Positions 1 through 64,000 of a stretch of DNA of 64,000 nt are shown piece by piece. How positions within the stretch are numbered: the first letter of the stretch is position 1; every line of letters starts with the position of its first letter. Source of the DNA: Acarospora socialis (taxonomy: Eukaryota > Ascomycota > Lecanoromycetes > Acarosporales > Acarosporaceae). The stretch spans positions 1,612,001-1,676,000 of the forward strand of contig JAMYGW020000008.1 in assembly GCA_025617375.2 (NCBI GenBank), given 5' to 3'. The notes beneath the pieces are model-generated. The model had not been told where the DNA came from. It made no database searches and saw only the letters and a list, made by a program, of their open reading frames with translations. The translations under genes were made by a program, and so were the position numbers.

Positions 1-526
1 CCTCCTGTTTCCCTTCGTCCCTGCCACCCCGCCATCGTCGAAGAAATAGTAACCCCGCGGCCTACCCGGAACCACGAACCCCCCGACGGCGTCTTCCGGC
101 GGTGGAGTCGGTGAGCGGATGACGACCTTCTGCGTCGGTAGGACGGTCGAGTGGGTGGTGGGGTGGGAGAAGAGGCGGAATTCGTAGGTTTGCGCTTCGT
201 CGGGAGGGGAGGGGGCGGACGGGGGTTCTGCGGGAGGTGCGTCGTTTGTGGTTGCGGTTGTGGTTGTGGTTGTGATGGGCGAGATGGAGGGGTTGTAGAT
301 ACGAGCTAGGTGGGCATGTAACTGTTCTTCTAGTTCTGGCTCTGGAGAGGCGGAGGGTGGGGTCGGGGTGTAGAGGGCGGCGCGGGGAACGCTGGGGTAG
401 AGTTTGTGTTAGTGGGGTTTGTAAGCGTTTTGGTGGGGGTGTGTGGGGTGAGGGGGAGGGGGAAGGTGTGAGTGAGAGTAGAGGGTTCAAAGCTTACGGC
501 TGTGCGTGTCGGGTCGCAGAGAACAT
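1..526 (-). CDS. DUF2011-like fungal protein, 5' part only
   Basis: Conserved fungal protein of unknown function. The gene runs off the left edge, so its C-terminus is missing. I start it at the ATG at 526-524; exon 1 is 498-526. A GT-AG intron (392-497) with a CTAAC-type branch site joins it in frame to exon 2 (1-391). The spliced protein begins MFSATRHAQP, then has an acidic helix (PEPELEEQLHAHLARIY), a Thr/Pro-rich linker encoded by an ACAACC repeat, and a conserved block (YEFRLFSHP, then KVVIRSP, then GGFVVPGRPRGYYF). The short MF start and the EFRLF plus K-I/V-V-L/I-R layout recall DUF2011. That assignment is from memory and tentative; the coding frame itself is clear. Confidence 0.72.
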
Positions 527-1036
527 GGTGGGTTACTTGCGGTGTGGTGTGTGTGATTGTCGGCATGGAAGGGTGGTTGAAAAGGCTGAAGTAGGGCTGA
601 CATGCGACCGAGCGGGCTCCGGGACGGGCCGTTCCGGATACTGTCTCGAAAGTCTACCACACCATACGTGATTACTTATCAACCTGACTTCGACATTCTG
701 AACCTGACATGTCTCTTTTGTTTCTAGCTTCAAGTCATCTTTGGGTATACAGAATAAACATGCTGGATAACAATTCATCCGAACCCAGTCGGAAGGCCAC
801 CAATCAACCGCCTGCGGAGCCTGGCGGAGCCTATGCATCGTATGTCTCGCCTCAAGGCGGCATCGCTTTGGGGCCTGCGCAAGGCTGAATTGCGCAAGGC
901 TGAGTGCAACGACGTCTCTCAACTTCAATAGAGCAGTCAACTTCAAACTCAAGATATTAAACCTTTTCCAGTTATTACAGTCCAAGATAACAACTGTTCT
1001 GTTGGCCACAGCGTCTTTCTGAGTGCATCCACAAGC
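527..1036. other. Intergenic, divergent promoter with a short tandem repeat
   Basis: This separates the DUF2011-like gene (minus) from the 220-codon ORF (plus). A 13-bp unit, TGCGCAAGGCTGA, occurs at 876-888 and again at 891-903. A minus-strand frame covers most of the region, but its composition is low-quality and lacks recognisable domains, so I do not call it. Confidence 0.5.
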
Positions 1037-1699
1037 ATGTCGAATCCGAACCTCACAACTGCCTCGGGTGCACTAGGCCTTGCCAAGTCACTCATTGACT
1101 TCGTACCTGCGTCTGGCACTCTCATCAATGTTGGCCGCGAGACTTCCGACTGGCTGATCCGTGAACGAATCGACGAGGCCAGTTTTGAGAGTTGTCTGCA
1201 GATGGCCCTTGGCCTCGCCTACTCTAATGACGCTGGGATGGATATACAGCGCCAGATCAAGGAAGCGGATCGGAAGCTCGCCGAGAGGGTCAAGCAGCTT
1301 CCGATACGCCTGGTCCTTTCGGGTTCGATAGGTCGGCTGCTCGCGAAGGACCCGAACACGTGCTACATGGTCTCGACCGTGGCGACGTTGACGAAGTTTC
1401 ACAATCTCGAATTCGCTACCGATGCTCTCTGCTCAATGATGCTAGATGAAGGAGGGCATGAAAAGGCAGTTGCTCTGAAATACAACGTGCAACGGTCTCC
1501 GATGAAAGCTGTCATCTCCAAGATTGTGGATAGCATATACCTCAATGTAGTCAATGCAGGACACGACCTTGGAGAACTTCCTGTTGAGCTCAAACACCTA
1601 CATTCGCATCTTCTGGATTATTCTACCTTTGCAGGTTTTGTCATGGGTATCGAGCGTAGTGGACTCTTACATCTGTCCTATCAAATAGGACAGATGTAA
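1037..1699 (+). CDS. Hypothetical protein of 220 aa, 3' end formed by a palindrome
   Basis: I do not recognise this protein. It has a clean ATG and a single open exon. The N-terminus is mildly hydrophobic (ALGLAKSLIDFVPASGTLINVG); the rest looks globular and helical. The last recognisable sequence is a Leu/His-rich stretch (LPVELKHLHSHLLDYSTFAGF, spread over about 20 residues) near residues 180-200. The final 13 codons, including the TAA stop, lie inside an inverted repeat at 1662-1704, so the C-terminus GLLHLSYQIGQM is palindrome-encoded. I infer that this is a shortened copy of a longer protein, or that the true gene continues after an unrecognised intron. Expression is unproven. Confidence 0.55.
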   Translation: MSNPNLTTASGALGLAKSLIDFVPASGTLINVGRETSDWLIRERIDEASFESCLQMALGLAYSNDAGMDIQRQIKEADRKLAERVKQLPIRLVLSGSIGRLLAKDPNTCYMVSTVATLTKFHNLEFATDALCSMMLDEGGHEKAVALKYNVQRSPMKAVISKIVDSIYLNVVNAGHDLGELPVELKHLHSHLLDYSTFAGFVMGIERSGLLHLSYQIGQM

Positions 1700-1704
1700 G
1701 AGTC
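1662..1704. repeat. Perfect 20-bp inverted repeat with 3-nt loop
   Basis: Arm 1 is 1662-1681, beginning GACTCTTACATC. The loop is CAA at 1682-1684. Arm 2 is 1685-1704, ending GATGTAAGAGTC. All 20 pairs match and pairing stops at 1661/1705. The structure overlaps the last codons and stop of the upstream ORF. A 3-nt loop with perfect arms is typical of a recent fold-back (template-switch) duplication rather than a transposon, and I see no flanking target duplication. Confidence 0.9.
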
Positions 1705-1992
1705 GAGCGTATACAATTCCAGTAGCGTAACTCGAAAGAATATCGTACTCGGCCACTACCCAGAATAAAGTTGTTTCTGAAATATGGATGCTTTTAGGTG
1801 ATTTTAGCAAAGCGATCCCCCATCGGTCGAGTCACCAGGAGAGTACTTTGGGCGTTTGTGAAGGTGAGGAGACAGAGGTGAAGGGCATAGATATCTAGGT
1901 GAGTTGCTATGGCTGTGTCTAGTTAGGCACCGAGCGGAGCAACTTGAGATGTTTGTGGTCTTTATTCATCTACTCTATGACAATTTGAACGA

Positions 1993-3648
1993 TCAGTCTA
2001 ACTCGATTTCACACCCAGTCTGTGTCCTGATGTCATCCCAAACCGCCTGGATGGGAGTCACGTAACCCGTTCCTCTTCCCTTCGAACCAGCAATGAGCAG
2101 ACCCACCAACGCACCAGACTTATTCACCACAAAACCACCAGAGTCGCCAAAATCAGCAAAGGCGTGGCCGTCCACCCCAGCAACAACACACTCGGTGGTC
2201 GGGCCTTTGTGCTCAGACCAGGAGACTGAGGACTTGATGGCACTGAATGTGCCAATTGTCATCCCGGAGACCTTGCCAAATAGGATCACTGTATCATCCA
2301 GGCTCATTTTTGCCGTTGTGTCCACTATCTTCCCGACCACGTCCAAAGCAATACCAGATGACTGAAAAGTCGGCAACTGGAAACATCTCAACATATCAGT
2401 CTTCTTGAGTTTTTCTGTGAAACTTGGAACAATATGTGGTGTGGAATTTACCTCATTGTAACCTTCTCGTCTTTTGTCAACACGGACGAGGCCCCAGTCA
2501 ATTGCGCATCCTGCGGCTGCAGTCCGGTAGCCTGAGGTGGCCCACACGTGGCCGAGGTTGCGGTCAAAACTGTCTATTTCCGCTTGTAGGCGCTGGTATG
2601 TCTCGCGTCTCTCGCGAGCAACTTCTAATCCACGTCGGCCTGCTTCACTCTCCATTCCCATCTCCAGATTCTTCTCATGCCTCGCAATCCTGGCGTCAGT
2701 CTCTGCCAGCTGTGAGGTGAGAGCTTCACGGGCTGTGTGATGGTCAGCAGTAGATGGCTGCTGAACTTTGAGAGAGGGATCGGGTTTCTCAATGGCTGGG
2801 TGATAACATCCCACGACATCAAGTTTGGAGTCATAGGGGGGCGATGGTGGTGGTGACGATGCAGCGGGTTTGATTTTTCTTGTTGGCCGCAGCACATGGT
2901 GGCACGTCAATGCACATAAAACCCTCTCCTCAGTGGAGGATGACCGAAGAGTTACATAACCCCCCAACGTCCCACTGGACCAGTCCAGGCCAGCAACACC
3001 GATGCTTGAGCCTGGGGTTGCACTCTTCGTATATGGATGCATTGGTGAGGCCAGTCGAGTAATGAGGCCCTCAAGCACCTCAACCTGCAATGTGGACTGT
3101 CCATGTGTCTCACAGATCGCCTTTATGCTTCTAGCAAGGATAGCTCGATGGTCGTCATCTGCGCCTTTTTCTATCGTCACCAGTACAGTGGTATCGTCAA
3201 TGCCTTCTGGACTTGGTCGGAGGGTGCGTCGTCGGCGAAAGACTTCGATTGCGCGCCATGGATAAGAAAGGGACTGCTGCTCAAGCACCGCTTGAATATC
3301 ATCACGCAGTGTAGCCCAGGAGTGCACTAGTGGATGATCGGGCTCAATTGCAAAGGTACGCATGGGCTCCCAGGAATCAGGGTGAGATGAGATGGGTGTT
3401 CTCCAGGCGTTTCCGTACCGCTCATCCTCGGGTTCTTCTTGGTCCATGTTGGCCATCTTGCGTGGACGCGGTGGCGCTGGCGAGGGCTGGGTTTGTTTGG
3501 GTGTGGAGCGGTCCGCGACATCGCTGGCGGTGGATGATGGATCGGTTTCCCCGCTGGAGATGTGGCGGCGCTTGTTAGTGGGAGATGTTGGAGAAAACAC
3601 GGAAGGGGCACCGGTGCTCGCGGTCGAAGTGCTCTCACGGCGATCCAT
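1993..3648 (-). CDS. Trypsin-like serine peptidase-domain protein
   Basis: Intron-less 551-aa protein starting at the ATG at 3648-3646. Residues 1-80 are Ser/Pro/Thr-rich and disordered. The peptidase core begins near residue 215 (SIGVAGLDWSSGTLGGYV). A plausible triad is His250/251 in LTCHHVLRP, Asp384 in AIDWGLVRV and Ser503 in FGDSGGFVV. His and Asp are about 130 residues apart, much more than in chymotrypsin, because a charged coiled coil (about residues 300-365) is inserted. There is no signal peptide, so the protein is predicted to be intracellular. The family is known in filamentous fungi, usually as a hypothetical protein; I know no substrate. The region upstream of the start is a GAA/GAT microsatellite. 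Confidence 0.85.
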   Translation of the reverse strand: MDRRESTSTASTGAPSVFSPTSPTNKRRHISSGETDPSSTASDVADRSTPKQTQPSPAPPRPRKMANMDQEEPEDERYGNAWRTPISSHPDSWEPMRTFAIEPDHPLVHSWATLRDDIQAVLEQQSLSYPWRAIEVFRRRRTLRPSPEGIDDTTVLVTIEKGADDDHRAILARSIKAICETHGQSTLQVEVLEGLITRLASPMHPYTKSATPGSSIGVAGLDWSSGTLGGYVTLRSSSTEERVLCALTCHHVLRPTRKIKPAASSPPPSPPYDSKLDVVGCYHPAIEKPDPSLKVQQPSTADHHTAREALTSQLAETDARIARHEKNLEMGMESEAGRRGLEVARERRETYQRLQAEIDSFDRNLGHVWATSGYRTAAAGCAIDWGLVRVDKRREGYNEVNSTPHIVPSFTEKLKKTDMLRCFQLPTFQSSGIALDVVGKIVDTTAKMSLDDTVILFGKVSGMTIGTFSAIKSSVSWSEHKGPTTECVVAGVDGHAFADFGDSGGFVVNKSGALVGLLIAGSKGRGTGYVTPIQAVWDDIRTQTGCEIELD

Positions 3649-3684
3649 GTTGAATCAGTTGCTGATGATGAGTTGTTTGGAGGA

Positions 3685-3768
3685 TAAGAAGAAGATGGTG
3701 ATGGAGAAGAAGAAGAAGATGATGATGATGGTGATGAAGAAGAAGACGAAGACGAAGAAGAAAAAACA
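3685..3768. repeat. GAA/GAT/GAC imperfect microsatellite
   Basis: Purine-rich trinucleotide tract (gaagaagatggtgatgg and similar) directly upstream of the peptidase gene, so on the transcribed strand the leader is a CTT/CAT tract. Both strands give low-complexity frames that I do not treat as genes. Confidence 0.85.
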
Positions 3769-4679
3769 GGGGGAGTTCAACTTTATAGCCTTCGCAGCCA
3801 GCGCTCGCAATCCCAGCCGGGCTAGCCCTATCATCAATATCGCCGTTTTCGGGCAAGTACCTTACCTTATGTAATCAGGATTAGTCATTGGTCACATGAC
3901 TCAGGGTCGACCGCCATAGGGAAGCTACCATATAAACATGTGGGTTCTTCTATACGTAAACATTTGGTTTATATGTGCACACTGCGTGGTTATAGGATCT
4001 AAGGACTAGTTGAGATGCTGACTATTAGCACTTTATTTCCTATCTTTTGAATGAGACTCTCTTCGCTTTTGCTATGCTTATACAAAGAGTCGTTCCGTGA
4101 AATAAACCGGTAACATGGCGGTTCTTGAGACCCGATCTCAAAAAGTACGCGTGCCGTGTGTTAGCCCATGGCCCGGTCAATGCCAGGTACCTAAGGCCTT
4201 GCACAATCGGTGTCGAGATGGGATATCTGCCTGAAGACGCTTGAGGACCGGAGTTTATCGTCCTCTCAAACTGGCCGCCACGGGCGGAAGCTACTCTAGC
4301 ATCGCACTGAGGAAGGCTTGGTTCCTGAAGAAGCTCGATAGTTATAATGCTAGCGGTCTTAGCGATCCTGACTGTTGGTAAGCCCCTTGGCTACCCGTTG
4401 TGCAGTCTCAAAATCACATAATTACCTTCAAACTGTACATAGATTGTTGTATAAGATGTGATAGTGCAGGAGTGGTGTACAGACAAGGAAGTGTATCTTG
4501 TATCTTGAGCAAGGTGCCGCTTAAATGAACATAGACGAGATATTAAGTCGAGTGTGAAAGACCTCCCGAATCGCTGACGTACCTCCCTTATAACCAGACC
4601 TGGAGATCCTGGACTGCATTGCATCGAGCTGCTCGCCTGCAACACAGATTCTCACAACGTATTCTTTTAGCTCAACCAT
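3769..4679. other. Intergenic, no gene seen
   Basis: About 0.9 kb between the peptidase promoter and the 3' end of MED7. It holds one TGACTCA heptamer near 3896 and no ORF with coding character. A minus-strand frame at 4391-4645 lacks any recognisable domain. Confidence 0.5.
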
Positions 4680-5578
4680 TTAAACTCCCTCGTTTAGACC
4701 ATCACCACCCAACTCCCTCTCTAACACCTCCCACACCCTCCTCTCCTCCTCCCTCCTCTTAATACCCTTCTCCTCTTCCTCATCCACCTCCGCTCCCTCA
4801 CCCCCCTCCACAACCACTGCCACCTCCCTCAACCCCTCCAAAATCCCCTCCACCTTCCCCCTCACCTCCCTAATCCCCCTCACCTCCGCCCGACTCCTCT
4901 CGATCTGCGCCTCCATCATCATGATCAGACTCTCCCGCGCCTGATGCGGCCTGTACTCGTTAATCAGATGGTGCATGTTGATGAACAACGTCCGCAGATC
5001 CTCGATCTTCCGCCCGTAGTGTTCCGGGTTGACGGCCAGGGTGCCGATCAGTTCGAGGAAGTTGAGGAGCAGGGATTTGGCGAGCTTGCGGAGGTGGAAG
5101 GCGTGGTCGAACGTCCATTCTGAGGCCGAGGCCGACGGTGCGGTCGAAGTGGAGGTTGTGGGCGGCGGGGGTGTCGCTGGGCGGGAGGGGTAGAGTTGCG
5201 TGATGCCTTGATCTGCGAGCGTGGGGAGCGGGGCGTTGATCTGTGGTTGCGGATGGGTGTTAGCAAGTCATGAGTGTTGTCGGAGGAAGTGCGGCAGGCA
5301 AGACGGAGAGGACTTGCGTTGTATTGATCGCCGAAACTCCGGTAGAGGCTTGAGGTAGGCGGCTCGGGCGGGATCAGGAAGCGCAGTTCGGGAGGTAAGT
5401 CGAGGAGCTTGGAAGGAGAGGCAGCGGCGGGGTCCGCGGTTGTAGGATATGATGGCGCTTGCTGGTGTTGCAGCTCGCGGAGGCGCGAGAGGTTCTGCTC
5501 GGTGAAGTGTTTGTAGAACGGTGGTGGGGCTGGGAAGGCGGCGCTAATGGCGCCCGATTGTTGTTGCTGGTCTGCCAT
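4680..5578 (-). CDS. MED7: Mediator complex subunit 7
   Basis: Subunit of the middle module of Mediator, which links transcription activators to RNA polymerase II in the nucleus. Exon 1 is 5318-5578 and exon 2 is 4680-5240, giving 273 aa, a normal fungal length. The N-terminus carries the family hallmark FPAPPPFYKHFTEQNLSRL, followed by LDLPPELRFLIPPEPP and then YNINAPLPTLADQGITQLYP across the splice. The C-terminal half is the helical part (FHLRKLAKSLLLNFLELIG, then EHYGRKIEDLRTLFINMHHL) and ends in a Glu-rich coiled coil. The intron (5241-5317) begins with GC, as AAC|GCAAGT, and ends CACAG; no GT donor keeps the frame. It is divergent from the PAP2 gene with a 259-bp shared promoter. Confidence 0.95.
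5241..5317 (-). other. GC-AG intron of MED7
   Basis: 77-bp intron with donor GCAAGT, a TGCTAACAC branch region and acceptor CCACAG. Removing it joins FGDQYN to INAPLPTL in frame, as expected for MED7. Confidence 0.85.
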
Positions 5579-5837
5579 ATGAGAAGTCGGGGGGTAGGAT
5601 GGGTCTAACGGACTATATATCGTCTGCTCTCTAGGATTCCGAAATCGAAGCTATGGCCGTGAAGCTTGCCTTAAGCTTGGGATCGGCGCGTCGCGTGCCG
5701 GTTGAGATGCGCAAGCAAGGTTCAGTATGTTCTAGGTAACTTCGTCATCGCTAGAGACATTGCAGCGCCTCCCAGCCTAATCCTCCATAACCGTCGCACC
5801 GACCATAATGTACATATGAGCGGACATCGTTTCTATA

Positions 5838-7046
5838 ATGCCTAGATCTGAGAGCTTCGCAGGCGGGCGGAAGCCTGGCGCAGCCCAGCAGACCGGGTTT
5901 GTTGGATCAGTCCTAAGGTTCTGGCAAGTTCGTATACCGCACTTGATCATGGCTTTTCGAGGGTGCCTTGTTGATACTAGATTACAGACATCTTATGCAG
6001 CAGACTATGTTGGACTTGTATTGTTATTGACGGCGTATTTGCTCGTCAGTCTCTTCTTCCCTGATTGCAGAGCTGCGCTGATCGCACACTTGTCCGCAGT
6101 GCCAATTCTTCGTCCAGCCATTTCATCGCATGTTCTCCTTGGATAATATCGCAATCCAGTTCCCTCATGCCCTCGTCGAAAGGGTACCGCCCGGTACGCT
6201 TCTCCACATACAGGTCCTCAAGTTACGACATTTTGACATGACTTGCAGCATGGCTTTTCGCATACGCAGGCGGCCTACCATTACTGACTATTCTGATCTG
6301 GGCGGTTATATTTAAGCCCGGTGGACACAAGCTACACGTCACCATCCTCGGTCTTGCTATTAGTCTGATCCTGACATCGTTTCTGACGGACATCGTCAAG
6401 AATTCCGTCGGCAGACCCAGACCCGACCTCATCGCTCGATGCAAGCCTCGAGATGATACGCCCAAGCACAGTCTCGTCACGATAGACGTGTGCACCGAAA
6501 CCGATCATCACACCTTACACGATGGCTGGAGGAGCTTCCCAAGCGGGCACAGCAGCTTCGCCTTCAGTGGACTCGGATATCTGGCTCTGTAAACCCATGC
6601 CCTACACTCTACGTCCCGAAGCCCACTCGAGACTGACTTTGGTTAGGTTTCTTGCTGGCCAAATGTGCATATTTCGACCCCGAACGGACCTCGCCCGAGT
6701 TCTGATCGCCTTAGCCCCGCTCGTGGGCGCAGCACTGATAGCCATCTCCCGTTGCGAGGACTACAGACACGACGTTTATGATGTCACTATTGGGTCTCTC
6801 CTCGGTATGATGGTCGCTTTCTTTTCGTACAGAAGGTACTACCCGCGCCTGACCTCGGCGCATTGTGATATTCCCTTTACGGGCCGGGCGGATGCCGCGT
6901 CTGGATTTGGGAAATTGAAGGACGAGGAGGAGAGGATAGGGAGTGCTGAGAGTTTTGCGGTTGAGGATGTGGAAAACGATGCGGAGCGGATGCCGTTAAG
7001 GGAGACGAGTAGGGACCGTGCACAAGCCTCAGATAGGGCAGCTTGA
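5838..7046 (+). CDS. PAP2-family lipid phosphate phosphatase
   Basis: Integral membrane phosphatase of the lipid phosphate / diacylglycerol pyrophosphate phosphatase (DPP1/LPP1) type, removing phosphate from phosphatidate-class lipids. Four exons (5838-6044, 6100-6193, 6249-6588, 6647-7046) give 346 aa. The three family motifs are present: KNSVGRPRPD (K-x6-RP), FPSGHSSF (PSGH) and SRCEDYRHDVYD (SR-x5-H-x3-D). About six hydrophobic helices surround them, starting with DYVGLVLLLTAYLL and WLFAYAGGLPLLTILIWAV. FHRMFSLDNIAIQFPHA before motif 1 is typical of fungal members. The C-terminal 60 residues are acidic and cytosolic. The ATG at 5838 is the first in frame, but a further 5' exon cannot be excluded. 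Confidence 0.93.
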
Positions 7047-7199
7047 ATTTTATGATATGAATAGTGAATTGAATGTTCCTTGCGTCGAACAGATCTGCTC
7101 TGTCATGCCGACGTATAGATCTGAAGTATTCTCGGTAGTGTGACAGCCAGAACAGTCGGTTATCGCACGTGGAGGATCTAGCGACCGACAGGGCTTATC

Positions 7200-7266
7200 A
7201 AATAAGTCCGGGGTAGTGTCGATCATCGCTCGGCAGTTTATCTATGATGATTGCTCGGACTTATTT
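7200..7266. repeat. 11-bp inverted repeat in a short intergenic region
   Basis: AAATAAGTCCG at 7200-7210 pairs perfectly with CGGACTTATTT at 7256-7266. The 45-bp spacer holds a degenerate direct repeat (atcatcgctcgg and atgattgctcgg). It lies between the PAP2 stop and the MFS start (7047-7380), where I see no gene. It could be a 3'-UTR hairpin of PAP2 or an operator of the transporter. Confidence 0.7.
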
Positions 7267-7380
7267 CCACCGTTAAAACAGCATCACTGACGTACTCAAA
7301 CTGAGAATATTCTATAACCACTTACAGTTATGAGCAGAAAGTCATGCATGAGATGAGCGTTGGCTCACATTACCGGAGTG

Positions 7381-9110
7381 ATGCCAGATCCCTCACTTGC
7401 TGCCGTCAATGGTTCGCACGCCGACGAGCAAAGTCCCCTTCTCGGCAATGGTAAACAAAACCCAGATCATGGAGCCATTGAAAGAGGGTCGAATAATGGT
7501 GGCGAAGAGCAGACTGCTGAGGCCGAGGTTCCAATAGCAGAGGAGCTGGGTACCGCGAAGCTTGTGCTCGTCCTCGGCTCTATTTGGACTGGCAGTTTTC
7601 TCGCGGCATTAGGTAGACCGCAGCATATCTCTCCTGCGTTATTGCAGAGTGTCTGACTGTCCTTTTTTCAGATTCTACAATAATAGCTACACTCTCGGCA
7701 CCAATATCCACATCGTTCGACTCCTTGTCTCTACTATCTTGGCTTGCATCTGCGTACCTTATCGCCAATGCAGCCCTCCAGCCTCTCAGTGGCCGTCTGA
7801 CGGATATTCTGTCCAGACGAACGGGCTTGATCTTCTCCAACATCTTCTTTGCTCTCGGGAACCTGATATGCGGTCTTGCGCAGAAAGAGTGGGTAATAAT
7901 TCTCGGACGTGTGGTGGCAGGCATGGGCGGCGGAGGATTAACGGCCATCAGCACATTCGTTGCCTCGGACTTGGTACCTCTACGGAAAAGAGGAGTGTGG
8001 CAAGGCTTAGGCAATATATGCTACGGTATAGGAGCTGGACTCGGTGGAATCTTCGGCGGCTGGATCAACGACACGTGGGGCTGGAGGATGGCTTTCCTGA
8101 TCCAGGTACCTCTGGTCATCGCATCCGGAATCCTCGTCGCCTTTGTAGTCAAGGTGCCGGTCAAAGTAACGGAGGAATCACCCTGGAAACGTATCGACTT
8201 CCTTGGCGCCACCACGCTTGTCATCGCCCTTGTCCTGCTCCTTCTCGGCCTCAACTCCGGCGGCAATCAAGTTCCATGGACGTCCCCCCTCGTTCTGACC
8301 ACGCTCCCCCTTTCCGCCATCTTCCTCGCCTTGTTCATCTACATTGAAGACCGCATCGCGTCCGAACCTGTCATCCCCGTCCGTCTGCTCCTCGACCGCA
8401 CCGTGCTCTCGGCCTGTCTGACGAATTGGTTCACCACCATGACCCTCTACGCACTCCTATTCTACGGCCCCATCTACTTTCAAGCCAAAGGCATGAGCAC
8501 CACCCAAGCCGGTCTGCGCCTCATCCCGCAAGCCATCGGCAGCTCCACCGGCTCCTTGGGCGTCGGCCTCGTGATGCGCCGCACGGGCCGCTACTACCTC
8601 CTTAATGTTGGCATCGAGGGGATGTTCGTCCTTGCCTGCGCGCTCGTCGCGACCTTCACACTCTCTACACCAGCGTGGCAACCGTTCCTGTACCTCTTCC
8701 TTGCTGGCATCGGCTACGGCGGTATGTTGACCATCACGCTCCTCGCCCTCATCTCCGCCGTCGCCCACAGAGACCAAGCCGTCATCACGTCCGCCTCCTA
8801 CGCCTTTCGCAGCACCGGCAGCACCATCGGCATCACCATCGCCTCGGCCGTCTTCCAGAACATCTTGAAGATGCGCCTGTGGGCGCGTTTCGGGGACCGC
8901 GAGGATGCAGGGGAAATTATCAAGAAGATCAGGGATAGTTTCGACGAGATAGGGAAACTGCCGGCGGGGTGGAGGGAAGGCGTCATAGAGAGTTACATGG
9001 ATGCTTTGAGCGGGGTGTTTGGGACCGCGTGCGGAATCGCCGTGATTGGGTCGCTGATCAGTCTGGGCATGAGAGAGCATAAGTTATTCGATAACTTGGC
9101 AAGGAGGTAA
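7381..9110 (+). CDS. MFS transporter, 14-helix drug/basic amino acid type (Fnx1/Vba-like)
   Basis: Major facilitator of the DHA2-like group, probably a proton antiporter of the plasma or vacuolar membrane. Exons 7381-7612 and 7672-9110 give 556 aa. The ATG at 7381 is chosen because the longer open frame upstream begins with TTG. An N-terminal cytosolic tail of about 70 residues carries SPLLGNG, a dileucine-like vacuolar sorting motif. Then come LAALDSTIIATL in helix 1 (across the intron), SGRLTDILSRR (motif A) and GRVVAGMGGGGLTA (motif C region). The LDSTI start and the tail resemble the vacuolar Fnx1/Vba family more than plain multidrug pumps; the substrate is unproven. Confidence 0.9.
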
Positions 9111-10093
9111 GCATTGAGATAGACATGTTGATAGAGAACGGTAGGTCACAAGGCGTTGGAGGCATGAACCCGAGGAATATGCATCGGTGTCATAGGAGAC
9201 TTGGATCTGACTGAGATGGAGGCAAAGAAACAAGGTCACATAGATGGCTTTCGGAAACCTAGAAGGCCAAACAAGACTATCCCAAACCACATAGGTGTTG
9301 GAATCTTGGAACTGCGTACAGCCTCCTCCCTTTTCTCTCCTCGAGTACACGACAGGTCCCCAAACCTTGCCAATTCAATTCACTGGGCTTAGCGTAGAGT
9401 ACCCCCATCAACCGGTCAAAGTATAGCAGTACAGCGCCGTAAGACACAGGACAATAATGACAGTGCAGGGAGGAGCCTTATAATCCTTCTTATTATCATG
9501 TGGTGCCAGAGAGTATGGCGTAATTTTACACTGTACCTATTAATAGAAACAATCCCGAACTAGAATTACTTAGCCCCATCTCCCACGACCCCACGGTCAC
9601 TCAACTTTACTCAACACACAACCGCCAGTTCCATTCCTCTTGTGAAGAGGAAATCAAAGGTACTCCCCATCTCCCATATGTTTGTTCACCTAGTCCTTGT
9701 CGGCGTTTGCAGAAGACGTCAATGATGAGAGATGCTTTCATTACATATTGTTTCAACCCCAGATGATCGAACGGTGATTAGAAAAGCGCATCTATTACTC
9801 TGAAGTCGTCACTTTACTTTCAATCAATCTTCCTCCTCATTGATATATCCCACGAACAAGCGGCTGACACTCTGTTCTCTTCGTATCACTACAGTCACGG
9901 ACCCAGCCCTCATGGATAAGCGTACCGTATAGTATCCTATGTTTCAGATACCATGTCGATGCATAGGCGCCTATGCACAAGGGGATACTGAAACATTGTA
10001 TCCGGCGTCTATTTCCAGAGGACATCGGAGTATATCTGCTAAGATGTCTCGTACATCATTCATTGCTGCTCTCAGCTTCGCATTACTGTCGAT
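9111..10093. other. Intergenic, no gene seen
   Basis: About 1 kb between two plus-strand genes. Apart from the palindrome at 9939-9996 I see only AT-rich, non-coding-like sequence. Frames on either strand are short and without domains. Confidence 0.5.
9939..9996. repeat. 58-bp imperfect palindrome with an 18-bp perfect core
   Basis: The core TGCATAGGCGCCTATGCA (9960-9977) is a perfect palindrome. Outside it the arms continue imperfectly to ATGTTTCAG (9939-9947) and CTGAAACAT (9988-9996). It lies about 100 bp upstream of the start of the next gene, so it could be a promoter element or a DNA fold-back. Confidence 0.85.
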
Positions 10094-11803
10094 ATGCTTT
10101 CTGGTATTTTTACTGCGTGCAATAGAGTCACCACCTATATTGCCTTTTTTGCCCTTTTCTTCGTTGCTCTCTGCTTCTCCATACCAACACACTCCTCGAA
10201 CGATCGGACGGAGCCCAGGATCTTCACGCGAGACGATGTTGTTCCTGAGCAACAATGCGGATTTACCAGCAACCCTGATATCTTCGGCATCGGGATCCGA
10301 GTAGGATACTATACGCAAGCTGTTGCGGTTTGGTTCGCGAGTTTCTTCCTCTTTCGGGAGGCCAAAGTGCTTAGAGCTGTGAATACCCTCTTCATAGTTG
10401 CGATGTTCATAGTTGGTATCATATCAGCATGCAACGCTTCGAATACCTACGCCGCGGAAATTTTTCTACTCCTTCAAATCGGGATTTGCTTGGGTATTGT
10501 TGGTATCCTAGACATCTCAAGATACAGCACGAGGCTTTGGAAGGTGTCCTGGGAGCGACTAGCGATCAAGACGGCAATGGTTTATGCTGGGCACAGCTTT
10601 AATATCTGGTTCTGGTGGGTTGGTTTGGATAACATGATGAAAACTCCGTGTGGGACGTTCATATGGTATGTTGTGAGAGCAGACTTGTATGGGTGGGCGA
10701 GGACGGTAATGAAAGTCGTCTCGATTTTTGGCTTGGTGGAGCGAACGTTCAGTGTAACGTGGAAGGAGTGCATACGAGGAACACACGCGTGGTTTGCGAA
10801 AGACATTCGGCATTATTTCAACGGACTGTTGTACAAGGAGAGTGGTGGTAACGTTTCATCGGATGTGGCAAAACAAACCTGTTGGAACGCACCTAAGCCG
10901 GCGGCGAATGACGATCGGCAGCCTTCCGAATCATCGGTTGAGGTCATTGGTTGCCGCCTTGATCCCGACAGCACTAAGAACAGGGCGGAAGATGTGCGTG
11001 ATACAAGGCTTGGCTGTTCGCCACCACGATCGTCGCCCTCAAGGTGTGGACCAACTCCGAATGCTTCAGAATGCAGGAACGGCACTCCGACCTTTGCGAG
11101 CATCTATGCAGCCGATCGGTATCTTCAGCAGATCACAGCGATATATCCTCCTACTAGTGCAGAGAACAAGCGACGCACATGCACGATTTTTCGTGGTAGA
11201 ATAAGATTCTATGTTCCCTCCTTTCGGACTCGGTGCATACAGCCGGCACTATCTTGCGCCCGATGCCTTCTCTTGACGTCTAAAGCGATTTTGTGTGGCA
11301 GGCTTCCCGTTAGTGCCGTCGCTATCGTGATTCTACACATTGTTGCTCTCGAAAAAGACCCTAGCTGGCGATTCCCACGATTTCTCTATCAAATGCTTCG
11401 TGCAATGCCAGCAAAAGGGCCGCCTGACTGGCAGTCCCTTACCTTGGCATCCGATATCCAACTCTCACAAATACCCGTCACTGTGGCACGGTGGAAATGG
11501 ATACTTGACGCTACCAAAACCCTTGTCACAATCATGCTGTTTATCGGGCAGGTCGAGTTGACCATCGCATGGAACCGCATGGGTGGCCTGCAGACGCTGA
11601 ATACGGTCGGGCAGCTGATACCATTCATTTTAGGTGTTGGTGGCCTGTTCAAGGTCCTTTGGGGCAAATGGTGCCTTCTGAAGAATGGGATCAAAGAGGA
11701 ACCTGACATCGATGAGTCCATCGAAGGTAAGGAAGCTATCGAGGCATATCAGACATGGAAGAAAGCCTATGAACAGCGTATTGGTCTTGGGGAAGGGCAG
11801 TAA
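10094..11803 (+). CDS. Multi-pass membrane protein of unknown function
   Basis: Single-exon protein of 569 aa. I do not recognise a named family. Around eight hydrophobic segments are visible: YIAFFALFFVALCFSI (about 15-30), VGYYTQAVAVWFASFFLF, FIVAMFIVGIISAC, FLLLQIGICLGIVGIL, AGHSFNIWFWWVGL, then after a long polar loop (about 245-375) a pair near 385-415, and LVTIMLFIGQVELTIAW and QLIPFILGVGGLFKVLW near the C-terminus. The CGF-x-NPD-x-FGIGIRVGYYTQ block preceding helix 2 is, to my memory, recurrent in hypothetical membrane proteins of Pezizomycotina. The polar loop is Cys/Ser/Pro-rich. Predicted to be in an internal or plasma membrane; function unknown. Confidence 0.75.
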   Translation: MLSGIFTACNRVTTYIAFFALFFVALCFSIPTHSSNDRTEPRIFTRDDVVPEQQCGFTSNPDIFGIGIRVGYYTQAVAVWFASFFLFREAKVLRAVNTLFIVAMFIVGIISACNASNTYAAEIFLLLQIGICLGIVGILDISRYSTRLWKVSWERLAIKTAMVYAGHSFNIWFWWVGLDNMMKTPCGTFIWYVVRADLYGWARTVMKVVSIFGLVERTFSVTWKECIRGTHAWFAKDIRHYFNGLLYKESGGNVSSDVAKQTCWNAPKPAANDDRQPSESSVEVIGCRLDPDSTKNRAEDVRDTRLGCSPPRSSPSRCGPTPNASECRNGTPTFASIYAADRYLQQITAIYPPTSAENKRRTCTIFRGRIRFYVPSFRTRCIQPALSCARCLLLTSKAILCGRLPVSAVAIVILHIVALEKDPSWRFPRFLYQMLRAMPAKGPPDWQSLTLASDIQLSQIPVTVARWKWILDATKTLVTIMLFIGQVELTIAWNRMGGLQTLNTVGQLIPFILGVGGLFKVLWGKWCLLKNGIKEEPDIDESIEGKEAIEAYQTWKKAYEQRIGLGEGQ

Positions 11804-12435
11804 TATAATGAAGGCATCAAGCAAGTTCAGCACTATAGTCAGTATACTGTTACACGAGTCATCAATATAGACCACCTACGAGTCCGCGTATGAAACGCAA
11901 TCTCAAGTTTCCCGTTACAGCAATCGCCCCCAAAAGACTTTGCGATGCGCCACCAAGGATCACAGAAACAAGCTTTGAACCAACCACCAATTAGCCCCGC
12001 CGCGGCTGCGCCTTCTTTCGACACGTACTAACCTGGTTTACAACGCTACGACAACCTGACCTCATAAACTCCAAAACCTGCCTTTTCGTCTCTTCTTTTT
12101 ATACACCTCCACGCCTTCACGAAGTAAATATTGCACTTTTCATCGCAATAGCTACGACAGGTACGTACTCATCGGTAGAGGGAAGATAAATGGAAGCAAT
12201 TAACTTACCCTTCAACGCAGTCTGTTTCCCTGTACAATCCTTCACGACTACATAACATCCAGCCGCATCGCCACACAACCCTCGCCGTCTATATACCTAT
12301 ACCTATACCTACATACCCCAATTCGTTCACTCCACTCTCCGAGTTCATACACATACACGCCTTCGACTAAAACCCGCAAATCCTCAATCCGAACACCAGA
12401 CTCCCGACTCTCAATCGCACCACCGATCTTAAAAC
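11804..12435. promoter_or_regulatory. Leader of the CaaX mini-protein, with a 5'-UTR intron
   Basis: A canonical intron lies at 12161-12220 (60 bp; GACAG|GTACGT at the donor, CAACGCAG at the acceptor) some 215 bp upstream of the small ORF. A TATACC microsatellite lies near 12290-12315, in the leader after the intron. The intron supports a transcribed gene downstream. Confidence 0.6.
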
Positions 12436-12597
12436 ATGCATTCCGCGCCTGCATCGACACCCGTCAACTTCATGCTCCCGTCCTCAACCTCATCCGGCTC
12501 CAGCGTCGGCTCCATCAGCAAGCCCGCGCAGACCAAGTGCCTCGATTGCGATGGCTTCCAGTGTTGCTGTATTCCGCTGCCTTGTGTGATCATGTAG
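12436..12597 (+). CDS. 53-aa Cys-rich protein ending in a CaaX box
   Basis: Small ORF preceded by a spliced leader. The first half is Ser/Thr/Pro-rich. The tail has six cysteines in its last 20 residues (TKCLDCDGFQCCCIPLPC) and ends exactly in Cys-Val-Ile-Met and a stop. CVIM is a textbook CaaX signal for protein farnesyltransferase (the same four residues end human K-Ras4B). Upstream cysteines could be palmitoylated. I infer a small lipidated protein on the inner face of a membrane. There is no signal peptide or membrane helix. It resembles short Cys-tail proteins seen in other fungi, but I cannot name a family. Confidence 0.75.
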   Translation: MHSAPASTPVNFMLPSSTSSGSSVGSISKPAQTKCLDCDGFQCCCIPLPCVIM

Positions 12598-12991
12598 GGA
12601 TGGTGGACTGGTGGTTATGGGGTATATGATGAGTACGGCACTGGGTGGGTGGTGAGGATGCAGTGGGGTTCTGGGATGGTATGGGATGAAAGGTCCGCTT
12701 CGTCGCATTGTTAATTGGGGTTATTGTTTCGAAGCTCGGGTATGGATTCAGTGAGGCATATCTCATACGAGTATTGTTATTCTTGTTCTTGAGGAAAATA
12801 AAGCGATGCTGGTTACAGAAAGACTTCCACCCAACTTGTTGAAACTCTGCACACAACGAGTGGAATGCACCGCAGTATGAACATCCATCCAATTTGTATG
12901 TACCTTGCTCAGTACTCCAACCCGATGACTGCAACCTGGTGGCATTGGGTATCCGCGTCGTCGCTAAAAATGCAATAAAAGAACGAAAGTG
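12598..12991. other. Intergenic between convergent genes, nothing seen
   Basis: 394 bp that hold the 3' UTRs of the mini-protein (plus) and the coiled-coil gene (minus). No ORF, repeat or RNA gene is recognised. Confidence 0.5.
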
Positions 12992-15900
12992 CTAAGACTC
13001 GTCTCCCGAGCTCTTCCCTCTTGACGCCCTGCCCTGTGGGACATCAGACAGCATCTTGACAATCCTAACCCGGAATCAGCCCACAACTCATCGAACCGAA
13101 ACACAGATCACCATACCTCGTAGTCTCCTCCAGCATATCCTCATTGACCTCCTCCAGCTGCCGAACCTGCTCCCGAAGGCCCGCCATCTAAACCCCAAGA
13201 CCCTGCGTCAGCGTGGATTTCACCAGCATCACCCGCGCCCCTTCACGCACAAACGAAGTAAAAACCAACGTATTCAATAGTAGAAGCAGAAGTAAAAGGG
13301 CCGCCCACAGTTCCCTCGATAGAAGAACCAAGCTCCTCACCTTCCTTGCCATCCGCATCCCCGAGCTCGGACGGGTCGGCCCACTTGCTCAACGGCAGGC
13401 CGGACTTGGGCGTCGGGCTGGCGCAGTAGTCGGTGCCGTTCGTGCGCTTCGTTTGCATCTCCGTCAGTTCGGCGGAGGTTACTTTGTATGCGGCTTCCAG
13501 CTCCCTGAGCTTCAGAGCGTGTCTCTCGGCGGTGTTTTCGGCCTTTAGCAGCTTTTCCTGGAGGGTGCTGTTCTCTTTGTCCGCGGCTTCGACTGCGCTT
13601 TGGAGTTCGCCAATTTGTGTTCTGAGCTCCGCGTCGCTGTTGGGAGCGCGCTCTGCTTCGCTCGGTTCTTCTCCCGCCACATTCGCCTTCATCATTTCGA
13701 GCTCTTTCGCCACTTCCTCATGCTGCGCTTTGAGGCGCTCCGTGTTTTCGAGGGCCTCCTCGAACTCTTTTCGCAGCCGGGAATAAGTTTCCTCATGCTC
13801 ATTAACGAGCTTCTCAAGGTCCCCAGTATGCCGTTCCTCGGCTTCAGCTAGCCTCTTGGCACCGGCCGCTTCGGCATCCTTCATAGTTTTCGTGTGTTCG
13901 CTCTCTAGATCCCGTGCCATGTCCTCGAGCTCCTTCGCATGCTCAGTCTCCATCTCCGCCATCTCTTTCGTAAGGCTGGCTTGGATGTCCGCCATTTCCC
14001 TAGATTCAGCCTTTAGAGCCTCCAGTTCAGACGCATGCTCTTTCTTGGCGGTCTCGAGAGTGTCCTGCAATGCATCATACTTTGCTCGTGCCTCGTCTAC
14101 TGCTGTCTGATGGCGATGGTCCGCGGAATCTTCAATCGCTTTCTTTTCCGCTGCATGTTGATCTCGCAAATCCTGCATCTCTTTGTTGTGCTTATCTTTA
14201 GCCGATTCTAGCTCTTGGGTACTCTGCTCCAGGCTCCTTGAGGCGGCATCCACCTCAGATTTCAAGTCCTTCAAGCTAGCGGTATGCTGTTCATCTTTAC
14301 CTTGGCGCTCCTCGCTAAATGTCTCGAGGGCTTTTTTCAAAGCCTCGATTTCGTCCGTGGCACTCTTCAGCGCCTGCTGGCTGTCTTCACTCAGCTTCTT
14401 ATTCTCCTGAGCTTCAGCTTCCGCAGCTTTGAGAGTCTCCTCTAGAGAATGTGCCATCGCGGCTGCTTCTTCTTTTGCTGCGTTAGCTGCCGCACTGGTG
14501 GAGTTTCGCGTGTCCTCCAATTGGCGCTCCAGCGCCTCCGTCTTTTCCTTTTCATGCTGGAGCTCCTCTGCATGATCTGCGTTGACCTGTTCCAATCCAC
14601 GCAGCTTCGCACTCATGTTGCCAAGCTCTTTATCCTTCGCGTTCATTGCCTCTTCATGGGCACGGGTCTTATCTTCTGATGCAGATTGAGCTGCTTCGAG
14701 CTCTAATTTGAGCCTGGATTTCTCCTCGTTGAGTTCTGAGGAGCTCTTTCTCGAGGCTAGATTGGTAGCCTCGAATTCCTTTGACGCAGCTTGAGCTGCC
14801 TCGAGCTCTGATTTGAGACTGGAGTTCTCCTCGTTGAGTTCTGATTCGCTGTGCTTCGCAGCCTTTCTGGTAGCCTCCAGTTCTTCCTCCTTGGATTCGT
14901 GTAACCTCTGCAGCTCGGCCTTCAAGTTATCGATAACCTGGTCTTTCCCATGTAGCTCCTGTTCTCTCTTCGTAAGAACGTCAGCATGGTCAATCTTAAG
15001 CCTACTTCGGTCTCCATCGGCTTCCCCAAGTTTCACTTGGACCTCCGCAAGCATGGCAGTAAGCTCTTCCACCTTTTCTCTCGCACTGGAGCTTTGCTCT
15101 TGCTCATGAGCTAGACGTTCTTCCAAGGCTTGTAGCGCCTTCGTATGTGCCGACTCATCCTGCTCTGAGTTCTTGGCAGCTTCCGTTTGCGCTTCTTCCT
15201 TAGCTAATTTTCTGGCCTCTTCCAAATCTTTGATGCCTTGTTCCACGAGCTCCCGATGGTTGGCATGCGTTTCTTCTAACTTTGTGTGCAAGGCGTCTAG
15301 CTCTGCCTGGTGCTTATATTTAAGGTCGTCAAGTTCCGATTTGTGCTCCCGATGTTTAGCTTGTGTTTCTTCGAGCTCTGTGCGCAATGTGTCTAACTCC
15401 GCCTGGTGCTTATGGTTAAGGTCATCGAGTTCCGATTTGTGCTTCTTATGGTTGGCTTGCGTTTTTTCAAGCTCTGTGCGCAATGTGCCCAACTCCGCCT
15501 GGTGCTTGTGGTTAAGGTCATCAAGTTCCGATTTGTGCATTTCTTCGAGCTTTGTGCGCAAGGCGTCCAACTCCGCCTGGTGCTTACGGTTAAGGTCATC
15601 GAGTTCCGATTTGTGCTCCTGACGCAAGCTTTCTGTAGCCTCTTCGATTTTCTTCGGTACGGAATGTCTAACTCTACTAGACTCCAGCAGTTCGGCTTGA
15701 AGATCCGCTTCTAACTCCGAAATCTGGTAAAGAAGCATTAGAAAAAGACGAGAAGGGTTAGGTTAGCTGTGACGAAGGAGGACTCACGGTGACCTCACGC
15801 TTCTTCAATTGATCTTTTAGCTGTGCGACATCCCCGCCTTGATGCTCACTGCTCTTATCATGGATATTTTCAGGAGAGTCGTCTCCAGCTGCCTTGGGCT

Positions 15901-16990
15901 CATTCCGGTCGGTCTCTTGATCTACCTCACCATCACTAGCTGCTTGCCCGTTCTCCGCTTCTTCGGCTCTGGCTTTTTCGAGTTTAGCCTTCAGCATCGC
16001 GATGCCTTCATCAGCTTGCCTTGCAGCCTCTTGCTTGTCCTCATCGTTTCCACTATCATCCTCAGCCATCGCCGCCGACAGCATTTGGTGCACCATCTGC
16101 ATCTCGCGCAGCCTTTGTTGAATTGTGACTGACAAGGTCGATTGCCGGGTAGGCAAACCAGGTCTTCTTGGTAAGGTGGAAGTGGAATCCGATGATGGCT
16201 TCTGTATGGGAGCTGGCGAGGGATGGATCGCGCTAAGTCTTTTCTTCGCAGCCTCAGCAACCGGCCCATCTTTGCCGGTGTTTTTTGATGAGACAGCCGG
16301 TCGCGCCGTTCGAGCAGTGGTGCTAGACGCAGTAGGTCGTACCATCGAATTTGTATTAGGCTTCACGGCAGGCTTAGTTGGACCGGAGGTTGTGCTCCGG
16401 CTCGTGGCAGGCTTTTTTTCACTCGTTGTCGAAGGCCCGATGCTTACTCGAGTCGTAGTTGGAGGCGAGCCGGACTTTGACGCCGGTGCTCTTACCGATG
16501 CATTCGGAGCTATGGACACCCTCTTCGCAGTTCCATTAGTGACAGGCTTTTTACTCTTGTCCGTTGAACCCGAACGTGAACGGGGTTTGGGCTTGTCTTC
16601 AATAGAACTCGTCGATGGCCTGGATTTATGCCCGGTACTTGCTGCGGTGGCCGCGTTGACTGCGTGCGCTGGTCTTCTAGGTGCGGTCCCTGGTGTAGGC
16701 CGTGTCGGTGGCTTATTCAGACCATTGCCAGCTGCTGTGCGAGGGGTGGAGGACGCAGTTGGCTTCGTGGCAGGAGTGGGTGCTGAGCTCAAAGGTCGCT
16801 TAGTTGTTGCAGTGGTGCGCTTTGGCGGTAGGCCGTTCCTTCGAGGGGATACAGGCGCTTCCCGATGACCATCCTTGATTTGGTGAGAGTCAACTGAGGA
16901 AATGGACTGCTTCCTCTTCGCAATTGACTCGCCGAGCACCTCCTGTGCGGGAGCTTGCTCCGGCGATGGCTCCACAGCAGTGTCAGCCAT
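12992..16990 (-). CDS. Long coiled-coil protein with basic Ser/Pro/Thr-rich N-terminus
   Basis: Four exons (15788-16990, 13270-15723, 13117-13187, 12992-13064) give about 1266 aa. The first 330 residues are disordered, basic and rich in Pro, Ser, Thr and Ala (PPKRTTATTKRPLSS), as in microtubule- or cytoskeleton-binding regions. From about residue 390 to the end the protein is almost continuous heptad-repeat coiled coil, starting REVTISELEADLQAELLES. The C-terminus, recovered by splicing, is LREQVRQLEEVNEDMLEETTR then IVKMLSDVPQGRASRGKSS. Similar fungal proteins are annotated only as 'M protein repeat' proteins. A structural role at a cytoskeletal or spindle-pole site is inference. The donor of intron 2 (13269, GTTGGT) is the least certain junction. 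Confidence 0.85.
15250..15615 (-). repeat. Four tandem coiled-coil repeats
   Basis: Four units on the minus strand: one of 26 residues and three of 32. Each begins HKSELDDL and contains KHQAEL and LRT/LHT. The 96-bp units are clearly alike in DNA (the phrase gttccgatttgtg recurs), so the array is a recent tandem expansion within the coiled coil. Confidence 0.9.
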
Positions 16991-18067
16991 CCTGTAGAAC
17001 GGTTTGAGGTCAGACGCGTCAGATCGAAAGTCCTAAAGCTTATACCAATGAGGGTTAGATTAATCCAGTAAGACGCGTTACGGAGGGCGATTTAATTCCG
17101 CGAGCAACGATGACTGCCAGAGCAGCTTGGTGATTCAACAGCGAACGCCGTCCGATGATCACAATAGTGAAGTAACACCTATCGGCGATACGAAGAAGAT
17201 ACGTAGAAGATAACATGCAGCCAGCGCTAGATGAGTGACCTCACAAGTAAAGTCCAAGGAGACAACCAGGACATCGCAAAGGCCATAAACAGACAATTTG
17301 ACTTACTGTGCTCAGGACATCTTCCGAAGCTGCCGTTCCCTACCCTGATGAGACCTTATTACAGCCCGAAAAGCAATGAGAGCTACGCGATTTGAGGGTG
17401 AGTTCAGTAAAAGCGCGGTGGGGGTTGCGTAGTGAGAGAGTGACAGAAGGTTGGAAGGGTTCTACCAAAACCTGCGGGAGGAATAAACAACGCTACGGGG
17501 CGAGCCACAACGGGAAGGTGCGGCGCTACTGCACCCCCCGAAATTGGAAGCGAGGACCCTCGGGGCTCCTCTCGTCCAGGCTCCAGCCACATGGGATTGT
17601 ACACGATGTGCCACTACCTTACCTTACCATATGGAGGGATCCGGCATGTCAATACCTTAATTCTCCGCCATACTCTGAAACAAGTTTGTATTGCTAGTCT
17701 TGAAAATAAAGTATCTCCCTTGATCGCTCATACACCGAATAAGATTGTAACGTACGGCTGGCAAATCCCATAAGAGCTAACTTGTTGTGAAGGTGTTCAG
17801 ATTATTGGTATGATGGAAGAGCCTCAACATAAAGTTAATTTCCAGAGGATGACACGAGTCGTATCAGGTTTCAAACTATATACGAAGCATCAATAGGTTT
17901 AAGACGCGCAAGCAATGCTGTTTCTGATATCTAGACTGCGTTGGTATAGAAAGAACTTTCCATGCTCGTAAATGAAGCTTGACAGAAGCAACGTCAGTTT
18001 CTCCTTGCAAGACCCCGCCGCCTCAACCAAACTCCGCGCTCCAAATGCCCGACAAACGCGGCCGGTA
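16991..18067. other. Intergenic, no gene seen
   Basis: About 1.1 kb between two minus-strand genes. It would contain the promoter of the coiled-coil gene and the 3' UTR of the SANT gene. Frames are short and lack domains. Confidence 0.5.
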
Positions 18068-20800
18068 TCAAACACTTTGCAGCCAATCCGGCACCTCATG
18101 TTGAGCTTCAACATTACTCTTCTCCTCTCGCGCCCTCTGAACCAGGTCGTCGAAAGATCTATGCTGCAACGGCTCCCTAGGCTGGCCGTAATCCTCCATG
18201 ATCCGCTCATACCGATCTGCTTCTGAAGAAGCCATAAGTTAGCCAAGGAGTGCGCGGTATAGCTGACAAATCTCACCTCGATAGATCTGCAGGCCAATCA
18301 TCAGCCACTCCCTCTCTTCGTCTGTCCATGATACAGCTGTATCGTTCAAGCCGTGACTCCGTTTCACGTTCCCATTTCTGCGCTTTGGATGGAAAGAGCC
18401 CTCGTCCCTTGGCGCAAAGATCTCGACTCGCTCGATTGGGGTATCCGGATCAGGAGAGGTAGCGGCTTCACCAGCTGTATCCTCTTGTGAAGGCATTGAT
18501 GAGCTCCTGCCTCGTGGCACGTCAATTGACGTAAACTTCCTTCGTAACATCCTGATCCGTTCCTCATCCAAGTCAAGAGCTGTTTTTTGCCTCTCAAAAA
18601 AGGAATCTTTTTCAAGCTCGTATTGCTCGTGCTTGCGGCGGTCCATCTCTCGCTCTTGCTCCAACTGACGTTTTGACGCAAGCGTCTGTTTCTTGCTGAG
18701 CACGGATAACTCCATCTTTCGTTGTTCGGTCTGGAAGACTGTTCTCATATCTCGAAGAACTGGGAAGATTGACTGGCGAATAGGACGTTTGATAGGGCGG
18801 TCCGTATTTGGTTGCGCCACCCATTGTACCGCCTTCCTGCAAAGAATCAAAACTTTCTCGTGCACCCATAAACTCGACATCAATCCCGGCATCCGGATGG
18901 ACGACGTGCTGAAGTAACACAGGAAGACTTCGTTGAGCAGAAAGACCAGTTCTGGTATACCGTGCGCATAAATATCTCGGATCATCTTTTTCTTCTGATT
19001 GCCAGCATCTGCCTCGTTGATTCCATCAAGGATTGTTTTAAGCTCTTTGAGCTTGCGGTTGATGTCCGTGCGCAGGACCGCTGCGCGACTGCTTGAGCTT
19101 TCATCCAGATGCTTCCGGATCGCATAGAGGGGTCCGTAATCTCGCAAAAGCTGTTTCAGCTCGGAGGAGAGTCCGAGGATAGCCTTAATAGTACTTGTGA
19201 CCAGTCTAGGCTTCTTATGTTCAATGACCCCGTTGCGCTCGGATTGACCCACGCTCAAGGCACTTTCCATTACCCTCTCCCAATTGGCTTGTAGTCCAAA
19301 TGGCATCTTAGCCGTGGGCCTACCATGCACTGTACCGCTGTTTTGATCATCCTCATCATCTGCAACATCAGCGGTATCGGACAGCTGTGATCCGGCCCCA
19401 GCACCATTATCACTTTCGCTGTCAACGTCCTCACTGTGTCCATCTTCCTCAGCGCTACCACTATTAGCAGCAATTTCGCCCCTTGCTGAGCTACCTGGAG
19501 CAGTAACATTCTCTTCCACCTGGTCGTCATGCTCCGAAGCTCTCATACTCTCATCGTGCGAATTCTCACCCTCTACATGATTGGGTTCCTCATTAAAATC
19601 ATGACCGCCCTGAATATTCGCACCGGATGTTCCACCTCCTTTTCTGCCACGGGTTTCCGATCTCCTCGTTCCCAATCGCTGCTCCTTAGTAACCGGGCTT
19701 TGTGACACGCCAGGCAGTCCCGCATCACTATTGCCTTGTACAGTCTTTTGATGCTCTGAAGCCTCTGAACCGGCTGAAGGCTTTACAACCCTTCTTGGCC
19801 GCTTGTTTACTTTCTTCGCCTTAAGTGTATCCTCGGGCTTCTGGCACCGGTCCCGTGCGGGAATGACAACTTGAAGCCCACTACTTCTCGAATGCCGGTC
19901 ACCGGATCGCGCAGTTCTAATACCCGACGCGTCTGAATGTTCTAACCCACCTTCCACTGACTTCTTCGGCCTCGCTTTTCTTGAAGGTCCTTTGGTATCC
20001 GTGCTATGCTGCTGTGATTGCTCGCCACGCGAGTTCCCAGCTTGTTTTCGCTCCGTATCAGCGACATATACCTTGGGCGCCCGATATCTTGTCTTACGGC
20101 CACCGCTACCAGAACTGGCAGCCTCCGCCGGTATATTCTGAGCTTCCTTTGTCTCCGGTGCTTCGCCTGCAGTAGCCTTCGCTGACCGTAACGACCGAAC
20201 GGCGGGTTTCGGCACGTCGCTGGTTTCTTCTCTGACCTCTTTTGGCTTGTTCCTATTAAGATCACCAAATATGTAAGCCGGTCGCTCAAGTTTGCCGGCA
20301 CCGGAACCGTTTCTCCCTATCGCCGTAGCCGCGCGGACTGGCAACTGTCTCTTGCTGGGTGACACCGGGGCATCAGCAGGTATCTGGCGCTTCCTTTTCT
20401 CGGGACTTGATCCGGCACTATGACGTTGCATTGGTCCCGTTGCGGGCCTCTGCGGATTGCGCTCTCCTTGTAGCGAGCAAGTATTGATGATTGCCGCAGG
20501 TGTTTGCGCCAGCAGGTCATCCGGACCCTCGATAGATGGATAATTCAACGCATTGTTGATTAGTTCTGCGCCCTTCTGTTGCTCGCTAAGGAGCTGTGCT
20601 GATACTGGGTCGTCGGCTACTTCACTGAGTCTCAGCGTTCGCCCAATGCGACAAGGGCGATTAAGCTCACCCTCCTTATCGTCATCCACCCGGTCTGACG
20701 CTTCTAGATCTTGGGTAGGCGCTAATTGGGGAAGCTCGTACCTCCTCTTGCGGTACTTCGGAGTCAATGTTACTGAGGATCCACGTGCCATAGCTAGCAT
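18068..20800 (-). CDS. Large nuclear protein with C-terminal SANT/Myb-like domain
   Basis: Exons 18277-20800 and 18068-18222 with a 54-bp intron give 892 aa. About 500 N-terminal residues are disordered, with many basic RxRR/K stretches and acidic runs (DVADDEDDQNSG). A helical region follows (about residues 545-690, e.g. LSSELKQLLRDYGPLYAIRK and ELVFLLNEVFLCYF), then a basic coiled coil. The C-terminus across the splice reads WTDEEREWLMIGLQIY-READRYERIMEDYG, ending VPDWLQSV; the W-T-x-E-E-x3-L start is a SANT/Myb helix. I infer a chromatin or DNA-associated role. No specific orthologue is recognised; centromere- or telomere-associated SANT proteins are candidates only. The start could also be the ATG at 20791. 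Confidence 0.82.
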
Positions 20801-21991
20801 CGATCGCAGTACTACCTAGAAAGAAAGTACGGAGTCAGTAGTAAGGGTAAAATATCTGATATTTGCAATGGAGAGACGCGTTGCCCGAATGTGCAAGGGG
20901 AGAGGGCTAAACATGCCGGTTGGTGCGCCTGCATAAAAGACTCGGATAGACATCGGCCCGAAGAAAAGACTCGGATAATCACATAGTTACACCCATTGAC
21001 AACCTCACTGTCGCCGATATCTCACTATCTGAAAACATCAAGATAAATACTATTACTGACTCCAACAGCCTAACTACCCTAATCACCTAACCTACTCTAA
21101 CCATTCTAACCGACTGAACCACACTGTTGCACACTTTTTGTGTGGAAAACTTAGTGTTTGTCTGTCCAACTCTTTCATGCAGGCGCATGGTATACCGAAG
21201 TCTTTTACCCATTAAAGATCATCGCTTCCAACCTACTCCATACCGTCATTATCACCAATCAGGAGTGACACATGAACAAGTTCAAGCACCGGCGGGAGGT
21301 CCTGTAGCATCAAACTGTCAAGTTTCAAGGCTTTGTTCGGCAGACTTGCTTTACACTTACCTCGGAGACGATCCGCTGGATCAAAGCTTATCAAACTGGC
21401 GAGGTCGGCCGCATTCTGGTCCACCAGCCATAAATCCACCGCTTCCGGGTTCAACGGTTGCGACTGCGGGTACCACAGATGGGAGAAATCGCGACATACT
21501 CTCGCAAGGTCGGCAACATCATCAAGCTATATTAAGACCTCCGTCAACTCCTTAGAGCGTTACAGTATTGCCATAAGGAAGCACGCACACTCGAGATGAT
21601 GAGAGCTATCAAATTCAACGATAAGGCCACAACGCGTTCCCCATTCTCCTGTCTTCCGGCGCTGCTCGTGTGATCTAGCATGTTGCCATTCATTTAGGAA
21701 ACATCAAGGCTCTGTAAGATACTTATATATAGGCAACGAGAGTTTAAACGTTCGAAATCTTACGACATGCTGTAAGTACGGTGGTAAGTTCTGCTATACA
21801 TACTTAGGGTCTTTAGCATCTCTTCAGTGACAAGTCATTCAATGCTGCCCAGAGTGATACAATAAGCGTCAGGTCACGGCAGTCCAATGAACAATTCATT
21901 TAAGCCGTCAATGGCTTACAGTTCTAACAATGTGTTTCACAAATATCTGAGAGGACATTTTATTACACATTTATAAATACAGTTTCGTACC
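20801..21991. other. Intergenic, no gene seen; short direct repeat
   Basis: About 1.2 kb. AAAAGACTCGGATA occurs at 20935-20948 and again at 20964-20977. A C/T/A-rich tract with loosely repeated CTAACC (about 21070-21117) is not a telomere array. An open frame at 21127-21555 has no recognisable domain and poor composition. Confidence 0.5.
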
Positions 21992-24900
21992 TCAAACACC
22001 TAATGGCCCGAAGTTGTTCATACCCCACATTTGGTACTTGCTCGTCGTTGTCGTTGCACTGTTTGGCTGGCCCGGTGTTGGAATATTTGCATACTGCAAA
22101 TCATGTGGGAAAGTCATCTGGCCAGCTGTGGCGAGTCCATTGCCGTTCATGTAGGTGCTCAGGAAGTTTCTAGCTGCGTTGCTCGACCCTTGCGTGCTTT
22201 TCCCGAGCTCCGTCGAAGCAGCTTGGAGGAAGTTTGGCACCATTCGCTTTTCGATTCTTGCAAGATGGTTATCGATCCTGGTTTGTGAAACAGCATGTTA
22301 ATGTCTACGTCAAGCATGATACATAATGGGCAAAAGTTTTCCTGTAAGTTTAGATAGATTACTTACCACCAGCACCAAAGCGTGCGGAGACCCCAGTGGG
22401 TCACGCCAGCAGGAGGGGGCGGCCGAGTTAATGGCGTTCCCGGTTTGCCCGCTGCATTGGGCCAGAATGCTTGGTCAAAGAAGTCTGCGACCGCTTCGAC
22501 TCCATTTCCAGGGTTCGTGAACATTGGAGATATGATGCCGTTCCTCAAGTAAGAGAAGATGCCAGCGGTCTGTCATTGTCGGTTAGCTCTCGGCTCACGA
22601 GATATGGTCCCTGCAAGAACATCACGATGACGGAGCAGCCTCAGGATAGCCGGGACAACATACATTCTTCACCAATCTGATCATGTCTGGCACGGATTTT
22701 CCGCCAACGCCAAGTTCGTCGCCTCCAAGGAGGGTTCCCTTGAGTCCATTCATTGCATCAAGGGCAACGGCGAGAAGATTCAAAGTGTCGCTCGACCCAA
22801 GCTTCGTGGCGGAATTGCCGACAAAGCTATTCGGGACGCGGTCGTTAGGTCCGAGGGTGAAGGTGAACCCGTAGCTGGTGCTGGCTGAATTCCAGTCATG
22901 TTAGCTGGTCATCAAGACAATATCAGGTGAAATTGAATTACATACTTCCAAACACATCGGCACACCAAGTAGTATCAGGCCGGCCCCAGCCGGGCGGGAA
23001 TGGAACTGTACCGGTTCCTCCATATTTTGGTTGTACGTTCGTGTTGCACAACCATTCAAGAAAGGCGCTGATGAACTGAACCTCGAACACGTGGTCGGTT
23101 GCAAAATCTCCAATGCTGAGCACCCCACTTCCAACAGTATTTTGGCCTGCATCCTTGCGATACTGTGTCACCATGGGGCTGCAATCGGTCGTACTCGGAG
23201 AAAACCACTGCGAAATATCAGCATGTGTATCAGCAAGGAGTAACTCTTAGAGAAACGAACTCTTCTGACACCGTTGACGCTATCACTGTCCGCTGAAGAG
23301 CACGCGGGGTACCGCGAGAAGGTGAAGGTACCTCCCCAGGACAAGGATATCGGTTTCGCAGCACCAGCACGCTTCTGTACAGTATTATCCGTGCAAGCAT
23401 CATCTGACGGCGGTGGACACCATGGGCAAGGCGCTTCAACAGCACCAGCAGTCGCACCATTATCCCGTCGAACTTTACGCTTTGATGGTTGACCTGCGAG
23501 CGAGGAGCAAATCGGACAGGCATCGAGACCAACGTCATCGCTAGGTGCCGGGCAACTTAGGAAACTACTTGGAATGGTAATGAGCGGTCCCAAGGAGAAT
23601 GTATCTCGCTTCCAGATGGTTCTAGGGTCGTAAGGTGCACCCAAGAGCTCAGGTCTTGGTGAGATAGACCGTTCCATTAGGCTTTCAGCAAGGCCGGGGA
23701 CGTACCCTGCGGCTACTAGGGATGCGTTCTTCTGAGAAATATCCACATCGACGCTGCGAACAAGACGTGTCGAGCTTTGCTGGGCAGGGCAGCTCTCTGG
23801 AACGATTGCGATCGAATTTGCTGGCGCCAATTGGATCTGTTGATTGCCGCCCCAGCCAAATAGTGACGGACCCGAGAATTGTGCGTAAAGTCTCGATCCA
23901 GCGTCGACGCCGTACGAAAACGGACACGAATTGTCTGATTGGCTTGAGAGACCTGCCTGTGTGTGGAAGATCATGAAACCGTCCAGGACTAGATCAACGG
24001 CGCAGCGATCGACTTTCCATCGAGAATCGAAGACTATGCCGAATGTAATTACTGGCTTGAGATGTAGCGTGATCTCGCCCGTGGCAGAGACAGAATAATC
24101 AAATGTAGGCACGCCAATTTCACTTGTCCCGTCACGGTTGGGCGGGTCAAGCGGCGTGGCTGGATACTGAGCGGTCTGTGGATATGTCTGTTGAATCTCC
24201 CATTTTGCTATGTTCACGGCCGACTCGAGATGGCCTGACACAGAGACTGCAGCGTCCGCGGATGCGTACACTGCAATGTTTGGGCCGACGGTAACAATTC
24301 CTGGCGTAATATTAGCGGTTCCGTTGATAAATGAAGTCGTCCCAAAGGAACGGACTAACCAGGAACTCGAAAGGTGGCACCCGGAAAATCATCAAGACCA
24401 ATCATTTTGATATCCCCGGAGCTGTATGAAATAGTCGCCACTGCATCGAGCTGGAACTTTGCAGTGATTTGCCCCTTGTTCTTAAAATATAGGAAAGATT
24501 GACCCAAGTCTGGCGGAAAGGCCAATGTCGCAATGATTGTTAGACCGAAAGATGTGTCGACCTCTACATGCGCATCAAGAGTCGCTCTCACATTGGCTTG
24601 AGCCTGTGCAATCGCCATCAGACTAAGCATGGGCAGCACCAGGAATCGGTGAGACTTACGTTGGCTGGTCCGAGAGGGCAGTTAAATTGCTGGTCGATGA
24701 GAATCACGGACAACGTTTCGTCGACGGTGTGATGGAGTTCTTCCGTGATCTGAGCTTGCCCCACGCCAATGAGGTTTGCCAGCCAAGAAAGAGCGTCGCT
24801 GCCGAACCATCGCTTGTGCAGCTCGTCGCGAGATAGGGTGTTGGAATGGTAGGCATCACGCCACTCGTCCTCGAGCCAGCGTTTCCTGTTTGCCCGAAAC

Positions 24901-27900
24901 TCGGTCATGTCACGCTTCGCTTTCTTTTGTCCCGGCCTGTTGACGACAGAGTCCCAGTACCCTTCCTCGTTGCTAAAGTCGATGCGCATCTGGCTGTCGC
25001 CAAAGTTTCTCGGCACTCTTCGGAAGTCGTAGTCGAACGTGAGATCGAGAACTACGGCGTCCCCGAAACTCCGTTTGGAAAGATGATGCGGAAGGCTCTG
25101 GTTCTGTGAGAGTTCTAGGGTTTTGACCACAGCATATCTGCCAGGCCCACACCCTTCTGGCATCTGGATGATAGTTCCTGGAGCGCCATATCCAAGATGG
25201 ATGTCGTTGCATCTGCTATCGGTGGAGTCATCGGTACATACCATTCTGATTGTCTGCGCCTCTTCGCTTGCAGCGTCGAAGCAGTCGAACAGTTCCCAGG
25301 GGGAACCATCTCTCTTGTCCAGGCTGACCGAGACCTCTGCTGGCGCAGTGATTACGACAAAGCCAAACGATGCGTGCTGAGTCGGTCAGAGACTCGATAG
25401 TCGTACCAAGTCTGAGGAGCACTTACATCCGGATCGTCTTCTCCCTCCACCTTTCCAGTACCCCAGGTATCATCAACCTCCAGCTTAAACACAGGATCCG
25501 CGATGTCCAGCGGTGGCGGATGAGGGAACAGGTCTTCAAGTGGGACAGGCAAAAAGAGACTCTGCCCGCTTGCTGGTGTACAACAGAAAGCTCTCTGCCG
25601 CTCGAGTCTGCAAATACTGTGAGCCGAAAACTGGTAGGGAGGGACTTCGGTGAACTGACTTGGGCGTGCAACTCTGGCCTTGTCCGAAATAACTCGTGGT
25701 AAGTTCTACTTCGATGCCCGTAGCGCAGTGATTATCGTCACAGCTGTCAAAGCCTTTGCCAGTCGTGCCCTGCGCCAGAGTCAGTATCAGTAAACCATTT
25801 GTTTCAGCATAAAGCCGTTCTCACCGCCCAATAGCAGTCTTTCCAGACCTTTGCCTCTTCATTAGAGCAGCAATACTGTCTCTCGCTGCTGATATCGATG
25901 CCTTGAAGAAGATCTGCTAACGCGGCACCAGTGACCCCAACAAATTGAGCCACGGGGATGATGTCTTCCAGAAAGGTTCCGGCGAATGTCATGAGTGTCT
26001 GGTCAGACGAGCACTGATCTTTCCAGCCGCAGTTGATGCCCTGCCCTCCGCTCGCTTCAGGGATTGGACAACAGTAGAATTGGCGTCCTGGATGGTCATT
26101 AACGCCAGGTTGCAAACCTACACGTCAAGTCATTGGATGGGGAGAATAACTCACCGTCCCGGCAGTGACCATTGCCCCCGTCCTTGCTGGACGCCAAGGC
26201 AACCTCCCCACCATGGCACTGACCGTTGCAAAACGGGGGACTTCCGCGCCAGCTGCAGGTGTGCGGATCCGGAGCTGAGGCGATGGGACAGCAGAGCTTC
26301 TGCGGTTTCTTCCCTCCAGATGGGCAAGCAATAGTCGTAATCTCGATCGTTCCCGGGCTGCAGGAGCCGCCACACTCCGTCGTTCCACAAGCACCGGGGT
26401 TTTGATTTTGCCAGTGGTCGACGTTGTTTGCAATATTGTTGGTGGCTTTCAGAGTCTGCGGATATAGAACGCCCCTCAGTGCATCCAGGTTCGAGTCATC
26501 CTGGTCAAGAGACCAAATCAACAGACCACCGAGACCGACAGAGTTCGCGTAATGAATTTTTTGTTGAAATGTTTGTTCGTCATCGTAAGATGCCCATTGG
26601 TCTTCGTTCCAGGTAAAATACTTGACTCCAGCTGTCTGATCGTATGTGGGCGTAATGTCACGTGAAGCTAGCACATCTGTGATCTCACGATACGAAAGCG
26701 TGCCAGAATTCTTCGTACAGGCCCCTTCTAGCGCACCACCCTTGAAAGGGCAGCCAGGAGTTTTACAGGACCGATCTGAAAGCTGAAACGTCCGGGAGTA
26801 GAAGGCCAAGCCCAGATTGACTTTGCCAGGATGGACATCATTGCGCCAGAGGAGATCCAGCGCCTGCTGGATCTCTGTCAGATTGGTGTGAGCCAAGATT
26901 TGACTGCCGATTGGGTCGTTTGCATCCCACACGCCGTGGAGGTCGTACGTCATGAAATTAACGTAGTCGGCGGCAGCAGCCATGCCCTTGATGTCGAACC
27001 ACCGCAGATACCTGCAGTCTCTGTTAGGGTCAAGGTTCTCTGAGTTCTGGAGGGCCAGGCCCCGAAAGCGTGTATATCCTCAGAGCGGGTGTGGCGGAGA
27101 TGTACTTACCAGTACGATGTCGGCGCTGTGAACGAAATCTGGTACTTCTCGGGTAGTGCGTCAAAGGATGAGCGCAGCTCCTGCAAGAGCAGAACGTAGT
27201 TGGCACCATCCTGGTCCGAATTTGCTTGTGTGGGCTGACGATCGGGAGCACCCGGGTATTCCCAATCAAAGTCCACGGCGTCAAAGCCGTAATGTCGCAT
27301 GAATGCTATCAGGTTGTTAATGAAAGTTTTACGATTCGCAGCGGACGAGACCAGATCTCCAAACACCGGTTGGGTGTCGGTCGAGTTGTCATTGAAGGTC
27401 CAGCCACCGAGAGATATGCCGGCCACCAGGGCACCATTTCTGGCCTTGAGGGCGGTGAAGTCCGAAAAAGTCGAAGCATCTGTATCGGGCATCGGACTGA
27501 TGTCGAACGTGCCTGGGGAAATGTAACCGAATGCGTCTATTCGGCCGCGTTACGTTAGGGAGACGACCCAGAGCACCCCCCAGAAGCCTCGGCACTTACA
27601 GTTCAAGTGAGTCAAACTTTCGACGGGAATTTGCTGAAGGTTCATTCCCATACATTGCTTGCCGATCGCCCAGGACTCGTAGTAACCTAGTAGACGCTTC
27701 TGTACATCACCTCCAGAGGCACCAGAACTTGGCTGATTGCATCCGCTCTGGCAGCTCGTGCTGCAAAAGTCACCTGGGGCCGGTCAGCAAGCTCATCACA
27801 ACGAATGGTGATGACCTAACAAGACGTACTTGTCGTTCCGCAAAATCCATACTGACTGCAACAGACGTTAAGCGGACACGTTTGGCCGGGGTTCTTAGCG

Positions 27901-28205
27901 TCTTTGCCGCACTCGGCGTGGGCATCACAGTTGCTCCAACAGACGTCGTTTGGAGACTGCCCGTTTGTCCCACAGTAGGTGGCACCGTAGCCACAGTAGC
28001 CCGATTTCCCGCAGCATGCTCCGTTCCCACACGGTTTGGTCTCCCCGCACGAGAAATCATCGCGAATGAGTAAATGCGATATTGGCGACGTTCCAGCTGC
28101 GTCATGAGAAGTAACAGCGTGGCCGTCAGAACGACGTCCGTGGGAAACAGCCGAAAAGCAAGTCAAGGAAAGAAGAACGATGAGAGAACGAATCCGTCGA
28201 GACAT
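21992..28205 (-). CDS. Subgroup C GH18 chitinase with chitin-binding domain (killer-toxin-alpha-like)
   Basis: Secreted endo/exochitinase of the large fungal subgroup C. Fourteen exons can be read (starts 28205, 27773, 27536, 27011, 26117, 25769, 25607, 25376, 24603, 24300, 23207, 22884, 22569, 22277). They sum to 5391 nt, 1796 aa, without any break. Order: signal peptide (RSLIVLLSLTCFSAVSHG); a hevein-type CBM18 region with two Cys-rich blocks (CGNGACCGKSGYCGYG; CPLNVCCSQYGFCG); GH18 barrel with the DxxDxDxE motif DAVDFDWEYPG, catalytic Glu276; Cys-rich modules; and a long C-terminal region as in zymocin-like chitinases, with a hydrophobic stretch LSWLANLIGVGQA. Intron 4 is only 37 bp (26118-26154). 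It is divergent from the LysM gene. This is an intact host enzyme, not a broken toxin gene. Confidence 0.95.
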
Positions 28206-29054
28206 CTCGCTCGCGCAGGAAGAAGAGTATGAGGACCGGCGACGGGATGATTGACGGTGGATGAGTAGTGACGAGGGAAATGACTCGATTGACAGAAGTT
28301 CATGTAGTGAGCGTCCTCGGGACTCACCGCTCTAGGTTCTCGTTGCCCTGAGCGGTATGGAATGCGGCTAGACGGCATGGTGGCCCGTCATGCACATCCC
28401 TCTGTCGCCGTTGGATCAGTCGGAGATGATCTGACCCTCAAGGGCGCAAGGTAAAGGACAGCTTATGCAAGGGCCAGGAGAAGGTGATAGTGGGTGAAGT
28501 GGATAAGCTGTTCATGTTGAGGGTGGACTACCCGGAAGGCAGCAATTGATTCTCGTCCACGGTTGAAGGAGGTTGCGCTTGGCGTCAAAGCACCATCTAA
28601 TCTCGACCCACCCCCACCAAGCCTCCTTGCATGAGTACTACGGTACCTATATCTCACACCACACAGACAGGATCAAACAGGTACCCTAATCTTACCCTAC
28701 CTTAGTGCTGACAAGGTCTTCTGACAAGGCCTGACTGTGCCACTTGCATGATGACTGCAGCACGATGAGGATGACGGCCAGGTACGGATGTCTAGCTAAG
28801 GTAGGTAAGGGAGGTGATGGAGGTGAGGTATGTGCCCTTTCTTCGGCCCGGCAAGTTCTCCCAAACCCGCCGCTGGCTTCTTGTGCAATGAAAAAATTGG
28901 CCCAAAATGGTTTGTTCATTCTTCCTACGACGTCCGCTCCAGATCGCCGACTTGGCCGCCGTCACTGTCTCTTCGTCACTGTCTCTCCGTTTGCTTTTGG
29001 TCGCTCTGTCTGCTTTATTTTGCCTGAATTGCATCAGGACGCTCTATCAGCAAC
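28206..29054. promoter_or_regulatory. Shared bidirectional promoter of the chitinase/LysM pair
   Basis: 849 bp between the two start codons. It holds a GGTAGGTAAGGGAGG-type purine tract near 28800 and CCTACCTTA-like pieces near 28695. No ORF is convincing. The arrangement predicts co-regulation of the two genes. Confidence 0.65.
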
Positions 29055-31693
29055 ATGATTTTACTATCTTTGCTCTTCCTTGCCCTCTCTGTCTCGGCAT
29101 TTCAAATCTTTAGTCCAGACAGCTTCGGCGCCAATTTTTCCCGGTCTTGCGCCAGCGCGCTTTCGACAAATGTCAGCGACTGTGGCAACATCGTCCTCTC
29201 CTTTGGAACGCCCATCTCCGCTGTGGACGTCGTCAATGTGTACTCGGAGAGCACCCTGCATTCGTCCTGCAGCGCCAGCTGTGTGGCCGCTCTTTCGTTG
29301 TGGCAGTCATCCGTCGCGAGCGCATGCGATGGACTGTCCTATGTCGATGATGATGGCTTCTCCATGCCCATGTACGCTTGTCGCCATGCTCCCTGCCTTG
29401 CATCGTGATGATGATAGCGATCAATCTTGCAATCTAACATGAAATGCGTAGGTCCGCGGTACCAGGCATGATCTACTTCAATTTCAACCAGACTTGTCTG
29501 ATGGAAGGGGGCGAGTATTGCTCGATCATCTTGGCCAATGCTGTACGACTCTCGCTCCATTTTGGTCAAGGCCAATCTCTTGTGAAGTCTATTGACCACC
29601 AATTTGTAGACATTGGCCGCTGCGAATGCATCTTCGAACACGGCAAACTGCACGGTGTGCGACCTTCTTACACTTAAAAACACGGCAGAATCTCCATATT
29701 TCGATGGCCCGCTTGTGCTGTCGGAGAGTCTCTATCAAAGTTACACTTCCAGTTGTGGCTACACCGACCAACCTCTGATAACCTCAAGCGCCACTCCAAC
29801 TTCTTTGTGAGTATCCAGCGCCCCCTCCTCACAATCTGTGATGGTTCTAAGTTTCCATATCCAGCTCAAGCACAGTGTCAGTGACATCATCAGTGCCGGC
29901 CATGCCGACCTGTACAGGTAGCAACTACACAATCCAAGCAGGAGATACTTGCAACTCAATCTCGCTCTCCCAAGGCATTGCAACAATGTGGTTGCTCATG
30001 GACAACAACTTGCCTGCTGCATGTGACAACTTTCCTGTTTCTGGTGCTCTCTGCATCCAAAGTACTTGCTCAATGTACACGGTCAGTGCTCAGGATATGA
30101 GGAAATATATATCTCGGAATGCTGAACCAATGGCCAATCAGGTGAAGAATGGGGATACTTGCAAAAGTGTAGCAGCGGCGAATAACATCACAACAGTTCA
30201 ACTTCAGTCTTACAATCCCTGGATTGACTCTGGTTGTTACAACTTCAACAACACCATCGGCACGCAAATCTGTGTCAGTGAGCCGGGGCAAAAGTACACG
30301 CCACCGAGTACAGCCGTGGGCTCCCCATCTTATGCAACAACAGCTGCGTCAGTTCCGACAGATGCAGCCATGAATACCTCAACGAACTGCGGCCAGTGGT
30401 ACAAAGTCGTCGCCGGTGATTACTGTGACAAGGTGATCTTGAAGTTTGGAATCAGTCTGCAAAACTTTCTTGTGCTCAATCCGGAGATCAATGCAAAGTA
30501 AGTGCCCACCTTCGACCAGTTGCCTTAAGCAGCATCTACTCATGCACAATAGTTGCACAAACTTTTTCGCCGATGAGAGCTATTGCGTTGAGCCTGTGGG
30601 AGACAGTAAGACATACCCCGTCAATCCTTGCCTCTACCCGGCTTTTCTTTCGCTGACGTTTATTGTCCCAGTCAACACTTACCCTGGCGCACCCGGCTAC
30701 CACTCTTCGACTGCGTCAGCGCCCAACGTTGCCTATACCAGCTTTCCTCCATCAAACTACAGCCCGATATTCCCACTGAGCACTCCTCCCCTAGCACCTG
30801 GCACTTTTAACAACTGTGCATCATATGAGGATGGCTCGAATCTTCAGTATGGCTACGAAGACGCCAATGACTGTGTCATTGCCTCTAACATCTGGGGCTT
30901 CAACCTCACCGACTTCGCAACTTGGAACCCATCCTTGAACACAGTAAACTGTACCTTTACCAGCGGCTACAGATACTGCGTCTGGCAAGCCCCTCCCACC
31001 TTTACTCCGGTCCCGACAGCGATTCCAGGCGTAAACATTACCAGCAGCTCAAGCTCCACAGCCTCCCCCACATCAACTTCAACCAGCTCCACTACGTCTA
31101 CCTCAAGCAGCACATCATCATCCGCTGCCGTGCCATCGCCGACTCAGCCCAACAGCATCTCGCGGAATTGCAACGCGTACGCTCAGGCCCAGTCAGGCTC
31201 TTACTGCAGTCTCTTTGCTTCGACCAACAATATCAGCTCTTCGCTCTTGTACGATTACAACTCCATCCTCGGCGTCAATGGCGCCAATTGCAACACTCAG
31301 TTCTATGCCGGGTAAGTGACCTTGTCCAATCGGCAGAGACGCACCCGTCACATCTTCTTCCGCTCAGCGACCACAGACTGCTGCAGATGTCCGGAAAAGA
31401 TAAATTGATATACGGTGGCATGGTTGGCTGACTGCGGATGCAGGTACTACTACTGTGTCGGCGTCGCTGTCCCGTCGTCAATTCAACCCAACAGCATCCC
31501 CGCCAACTGCGACCTATACGCCCAAGCCGTCAGCGGCGACTACTGCGGCAAGTATGCATCCGACAACAACATCACGGATGCACAGCTCTACCAATGGAAC
31601 ACAGTGCTTGGGACCAATGGCGCAAACTGTAACAATGCATTCTGGGCGGGTTACTATTATTGTGTTGGCGTGAACGGGCAGTTGTCTAGCTGA
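29055..31693 (+). CDS. Secreted protein with six LysM domains
   Basis: Extracellular chitin-binding protein. Eight exons (29055-29368, 29452-29542, 29610-29806, 29865-30081, 30142-30497, 30553-30605, 30672-31311, 31444-31693) sum to 2118 nt, 705 aa. A signal peptide ([17 protein letters not shown]) precedes a Cys-rich region of about 200 residues. Six LysM modules follow: [54 protein letters not shown]; one starting CASYEDG; and two near-duplicates ([11 protein letters not shown].., [11 protein letters not shown]..), each ending [10 protein letters not shown] Ser/Thr-rich linker (about residues 550-590) separates modules 4 and 5. Multi-LysM proteins of this size beside subgroup C chitinases are known in mycoparasitic and other fungi. 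They are proposed to shield or recognise chitin. There is no enzymatic domain. Confidence 0.93.
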
Positions 31694-31825
31694 TTGCGGG
31701 GGAGGACGCCTCGACTGAAACTTATTCCCATTAGGGCTTTTGATAGGCGGCGCTTGATATGTGTAAAAGCGAGAGATTTGAATTGCTTCGTTTTCTATCT
31801 CGGCCCCATCATGAAATCTTCACCC

Positions 31826-33391
31826 TCACAGATCCGCATCGCTTGCCATAGGCGGCACTTCAGTGTCCACCGGCGCAGGCCGATCGAACATTTCTTCCTC
31901 CTCCAAAATCAACATACCCAGCCTGCGGGCCACATTCCGCATCGTCGGACTGCGCAGCACGAGTATCTCAGGCGCCAAGTCCACAACAGCGCTCGGTTTG
32001 TGCCCATCTATGAGCTGCCCGCCATCTGCCAGTAGAAGCACGACGCCTCCCGTTCCGTCCACGTAGAAATCCGGTTTGTCGAGCACGACGAGGAGAGTTT
32101 TGTACCTCTCGCGTCCGCCGGCGACGTCGCTGAACACCGGGAGCAGTTCTTCCCGTTCGGTCCGGTGGCAAATAATGCGACGGCGCTTTGGGTCCACGCC
32201 GCTGCTGCCGCCGTCTAGGCTACCTTTCATGGTGACGAGGGCACCGATACCGGCCGAGTCACCCGGCGAGGCCGCCATTTGGTTTTGATAGTGCTGCAAC
32301 GCGGAGGAGATTGATGGTTCCGGCGGGATGCGGAATTCAAAGTCGACCGTTTTTCCGGCGGGGAGGTGTGCGGTGATGGCTGCAGTAAAAGTCGTAGCGA
32401 CTGCGGCCAGGCTGTTCCCCGGGGATGCGAAATGGTGGAGGAAAGGGGCGTAGATAATGTAGCAAAGAGAAGTCGATTCTCTCGATACGCCTTTGGACCT
32501 GACCGTCACGCTTTCTTCAGATCCTACGCTCGTGACTTCGTAACCGTCGGCTTCGGCGCTTAACGGCGGCGACCGCTGAGGGTTCCATGCCACGCTCACA
32601 GCCTCAGGCGGGCTGCCTTCTTCGTCGTCAGCAGCAAAATCCGCCGGCCCAGGTCGTTCGATGAAACTTGGCCGATACTTGTCCACCCATAGCAGCCTCG
32701 ACAAGCTCGCCGGATCGTATATGTTCACTTTATCCGCGACCATGTCGGCGAGCTCCGCGAACGCCGTGTCGTCCCCGCATTCCCGCATGCACTTCATTAC
32801 AGGGTCATCCGCAGGCCCCATAAGCAAAGACGTCTCGTCGACGGTGATGGCGGATGGGAATCGCCGGTCGAAAGAAACCAAGAGCGGGCCATGCCACCAA
32901 TCGGGCCGGGACCATCTATTCAAAAGCCACTCCCAAGCCTCTGGCGATATGACGATGAGGAAACCTTGCCGCCTCTTGTTGGACGCTGAAGCCGCGACTC
33001 GAGGGATAAGTGGTGGTAAGAGCGCACCGCCGGCACGTAGGCCATCGGGTTGCGCCCGCTTCCGGTGAGCGATTTCGCGCCGTTGATGCTCCACACAAGT
33101 AAGCACGTCCAGCTGCGGCGGGTAAAAGTCGAAAAGGACGGGGCCACGAGTTTCTTGGTCTTGTTCCAGAGCAAACTGTTTCACAAACCTATGGCAATCA
33201 TCTGTCGTCCACGGGCTTGTGCTATAGACTTGGAAGGAGAAGGCGCCGTCGAGAGAATCTTGGGTGGCATGAGGGTTGGTCTCCTGCGGCAACGACACGC
33301 TTGTTGCCTCCTGACCCGCGTGGTCTCTGAATTGGCGTACGTATTGTGTCTGAGGTGTCTCGTTAGGCCCCTGTCCTTCGAGCCGAGCCAT
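31826..33391 (-). CDS. Hypothetical protein of 521 aa
   Basis: Single-exon gene with a clean ATG (33391-33389). I do not recognise the family. It is soluble and rich in charged residues, with a conserved-looking core: GPVLFDFYPPQLDVLTCVE near residue 85, then GFLIVISPEAWEWLLNRW and WWHGPLLVSFDRRFPSAIT. The C-terminal half has hydrophobic beta-type strands (TLLVVLDKPDFYVDGTGG, VVLLLADGGQ) ending in an acidic tail. There is no signal peptide or membrane helix. It faces the RRD1 gene divergently across 216 bp, and its 3' end faces that of the LysM gene. No function is assigned. Confidence 0.7.
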   Translation of the reverse strand: MARLEGQGPNETPQTQYVRQFRDHAGQEATSVSLPQETNPHATQDSLDGAFSFQVYSTSPWTTDDCHRFVKQFALEQDQETRGPVLFDFYPPQLDVLTCVEHQRREIAHRKRAQPDGLRAGGALLPPLIPRVAASASNKRRQGFLIVISPEAWEWLLNRWSRPDWWHGPLLVSFDRRFPSAITVDETSLLMGPADDPVMKCMRECGDDTAFAELADMVADKVNIYDPASLSRLLWVDKYRPSFIERPGPADFAADDEEGSPPEAVSVAWNPQRSPPLSAEADGYEVTSVGSEESVTVRSKGVSRESTSLCYIIYAPFLHHFASPGNSLAAVATTFTAAITAHLPAGKTVDFEFRIPPEPSISSALQHYQNQMAASPGDSAGIGALVTMKGSLDGGSSGVDPKRRRIICHRTEREELLPVFSDVAGGRERYKTLLVVLDKPDFYVDGTGGVVLLLADGGQLIDGHKPSAVVDLAPEILVLRSPTMRNVARRLGMLILEEEEMFDRPAPVDTEVPPMASDADL

Positions 33392-33607
33392 GTTTGTCGC
33401 TCAATAGCATCGAGGGTGGGGTTCGGGGCCGTGGACAATTGAAAGTATACAATCGTTGGTCGAACATGTTTGGTGACGGTTGCCTAGGAAAGTTTAGCCG
33501 CACATGCTTATTTAAGTAGTCACCACAAGCGCTTCAGACGTCAGTTTGCAGATCCTCATCTCTGATCTTCAAGAGTACGACTTTACATGTAGTCTGAAAC
33601 GATTATC
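33392..33607. promoter_or_regulatory. Short bidirectional promoter
   Basis: 216 bp between the 521-aa orphan (minus) and RRD1 (plus). No specific site is recognised. Confidence 0.5.
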
Positions 33608-35242
33608 ATGGTATCGTCACTAGAGGTGTTACAAGGCCTTGGAAGTCATGTGTTTGTCAAACCAGCGAAGAAGATACATGAGGAACGGGATGTTTCTGCG
33701 TTTCTTGGGTCGAAAGCTTACAGGGATATCACCACTTTCATAACGCAGCTCAATCGCGCAATGGTCCCCACGGTCAAGTTGGGGGACACAGCGGTGCAAA
33801 GGAACATCCAAGTGTGGGAGCTTGACTCCGCAATAGTCACTTACTCAGATACGGTGCAGAGCCTAAGAGAGCTTCTGGGCAGATTAGATGCCATGATCGA
33901 AGAAGCTCCGCCGGATACGGGACCACGAAGGTTTGGCAATGCCAGCTTCCGGAAGTGGTACTCCATTATGGAGACCAGGATATCGGAATTGCTGAGAGCG
34001 TATCTCCCTTCGAATCTACTGGCCGGTGGTGGGAACCCATCTGACGGTGTAGATGCAAATGTTGAGCTGAAAGAATATCTGCTTGGCAGTTTCGGAAGTC
34101 CGCAGCGTCTTGATTACGGCACTGGTCACGAGCTCAGTTTCCTCGCGTTCATTGCGTGTATGTGGAAGCTGGGTGGGTTTGAACGAACAACGGAAGGATC
34201 TGAGGAGCGAGGAATTGTACTCGGCATTATCGAGCCGTATGTATATAGCAATCATCGCGAACATGTACCGTATTGTTATCTGATTCTTGGGTGTTCGTAT
34301 GCAGATATCTGCAGCTGGTCCGCCGCTTGATCATGACCTACACTCTCGAACCTGCCGGTTCTCATGGTGTATGGGGTCTAGATGACCATTCGTTCGTTCC
34401 ATACATCTTTGGGTCGGCGCAATATGCACCCGCCATATCTGATGGCGACCAACTACCGGCAGAGGGATCTCATGCCAACGCTCCCAATCCTGCTGACGTA
34501 GCCAAGAGCAACGTCGTGCAGCGGGAGCGAAAGCGCAACATGTACTTTTCAGCCGTAGGGTTTATTTATGATGTGAAGAAAGGACCATTCTGGGAGCACA
34601 GCCCCATTCTGTTTGACATCTCTGGCATCAGAGCTGGATGGGCCAAGATAAACAAGGTATGAGGAATTCCTCTAAAAGGTGTTTAGGGTTCGAACTAATG
34701 ATGTTTTTTCTACGAAGGGTATGATTAAAATGTACAATGCAGAAGTCTTATCGAAATTCCCGGTTGTGCAGCACTTCCCATTCGGCTCTCTATTGAGTTG
34801 GGAGCACGACCCAGACGCCGTATTCTCCACTATCCCTGTGCCTCCAACGCTTCCCCCTCACGGTGTCGCTCTTGGTGACACTCTAAGTCACACCGCGTTA
34901 CCGAGAGTGCCGATTGGAGAGTCAATGGCACCCCCAATAGCAAGCTCATCGGAAATGTCACTGACCGGAGCAACGGGCACGACGGCTCCGTGGGCGAAAC
35001 CATCACTGGGATCGATGGCTCGACCACTACGCCAGGCAGCAAGTGGTGATATCACACTTCCGAGGGATAGGTATCGACCGGCAGTGCCATCGCAACAGCC
35101 AGCCCGAGAAGCCTCAGCAACACAAGCGCCGTGGGTCAGTGGTGATACCTCCAGAAGATCACAGAAAGACGAACTGCCAACAAGGGCACCTTGGGCGAGA
35201 CCGGTAGGGCGTGAATCTGCCTCGAAGCAGCCTGAGGTTTAG
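33608..35242 (+). CDS. RRD1: PP2A phosphatase activator (PTPA), peptidyl-prolyl isomerase RRD1
   Basis: Activator of type 2A protein phosphatases; it acts with ATP/Mg on PP2A-like catalytic subunits and has prolyl isomerase activity. Exons 33608-34236, 34305-34656 and 34718-35242 give 501 aa. Family blocks are clear: [20 protein letters not shown], the conserved WELDSA region, [19 protein letters not shown], and, right across the first splice, [20 protein letters not shown] followed by [19 protein letters not shown]. The C-terminal 130 residues are Pro/Ser-rich, a tail common in filamentous fungal RRD1 but absent from RRD2. That length supports RRD1 rather than RRD2. Confidence 0.95.
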
Positions 35243-35724
35243 ACGTGTACTACACCCGGGTCAAATATTTCACTGGTATAAATGAACGAACGTCGAGGAT
35301 TCTGAGGCTTAAGGCGTCTGGTAAACATCTAGAGGAGTTAAGGATCTTGTTTTGCGCTCAAAAACTATACCTATGTTACCAGCACTTGTATCCCGGGTAG
35401 TCGGGGCCATCAATGTCAACTTATGGGTTGAGAACATGGTGTTAACATTCAACGAAGCTATAATCTCACAACTACAGTCATTCCGTACGTATATAACATT
35501 GCAATTTCCAATGACAATATGTCTGTCATTTGAGTAGTGATTCAGTGATAGAAGTGCTATGGAGGTTCTTGGCGTCTTGGCAACTCCCCTCACATTCAAT
35601 GTCAACAACGTGATTTAAGAAGTTGGACAAACCAGTATATGAGTACTTCAACGACTCCTGAATCGATCCAGAACTTTGAATAAAGTATCATCTCCCATAT
35701 CATCAGGTCTTGGCTATTGGCAGT
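35243..35724. other. Intergenic, nothing seen
   Basis: 482 bp between two plus-strand genes. A minus-strand frame at 35309-35608 has no domain and looks random. Confidence 0.5.
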
Positions 35725-36491
35725 ATGCCTGGAGTTCGTAAGTTTCACCTTATGGTTGTTCGCGGTGTTCTCTCTCCGTCTTTCATCAATAGTCCCCACG
35801 TCGGTGCTGGAAGGTGCTCTGCAAACACTAACGGTAGCACTCACACAATAGCACCCGATGCGCTTGCACAAGTCAAGAAGGCCTTCAAAGGCATGATGAG
35901 GCGTAGAAAGCAGAATGCTCCGGAGAAGTCTGCCGCTACGCCTACGTCTTCGTCGTCAACAAACCAAGCACATACTACGACTACGGAGCAGGTTCAGGCA
36001 TCTCCCGTTGCTGGTGAGATACGACGGCATCGTTGTCCTCTTGTTGATTAAACATATCGCGCTGACGAGTTGATTGTTTAGCCGCCGCTCCATCTACCAC
36101 CACTGCAACGCCTGTAGCGCTTGAGGCTCCTCCACCCAGCGAAACCCACAATGCAACGCAAGATGTCGCGAAAGCTGTCCACGCTGAGCCAACTGTTCCC
36201 GAGTCTCAGACTTTCAGTACAGCAAAGCTTGGGGGTGCTCAAACGATAGATCCTCATCCAACAAGCCAAGCTGCACCCGTCTTATCCGCCACATCTGGCC
36301 CACTAGAACACGACCCAGCTTCAGGGTATTTAGAGATAGTTGACGCTTCCAACACTGCTCACACTCCACATAGTGAACACGAGGCTATCGAAGATCCGCC
36401 TTTTGCTACGCCTATGGAGGCACCAGAGTCAGCCAACTTTGGACACGTTGCGCATGCAGCCACTGCCGAGAAAGAGACAAAGACGACATGA
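35725..36491 (+). CDS. Small conserved fungal protein, basic N-terminus and disordered tail
   Basis: Three exons (35725-35737, 35852-36013, 36082-36491) give 194 aa. The first coding exon is only 13 nt (MPGV plus one base); the donor is C|GTAAGT and the acceptor ACAATAG. The product starts MPGVPPDALAQVKKAFKGMM followed by RRRKQ, an amphipathic basic helix that could bind membrane or nucleic acid. The rest is Ala/Pro/Thr-rich and disordered with acidic patches, ending EKETKTT. The open frame without splicing begins with a TTG, so the spliced model is preferred. I recall similar N-termini in other Pezizomycotina but know no function. Confidence 0.7.
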
Positions 36492-37177
36492 GTCCACATG
36501 CACTCTCTAAGTGGGATGTGCCTTATATCAACAACTTTGAGTGGGCATCTCTCCTAAGCACTGCCATTCGCAATACCTCACGTCATTGCTCGGTCATGAA
36601 GAATTAGGTACATGGTACCGGAGGAACTCCAGCAGGTGGACTCTTCCTCTCTACTCACCTGTTCAATATGTGGTCGACTGCCTTTCGGGCCTTTCTGAAG
36701 CTTCTCATAAGTATCACTTTCACATCTCCTTGCTGGATACCCAACAATGCTCCCTCCAAGTATGTTAAAAGCAATCATCATCATAACATCGAAACCACCA
36801 GTCAAATAGCCTCACAACAGGCTTGCTTACACAGTTTCTAGTTCGTATTCGTACCGTATTTAACACCTGTGAATAACATTAATAGCTGCCTACTTACTGA
36901 CGCCTAGAGCTAAGTGAGTAGTGAATACTACATAGCTTGCGAGAGTGAAGAATGGATCAAAGCCGCCACCAAGACAAGTTTCCCGCCACGAAGTCTAGCC
37001 CGGAGCATATCCAACATGACGAGGGACTCCTTCTCCTGTCCCTTCCACGACTCGATCCATCAACTTCGCACTGAAACTCGAGACCCCTTTGCCGCTCCGA
37101 TGGTTGCTAGTGCTTGATTCGGTACACCTTCGCTCTGTACTCGCTCAAGTTCGCGCACGCATCTTCATCGAATCATT
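36492..37177. other. Intergenic between convergent genes, nothing seen
   Basis: About 0.7 kb with no convincing ORF, repeat or RNA gene. Confidence 0.5.
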
Positions 37178-38192
37178 TCAGAGCTCCATTTCGCCATCCT
37201 CAACTTCCAGCCTTGACCATCGACGTGGTGCTCGTCGAAGATGGGTAGGCGATAGTTGATCCGAGGGCGATTGGACCATCTCATCCGCGAGTTCGTCGAG
37301 GTGATTCAGCACAGCGTCACTCATGGTGTCGTCGCCGTCGCCATCCGAGTCTTCGATCTTGATAGGTCTGGTGAGTGTGCCATCAGCCGCAGGGGACTGC
37401 GCTCGAGTCTTTCCTTTTCCGGCAGTAGCCTCTGGTCTACCCGTGGTGAATAAAGTACTTATGCGGTCAAAGATTACGGTCAACTTACGATAGCATGTCT
37501 TCCGACCCGAATTCGCCATTTCCACTTATCCACTGCTTCTGCACCTGCGTCCTTTCTACATGTCTCTTACTTGCTGCTCTCCGCCTTGCATGTCGAGCTG
37601 CACGCAAACCCTCAGGACTATCGGGGCCGGGTGGCGGTTTCCACCAGTCGTATGACGTGGCGTGTTGTTTAAGGAATTCTGTTATTTTTTCGTTTTTGGT
37701 AATGTTTCCTAAACATGTCTTCATGGAACTAATATTGAATTGCGCTTTGAATTGGGCGTTAAGCGAATCCAATATAGTCGTCTTCCGATGTCCGAGTTCG
37801 TACCTCCATAGCATGAACGCTCTCATTTCATCATTGTATCTTCGCGCCCTACGTCGGCCTTCGTTTTTGCTGGCAGGGGTGTTCGGAGCAGCAGAGCCTT
37901 GTGTAGTACACCATTCATACTGCTTTGCTCTGTTTAGAAGAAGCGTCTCACGCTGTAGGTTACGACGTATCCACGAGATCGTTTCTTCTAATGTAAAGAT
38001 GTTTTCCTTGAGTGAGAACGCGTCATTGAGAAGGGTGAGAATGTCTGCAGAAACTGCTCCCTGGTCAACATGGTGGATGATGAAAGAGAACTGCTCCTCT
38101 GTCAATGAAGATTCGTGAGCAAAGACAGTATCGAGGTGCTTGTGGAGGTGATGTGACGTTGCCGTGGGCCCAGAGGCTATGTCGTCAGTCAT
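37178..38192 (-). CDS. Hypothetical protein, helical, possibly DNA-associated
   Basis: Exons 37489-38192 and 37178-37436 joined by a 52-bp intron (GTAAGT donor) give 320 aa. The longer frame starts with TTG, so I use the ATG at 38192-38190. Visible parts: a helical N-terminus (LTEEQFSFIIHHVDQGAV), a basic central block (EGRRRARRYNDEMRAFMLWR) and a helix-turn-helix-like stretch (ILDSLNAQFKAQFNISSMKT) followed by a basic region (AARHARRRAASKRHVERTQV). The C-terminus has acidic runs (EDSDGDGDD). The layout recalls fungal proteins with Clr5- or HTH-like segments, but I cannot assign a family. Confidence 0.68.
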
Positions 38193-38881
38193 CTTGGAAG
38201 ATACGGACAATATGTTGTTGGAAAGGGATGATATCGTTGTGCGTGTGACGCTGTTTATATCTTGCTACCATACCTGCAGTGAATCATCACCATAACACAT
38301 CTTCGGCTATAAATCCTTTGATTCATCGCAAAGGAATCGTCTAGGAAACAGGTCTGAGTTAACACAGTCTCTGGGAAATGACCCACAGCTATTCACCATG
38401 TTAACACTGAGCCGACTCTTCAATCACTCACTGATTCAGGGTTGAAGGGTGCTTTCTCTTATGGGAGGTTCTTGCTCGTTGGAGAGAGCTCTCAGGACTG
38501 CTGTCTGGACTATTTATCAGGGCATGGTGTCACACAAGATCAGCAAGAAGAAGTTCTACAGCTATTTTCTGAACGGTCAGCTCACCACAACGGCTTCATT
38601 TGAAGGGCATCAGGATTTATCATGTTACATACATGTGTTGATGTAGAATAGGGTTTTCTTTTTAGAACCAAATGAGCAATGAGATGTACCTTATGAAAAC
38701 AGCTGTGAAACCTTGCATCTGAAAAGTAGTGTTGTCAGATTTCACCCCCTGACTTACCCGGCGGAGCTTTTTCGGAGGTTCTGCGTAGTTGGTCTTACGC
38801 GCCAGCTGTACTACATAGCCCAGGGTGGTATACACTGCCTCTATGGAATACGCAAGGAAAGGCAGTTCGCAGCTACCAGGT
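38193..38881. other. Divergent intergenic region, nothing seen
   Basis: About 0.7 kb between divergently transcribed genes. Frames here are short and without domains. Confidence 0.5.
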
Positions 38882-40871
38882 ATGAGGACAAGTCTCCGCG
38901 CTCTACGCCCATGCTTTAGGTCGCGGCCGCAAGGGCTGGGTGCTGGTGTTGTTCGGGACTGCTGCCGGCGTTCATACGCTTCTGTTTCTGCCGCAGATTT
39001 GCGATTCGGGCAACCGGTCCATGAGACACATCCCCACATACTCGGGGCAGGAGAACGTAAGTGCGAGACTAACTGGAGCGTTCATACTCTTCGTTAACGG
39101 ATCTCTAGTCACGCCTGGCATAACCGCACTCGAGTATGCGCACCGTCGGTCCAAGCTTGCCTCGAAACTTCCTGACAGAGGCATTGCGGTAATTGCTGCC
39201 TCGGACATCAAATATCGATCTGGGGCTGTCTTCTACGACTTTCATCAGGACTCAAACTTCTTCTACTTGACAGGCATGGTTGCTCTTTGCGAATTCTCTG
39301 TCTGAGGGCTAAAAGAATACGTAGGCTTCAACGAGCCACAAGCGTTGGCCATCATAGGTATATATAATACACCTCGCCGTGCAACGGGATGCTCACACTG
39401 CGTTAGAGAAGACAGGACAGAACGACGATCACCGTTTCCATCTCTACGTCCGGCCGATAGACGCTAAAGCAGCACAATGGGACGGGGCACGCTCGGGAAC
39501 ACAGGCGGCGCTGGACGTCTTCAACGCTGACGAGGTTGGTAGAGGACAAACTCCGAGCATTCCCAGGGCTTATAGTGGCTTTAGTCCGGAGATGTGAATA
39601 AGTTACAGAAGATACTCCCTTCGATTGTGGGAGATGCTACGGAGATCTACACGGACATACCAACCAAGGACCCGACGACAACAGCGTTCAGTCGCTTCTT
39701 TTCAGGCGTATCGACGAAGCCTGAGAGCTTTGCCAGGATGCTTGAAAGTCGCAAGGTCAAACCTCTCAGGCCCCTCATCAATGATCTGCGTGTCTTCAAG
39801 AGTCAAGCGGAGATTGCCAACATGAGGAAAGCTGGGAGAGCATCTGGGAGAGCCTTTACGGAGGCAATGCGGCAGACATGGACAAAAGAGAAGGACTTGG
39901 CAGCCTTCTTGGATTATCAGTTTAAATTGAAAGGCTGTGACTGCTCGGCTTATGTACCAGTTATTGCTGGTGGGGAGGTAAGTCCCTTTACTCCTCGATT
40001 ATCAGGAAACGTCTAACTATCAAAGAATGCGCTTAGCATCCACTACGTTCGGAATGACGATGTGCTGCAGTAAGCTTGACCCTAGTTTGTAAAGGATAGA
40101 CTAACCAACGAGTAGAGAAGGACAACTTGTCCTTGTAGATGCTGGTGGAGTCAGATTATACTTGCGTTCCGTACCTGCTACAGGGCGCTGACTTGACGTA
40201 TTAGGAATATGACGGGTACATCACCGATATCACCAGATGCTGGCCAGTCAGCGGCAAGTTCTCAGGACCCCAGAAAGACCTTTATGAAGCCATACTCAGG
40301 GTTCAACGAAGCTGCGTTGCCCTCTGCAGAGAGAATGCGAATGTGTCACTGGACAAGCTCCATTCCATAGCTGAGGATGGGTTGAGAGAGCAGCTGAAGC
40401 AACTAGGGTTTGACGTTTCTGGAACGGTTAGAATTCAAACCAATTTCCTATTCGAGAAGCTGTGGTGGTGACTAAGGGATTGGATAGGCTCTTGATGCGC
40501 TGTTTCCACACCACCTAGGGCATTACATAGGGCTCGATGTTCACGACTGCCCAGGCTACCCACGGAGGGATAGCCTGAAAACGGGACAGTGTGTGACTAT
40601 TGAACCGTAAGAGTCACCTGAGTATTCACATGAACTTTCTAACACCTAGTGTGTATAGTGGTCTCTATATTCCAAACGAGGAACGTTGGCCCGAACATTT
40701 CAGAGGGATTGGCATCAGAATCGAGGACAGCGTTTGCGTGCAGGAAGACGGGCCGTTGGTTTTGACTACAGAAGCTGTGAAAGAAGTGAGACTATTTTAT
40801 TAACAAGCTGAAATTAGGCCCCTTTACTGACAAGTTTATAGGTTGTTGATATCGAAGCATTGGCTGGTTGA
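38882..40871 (+). CDS. ICP55: Mitochondrial intermediate-cleaving peptidase, Xaa-Pro aminopeptidase type
   Basis: M24B metallopeptidase that trims one N-terminal residue from imported mitochondrial proteins. Eleven exons sum to 1470 nt, 489 aa (starts 38882, 39109, 39325, 39407, 39585, 40026, 40116, 40205, 40488, 40659, 40842). The basic start MRTSLRALRPCFRSRPQ is a targeting peptide. The N domain includes TPGITALEYAHRRSKLASKL and GAVFYDFHQDSNFFYLTG. The catalytic pita-bread fold has dinuclear-metal ligands: LVDAGG..YITDITR (two Asp), HHLGHYIGLDVHD (His), TIEPGLYIP and IRIEDS (two Glu). Intron 2 (39274-39324) uses a GC donor. Several exons are tiny (33, 44, 34 and 30 nt). Confidence 0.93.
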
Positions 40872-41530
40872 AGAGCACAGTACGGCGAGGCTCTAGACCA
40901 GTGGTTGTCCTATACGCTGGATGTAAATAGCATTGTATGATATATGCAATGGGATTATTTCTGCGTTTCATGTAGAGGGTGATCCGGATGCTGTATGACT
41001 ACTTGAGAGAGCGGGCAAAAAATGAAAAAGCGTTCGCGATCATAGGACTTATGGTAGTTAGTAGGGCATTGTATTTCAATATCAACACTGTATCACCAGA
41101 ACCACTTATTTCATACAAAGACTTTGGAATAATTCAGCACCTGCCAAATTGACTTTCAATGGCTTTCGTCATAGTTTCGGTAGACATGGACCGCCTGGTC
41201 TTGTTGTTGCTGTTGCTCGATGGAGGAAGATCCGATCCACTACGCGCTAAAATGGTCGTCTCGCCAATGAGCAACAAACAACGTCTGCAATTCCCAAGCT
41301 CGTCTTCAATCACACAACCGCCCCATCAACAATCCCAGGAGCTGACACACCTACATTCTTTCTCGTGTTTGTTTGAGTCCAATTCAGGTATCCATTTGTT
41401 CTTGCACTCGAATATGTCCTTCTTATAAGTCTTATCCACAAGTCAGACGTGTAAATACGTCGCGTGCGGGCCTCCCACCAGTGCCCCTCTATCTTTGGCA
41501 TGAGCCTATATCATTCCCAATATCCTCCGT
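40872..41530. other. Intergenic, nothing seen
   Basis: About 0.66 kb, 3' of ICP55 and upstream of DBF4. No gene-like ORF. Confidence 0.5.
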
Positions 41531-43714
41531 ATGGCAGCAGTGTCTATTCCTCCTTCACCTCAGACATTTTCTATGATGTCGAGTCGGAGGATCCCTTTAG
41601 CTCACGTCCCCAATGCCGCCAACTCGCCATTCCGAGCCGTGGCTGCGGCCGCTTCGAAACGGTCACGGTCCCATAGCAGCGTCCAGCGTGAGCTACCATA
41701 TGGTCAACCGCCCCCAGCAAAGAAGCAGATGATCGAGAGAGATGACTCGAGCCTTCGAACCCCTCCTCGGAGACCACCTCTGCCTGACCCCGAGGGCAAA
41801 CTGTTCGCTCGAAAACCCACGGCCGCCGTTCCAACAGCGTTTGCAAGGCGACTAGTTGCGGCCAAGGAAGCCCGGGAACAGCAACAAAATGCTGCGAGGC
41901 ATGACAGGGTTGTCATCGAGAACCTTGAGCACATCAGGCAGTGGCGGAAGCACTATCGCAAGGTCTTTCCACAATACGTCTTCTACTTTGAAAGTATCCC
42001 AGACGACATCCGCTACAAGTTATCGAAACAGATTGCCAGTCTTAGCGCGGTAAGTCACAGGCTCCACGGAAGAAGCTACATAACGTACTGAACCATTCAC
42101 GTAACAGAGGGAAGAAAAGTTCTTTTCCAAAACCGTCACTCATGTTGTCACTACCCGGCCACTGCCTCTGGACGATGTCGCTACAAAACCTACAGCATCA
42201 ATGGGCCCCGCTTCGACATCTATTTCGCAGACCGCTGATCAGCCTCGCATCATCACCCCGTCCGTATTGGAGAAGTCAGCCGACGAACCCCATGCCCAAG
42301 GATCCACCTTTCCACCAAGATCGAAATTCACCTTCGAGTCGCACCCCATTAGAGTTACCGAAACAACGCACGCACATCCCGTTGCCGAGACACGCAAGCA
42401 TGTGGGCAATGTGGATATCTTGCTGCGGGCCAAAGAAATGGGCATGAAGATATGGGCTCTCGAGAAGACTCAACGTATTTTAGCTACGATGTTTGATACA
42501 GACGATGCTATACAAAATCATGGGCTCAACATCCACGGCAATACTGGGACTGCTAACAAAGCGGATCTCTCAACCTTACTCCAAAAAGAACGTCTCACTG
42601 GACCTTCTGACCGTGACTCAGCAGTGGCTGCAATGGAGCTTGTTCCATTCAGGGGGCCATACATCTACATTCACGACATGGATGAGGTAACCAAACCGAT
42701 CATGGTCAGGGAATATCAAAAAGTGTCACACCGAGAGGACGGCGAGTGGCCTCAATTTCGAAGCACAACCAACGGGAAGTGCCCCTTCGTCGAGGATCTG
42801 GCTGGTATTAAGGCTGAATTGGCTCAGGAGCGAGCCAAGGAACGCCAGATGTTGGCAAAGAGGGAAAGGGAATCTCAAAGCGCACCACGTACAAGAGCCG
42901 TTACCACCGCAGAAGCGACGGGGACCCAAGACCGCAAGGTGGAAAACCAGGACCGACCGCTGACCCAAAGTCAAGGCAACTTGAATAGAATCAGCAAGCC
43001 GGAGGAAAAACTGACGGACGGGCTCTTTGAGATACCAAAGATGGTTCCGGCCAAGAGGGGTAGTCCAGGAAAGACTTTGAAAGGCATGCCTACCGCATTT
43101 AGTAGGCCAGGTTTGTATGCCGGAGGTGAACCGGTTGCTTCAGGTGTACAGCCGTCAAATATCACGTCGGCAATACGATCCCAGATGATTTCATCCACGG
43201 CGGCAGCGCCGGGAGCGAAGGCTGGTACTAGCAAAGAGGTACACGAGCTAAAAAGAAAAGTACTCGAGAAGAATACCGGCCCTTCCATCAGTAGCATCTA
43301 CCAGCCTCGAGTGACTGAAATCGCAGAAGTGGCCAACAAACCAAAAAACATATCTGCACTCGGTGCGGCGCATTTGAAAGTGCGAGCGATGATTGGTCAC
43401 ATCAATGAAGAATACCAACCATCGGACGAGGAAATGAATCCTAAACAGCCGGAGAATCGAAGAAAGCCCAACGCTGCCGGAAAAAGGAAGGTCGAAAAGA
43501 GAACTCCCAAGCCAGGGTACTGCGAGAACTGCCAAGAGAAATTCGAAGATTTTGAGCATGTAAGGAAACCCGCTACACTCTCTTGGTGTCGCATGCTGAT
43601 CTGTCATAGCACACCGCTGCTCGCAAGCACCGCAAGTTCGCATTGAATAATGAGAACTGGGCCGAATTAGATGATCTACTGAAGGACCTTGCCCGACCGT
43701 TGCGAGAGGAGTAA
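41531..43714 (+). CDS. DBF4: Regulatory subunit of Cdc7 kinase, DBF4/Dfp1 family (NimO-like)
   Basis: Activates Cdc7 to form DDK, which phosphorylates MCM to fire replication origins in the nucleus. Exons 41531-42049, 42108-43559 and 43610-43714 give 691 aa. Motif N (BRCT-like) spans the first intron: FPQYVFYFESIPDDIRYKLS, then FFSKTVTHVVTTRPLP. Motif M is PFRGPYIYIHDMDEVTKPIM, the Cdc7-binding region. Motif C is the Dbf4 zinc finger, GYCENCQEKFEDFEH-HTAARKHRKFA, with two Cys and His ligands, split by intron 2 at residue 657. The N-terminus is basic and disordered, as usual. All three family motifs are present, so the call is secure; the orthologue in Aspergillus is NimO. Confidence 0.95.
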
Positions 43715-44378
43715 CTCGATGCAGTCTACCTGGTATCTAGAATTGAGGTCCACCAACCAACATTGACACCTATTACTTGCCTCACACCGGTCACATCAAT
43801 TCGATACAATCCTTGCCTGTCTGAATCTGCGTGGCTGTACTCATACGCTTGCATCATCTGGCACTACCGTGTGCCTGTAGATACACTTGCTTTTCCTGTC
43901 CTGCGCTGGCATCCCCACTAAACTCTGCTAATGCGACAGATGTTGTAGAGCTTCTTTTCTTTGCAGATTTCTGGAAGAGACGTTCGCAGTGAAATAAAAC
44001 GTGGGATGGCGTTGCATTTCTCACCCCTCAGGGCTTCATGCGGTGATATGCTTTCCCCTGTTTACTAGCTGGCATCGCTGCATTCTGGGCGCAAGGCATG
44101 TTAGGAATTTATGAACTTAATCCATCGTAGATTCAGCATTGCCGTCTTACTTCCTGAAATACATGTCCCACAACCTGGGTATAGTACCATAGTACATCCC
44201 TTACCCTATGCTCTTACCGCAAAGCCTACGCGCTATTGAACCACCTCGCCACGAATATAGAAACGACCAGTAACCACCCCAACCACATACGCTTGTCCAC
44301 CCCCCTCCCCCAACAGCACACCTCCAATCAATTGCGAACCCAATCTGCTATCACCAGCCCACTCCGCCAGACCCTCAA
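43715..44378. other. Intergenic, nothing seen
   Basis: About 0.66 kb between two plus-strand genes; Pro-coding C-rich sequence near the end belongs to the ATG12 leader. Confidence 0.5.
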
Positions 44379-45326
44379 ATGACCTCCACACCCTCCCCCT
44401 CCCCCTCTCCCTCCACCGCCTCCCCAACACCAATCCCAAACCCCATCCCCGACGCCGACAACCCAGCCGCCGACCTCCCCCTCACCATGTCCGCCTCCGT
44501 CCTCCTAACCTCCCTCCCGCGCGACGCCAAATCCGCCCTCTCGTCCGCCGCCGCCGCCGATGGCACTTTCGACCAGCGAAAAGGTAAAGTATCTATCTAT
44601 CTCTATCTCTATCCAACTCCGTCTCCTTTCGATCTCCCCCCTCCCCCTCTCCTCCCTCGTTCCACTGCCGTGTTTATATCCGTCAGTTTATGTCTCTCTA
44701 CCCTCCTCTCCTCCGCGTCCCTCACGTTCTCGCTCCCATCCCATCCCCTCCCTTCTGCCCCCTCCCCGCCCCAATATATCTCCGACCGCACGCACTGATA
44801 CCCGCAACGCGAACAGTAACGATCCGCTTCCAACCCATCGGCTCCGCCCCCATCCTGCGCACCAAAGTCTTCAAGATCAGCGCGAGCCAGCGGTTCGAGA
44901 CGGTCGTGGCGTTTCTGCGGAGGAGGTTGGATGCCGCTACTACTTCGGCCGGTACCGGTACGACTGCTGCTGCGGCGGGGGCTGGGGGTGGGGGTGGTGG
45001 TGGTGGTGGGGGGAGTGGAAAGGCTAGGGTTGGTGAGAGGGGGAATAGGGGGGAGAGCGTGTTTTGTTATGTTAATAGTTGCTTTGCGCCGGGGGGGGAT
45101 GAGGTTGTGGGGAATTTGTGGAGGGTGAGTTGTCGTGTGGCGATTTGTTTTTTTGGTTGGTTTGGGGTATGTGAGGGGGGTGGGGGAGGGAGAGCGAAGG
45201 GAGGTGGGGAAGAGAGGAGAGGAGAGGTTTGGGGATGACGGCTGACTTTGAGCTTTGTGGGTGTAGTGCTTCAAGACGGACGATCAGCTTATTGTTGCGT
45301 ATGCGATGACGCCGGCGTTTGGGTGA
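44379..45326 (+). CDS. ATG12: Ubiquitin-like autophagy protein Atg12
   Basis: Ubiquitin-like modifier conjugated to Atg5; the conjugate acts as E3 for Atg8 lipidation during autophagy. Exons 44379-44583, 44817-45124 and 45267-45326 give 190 aa. The C-terminus [18 protein letters not shown] with the terminal Gly needed for conjugation is diagnostic. [20 protein letters not shown] starts the ubiquitin fold. Two oddities: a Gly/Ser/Ala-rich insert with a run of ten Gly (about residues 118-127) inside the fold, and a 233-bp first intron with a CT-rich microsatellite, long for this genome. The antisense strand also has a long open frame, due to high GC; I do not call it. Confidence 0.95.
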
Positions 45327-45643
45327 GGGGAGGGGGCAAGCTTGGTTGATTTGCTCGGAGGTGAGTTGCATGTCCATCTTGTCTACGACTAGGGGCAGAA
45401 ATGGCGTTAAACTAGTACGGAATCTCATAGCCATCAAATCACACTCCTTCACGTAACAGAAACGCCTTGTAGGCCCGAGAACAACAATCATACGTACTCC
45501 CATAGTCACCGCATGCCCGACACGGTGAACGATGCCCATGCCAATCAGATGCAAACGGCCTCGCCCAAAAAGAGACGGTCCAGTCAGACCTCCCAAGCCA
45601 AGCCACACTAACGCCAAGAGAACGTTGCCCGTTGATCGCCGCT
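45327..45643. other. Intergenic between convergent genes, nothing seen
   Basis: 317 bp with the 3' ends of ATG12 and TCO89. Confidence 0.5.
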
Positions 45644-47416
45644 TCAATCGCTCGGATTCTCGTTCCTGCTCTCCCATATCCGCCTCACCAGCCTGTCGGT
45701 GCTATCGGCACCATCCCCGTCACCGTCGTCGTCGCTGTCATTATGACCACTGATCCGGCTATCGTCCCTACTCCCGATTTCGAACCGGACCCTCCCCTCT
45801 CCCCGCCTATTGGCCTTCGCCCTCCGGTCTTCTCTCAGGCTCTGACTCAAGCCCAATTTTCCAGGGCTTCCTGTACCACGCTTTTCGTCGACGCCTAACT
45901 TTGGCCTCGCAGTTTGCATTCTCTTTTCTCGCATCTCTTTGATGCCGGGAATGTCGTCAACTCTCTTGAGTGCTTCCCCAAGAGGATTTCGATACCGTCG
46001 CACTACGGCGTACTCAAGACAAGCCTGCTCGTACTGCTTCGCCAATCTTGTCGTTTCCGTGATCTGGCTGTTCTGACCTTGCAGGCTCGTGGTGTTGACG
46101 CCTTGGGTCAGAGACGGTGGGGCGATGTAAGGTTGAGGAGGGTCCATGTTAGAGCTGGCGCGTTGGAGATTGAGTTTTTGCTGGGTGCGGGAGGACTGGG
46201 AAGTGTTGAATGCGCCGTGGGTAGAATGCTGACGAGATCGGGGAGCAAGGGCGCGGGGCTCGTCGTAATCCTCGTCATCCTCTTCTTCTGCTCCATTGTT
46301 CCTGAAGGCAAGGTGACTGGTCGATTTGGCACGCCTGGACTGATCGAGGCTGCCGTTTGGGGGCGACGAAGTCGAGAGGACTCGTGATGCTACGTGCGAG
46401 TTCTCACCCGAAGTACCCCCGGAGCTTCCCCCACCAGAGATGAATCGCGACACACCATCATGAGGCATCCCCGGTGTGCCATTGAGCGTTGAGCTTTGGC
46501 TGTGGGCGAACGAACGTGGGCTGTGACTGCCAGTCGGCGTCGCTGTCGCTGAGACCGAGGACAGTCTGGGGGGAACCATGTGGGGTGGGTGGCGTTGGAG
46601 GAGGCGAGAAGTGATAGCGTCTGCGTCTAGGATCCTTGACCGATGGGAGGTCGATCGGTCCGAAGGTCGACGTATGGGCTGCGGTGGCGATTGGGGTGGT
46701 GTTTGAGCCAAGAAAGGTTGAGATGTATCTGGAGGTTTTTCCGGAGCAGGCGACGGAGAGATTTGCTCAGGTCGTAACACTTGACTCTGTGCAGTTGAGC
46801 TGTGACGTGTTGTCTCGGGTGATTGTGATGTGCTATCTTCGGTCCACTCTTCGTCTTGCCCTTCACTGCCAATGGAGAATTTGACCGAATTGCTCCGGTG
46901 ACCCTGCTTTGCCTGCTTCGACTGCAACCTCAGCACTTGTGGGATCACGTCCGCATCGGCTGTCTGCTCCAGCTCTTTTACCGAGCCATTCCGTTTCAGG
47001 GACACGACGGATGCATTCTTTTTCACCGATACTTTGGAGCCCGTCCGTTGTAGGAAGATATGGGAGCTATTGCGCTTCACGTGCTGTGCATGTGGACTCG
47101 TAGACGGGGTAGTGGACTTGGAGCGGATATGCTGTCTCGTAACCATCGTACCACCATCACCACCACCACCATGCACCGCGGTGAGCTTGGTGAGCTTGTT
47201 AAGGTTCTTCCCGTACGACGGATTCCTAGCATGTGCCACACGGTTATGCCCGACGACATGAGCCCGGTGGAGTCTGTGCGATGAGCCTTTGTGAGAGGTC
47301 GAATGATAATCCGCGGGAGGGGACGCTCGTGGAAGGGAGTGGCTCGACGAATCCCGCTCGGTCAATGAAGGGCGTTTCTGTTTCGTCGCAGTGGAGGGCG
47401 AGTCATGCGAAGGCAT
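45644..47416 (-). CDS. TCO89: TORC1 subunit TCO89-domain protein
   Basis: Putative subunit of TOR complex 1 at the vacuolar membrane. Single exon of 590 aa. The open frame extends further upstream but begins with a TTG, so I choose the ATG at 47416-47414 (MPSHDSPSTATKQKRPSLTE). The recognisable TCO89-like block is RAHVVGHNRVAHARNPSYGK followed by NLNKLTKL, near residues 68-95. Most of the rest is disordered and rich in Ser, Pro and Arg, as expected. A second block near the C-terminus, LAKQYEQACLEYAVVRRYRN then PLGEALKR, looks helical and conserved. Family assignment is from the N-terminal motif. Confidence 0.8.
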   Translation of the reverse strand: MPSHDSPSTATKQKRPSLTERDSSSHSLPRASPPADYHSTSHKGSSHRLHRAHVVGHNRVAHARNPSYGKNLNKLTKLTAVHGGGGDGGTMVTRQHIRSKSTTPSTSPHAQHVKRNSSHIFLQRTGSKVSVKKNASVVSLKRNGSVKELEQTADADVIPQVLRLQSKQAKQGHRSNSVKFSIGSEGQDEEWTEDSTSQSPETTRHSSTAQSQVLRPEQISPSPAPEKPPDTSQPFLAQTPPQSPPQPIRRPSDRSTSHRSRILDADAITSRLLQRHPPHMVPPRLSSVSATATPTGSHSPRSFAHSQSSTLNGTPGMPHDGVSRFISGGGSSGGTSGENSHVASRVLSTSSPPNGSLDQSRRAKSTSHLAFRNNGAEEEDDEDYDEPRALAPRSRQHSTHGAFNTSQSSRTQQKLNLQRASSNMDPPQPYIAPPSLTQGVNTTSLQGQNSQITETTRLAKQYEQACLEYAVVRRYRNPLGEALKRVDDIPGIKEMREKRMQTARPKLGVDEKRGTGSPGKLGLSQSLREDRRAKANRRGEGRVRFEIGSRDDSRISGHNDSDDDGDGDGADSTDRLVRRIWESRNENPSD

Positions 47417-48228
47417 TGTTGCATCAATTGACGCTGTGAAGGTTCTGAAAAGAAAAGCTGAGCGGATGCGCTGGCGCAAAGGATTGGCCGGCACGTCGGG
47501 GCTTGCAGCAAGCAGCGCAGAAGAAGAGAAGGATGTGCGGTCACTGCCGGGCCGGGTCGGTGCGTGGTTGGTAGAAGCCAACGCTGGGATCCCTTCAGAT
47601 CATCAAGGCAGCCTGCATGACCAGCCTGTCGGGAAATAAGGGAAAGGTCGGGCATGGCAAAGGTGGAACATCGTTGGAGCGGCAATTGAGTTGAGTTCAG
47701 CTTTCGATTCAGATTTCAATTGAATTCTACTCCGTACGGCGCACTTCTCGTAAAAACAATAAGTGTTCTCGAACATAAGACTGATCGGCAAAGTCCGCAT
47801 ACGAGGACACGGTACGTACATTTAAGTTACGAAAAAGCCGCTGCCGTCACACGAAACGATGCAGCCATGACAGGCAGACAGGCAACGGTGAAGCGTAAAT
47901 AAGGCGACCCAATACATCCGTGGGGGTTACACAGCCTCACTTATGCTCCGATTATCAAAGGACATTGCTGCTGGAGACCCTATCCAGTCAATTTACAGTC
48001 TTCTTCTTATGGTTTACAAATATCACACTCCATCCCACACGCAAGAGATTAACATTAACAACAACTACTAGTAAACAGTTGTTTATTGTTTTACAACCTA
48101 TCGGTAGTCCTATCATACAGAAGAAGATAACTATTACCGTAAGGAAGCGGCCTAGACGGCATAGTTCATAATCTATCAACAGTCTATATACAAGTATATC
48201 TGATCAAGAAGAAGGCATGTACCCATAA
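47417..48228. other. Intergenic, nothing seen
   Basis: About 0.8 kb between two minus-strand genes, AT-rich toward MET10 with a weak AACAACT/AGTTGTT inverted repeat near 48058-48085. No gene seen. Confidence 0.5.
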
Positions 48229-51200
48229 TCAGTAGACCTCGAGAACATATCTCAACTCCTCCTTCAACCGCTCAATCTCCCGCCTCCCATCGACTTTCTT
48301 TCCGGCGGCCTTTGCGTCCCTCGCGATTGCTTCCTCCAGTACGTTCGTCACATCAGGCACCGGCCATGTCGGTCCGCACAAATAAAACGCCCCATCCTCT
48401 TTCAGGTACGCTTGAGTGATATCGTCCATCGTCTCCCGCATGCGATCTTGGATATAGATCTTTTGCGGCTGATCGCGCGAGAAGGCCCGACCGAGGAGAG
48501 TGATGACACCGGCGTCTTGGTAGGCTTCCCATTCTTCGCCGTAGCAGTACTCCTCGCGTTGGTGACGGGAACCCATGTACAACAGCACAGCTCCAATGTC
48601 CTTGCCTTGCGCTTTCTCCCATGCTCGATATTGTACGAAAGCGCGGAACGGTGCGAGCCCTGTACCGAGGCCGGCCATGATGAGGGGTTGAGTTGACTTT
48701 GGTGGGAGTTTCATAACGCTAGGTTTGACACTGACGGTCACCGGAGTGCCAATCTTGAGCTTGTTGAGATATCTGGTCGCTTGACCGAATCGATCACGGC
48801 CCTTGGGGTCTACCCAGCCGACCACGACGATCATGAGGGCGACACTGGTAGGAGTGACCTTTTGACAAGAAGCGATCGAGTATTCTCTGCGTTTCATAGG
48901 GTTCACGATCCGGACGATGTCATGGAAGCTGGGATGGGCCGAAGGGAACTCGAGAAGGATATCGGCATAAGTGATGGTATCGACCTCTGCCCTTCTCTTG
49001 AACTCGGTGGCACCTTCCGGACCTCCGAGTGTCAAGAGCTCCTTTCGCTCGTTCTCATCATCAGCGAATTCGGCCAGCGCCTCGTAGAAGCGTTTCGGTG
49101 GGCGACCGAAAATGTCCACGTTTTGCATGAGGGCCTGGTATATGGTCCGATTCTCTAGTACCATTGGATCTTCCCGCGTTGGCACCTCGACAACTTCCTC
49201 AGGTTTCAACCCATAGAACTTGATGAACTCTTGCACCTCATGTTCGTTGTTTTCGGCATGAATACCAAGTGCTTCGCCTATATCGTACTTGAGCCCAGAG
49301 TCTCCCAGATCAAATTCGATATGAAAGATATTTCGGTCATAGGTGAGGGGTGTGAGGCGCCTATTCTCCTTGACATGGACCGTGTATGTTTTCACCGATA
49401 GATCTGGACGCAAGGCAGGCTTAGTGCCGTAAGCTTCTTTAAACACCGATCCTTTGGCCACAATTTCCCAGTTCCGTAACAAAGACGGCGGTTCTGTCTC
49501 GATCTTGTCGAATGCGGAGAAGCTGTTGACGTTAATACTTGTAGGTAATGAAGGTATCTCAGTGTCTGGCTCAATGTTCGCCCATGACTCAGGAACTTCA
49601 ACTTGACGCAGAGCCTTATCGAGTTCCGCCGCAATGCCGCCAAGTGTCTCAGCATTTGCATTGATTGATGCTAATTTCTGTAACCCAGTCTTTTCTAGAC
49701 TGGGCAGCGCAACCCTTAGGAATGCCAATTGGGTGAGATAAGTCTCAAGACCTGCGTCATCCGCTACACATCCCAGGGCTTGTGGATCCAGAACAAACAG
49801 TTGAGTTTCGTTGTCTCGAAGCGACTTGCGGAACCCAACAGGAAGTTTCTTTTCAAGATCATCATCCTTCACCCCCGGCAATCGGATAATGATTTTGCCA
49901 CCCTTTCTGATGCTGTCAACGGGGTCAACATCTTTGAGCAGGCTTTCGTCTCCCACGTAAGCCACATCTGCCGCCTCGATAGGATAAGATGCTTCGATAC
50001 TTTTCTTTGACTTTCGAATGTCTGTCCTCGCAATGCCTCCTCGGGTTAAGTTATCGTGTCCCGTCCTGACTGAAACATTACCTGCAGACTCCTTCGACAG
50101 GGCTCGACCGAGGATAAGTGGGGCGCTAGCGGAAAGAGATTCGTCGACATCCCAGAACGTATACTGTTGCACAACGGCTGGGTCGAGGATTTGGAGAGTT
50201 GTTGGCTCCTCAGGAAGATTCGATTGGCCAGGTTTCCGGCCAAGATGCTGGAAGGCAATCTCAATTGACTTTGGGGTCCATGTCTGCTCCCTCGGGTACT
50301 TTATGTCAACCACAGCAGGCAGCCCGGTCCATCCATCCGAGAAAGTAACGGCAGCTAATACATCACTATACAAGTTGGAGTGGACACCTCGATCATGCAC
50401 AGCCAAACCATCGTGCACTTGGCCAAGTACACCAATGGTCTTGACGGTCTTCGGTAGAACCTTGAGGAATTCCTCTTCGACAAACGGACGGTACACTCGG
50501 ACGTTCAGTACACCAACCTTGGCACCGTCTCTCTCCAGTGACAAAGCGACTTGCGTAGCTAAAGAAGATTCCACAGTGCCAAAGACCACCAAGACGGACT
50601 CCGGAGCAGTATGGCCCTGGTACTCGAAGAGACCGTAGGCTGTACCCATTTCGCCGTTGAATGCTCTCATCAAACGCCCTACCCTGCCTTCCGTATCAAC
50701 ATGCTTTTTATCAGAGCTTGAGACTTCTTTCAAGACTGCGTTGTAGGTACTGTGTAGGCCGGCTTGATCCAAAACGTCAATTATCCTTGTAGTCTCCCGT
50801 CCAACAGTCACTCCATCGTATATGTGTATTGTCGGCAGAACACTAGCAAGAAGAGTCGAGAATAGCGACATGTGCTGCGATTCATACGCCGAGAAACTAG
50901 ACACTAAGCCCAATCCCAACTCTTCGGCGAGATTCAGCGCGGAAGCGTAGTCGGTCACAAGCCCGGGCGATGATCCTCCAATATAATCCACGGCTGCGAC
51001 ATGTGCAACGAAGGGATTGGCGACAGCGTACAATAGCGACAGCTGATCGAGCGCAGAGCGCAGATACCTCAAGCTTGAAGACGAAACCAGTAATGACTGC
51101 GGGATATGTCTCTTCTTCAGATCGAAATCCTTGGAGAACATGTAGCCCAACGCAATGGAGCCGGCGCCATTCCGTATTTGCATGGGATGAACGCTGGTGG

Positions 51201-51492
51201 TATATCCGTGTGCATTCTCGGCACCCTGTGACGACCAGCGCTTGACCGCAACATCAAGGTCAAAGGTTTCGGGCGAGTAGGTGAAGAGCTTGTCGGATAG
51301 GGTATATGCCACCTGCTGAATGAGAGTTTGCGCGGTCAAGTATGTTGGGCCAGCAATGTCGGTTAGAGATATCTCCTGACTAAAGGGAAGACTCGACGAA
51401 TGTTGTTTGAATTCTTTCAATGGTTTTGCTTCGTCCTTGTTGAAGGATCCAACAGCGACGGGGTCCTCGGCTTCCTGCGCCTGCAGATGCAT
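48229..51492 (-). CDS. MET10: Sulfite reductase [NADPH] flavoprotein alpha subunit
   Basis: Carries electrons from NADPH to the hemoprotein subunit (MET5) for reduction of sulfite to sulfide in sulfur-amino-acid synthesis; cytosolic. Single exon of 1087 aa, a normal fungal length. The N-terminal half is a pyruvate:ferredoxin oxidoreductase-like region (GPTYLTAQTLIQQVAYTLSD, then FVAHVAAVDYIGGSSPGLV). The C-terminal third is the FAD/NADPH module, from PLTYDRNIFHIEFDLGDSGL, with the FAD motif RREYSIAS, the NADPH loop GLGTGLAPFRAFVQYRAWEK, MGSRHQREEYCYGEEWE, and FYLCGPTWPVPDV near the C-terminus. A perfect TCACGTGA site stands 53 bp upstream, matching known sulfur control of this gene. Confidence 0.97.
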   Translation of the reverse strand: MHLQAQEAEDPVAVGSFNKDEAKPLKEFKQHSSSLPFSQEISLTDIAGPTYLTAQTLIQQVAYTLSDKLFTYSPETFDLDVAVKRWSSQGAENAHGYTTSVHPMQIRNGAGSIALGYMFSKDFDLKKRHIPQSLLVSSSSLRYLRSALDQLSLLYAVANPFVAHVAAVDYIGGSSPGLVTDYASALNLAEELGLGLVSSFSAYESQHMSLFSTLLASVLPTIHIYDGVTVGRETTRIIDVLDQAGLHSTYNAVLKEVSSSDKKHVDTEGRVGRLMRAFNGEMGTAYGLFEYQGHTAPESVLVVFGTVESSLATQVALSLERDGAKVGVLNVRVYRPFVEEEFLKVLPKTVKTIGVLGQVHDGLAVHDRGVHSNLYSDVLAAVTFSDGWTGLPAVVDIKYPREQTWTPKSIEIAFQHLGRKPGQSNLPEEPTTLQILDPAVVQQYTFWDVDESLSASAPLILGRALSKESAGNVSVRTGHDNLTRGGIARTDIRKSKKSIEASYPIEAADVAYVGDESLLKDVDPVDSIRKGGKIIIRLPGVKDDDLEKKLPVGFRKSLRDNETQLFVLDPQALGCVADDAGLETYLTQLAFLRVALPSLEKTGLQKLASINANAETLGGIAAELDKALRQVEVPESWANIEPDTEIPSLPTSINVNSFSAFDKIETEPPSLLRNWEIVAKGSVFKEAYGTKPALRPDLSVKTYTVHVKENRRLTPLTYDRNIFHIEFDLGDSGLKYDIGEALGIHAENNEHEVQEFIKFYGLKPEEVVEVPTREDPMVLENRTIYQALMQNVDIFGRPPKRFYEALAEFADDENERKELLTLGGPEGATEFKRRAEVDTITYADILLEFPSAHPSFHDIVRIVNPMKRREYSIASCQKVTPTSVALMIVVVGWVDPKGRDRFGQATRYLNKLKIGTPVTVSVKPSVMKLPPKSTQPLIMAGLGTGLAPFRAFVQYRAWEKAQGKDIGAVLLYMGSRHQREEYCYGEEWEAYQDAGVITLLGRAFSRDQPQKIYIQDRMRETMDDITQAYLKEDGAFYLCGPTWPVPDVTNVLEEAIARDAKAAGKKVDGRREIERLKEELRYVLEVY

Positions 51493-51544
51493 GATGTGAC
51501 CTATCTAAGAGCAGATATTTGGATGTCTGTTCTGGAAAGAACCC

Positions 51545-51552
51545 TCACGTGA
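51545..51552. promoter_or_regulatory. TCACGTGA E-box, Cbf1/Met4-type site
   Basis: Perfect palindrome TCACGTGA 53 bp upstream of the MET10 start codon. In yeast TCACGTG is bound by Cbf1 with Met4/Met28 at sulfur-assimilation genes, so I infer the same here. It may also lie in the leader. Confidence 0.7.
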
Positions 51553-52027
51553 AGGAGGTAGTAAGAATGTTTAAATTATTATCAAAGGCCTGCTACAGTC
51601 CCTTGATAATCGAGAAGAAATTGAAGAAGGCGTGAAAAAAAGTCCTCCGAAGGCGACACGACTTCGGCTGAACAAGCGACGAGCAGATACCAAAGACGGT
51701 TAGATAACTCAGTGCCTGACCAGAGAGCGAATTGAAAATGTCTGGCTCCATCATTTAACTACAATCTATTCCGTGGCTAGGGAGAGTCCGGCTCTGATGG
51801 GGTTTGTTTACCGCCAAAGGGATCTTTCGAGGAAGACGCTAAAATGATGCCATAGCCGCTAGTCTTCGGAACGCTGCAATAATGATCCTTGATCCGCTGA
51901 TAAGATAGATCGACGTCACGATACGAAGTAGCGCTGAGGCTTGATTCCAGTTCGTGTACACCGTAGAGCTCTCTGAAGCTTACTGAATAATATCCTCCCG
52001 TTTGACTTATTGGTGGGAAAGACAAGA
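51553..52027. promoter_or_regulatory. Divergent promoter region of MET10 and the FMP52-like gene
   Basis: 475 bp with no gene. A minus-strand frame at 51777-52025 has no domain. Confidence 0.45.
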
Positions 52028-52837
52028 ATGACTTCAGCGATGGTGGAAGGCTGTACCGGCCTTGTGGTAAGCTCCCTTCAGACGTCCCCTATCTCCCCCC
52101 GTCTCCCACGTCGCCCACAACCATAAATCACCAACAACCCGCCAGGGCTCCCACATCCTCAACACCCTCCTTACCCAACCCTCCATAACCACCATCACCG
52201 CGCACGTCCGTCGGCCCCCCACCACCGCCTCCCCTCCTCGAAACTGCACACCATCATCACGCCCAACACCTCGACCTGGCCCGCCGACATCTGCGCCCTC
52301 ACCCCACCACCTACCCTCTTCCTCTCCGCCCTCGGCACGACGCTCGCCCAAGCCGGCAGCCTCGCGGCACAGCGCCTCATCGACTACGACCTGAACCTGG
52401 CCCTCGCGCGAGCGGCCAAAGACGCAGGCGTTACAGTATACGTGCTAATCTCGTCCGCGGGAGTCAGCACGACGTCGCTGTTCCCGTACGGCCGGATGAA
52501 GGCGGAGTTGGAGGAGGCGGTGAAGGGGCTGGGGTTTGCGCATACGGTGATTTTGAGACCGGGGCTGTTGGTGGGCGATAGGAGGGATAGTCGGCCGGCG
52601 GGGGCGGCGGAGGCGGTGTTGAGGGGCGTGGCGAGGGTGGCGGGGATGGTGGGGGGTGGGATGTTGAAGGATTGGTGGGCGCAGGATGCGGACGTTATTG
52701 GACGAGCGGCGGTTAGTGCCGGCTTGAAGTGTTTGAGGGAGGAGGAGGGGGGTGGAGGGGGGAAGGGGGAGGGAAGGGTATGGGTTGTGGATCAGAGTGA
52801 GATTATTAGGTTGGGGAGGACGGAGTGGAAGGGTTGA
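52028..52837 (+). CDS. FMP52: FMP52-like NAD(P)-binding protein, frameshifted in this sequence
   Basis: Rossmann-fold protein of the mitochondrial outer membrane, SDR/NmrA-like, function unknown. Exon 1 52028-52066 (MTSAMVEGCTGLV) and exon 2 from 52146 (GSHILNTLL) form the nucleotide loop. Later blocks are TLFLSALGTTLAQAG, VYVLISSAGVSTTSLFPYGR (with Y-x2-x-K-type GRMK) and HTVILRPGLLVGDRR, ending WVVDQSEIIRLG. The exon lengths total 731 nt, one short of a whole frame. The reading frame is lost between HVRR and KLHTIITP, near a C6 run at 52215-52220, so one base is missing, or two extra. The C-terminal half is well conserved, so a sequencing or assembly error in the homopolymer is as likely as a real lesion. 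No intron rescues it. Confidence 0.75.
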
Positions 52838-53031
52838 ATGGGTGGTCTTGAGCTATGGTTTCGGCGTTGACGTTGTGATTATGTCTACATCGCAGGCAAC
52901 ACGCCATGTGCAGAAGTGTGCGGCCTACACGTGTGATCAGTTTCGCTCTAGATCACCCATCTGCTCCATTCAAACCTAACCTAGTCCTTTTAGTCTTCCT
53001 CAAAGTTCTGCTACATCCCACTCTCCCGTGC

Positions 53032-53683
53032 TCAACTGGTACCTCCATTCTTCGGCGTAGACCCTTTCCCGCTCGACCTCTTCCTTTCGCTCCCCGATGA
53101 CCCGGAACTCGAGCTCGAACTCTCCGCCCCACCTTCATCGGTGTCCCTTGGCTTCGAAACTTCTTGGTTCGCAGGCGACACGTCCAGAGGATTAGACCCA
53201 TCCTATTGAAGAATGACTCATTAGTCACAGTCTTCTCTGGTAGATTGATGAACACCAAAGCCAAGATGCAAACAACATCCCCCGAGTAATCCAGCCCCGA
53301 TTGCAAACTCCAAAACCACCTCCACAAAAAGTCAACGCAGGTATGATCCCGCAACCTCCCTCATCCCATTATCTAGACCAGAAACCACTCACCCCACTCG
53401 CGTCTCCCGCCGACTTCTTCTGCTCCTCCGGACTCGTCATGTCCGGATTGAACGCCGCGTCGTCCATCGCAGCCACCTGATCGTCAGTCCCGCCCTTCGC
53501 GTATTCCTGCGACTCGCGGTTGATGCTGTCTTTGTCCTCGCTGCCAGCCCTGGGATACGCTAGCCTTGCGGCGCTGTGGAAGGTATTGAGAGAGGTCGGT
53601 TGCCGGATTGAAGCGAGGAAGGGGGATGTGCGGAGGTGGTGCGTGCGGGCCATCGTTAGGCGGAGGGAGGATGGAGTGATCAT
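53032..53683 (-). CDS. Small conserved protein, probably mitochondrial
   Basis: Exons 53393-53683 and 53032-53202, joined in frame across a 190-bp intron (GTGAGT donor, AATAG acceptor), give 155 aa. The frame upstream of 53683 opens only with GTG, so the ATG at 53683-53681 is used. The N-terminus (MITPSSLRLTMARTHHLRTS) is basic and lacks acidic residues, typical of a mitochondrial presequence. The body has a conserved acidic region: EDKDSINRESQEYAKGGTDD, QVAAMDDAAFNPDMTSPEEQ, then NPLDVSPANQEVSKP after the splice. The C-terminus is a Ser-rich basic tail. The pattern recurs in hypothetical proteins of other fungi, but the function is unknown to me. Confidence 0.75.
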
Positions 53684-54376
53684 GGCTGTTGGGATGGTTA
53701 GGGGAGGAGTGGGATTCGGGTGTTTTGAGCAGAGTAGAGCAGAGGTGTTGTGTGGTCCTGATGAGCTTCTCTGCGTTCGAAGCCGAGATGGGTATGGGAT
53801 ATGTATACCTCTTGGGTTTGTCAATAGAAGAACAGTTGCTGTTTGAGATGAAAATTGTCGAAGAGCAGCAGGAAGGTATTGCAGAGTGTTCACTCAAAAT
53901 ATGAGTTTCTTAGACTTTGTAAGACCCTGGGGTAGTGTCCCCTGCAGTAGCTGGTGAAGTTACTACGTCATGCCGTCACCAGTCATGACACAATTCTGAC
54001 GGCGATCAACAAAAATTCGGGAGGACCTCCGAGATGATCACAACATCTTTTCTAGCACAAGTTGATTTTGTTGCAATGATAAAGCTTCATGAAGGTATGA
54101 ATTAAAATTAACCTTGGAAGTTGGATGACTTGACCACGTATAATCTTGAGCCGTTCTTTGCTGGAACAACTCAACACAAGAACGTGAAAGGCTTCAGTCA
54201 CCAAGATATATTGGGACACTGTTGAACAGAGATCATATCTGAGTAGAGCATGGCGAAATATCAGGGTTCTGAATTTTCTAGATTGCTCTCCATCTACAAA
54301 GTAGAACGCCTTCTCAACGACTCCCGTCCACCAAACGCCATCGGCAAAATCTTTCCCCAAGGGACCAACATGGAAC
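53684..54376. other. Intergenic, nothing seen
   Basis: About 0.7 kb containing the promoter of the small protein and the 3' UTR of the SNF2 gene. No gene seen. Confidence 0.5.
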
Positions 54377-57300
54377 CTACCAGCGCCTCGAATAAACCGA
54401 GTCTTCCCTCGACGTATTCTTCACCTTATGCCTCTCCATAACAGGCGGACTAGCCCTCTTGCCTATCCTCTCCCGCTCCTCTACCCCTCTAACCCCACCA
54501 CTCATCTGCCCACCCAGAACCCTCGTCCTCTCACCCAATCCCAAGCCGACATCACCGTGATGAGCATGCTCCGCATCCCGCCTGAAAAGACCCATGATAT
54601 CTTTCATGCTCAACTTACTCACCGCCTTGCCCTCGACCGTGGCGTTGGCCAGTTCGCGTTTCTTGTCCTGGAGCTCGATGATGCGCTCTTCGACGGTGTC
54701 TTTGACGGTAAGCTTGTAGACGACCACGTCGACTGTCTGATTCAGGCGATGGACGCGATCGATGGCTTGTTCTTCGACGAACTGGGCATGATTTAATTTG
54801 GCGCCTTTTCGGTTGACTTAATCGAGACACTTACGGGATTCCAAAAGGGTTCCATAATCACAACCCTACTCGCCGCGGTCAAGTTCAAGCCTAATGAACC
54901 GCATTTCAGACTACAGAGCAGAATCCGCGTCCTCTTCTCGTTACGTAATCGGTTCAAACTTGCTTCCCGTGCGTCGTTCCTCATGCTGCCGTCGTACCGC
55001 GTGAAGACGAACCCATCCCGTTTGAGAAAGGGCTCGATCAGATCCAGCATGGAGGTGAACTGCGAGAAGACGATGAACTTCTGCTTCGCTGACTCACGGT
55101 GCAAGATCTTGAGGAGATGTCGGATCTTGGTAGACACCGCTATGGGGATTTTTGTTTGGCCTTCCGTGGAACTCTCAGCCTCGACTTCATCTTCCGTGTC
55201 ACTGTCCTCAGATTGGCTGTGTTCCTCGTCTGTTGAGTCAGGGTCGATGACTTTCTTTTTGAGCTCTTCGACACTTGGAAGATCGGACTCGTCACCGGTA
55301 TCGGAGTCTTCGGATTTCAGCCATTCGCCCCCTCCTTCCGCGTTCTCGTCATCACTTCCCCCGGCCACACCCAGATTGGACGCAAGACGTTCCCGCTCAG
55401 GAACGACCCAGTGTCCCTCACCCTCCTCCTCGTCATCACTGTCTGCAACGATCCGCCGGTTCTTCAACGCTCTAGGTTTCTTATCGCCACGCCTGGATTC
55501 GGTTTTCGAAGTGCGCGAGCTGCGAGGCTTATGCTTCTTCTCCTTCTTCTCCTTGTTCTTTCGTTTCACAAACCCAGGTAAGTCTTCTTCACATTCGGCG
55601 CACCTCAGGGCACCTGATGCAACCTCTTCGGATGTCAACTTGATCTGGCAGACATCGCACTTCTTCGTCTCCATACTGAGCCCACCAAGCATATCAGCCA
55701 TATCATCCAGTTCCTTATCTGTGGTCTTGGATTTTCTTGGCGTCTGACCTACTGCTCCACTCCCTGTAGTGAGCGCATCACGGTCTTTTGCCACGTTACG
55801 GCGTGTGAGTTCCGGATGGTTGCATGCCTGACGTAGACGAAGCAGAAGCACCAAAGCGCTTGCGTAACTGAGATTGTCGTCTTCCATCATCTGTTCCAGG
55901 CTTTTGTCCGTGCGGTCTTCAAGGCGTTTGTAGAAACGACGCTCTTCTGCCGAGAACTCGGCAATGACTTCTTCAATCTTGCGCTCGGTAATCTTGAAGG
56001 TGTTGGTCGCTCCGTGTACTGTTGGCGCTTTCCCGCCAGGGTTGAGTGCCCCTTCTTGTTTTAGGACATCTTTTGTTCGGCGCTTCATGAGGGCCTTCAG
56101 ATAGAACTGCAATCTCTGAATAGCCAGACCACCAAGTCCGCTGCTCATCGGTCTCGTGATCTGGTCTCTCCAGACAGATAGGTCGTCGTAGGGCTTAACT
56201 CTGAGAAACTTGATCAAGCTCTGAAGCTCATCAAGGTTGTTCTGCATCGGCGTGCCCGTCAAACACCATCTATATTCCGCCCTTAGAGCATAGCAGGCTT
56301 GCGTTGCTTTTGCGTTTCGGTTCTTGATGCTATGTGCTTCATCGAGTATCACACGGTACCAGTGGAGGCCAAAGCACCCAACTTTCAGGCCATCGTCATG
56401 ATCAGAAGAGCTTCCATGCTCCGAAACAAGGATCTGATACGTGGTGATAACGACATCGTATTTCTTCAGGTCCTGAAAACGTTTCGTCCGCTGCGGGCCA
56501 TGGTGAATGCACACCCGAAGCTTGTGTGAATCCGACACCCGATTATTGATTTCCGCTTCCCATTGCTTTATTAGAGCTAAAGGAGCTACGACCAGAGTGC
56601 CTTTGTCCAGATTGCGTGGTAGCTCCCGCCGGTTGTCAACAGTCGATGGCAAATTCGACGACGGCTTTGGGTTTTTGAGAAGCAGCGCAATAGATTGTAT
56701 CGTTTTCCCAAGCCCCATGTCGTCCGCTAAGATGCCACCGTATGGAAGAATTCCGTTTTTCTTCCTGACTCCCACCTCTTTATCCACCATCCAGCTGACA
56801 CCTTCCACCTGATGAGGCAGAAGCTTAACATTCAACCCTTCAACCGTACCGTCATCCTCCTCTTCCTCCTCCTCCTCCTCCTCCTCCTCTTCTTCTTCAT
56901 TCTCATCAGCTTTAACTCCGCTGGCCTTGTCTCCGCCCTTAACACTCAGACCTTTCAGTTTATTCAGAACTTCGTCGGTGTTGACTTGTAGCTTCTTCTT
57001 CCGACCCCTGGTCCGAGGCTTATCCTCTTCGTCCTCGAAGGCTCCTTCAAGCAAAGCTTTGATATTCTCGTTCGCCTTTTCGGTATCGATATACGTGTAC
57101 GGGTCACTCGTACTGAATGCATCATCATAGTGAAGTGCTCTGCCTAAGTTGCTAGTGAGGTCGATGAAATTGCTTATGACGCTTGAGCCCTGTGATGAGA
57201 AAGTCGGAGCCTTGGAAGGCTTGGTCGTCCAGCTGGGATGGTTGGCGGGTTTTGGTATCTCTACAACATCATGGTCGATGACTCGATTATACTTGGTTTC

Positions 57301-58089
57301 GAAGAATGACGGCTGCTGGGGTCGTGACGGATCTCGCAACGGTTTCAAAGGACCGTTGGCCTGCGCCAAGGTATCACCGCTCGAGCGGCCGGTAGGCCTA
57401 TGATGCTCTGGTCGCGGGCGATTCGGCTTTGGCACGTTGAACAGACTGGTATTTGAATGGAGTGGGTTTTGTAGTGCGCTGGGTTTCCCAAACTCCGGCT
57501 GCTGCACCCTTTCTGTAGATTGCTGGTTGATTTTGTGGGGTGTCAACGGGACCCTGGGCGGCTCCCGTTCTCGGACCATCCTGCTGACCAAGTCCGACGT
57601 CGTAGACCTTTGTGCAAATGCAGACGAACGCTCTGGAGACAACGTGTTCGAGTCGGCGCTTAGAAACGAAGGTGAAGAGAAGGTGAACTCTGGTTGTTTC
57701 GGAGGGCTCGAGTCTCGAAACTCGACAAGTAGCGAAGGAGTAACACCAGATTCCTCAGGACGCTCGCGTTGAGGAGGCGGCGTGAACGAAAATAGCGAAC
57801 TCGAGTCGCCAACCGGCGAATTATGGCTACTACTATCAAACTCCGAGCTAGACACCGGCGACGGTGGCTCTTCCACGGGAAACTGCTGCAACCCGCTCAA
57901 CCTCGCCCTAAAAGACCTCACCCATTCCTCGTTGACCTCGACCGGCTCCAAACGCGGACTCTGCGTCTCGAAGATCTCCAGTTGCGGTGAGCGCGCTTCG
58001 GTTGCGGTCTTGAACTGAGGCGGGTTCGCGGAGCTCAAGGTGTTATGCGGCCGATGCGACGTACCGCGCTGACGTTGTCTGTTCTTCAT
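54377..58089 (-). CDS. SNF2-family DNA-dependent ATPase/helicase
   Basis: Chromatin- or DNA-repair ATPase of superfamily 2, nuclear. Exons 54835-58089 and 54377-54781 give 1219 aa. The frame opens further upstream with GTG; the ATG at 58089-58087 (MKNRQRQRGTSHRP) is chosen. The N-terminus is disordered, with a poly-Glu run of about 15 near residue 410. ATPase motifs: VKLLPHQVEGVSWMV (Q motif), ILADDMGLGKTIQSIALLL (Walker A), VILDEAHSIKN (DEAH, Walker B) and CLTGTPMQNNLDEL. After a Cys pair insert (CDVCQIKL..CAEC), the helicase C half has KFIVFSQFTSMLD, GSLGLNLTAASRVVIMEPFW and, across the splice, AIDRVHRLNQT. The Cys insert suggests the Rad5/Rad16/ULS1 side; exact orthology is open. Confidence 0.92.
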
Positions 58090-58568
58090 TATTGTTCTCG
58101 TCAGCGGCACCCACTCACAGACTTGACGATATCAGGAGAGGTACGGGAGAGCAGCTTACAGTATGTACTCTTGTACGGGGGCTGGTGTCTTTGGGCGGTT
58201 TACGAACACGCCGTCTGTTCGCTGGACCAGTTGGGGATCGCGTCGGTGTTTGCCGGCCGACGGCTGATGGCGTTGCGGGGCAACCAGAGTGACTTCCCAG
58301 CCCTATGGATCTTGACCTACATGGACATTGGAGATAGGTAATTGCTGGCCGCTCTCAGGCAATACGAGTATGGGAGGTTAAAGTCGTTTACTAAAATCAT
58401 CTATACACCACAGAAGCGTATTTCAGATCAAATGCTCAAACGTACATACATAGTATCTTCTCAGCCATCGGCCCTTATGGTTCCCTCCAGCTGAACGGAG
58501 TCCTCCTCCTAGTGCAAACCTGTACCGTTTCCGTTCCCAGACACCGCACCCATGCATACACAAAGCCA
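58090..58568. other. Intergenic; possible small ORF on plus strand
   Basis: About 0.5 kb between the SNF2 start and the sirtuin stop. A plus-strand frame (58045-58341, 98 codons, ATG start) overlaps the SNF2 first codons in antisense. Its second half has good coding-like composition (LLYGGWCLWAVYEHAVC, then DFPALWILTYMDIGDR) but no domain. I cannot decide whether it is a gene. Confidence 0.25.
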
Positions 58569-59639
58569 TCACCTCCCCCCCTCCCCAACCTCTCCCACAA
58601 CCGCCTTCAAAATCGCCGGCACCACAACCCCGGCATCGCCCTCAAAGAACCAATCCCCCTGCATCAACCCCACCCCGGAACTGCGATCGACATTCACGAC
58701 GGCCACCCTCGCGCCCTTCTCCCTCGCCCGATCCACATAGCCCGCGGCCGGATACACCATCGCGCTCGTGCCAATTACCAGCATCAAATCGATCCTCGGC
58801 GCGGCCTTGATAAACTCATTGACCGCGCCAATCGTATCCGAGGGCAGCATCTCGCCGAACCAGACGACGCCGGGACGTAGGAGACCCGTCTTGCATTTCG
58901 GGCAGTGCGGGAGGTCCTCGGTCCGTATTTCGGGCATCGGGATTGCCGCGTCGGAGATGTCGAGTTCCCCTCCCGCCGAGGCCGCTCCGTTCGCGTTGGA
59001 GTGCTGCATAGCGCTGTAGAGGGAGTCGGCGGCCTCTGCGCCGGTGCGGTCGGTTTCTGAGGGCGTGGGCTGGGGGCCCGCGGTGGGGATGGCGAGGGCG
59101 GGCACGATGGGGTCCGTGAAGTTGTCCTTTTCCGCGTAATCGCAGTAGAATGCCGTGCAACGCACGTCGAACAGGTTGCCGTGGAGGAGGTGGAGTTTGT
59201 CTTCTGGGTGGTTGGCCCGTTGTGATAGCCCTGACCAAAACCCATATCAGCATCCATGAGACGTCCTAGTTTCGCCTCCAAGACTGGAAGGTATCTTACC
59301 GTCGACGTTCTGGCTCAAGGTCAAGAACCCCTCTTTCCTCCTCGCCAGTTCCGCCAGCGCGTAGTGAGCGCGATTCGGCTGCGCCTGCAGCGCCATGTGT
59401 CGCCTGTAGCTGTAAAACTGCCATACCAGCGCTGGGTTGGCGTCGAAGGCGTCCGGCGTGGCCAGCGTCGTGGCCTCATGGCTTCTCCATAGGCCGCCTG
59501 CGCCGCGGAATGTGGGGAGGCCGGAAGAGGCGGAGAGACCGGCGCCGAGGAGGGCGAGGATGTGTTTGGAGGATTGGAGATGTGCAGTGAAAGACTCGAG
59601 GTCGGACGGGGAGGTCTGAGGTGGGGCGGATGACGCCAT
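58569..59639 (-). CDS. Sirtuin, SIRT5-like class III NAD-dependent deacylase
   Basis: NAD-dependent protein deacylase. Exons 59300-59639 and 58569-59230 give 333 aa; start at the ATG at 59639 (MASSAPPQ) because the upstream extension is unlike the family. Rossmann part: LALLGAGLSASSGLPTFRGAGG. Catalytic core: SQNVDG-LSQRA and the catalytic His in LHLLHGNLFD. Zinc site: RCTAFYC and HCPKCKTG. Then LRPGVVWFGEMLP and IGTSAMVYPAAGY. The helix after DAFDANPALVW reads FYSYRRHM: its Tyr-x-x-Arg matches the residues (Tyr102 and Arg105 of human SIRT5) that bind succinyl- or malonyl-lysine. I infer desuccinylase/demalonylase activity, probably mitochondrial or cytosolic. An insert of about 45 residues lies between the two zinc Cys pairs. 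Confidence 0.9.
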
Positions 59640-59950
59640 TCTGGCGGTTATGTTCAAGGACGCATATGCTGTCGGCTTGAGGCAGCCTTTATGTGATAGT
59701 ATATGTCTTGGGTATCTGTACCACATGTGCTGTGCCACCGAAAATGCTTGGTTCAGGTGAGTTATCCAATGACGACAATTGGGTCATGGTCAAGGCAGGA
59801 TCTCAAGGTGGTATATCAAGGCAACAGAGTCTTCGAGCGAAATCAAGAACAAATGGCACGTATGGACAAGTATTCACTTGATTACTCTCGTACCATGCAG
59901 CACTTTTATCACATTGGTACTGTATGTCAATGTTTATCTGGCGGTAGGCA

Positions 59951-60203
59951 GTAGAACTCAGTGCAAGCACTTGATTTAGTGTAGTATAAGTGTATTTATT
60001 CATGATTATGAACAGTTATACTAATGTTATACATTTATACTAATTTTATACAGTTATTTCACTCTTACTAATCAATTAAGTTGACTCATTTGAGTCATGA
60101 GTCAACTCAAGTCAGAAAAAAAGTGACTTGAGTTAACTCATAGAATGTTTGACTCATGAGTGGACTCAAGTCAGCATGACTCAAATTCTACACTGGTAGA
60201 ACT
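59951..60203. mobile_element. Non-autonomous hAT-like element (MITE) with 8-bp target duplication
   Basis: The element itself is 59959-60195 (237 bp). It is flanked by the perfect 8-bp direct repeat GTAGAACT at 59951-59958 and 60196-60203, and its ends are CAGTG...CACTG (5-bp perfect terminal inverted repeats, degenerate beyond). The right half has TGACTCA or TGAGTCA at 60082-60088, 60091-60097, 60098-60104, 60150-60156 and 60177-60183. It also has an imperfect 16-bp inverted repeat (about 60099-60140) around an A-rich loop. The left half is AT-rich with repeated ttatactaat. An 8-bp duplication and CAGTG ends are hallmarks of the hAT superfamily. There is no coding capacity. It sits between the sirtuin and the GIT1-like permease; the perfect duplication suggests a young insertion. 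Confidence 0.8.
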
Positions 60204-60262
60204 ACCTCAAGCTTACAGTTACGTGCGGCACCAGCCCTGCGACAGTGCGAGTACAGCAGCCA

Positions 60263-62569
60263 TCACCTCACTTCATGCATGATAGCAGGCGGTATGCCAT
60301 CCTCCGCCAGAGCCTTCAGATCCTCCTCCCCCATCTCCCCAACCCATCCATGACTCACCAGATAGGCACGGAACTTCTCGTCCTCTTTCGCCAGATCATC
60401 GCCTTTGAGCTCCGGCACAAAGAAGTATGTCACAAGCACTCCCGCAACGCCGCAGATGGCTGCGATGATGAAAGTCCAGCCTGATGATGCTGTTAGCCAT
60501 GCTCGAAAAGGGGACTGTAAAGCAGCTGGGACTTGCGTTTTCCAAGGTTGGTCTGAATAGGAGTAAAAACTTCGGTTCCGATGGCGGCGCCGGTCTTGCC
60601 AATGGCTGCAGATATCCCGTAGCTGAATTTATTGGTCAGCAAGATAGAGGAGCCAGGACCTTGGAGCTTGCGCATGTTACCAAGTCCCTCGAACAGCTGT
60701 CGCATAACTCTCTGAGGAGATCAAGCCCAACATGTCGCTGGCCCAACGCGTCAGTTGTTTTGTGCCGCTACCCAATAGACACACGAGGTCAAGCATACCC
60801 AGGACCCAAGTTTCCGAAAGACTACGTGCAGTGTCAATATCTCTAGTCTGATAGGAACTGCCTTAAGAGTTTAACGTACCTGCATCAGACCGTAGAAGAT
60901 GACGAACAATGGTATACTAGATCAATTCAGTACCGCTCCCCAGTAAATACAGCATGAGCATACATTGTCGTTATCCGATCATATGCACAACCGATGATGA
61001 GCCCGAAAATCACTTCGAACCTATCAGCCAGCCATCATAAATCGTTGATATGGGAAATCGGTTACTCACAGTAACCGCTGAAACCCAACATCATAGTATT
61101 CTTGCGGCCTAGCCTATCGCACAGCAAAGCCCCAACAAACACGCCCGGTAAGGCAATGCTACCTAGAAGAAGTTGATACTCAGCCGTCTTCCTGAGATCC
61201 CCGTCCGGGACCACAGTCGAAATGATCCGGCCGGAAAAGACACCGTTAGGGAATGTCACCTGCCACGGTCAGCATATCCACCTCATTGTGCGAGTTATTG
61301 AGCGCCGTACAAAATCGTAAATGAACCAAGCCCCACAAGTCCCAATCAACGCCTTCCAGTAATACCTCAGTACTAACATATATGGAACCCTTCTCTTGAT
61401 CGCGCCGCGACGGTAAAGCTTCGAGTTCAGCATGCGGATCCGGAAGTAAAAGACCGTCAATGGAAATATGCACCCAATACCAAAGCAAACCCGCCAGATG
61501 GTAGAAAGATGATTCGTCGATGCAGCCGAGAGAACGATAAGAAAGATGATGACGGCAAGAGGCCCTCCGAAGGATAGGGGGAAATTGGTAACCATGATGA
61601 AAATTGGACCACGGCGTTTCAAGGTGTGTTCGTTTGCAGCCTCGGAAGCTGACGTCGAGGATGCCGGATATTCTCCTGTAGGGTGTCAGAGCATTGTTGT
61701 CTGAGAGTGTATGAGGCATATCAATGAAACATACCTCCAGCCCCGAATCCCACAATGCCTCTCGCTACCTGATTCGGCGTCAGTACTACCTAGACACCTA
61801 GTGGCTCCTCGAGGCCAATGTGCATACCGTCATCATCCAGAACATGCCATTGATTGTAGGACCATTCGAGGCTGTTACGCCGAGACACATCAGTCCGCAA
61901 TCTTGCACTGCATTTGCGAAATCCTAGCCCATCAACCTTACCGGTAGCCAAGATCCCTCCAATAACAATCATAGCCGTCGTAGTGATGATAGCGAACTTT
62001 CTCCCCAGATAGTCACACGTAAGACTGCGCAAACACCATCAGCTCATTGACCACAACATTCAAACCTCCCGACCATACCCGATAACGACCTGACCAATGA
62101 TCTCCCCAACAAGTAGCGCATTCGAGACCCTAGTACTGACAGCCGCCGTGTATTCCTTCGGATACTCTTTTCTGAGCAGCACATTGGTCATAGTCCTAGA
62201 GGGCACAACATCAGCGCCGCTCCTCGGCCTTTGGACACCGTTCTCAAGCCACCAGAGCCATAAGTCGCACGTACATCAAATTGTTCTGATACCCGTCGCT
62301 GATCAACGCGAATCCGGAGCAGAACTACGCCGGCGCCAAAAAAGCCCCAGTCAGCCATTTCTTCCTTGTCTTGCCTCTTTCGCCTCTCCGCCAAGAAGAA
62401 CGAGGACGCAATCAAGCAGGATCTAAATGCGCCAACGCACGATAGTGAACACGTCCGACAAACTCTGCTTGCGAGACGAAACTTCCGCCGACGGCGCGGC
62501 CGGATCGTCCAGCACGGCGACAGTCTGCACGTCTTTCATGTCGTCGCTGATGCGCTTCTCGTCCGCCAT
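60263..62569 (-). CDS. MFS permease of the GIT1/phosphate-symporter type
   Basis: Plasma-membrane symporter resembling yeast Git1 (glycerophosphoinositol and glycerophosphocholine) and PHS-family transporters. About 14 short exons, start at the ATG at 62569 (MADEKRISDDMKDVQTV). Diagnostic stretches in order: SGFALISDGYQNNLM (helix 1), DYLGRKFAIITTTAMIVIGG (motif A), GIVGFGAGGEYPASSTSASE (helix 4), then a large loop and helices through RLGRKNTMMLGFSGY, FVIFYGLMQ-SFGNLGPG and YGISAAIGKTGAAIGTEVF, and a C-terminal tail ending IMHEVR. Intron 13 (60481-60536) is GC-AG, and the exon starting YLIFGLIIG needs an AAG acceptor. The substrate is inferred from family likeness only. Confidence 0.85.
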
Positions 62570-63409
62570 TGCGTGCAGTTTCTTTTTCCAGACCGGCAAT
62601 GTTGGTGCCCAGGTGCGCAGTTGAGTGTGGTGTGAAGTTCCTTTCTTATACTCGAATAAGGGAATTATATGCTGGGTCTGGCCCGAGCTACGCTTCTCTT
62701 CATAATCGTGAGTCGTGACCCCGCTCAAGTCAAGGTAGCGTACTTCATGACACCTTTATATCGAGCACAAAACCTAACTGTGACACACCATCGTATAACT
62801 ACCTAGGTATGTAACGCAGCTTCTATGTAATGGGGTGAGATAGTCCGTGGAAGGAAGGTCGAAATAATTTGCAACCTGCTGGATAACATGGTGCTCAGAG
62901 GGGCTTAGTACGAGGACGAGTGCGTCAGATTTGCTTGTTTCCCCACACCGCCAAGCCAATAGTCCAATGCACGTGGCTCGGCGAAAGCTTGATCCAGTTA
63001 AGCATTTGTTGGGCAATGATAGTAAGGTACGAAGATCTCATGACGCTATTAGAAGTTTCCGTTGATAAACCATAAGAGAGCTGCGACCGGAGTGTTTATG
63101 ACAGACATCTGTGTTCTCTCTATCGTACTAGACTTGACCTTCTATGTAGGCCATTCTTCCACCTGTGTGTGGCCAAAATCCCAACTACTCGAGCAGTCCT
63201 GTGGCTCGAGGTCCAACATATACAAACCTCAGAAACCAGGTCAGACAGACTGAACACATGTGTAAGAACGCCGCTTCAAAGATGAGCCCAAGCCCGGCGC
63301 CGCACAACACCGAATTCCAACCCCTTCCATGGAGACGTTCGCATCAGGGTATGTACATCAAACAGAAACAACAACCCGAGAAACAACGGCTACTCATTCG
63401 CATAAGTGT
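62570..63409. other. Intergenic, nothing seen
   Basis: About 0.84 kb. It would hold the GIT1-type promoter and the GH5 3' UTR. Frames are short and without domains. Confidence 0.5.
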
Positions 63410-64000
63410 CTAATAATTCTCCGGCAAGCCCTGAAACGTCGGAATCTGCTCCGAACAATTGAAATCCGGGGCGTAAGCCTTCTTGGGCAAGATGCCGGCC
63501 TGCAGTCCCAGCTTCCAGCTCCACTGCACGCTCTTCTCCGTCTCCCACGTCCAGTAGAACCAGCCCCATCCCTTCTCGAAGCTGGCCATCTGCGCCTCGG
63601 CGAACATCTGCAAGAACTGCTTGTACAGCGCCGAGTACTTGGACGGGTCCGCGTTGGCGTCGTCGCATTCGCACACCCCGCTGTTTTTCGGGCATGTTGG
63701 GGAGAGGACTTGGGTTTTCGGGTCGCCGGTGTTCATTGTTCCCGTCCAGCGGGCGCCGACGTTGACGTTGTTGAGGTATTGGGCGCAGTCGGTGTCTGCT
63801 TGCGACCACTCGCAGCAGAGAGTGGGACCGAAGCTGTGATGGACGTCAGTAGGAATGTGGTACGTTTGGATACTGTGACTGCTTACCCGGTGGCAGGGTT
63901 AGAACTCTGCACCATCTGCGCAGTCCAACCGGAGCAGGCGAAGTTGAGCTTGTTCTGGTGCGTGAAAGCAATCTGGTCGACGTTGAAGATGACATATTGA
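63410..64000 (-). CDS. GH5 exo-1,3-beta-glucanase, 3' part only
   Basis: Secreted cell-wall enzyme that trims glucose from beta-1,3-glucan. The gene continues past the right edge. The last intron is 63834-63886. The visible C-terminus includes VIFNVDQIAFTHQNKLNFAC, then GPTLCCEWSQADTDCAQYLN, where the Glu of CEWS fits the GH5 nucleophile, and VGARWTGTM. Downstream are GWGWFYWTWETEKSVQWSWK and LGLQAGILPKKAYAPDFNC, the usual C-terminal hallmark of fungal exo-beta-1,3-glucanases (the FYWTW block lines the active site), then IPTFQGLPENY at the end. The Cys residues suggest the usual disulfides. Confidence 0.9.

Follow-up and report, generated by a model that had tools for sequence, protein, structure and literature searches.

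A Single-Copy hAT-like Insertion Upstream of a Sirtuin Gene in Acarospora socialis Shares the CpC/CpG-Poor Signature of the Host's Dead Transposons

Results

Structure and Limits of the Insertion

We analyzed a stretch of 64,000 nucleotides of the Acarospora socialis genome (hereafter, the window), in which a short insertion is located in the gap that separates a sirtuin gene from a permease gene. The features of the locus are as follows, with positions given as those of the window.

58569-59639, minus strand: sirtuin (SIR2 family) gene; two exons were seen, and both match SIR2
59948-60161, no strand: longest run free of CG, CC and GG in the window, 215 bp (the next longest is 64 bp)
59951-59958, no strand: left copy of the target-site duplication, GTAGAACT, read from the sequence
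59959-60195, plus strand: 237-bp hAT-like non-autonomous insertion; 30.8% G+C, no CpG, one CpC/GpG
59959-59978, plus strand: left terminal inverted repeat, CAGTG and then imperfect, from end-to-end comparison
60082-60183, no strand: five TGASTCA heptamers, from a motif search
60098-60114, plus strand: subterminal repeat unit 1, TGAGTCAACTCAAGTCA, from a pattern search
60124-60140, minus strand: subterminal repeat unit 2 (inverted), TGAGTTAACTCAAGTCA, from a pattern search
60157-60173, plus strand: subterminal repeat unit 3, TGAGTGGACTCAAGTCA, from a pattern search
60177-60195, minus strand: right terminal inverted repeat, from end-to-end comparison
60196-60203, no strand: right copy of the target-site duplication, GTAGAACT, read from the sequence
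60263-61622, minus strand: 3' part of a sugar-transporter-like permease gene (Pfam score 20.9 bits, just under the cut-off of 22.3)

Both neighboring genes are encoded on the minus strand, and the element is therefore located 5' of the sirtuin gene and 3' of the permease gene, whose stop codon (60263-60265) is 59 bp from the right copy of the duplication. A SNF2 helicase gene is also present in the window, at 54793-58110. The best named match to its product comes from a MAG of Pleopsidium flavum (75% identity, 83% of the query covered) and ranks ninth, behind eight unnamed proteins with 68-85%, which makes kinship of the host with Acarosporales lichen fungi likely. The first bases of the element are CAGTG and the last are CACTG, and the 8-bp duplication GTAGAACT that flanks it is perfect. 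Terminal inverted repeats of hAT transposons are of the CAGTG type, with A at position 2 and G at position 5. Here, the repeats are imperfect past these 5 bp; the two ends agree at 12 of 20 positions, CAGTG included, with one gap, and four or five of the seven substitutions between them are transitions, depending on where the gap is placed. The G+C content of the element is 30.8% compared with 52.2% for the window, and no ORF of at least 30 amino acids was found wholly within it. Direct reading of the sequence confirmed the coordinates, the ends, the 8-bp duplication and the number of heptamers given by the first-pass annotation of this DNA.

The window contains 68 pairs of CAGTG and CACTG spaced 40-1500 bp apart. 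With a probability of 3.5e-5 for identity of two 8-mers, 0.0024 such pairs per window would be expected to have identical 8-bp flanks, and one was seen; none occurred in 100 random sequences generated with the window's first-order transition frequencies. In a looser test, which accepted any 5-bp inverted ends with identical 8-bp flanks at a spacing of 100-800 bp, the window gave two structures, and random sequences gave 0.58 on average. The weight of the evidence therefore rests on the hAT-type ends. Note that 8-bp duplications are not unique to hAT, so that the insertion might instead belong to another superfamily, such as Merlin, P or an atypical MULE. However, CAGTG ends combined with subterminal repeats fit hAT best, and the genome does contain a hAT repeat of which one copy shows what looks like an 8-bp duplication (see below); assignment to another superfamily seems to us quite improbable. 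When the duplication is compared with nTnnnnAn, the target preference given for Hermes in PMC10368747, T is present at position 2 and C instead of A at position 7, in what is a single site.

Heptamers and Subterminal Units at the Right End

Within the element, TGASTCA starts at 60082, 60091, 60098, 60150 and 60177, so that 5 of the window's 14 sites are found in 102 bp. The total of 14 is not above chance (shuffle mean, 10.75; 25 of 100 shuffles reach 14), and it is the clustering that stands out. The first-pass annotation had read five heptamers as likely transposase-binding motifs; the count holds, but the heptamers are not independent, being mostly parts of three longer units, two direct and one inverted. 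Specifically, they overlap or adjoin quasi-palindromic units of the form TGAGT-NN-ACTCAAGTCA. The quasi-palindrome TGAGTNNACTCAAGTCA, a pattern drawn from the element itself, was found at three sites in the window, all of them in the element, and 100 shuffles gave 0 on average. The three units, from which the unit was defined, agree at 15 of 17 positions, with centers that vary freely (CA, TA and GG in units 1, 2 and 3). All three are located in the right half of the element; the left half is A+T-rich and carries none. Perfect sites of ATGAGTNNACTCAAGTCA number exactly three in the whole genome, again all in the element. When up to two mismatches were allowed, the unit pattern was found at 36 places genome-wide, 3 in the element and 33 elsewhere, compared with 21 for the reversed control, and none of the three outside places that were read (L064-L066) is a copy of the element.

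TGASTCA is the Gcn4/AP-1 consensus, and the heptamers lie approximately 440-545 bp upstream of the likely start codon of the sirtuin at 59639. Amino-acid-starvation control of either neighbor had been envisaged; given that both are encoded on the minus strand, the sirtuin is the sole neighbor whose promoter could acquire a site from the element. A native array of bZIP sites (Gcn4/CpcA or AP-1-like) in the promoter of the sirtuin, flanked by repeats only through coincidence, would account for five consensus heptamers in 102 bp at this distance from the start codon. However, it would leave unexplained the 8-bp duplication together with the CAGTG/CACTG ends, for which 0.0024 were expected, as well as a CpC/CpG-free stretch that stops at the ends of the element, and what is repeated is the longer, variable-center unit TGAGTNNACTCAAGTCA. 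We regard such an array as highly improbable. That the heptamers match the AP-1/Gcn4 consensus is most likely a coincidence, and by analogy with known hAT elements, the right-end units probably served as binding sites for the BED domain of a transposase.

The right half of the element is also rich in hairpins, with a folding z of -4.5 for the element as single-stranded DNA, as might be expected of a structured non-coding RNA gene. This hairpin potential follows from the inverted orientation of the subterminal units, and a search against Rfam gave two matches far below the gathering scores (21.6 against 43 bits and 20.7 against 102 bits), so that an RNA gene is an extremely improbable reading of the locus.

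Copy Number in the Genome

The first-pass annotation had classified the element as a hAT-like MITE, for which copies with the same ends and different 8-bp flanks would be anticipated. In searches of the 31.1-Mb genome (38 contigs), however, the element was the only copy found. A DNA search with the 253 bp, duplications included, gave no locus but the element's own, and a search with the 237 bp at E values up to 10 gave only that locus, together with two weak self-matches of the element. Note that these DNA searches skip common words, and strongly diverged copies could escape them. Genome-wide pattern searches allowing up to three mismatches, with the right end as it stands or with the right and left ends made degenerate for C/T and G/A, found no further copy. 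A gapped pattern of the ends matched 21 places, two of which are the element's own ends, compared with 8 for the reversed control. At 18 of the other 19 places, no CACTG-like second end with a duplication was found within approximately 1.5 kb, a reach beyond which longer elements would be missed, and the remaining place (L050) is a poor candidate whose duplication and end each have one mismatch. Searching with a degenerate pattern for 19 bases of the end, at two mismatches or fewer, was non-discriminating (164 matches versus 101 in the control), and neither of the two matches that were read (L063 and L067) is a copy of the element. The right end (19 bases) was without an exact match in the viral collection. 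Accordingly, the element is short, non-coding and A+T-rich in the manner of a MITE (237 bp, 30.8% G+C, no ORF of at least 30 amino acids), but only one copy was found in the 31.1 Mb, and a MITE family, with its many near-identical copies, is not supported. The hAT-type insertion itself is upheld by the duplication, the ends, the subterminal repeats and the dinucleotide limits described below.

Search for a Mobilizing Transposase

An autonomous hAT with the same ends, which could have named the family, was not found in the genome. No intact hAT transposase was detected, as all 15 matches to PF05699 (dimer domain) carry in-frame stops, and the one repeat family with readable ends has different ends. 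This family, referred to here as the large hAT, accounts for 14 of the 15 matches. Its copy A (L039+L021+L036; G000:C5:146267-157609) is approximately 11.3 kb long, which we take to be unusually long for a hAT, and has 13 related loci. Internally repetitive sequence was seen near the left end of the large hAT. Copy A starts with TAAAGTAATCATC and ends with TGATCACTCTA, and its 8-bp flanks, TATTTGCT and CATTTGCT, agree at seven of eight bases, the lone difference being C/T; the flanks of copy E gave no match by eye, and the duplication was thus seen in one of the two copies checked at both ends. Because its ends differ, the large hAT was rejected as the mobilizer of the element. GAGTC-rich words at the large-hAT ends resemble the heptamers, a likeness that is probably a by-product of C-to-T change there.

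The remaining PF05699 match, L034 (G000:C1:500754-510666), is a second, diverged hAT-like remnant outside the large-hAT family, with which it shares no match of at least 400 bp; a single shared match of 398 bp at 69% suggests a possible distant relationship. The ends of L034 were indistinguishable from chance, and it was rejected as a mobilizer. The hAT RNase-H model PF14372 had no match anywhere, controls included, and is uninformative. For the BED model PF02892, three matches were obtained, two of them just over the cut-off, and one was read. The BED match at C5:954792, which is near a match to the end pattern, was rejected as a transposase, since its frame encodes a C2H2 zinc-finger protein. 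Because no intact transposase was found, the element is probably immobile now.

Dinucleotide Signature of the Element

The element contains no CpG, against 5.6 expected from its composition, and one CpC/GpG, against 11.2 expected, while CpA+TpG (39) and CpT+ApG (33) reach 1.55 and 1.31 times the expectation, respectively. None of 20,000 mononucleotide shuffles gave both the CpG and the CpC/GpG values together; absence of CpG alone was obtained in 0.13%. No other 237-bp stretch of the window is as poor in these dinucleotides, the element having 1 CpG/CpC/GpG versus 16 in the next-poorest separate stretch. On the left side, the last GG is at 59947-59948, two bases from the left duplication. The sole surviving GG within the element is at 60162-60163. 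On the right side, a GG at 60195-60196 spans the junction, and a CC at 60205-60206 is one base past the right duplication. The 110-bp flanks contain 10 (left, 59841-59950) and 19 (right, 60204-60313) CG/CC/GG, and the terminal inverted repeat and the target-site duplication are without CpC and CpG. The limits of the signature, which played no part in defining the insertion, coincide with those of the insertion within a few bases.

The Same Signature in the Host Genome

Long AT-rich stretches almost without CpG, CpC and GpG were observed at loci L021-L035 (contigs C1-C3, C5, C6, C8 and C17), and within L024 and L031 the purged sequence gives way to normal sequence. CpG was absent from all 11 AT-rich loci tabulated. 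Among the six long ones (~10 kb each), five (L021, L025, L029, L035 and L034) had 0-3 CpC/GpG and L022 had 46; in L034, not one CG, CC or GG occurs in 9913 bp. Four of the five short AT-rich loci had no CpC/GpG, and L045 had 10 in 3 kb. When 1238 distinct 250-bp tiles were sorted, 743 had 0-2 CG/CC/GG, 72 had 3-24 and 423 had at least 25, in a sample that is biased in that most loci were chosen for hAT matches. The purged tiles have 27.5% G+C and, per 250 bp, contain on average 37.8 CpA+TpG, 30.6 CpT+ApG and 0.12 CC+GG.

We compared the large-hAT copies with each other and found 7396 transitions versus 257 transversions (21 pairs, 7 of the 14 loci), meaning that C-to-T/G-to-A transitions dominate between repeat copies, as in RIP. 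L022, the least-purged long large-hAT locus tabulated, in which CpG is already absent, was used as the reference for six other loci. At CpC, T replaces C in 121 of the 132 comparisons (92%), which come from few sites, each compared six times; the corresponding counts are 1313 of 6416 for CpA (20%) and 1158 of 5462 for CpT (21%), so that CpC is the most changed context and the preference of RIP for CpA was not seen. Isolated C/T differences between copies occur 1618 times before A, 1170 times before T and 12 times before C; C/T differences at CpA and CpT as well count against a strict CpC/CpG rule. The peculiarity is that CpC and CpG run out while CpA and CpT vary but remain, a pattern that suggests a RIP-like process whose exhausted target would be CpC/CpG rather than CpA. 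Cytosine-methyltransferase domains are encoded at three loci (G000:C3:855595, C2:1420221 and C8:614409), which are candidates for DIM-2/RID-type enzymes; it is through RID/DIM-2 that RIP operates, during the sexual cycle.

Standard RIP indices call all 15 long hAT loci un-RIPped, with TpA/ApT of 0.56-0.73 and (CpA+TpG)/(ApC+GpT) of 1.56-1.79; the usual limits, as given in PMC2621366, are 0.89 and 1.03, respectively. The indices of the element, 1.0 and 1.11, are beyond the first limit only. RIPCAL takes CpC as one of four RIP contexts, with CpA the usual one, according to the same source (PMC2621366), and mutations in ascomycete rRNA pseudogenes are described as mainly in CpA context too (PMC5555474). 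A CpC/CpG-exhausting specificity was not found in titles and abstract openings of the papers listed in searches on RIP context and lichens.

Purged tiles without the element contain 0.49 TGASTCA per kb versus 0.16 in normal tiles, indicating that the purge does raise the number of heptamers. As a full account of the heptamers, an origin purely as purge by-products was rejected; the 60 other sampled loci never have more than three in 102 bp.

Discussion

We consider it likely that the 237-bp insertion is a non-autonomous hAT-like DNA transposon that arrived by cut-and-paste in the gap between the permease and sirtuin genes and bears the dinucleotide signature of the host's dead transposons, whether scarred or native in this respect. 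A hAT transposase would have bound the right-end units, cut at CAGTG and CACTG and pasted the element into the gap, and insertion there would have duplicated 8 bp of the target. Several points weigh against this explanation: with one copy, the family and the ends rest on one sequence; the inverted ends are poor past 5 bp; the duplication departs from the Hermes preference at position 7; no transposase with matching ends was found in the genome; and one GG survives in the element, compared with 0.12 CC+GG per 250 bp in purged tiles.

The signature could have arisen in two ways. If the element was scarred, it would once have been multi-copy, and its CpC and CpG would have been purged by the host's RIP-like C-to-T process, either ahead of its transposition or at the present site, at a time when a further copy was still there. 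Scarring is argued for because the CpA and CpT frequencies of the element match those of purged tiles and, weakly, because four or five of the seven end-versus-end substitutions are transitions. Alternatively, the element may be natively free of CpC and CpG, adapted to a host that destroys these dinucleotides, and the signature would then reflect immunity, not scarring. Random resolution of CpC/CpG would have scrambled the units, which are identical at 15 of 17 positions; the end regions of large-hAT copies, by contrast, show many C/T and G/A differences from copy to copy. The lack of CpC/CpG in the terminal inverted repeat and the duplication, and the short length of 237 bp, are consistent with native absence as well. 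On the other hand, no intact relatives were found in the genome to show that such elements multiplied, and transitions at four or five of the seven differing end positions are what a scarred element might show. Native absence is thus possible but unlikely. In a related reading, which we regard as distinctly unlikely, a RIP-like defence strips CpC/CpG and not CpA, and the element persisted through CpC/CpG-poor ends and binding sites as a mutation-proof transposon. Since the three units are near-identical, a purge is less certain for the element than for the large repeats. We favor scarring, in an element that already had CpC/CpG-poor binding units at the outset. In either case, the element has probably been subjected to, or has evaded, an unusual form of the mutation system that fungi direct against transposons.

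Ds of Ac and the derivatives of Hermes and Tol2, which are non-autonomous hAT elements or MITEs, have CAGTG-type ends, and the element resembles them in its 8-bp duplication and in being non-coding and A+T-rich. Unlike hAT MITEs, it is single-copy, without a found partner, has short imperfect inverted ends and is nearly free of CpC/CpG. Its asymmetric, partly palindromic subterminal repeats are similar to those of Hermes and Tol2, as described in PMC10368747. According to this source, the sites bound by the BED domain of Hermes are of the AAGT type, a pair of them forming a quasi-palindrome, and the domain contacts the left end only (PMC10368747); the units of the element are likewise quasi-palindromic, contain AAGT and are confined to one end, a likeness of motif only. 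Among fungi, the MATa element of Kluyveromyces lactis, which is cut by the domesticated Kat1, is a comparable non-autonomous hAT-like element with repeated subterminal hexamers (PMC4763223). In contrast to the element described here, its ends are GTATAC, its repeat is AATTCA/TGAATT and 385 bp separate the ends; it also has a known host function (PMC4763223).

The mutation process resembles RIP in C-to-T change on both strands, its occurrence in repeats, the abrupt shift to normal sequence and the cytosine-methyltransferase domains. It differs from RIP, which mostly targets CpA as outlined in PMC2621366, in that CpC and CpG are nearly gone here and CpA and CpT remain. RIP in Cladonia rangiformis is also compartmentalized, with sharply bordered AT-rich transposon blocks, and two families of short DNA transposons are mostly spared by it (PMC12542154). 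Most of these blocks have 10-20% G+C (PMC12542154), unlike the purged tiles with 27.5%. The main text of PMC12542154 does not contain the words CpG and CpA, and the comparison of sequence context is limited accordingly.

The anatomy of the element is ordinary; what it reveals, and shares, is an unusual pattern of mutation in the host genome. Transposon relics present as a single copy are difficult to establish as such, and here the duplication and the mutation signature agree on the limits within a few bases. If true, the CpC/CpG specificity would be a new one for a much-studied genome defence, nearly complete over long stretches, and related genomes could serve for an immediate check of it.
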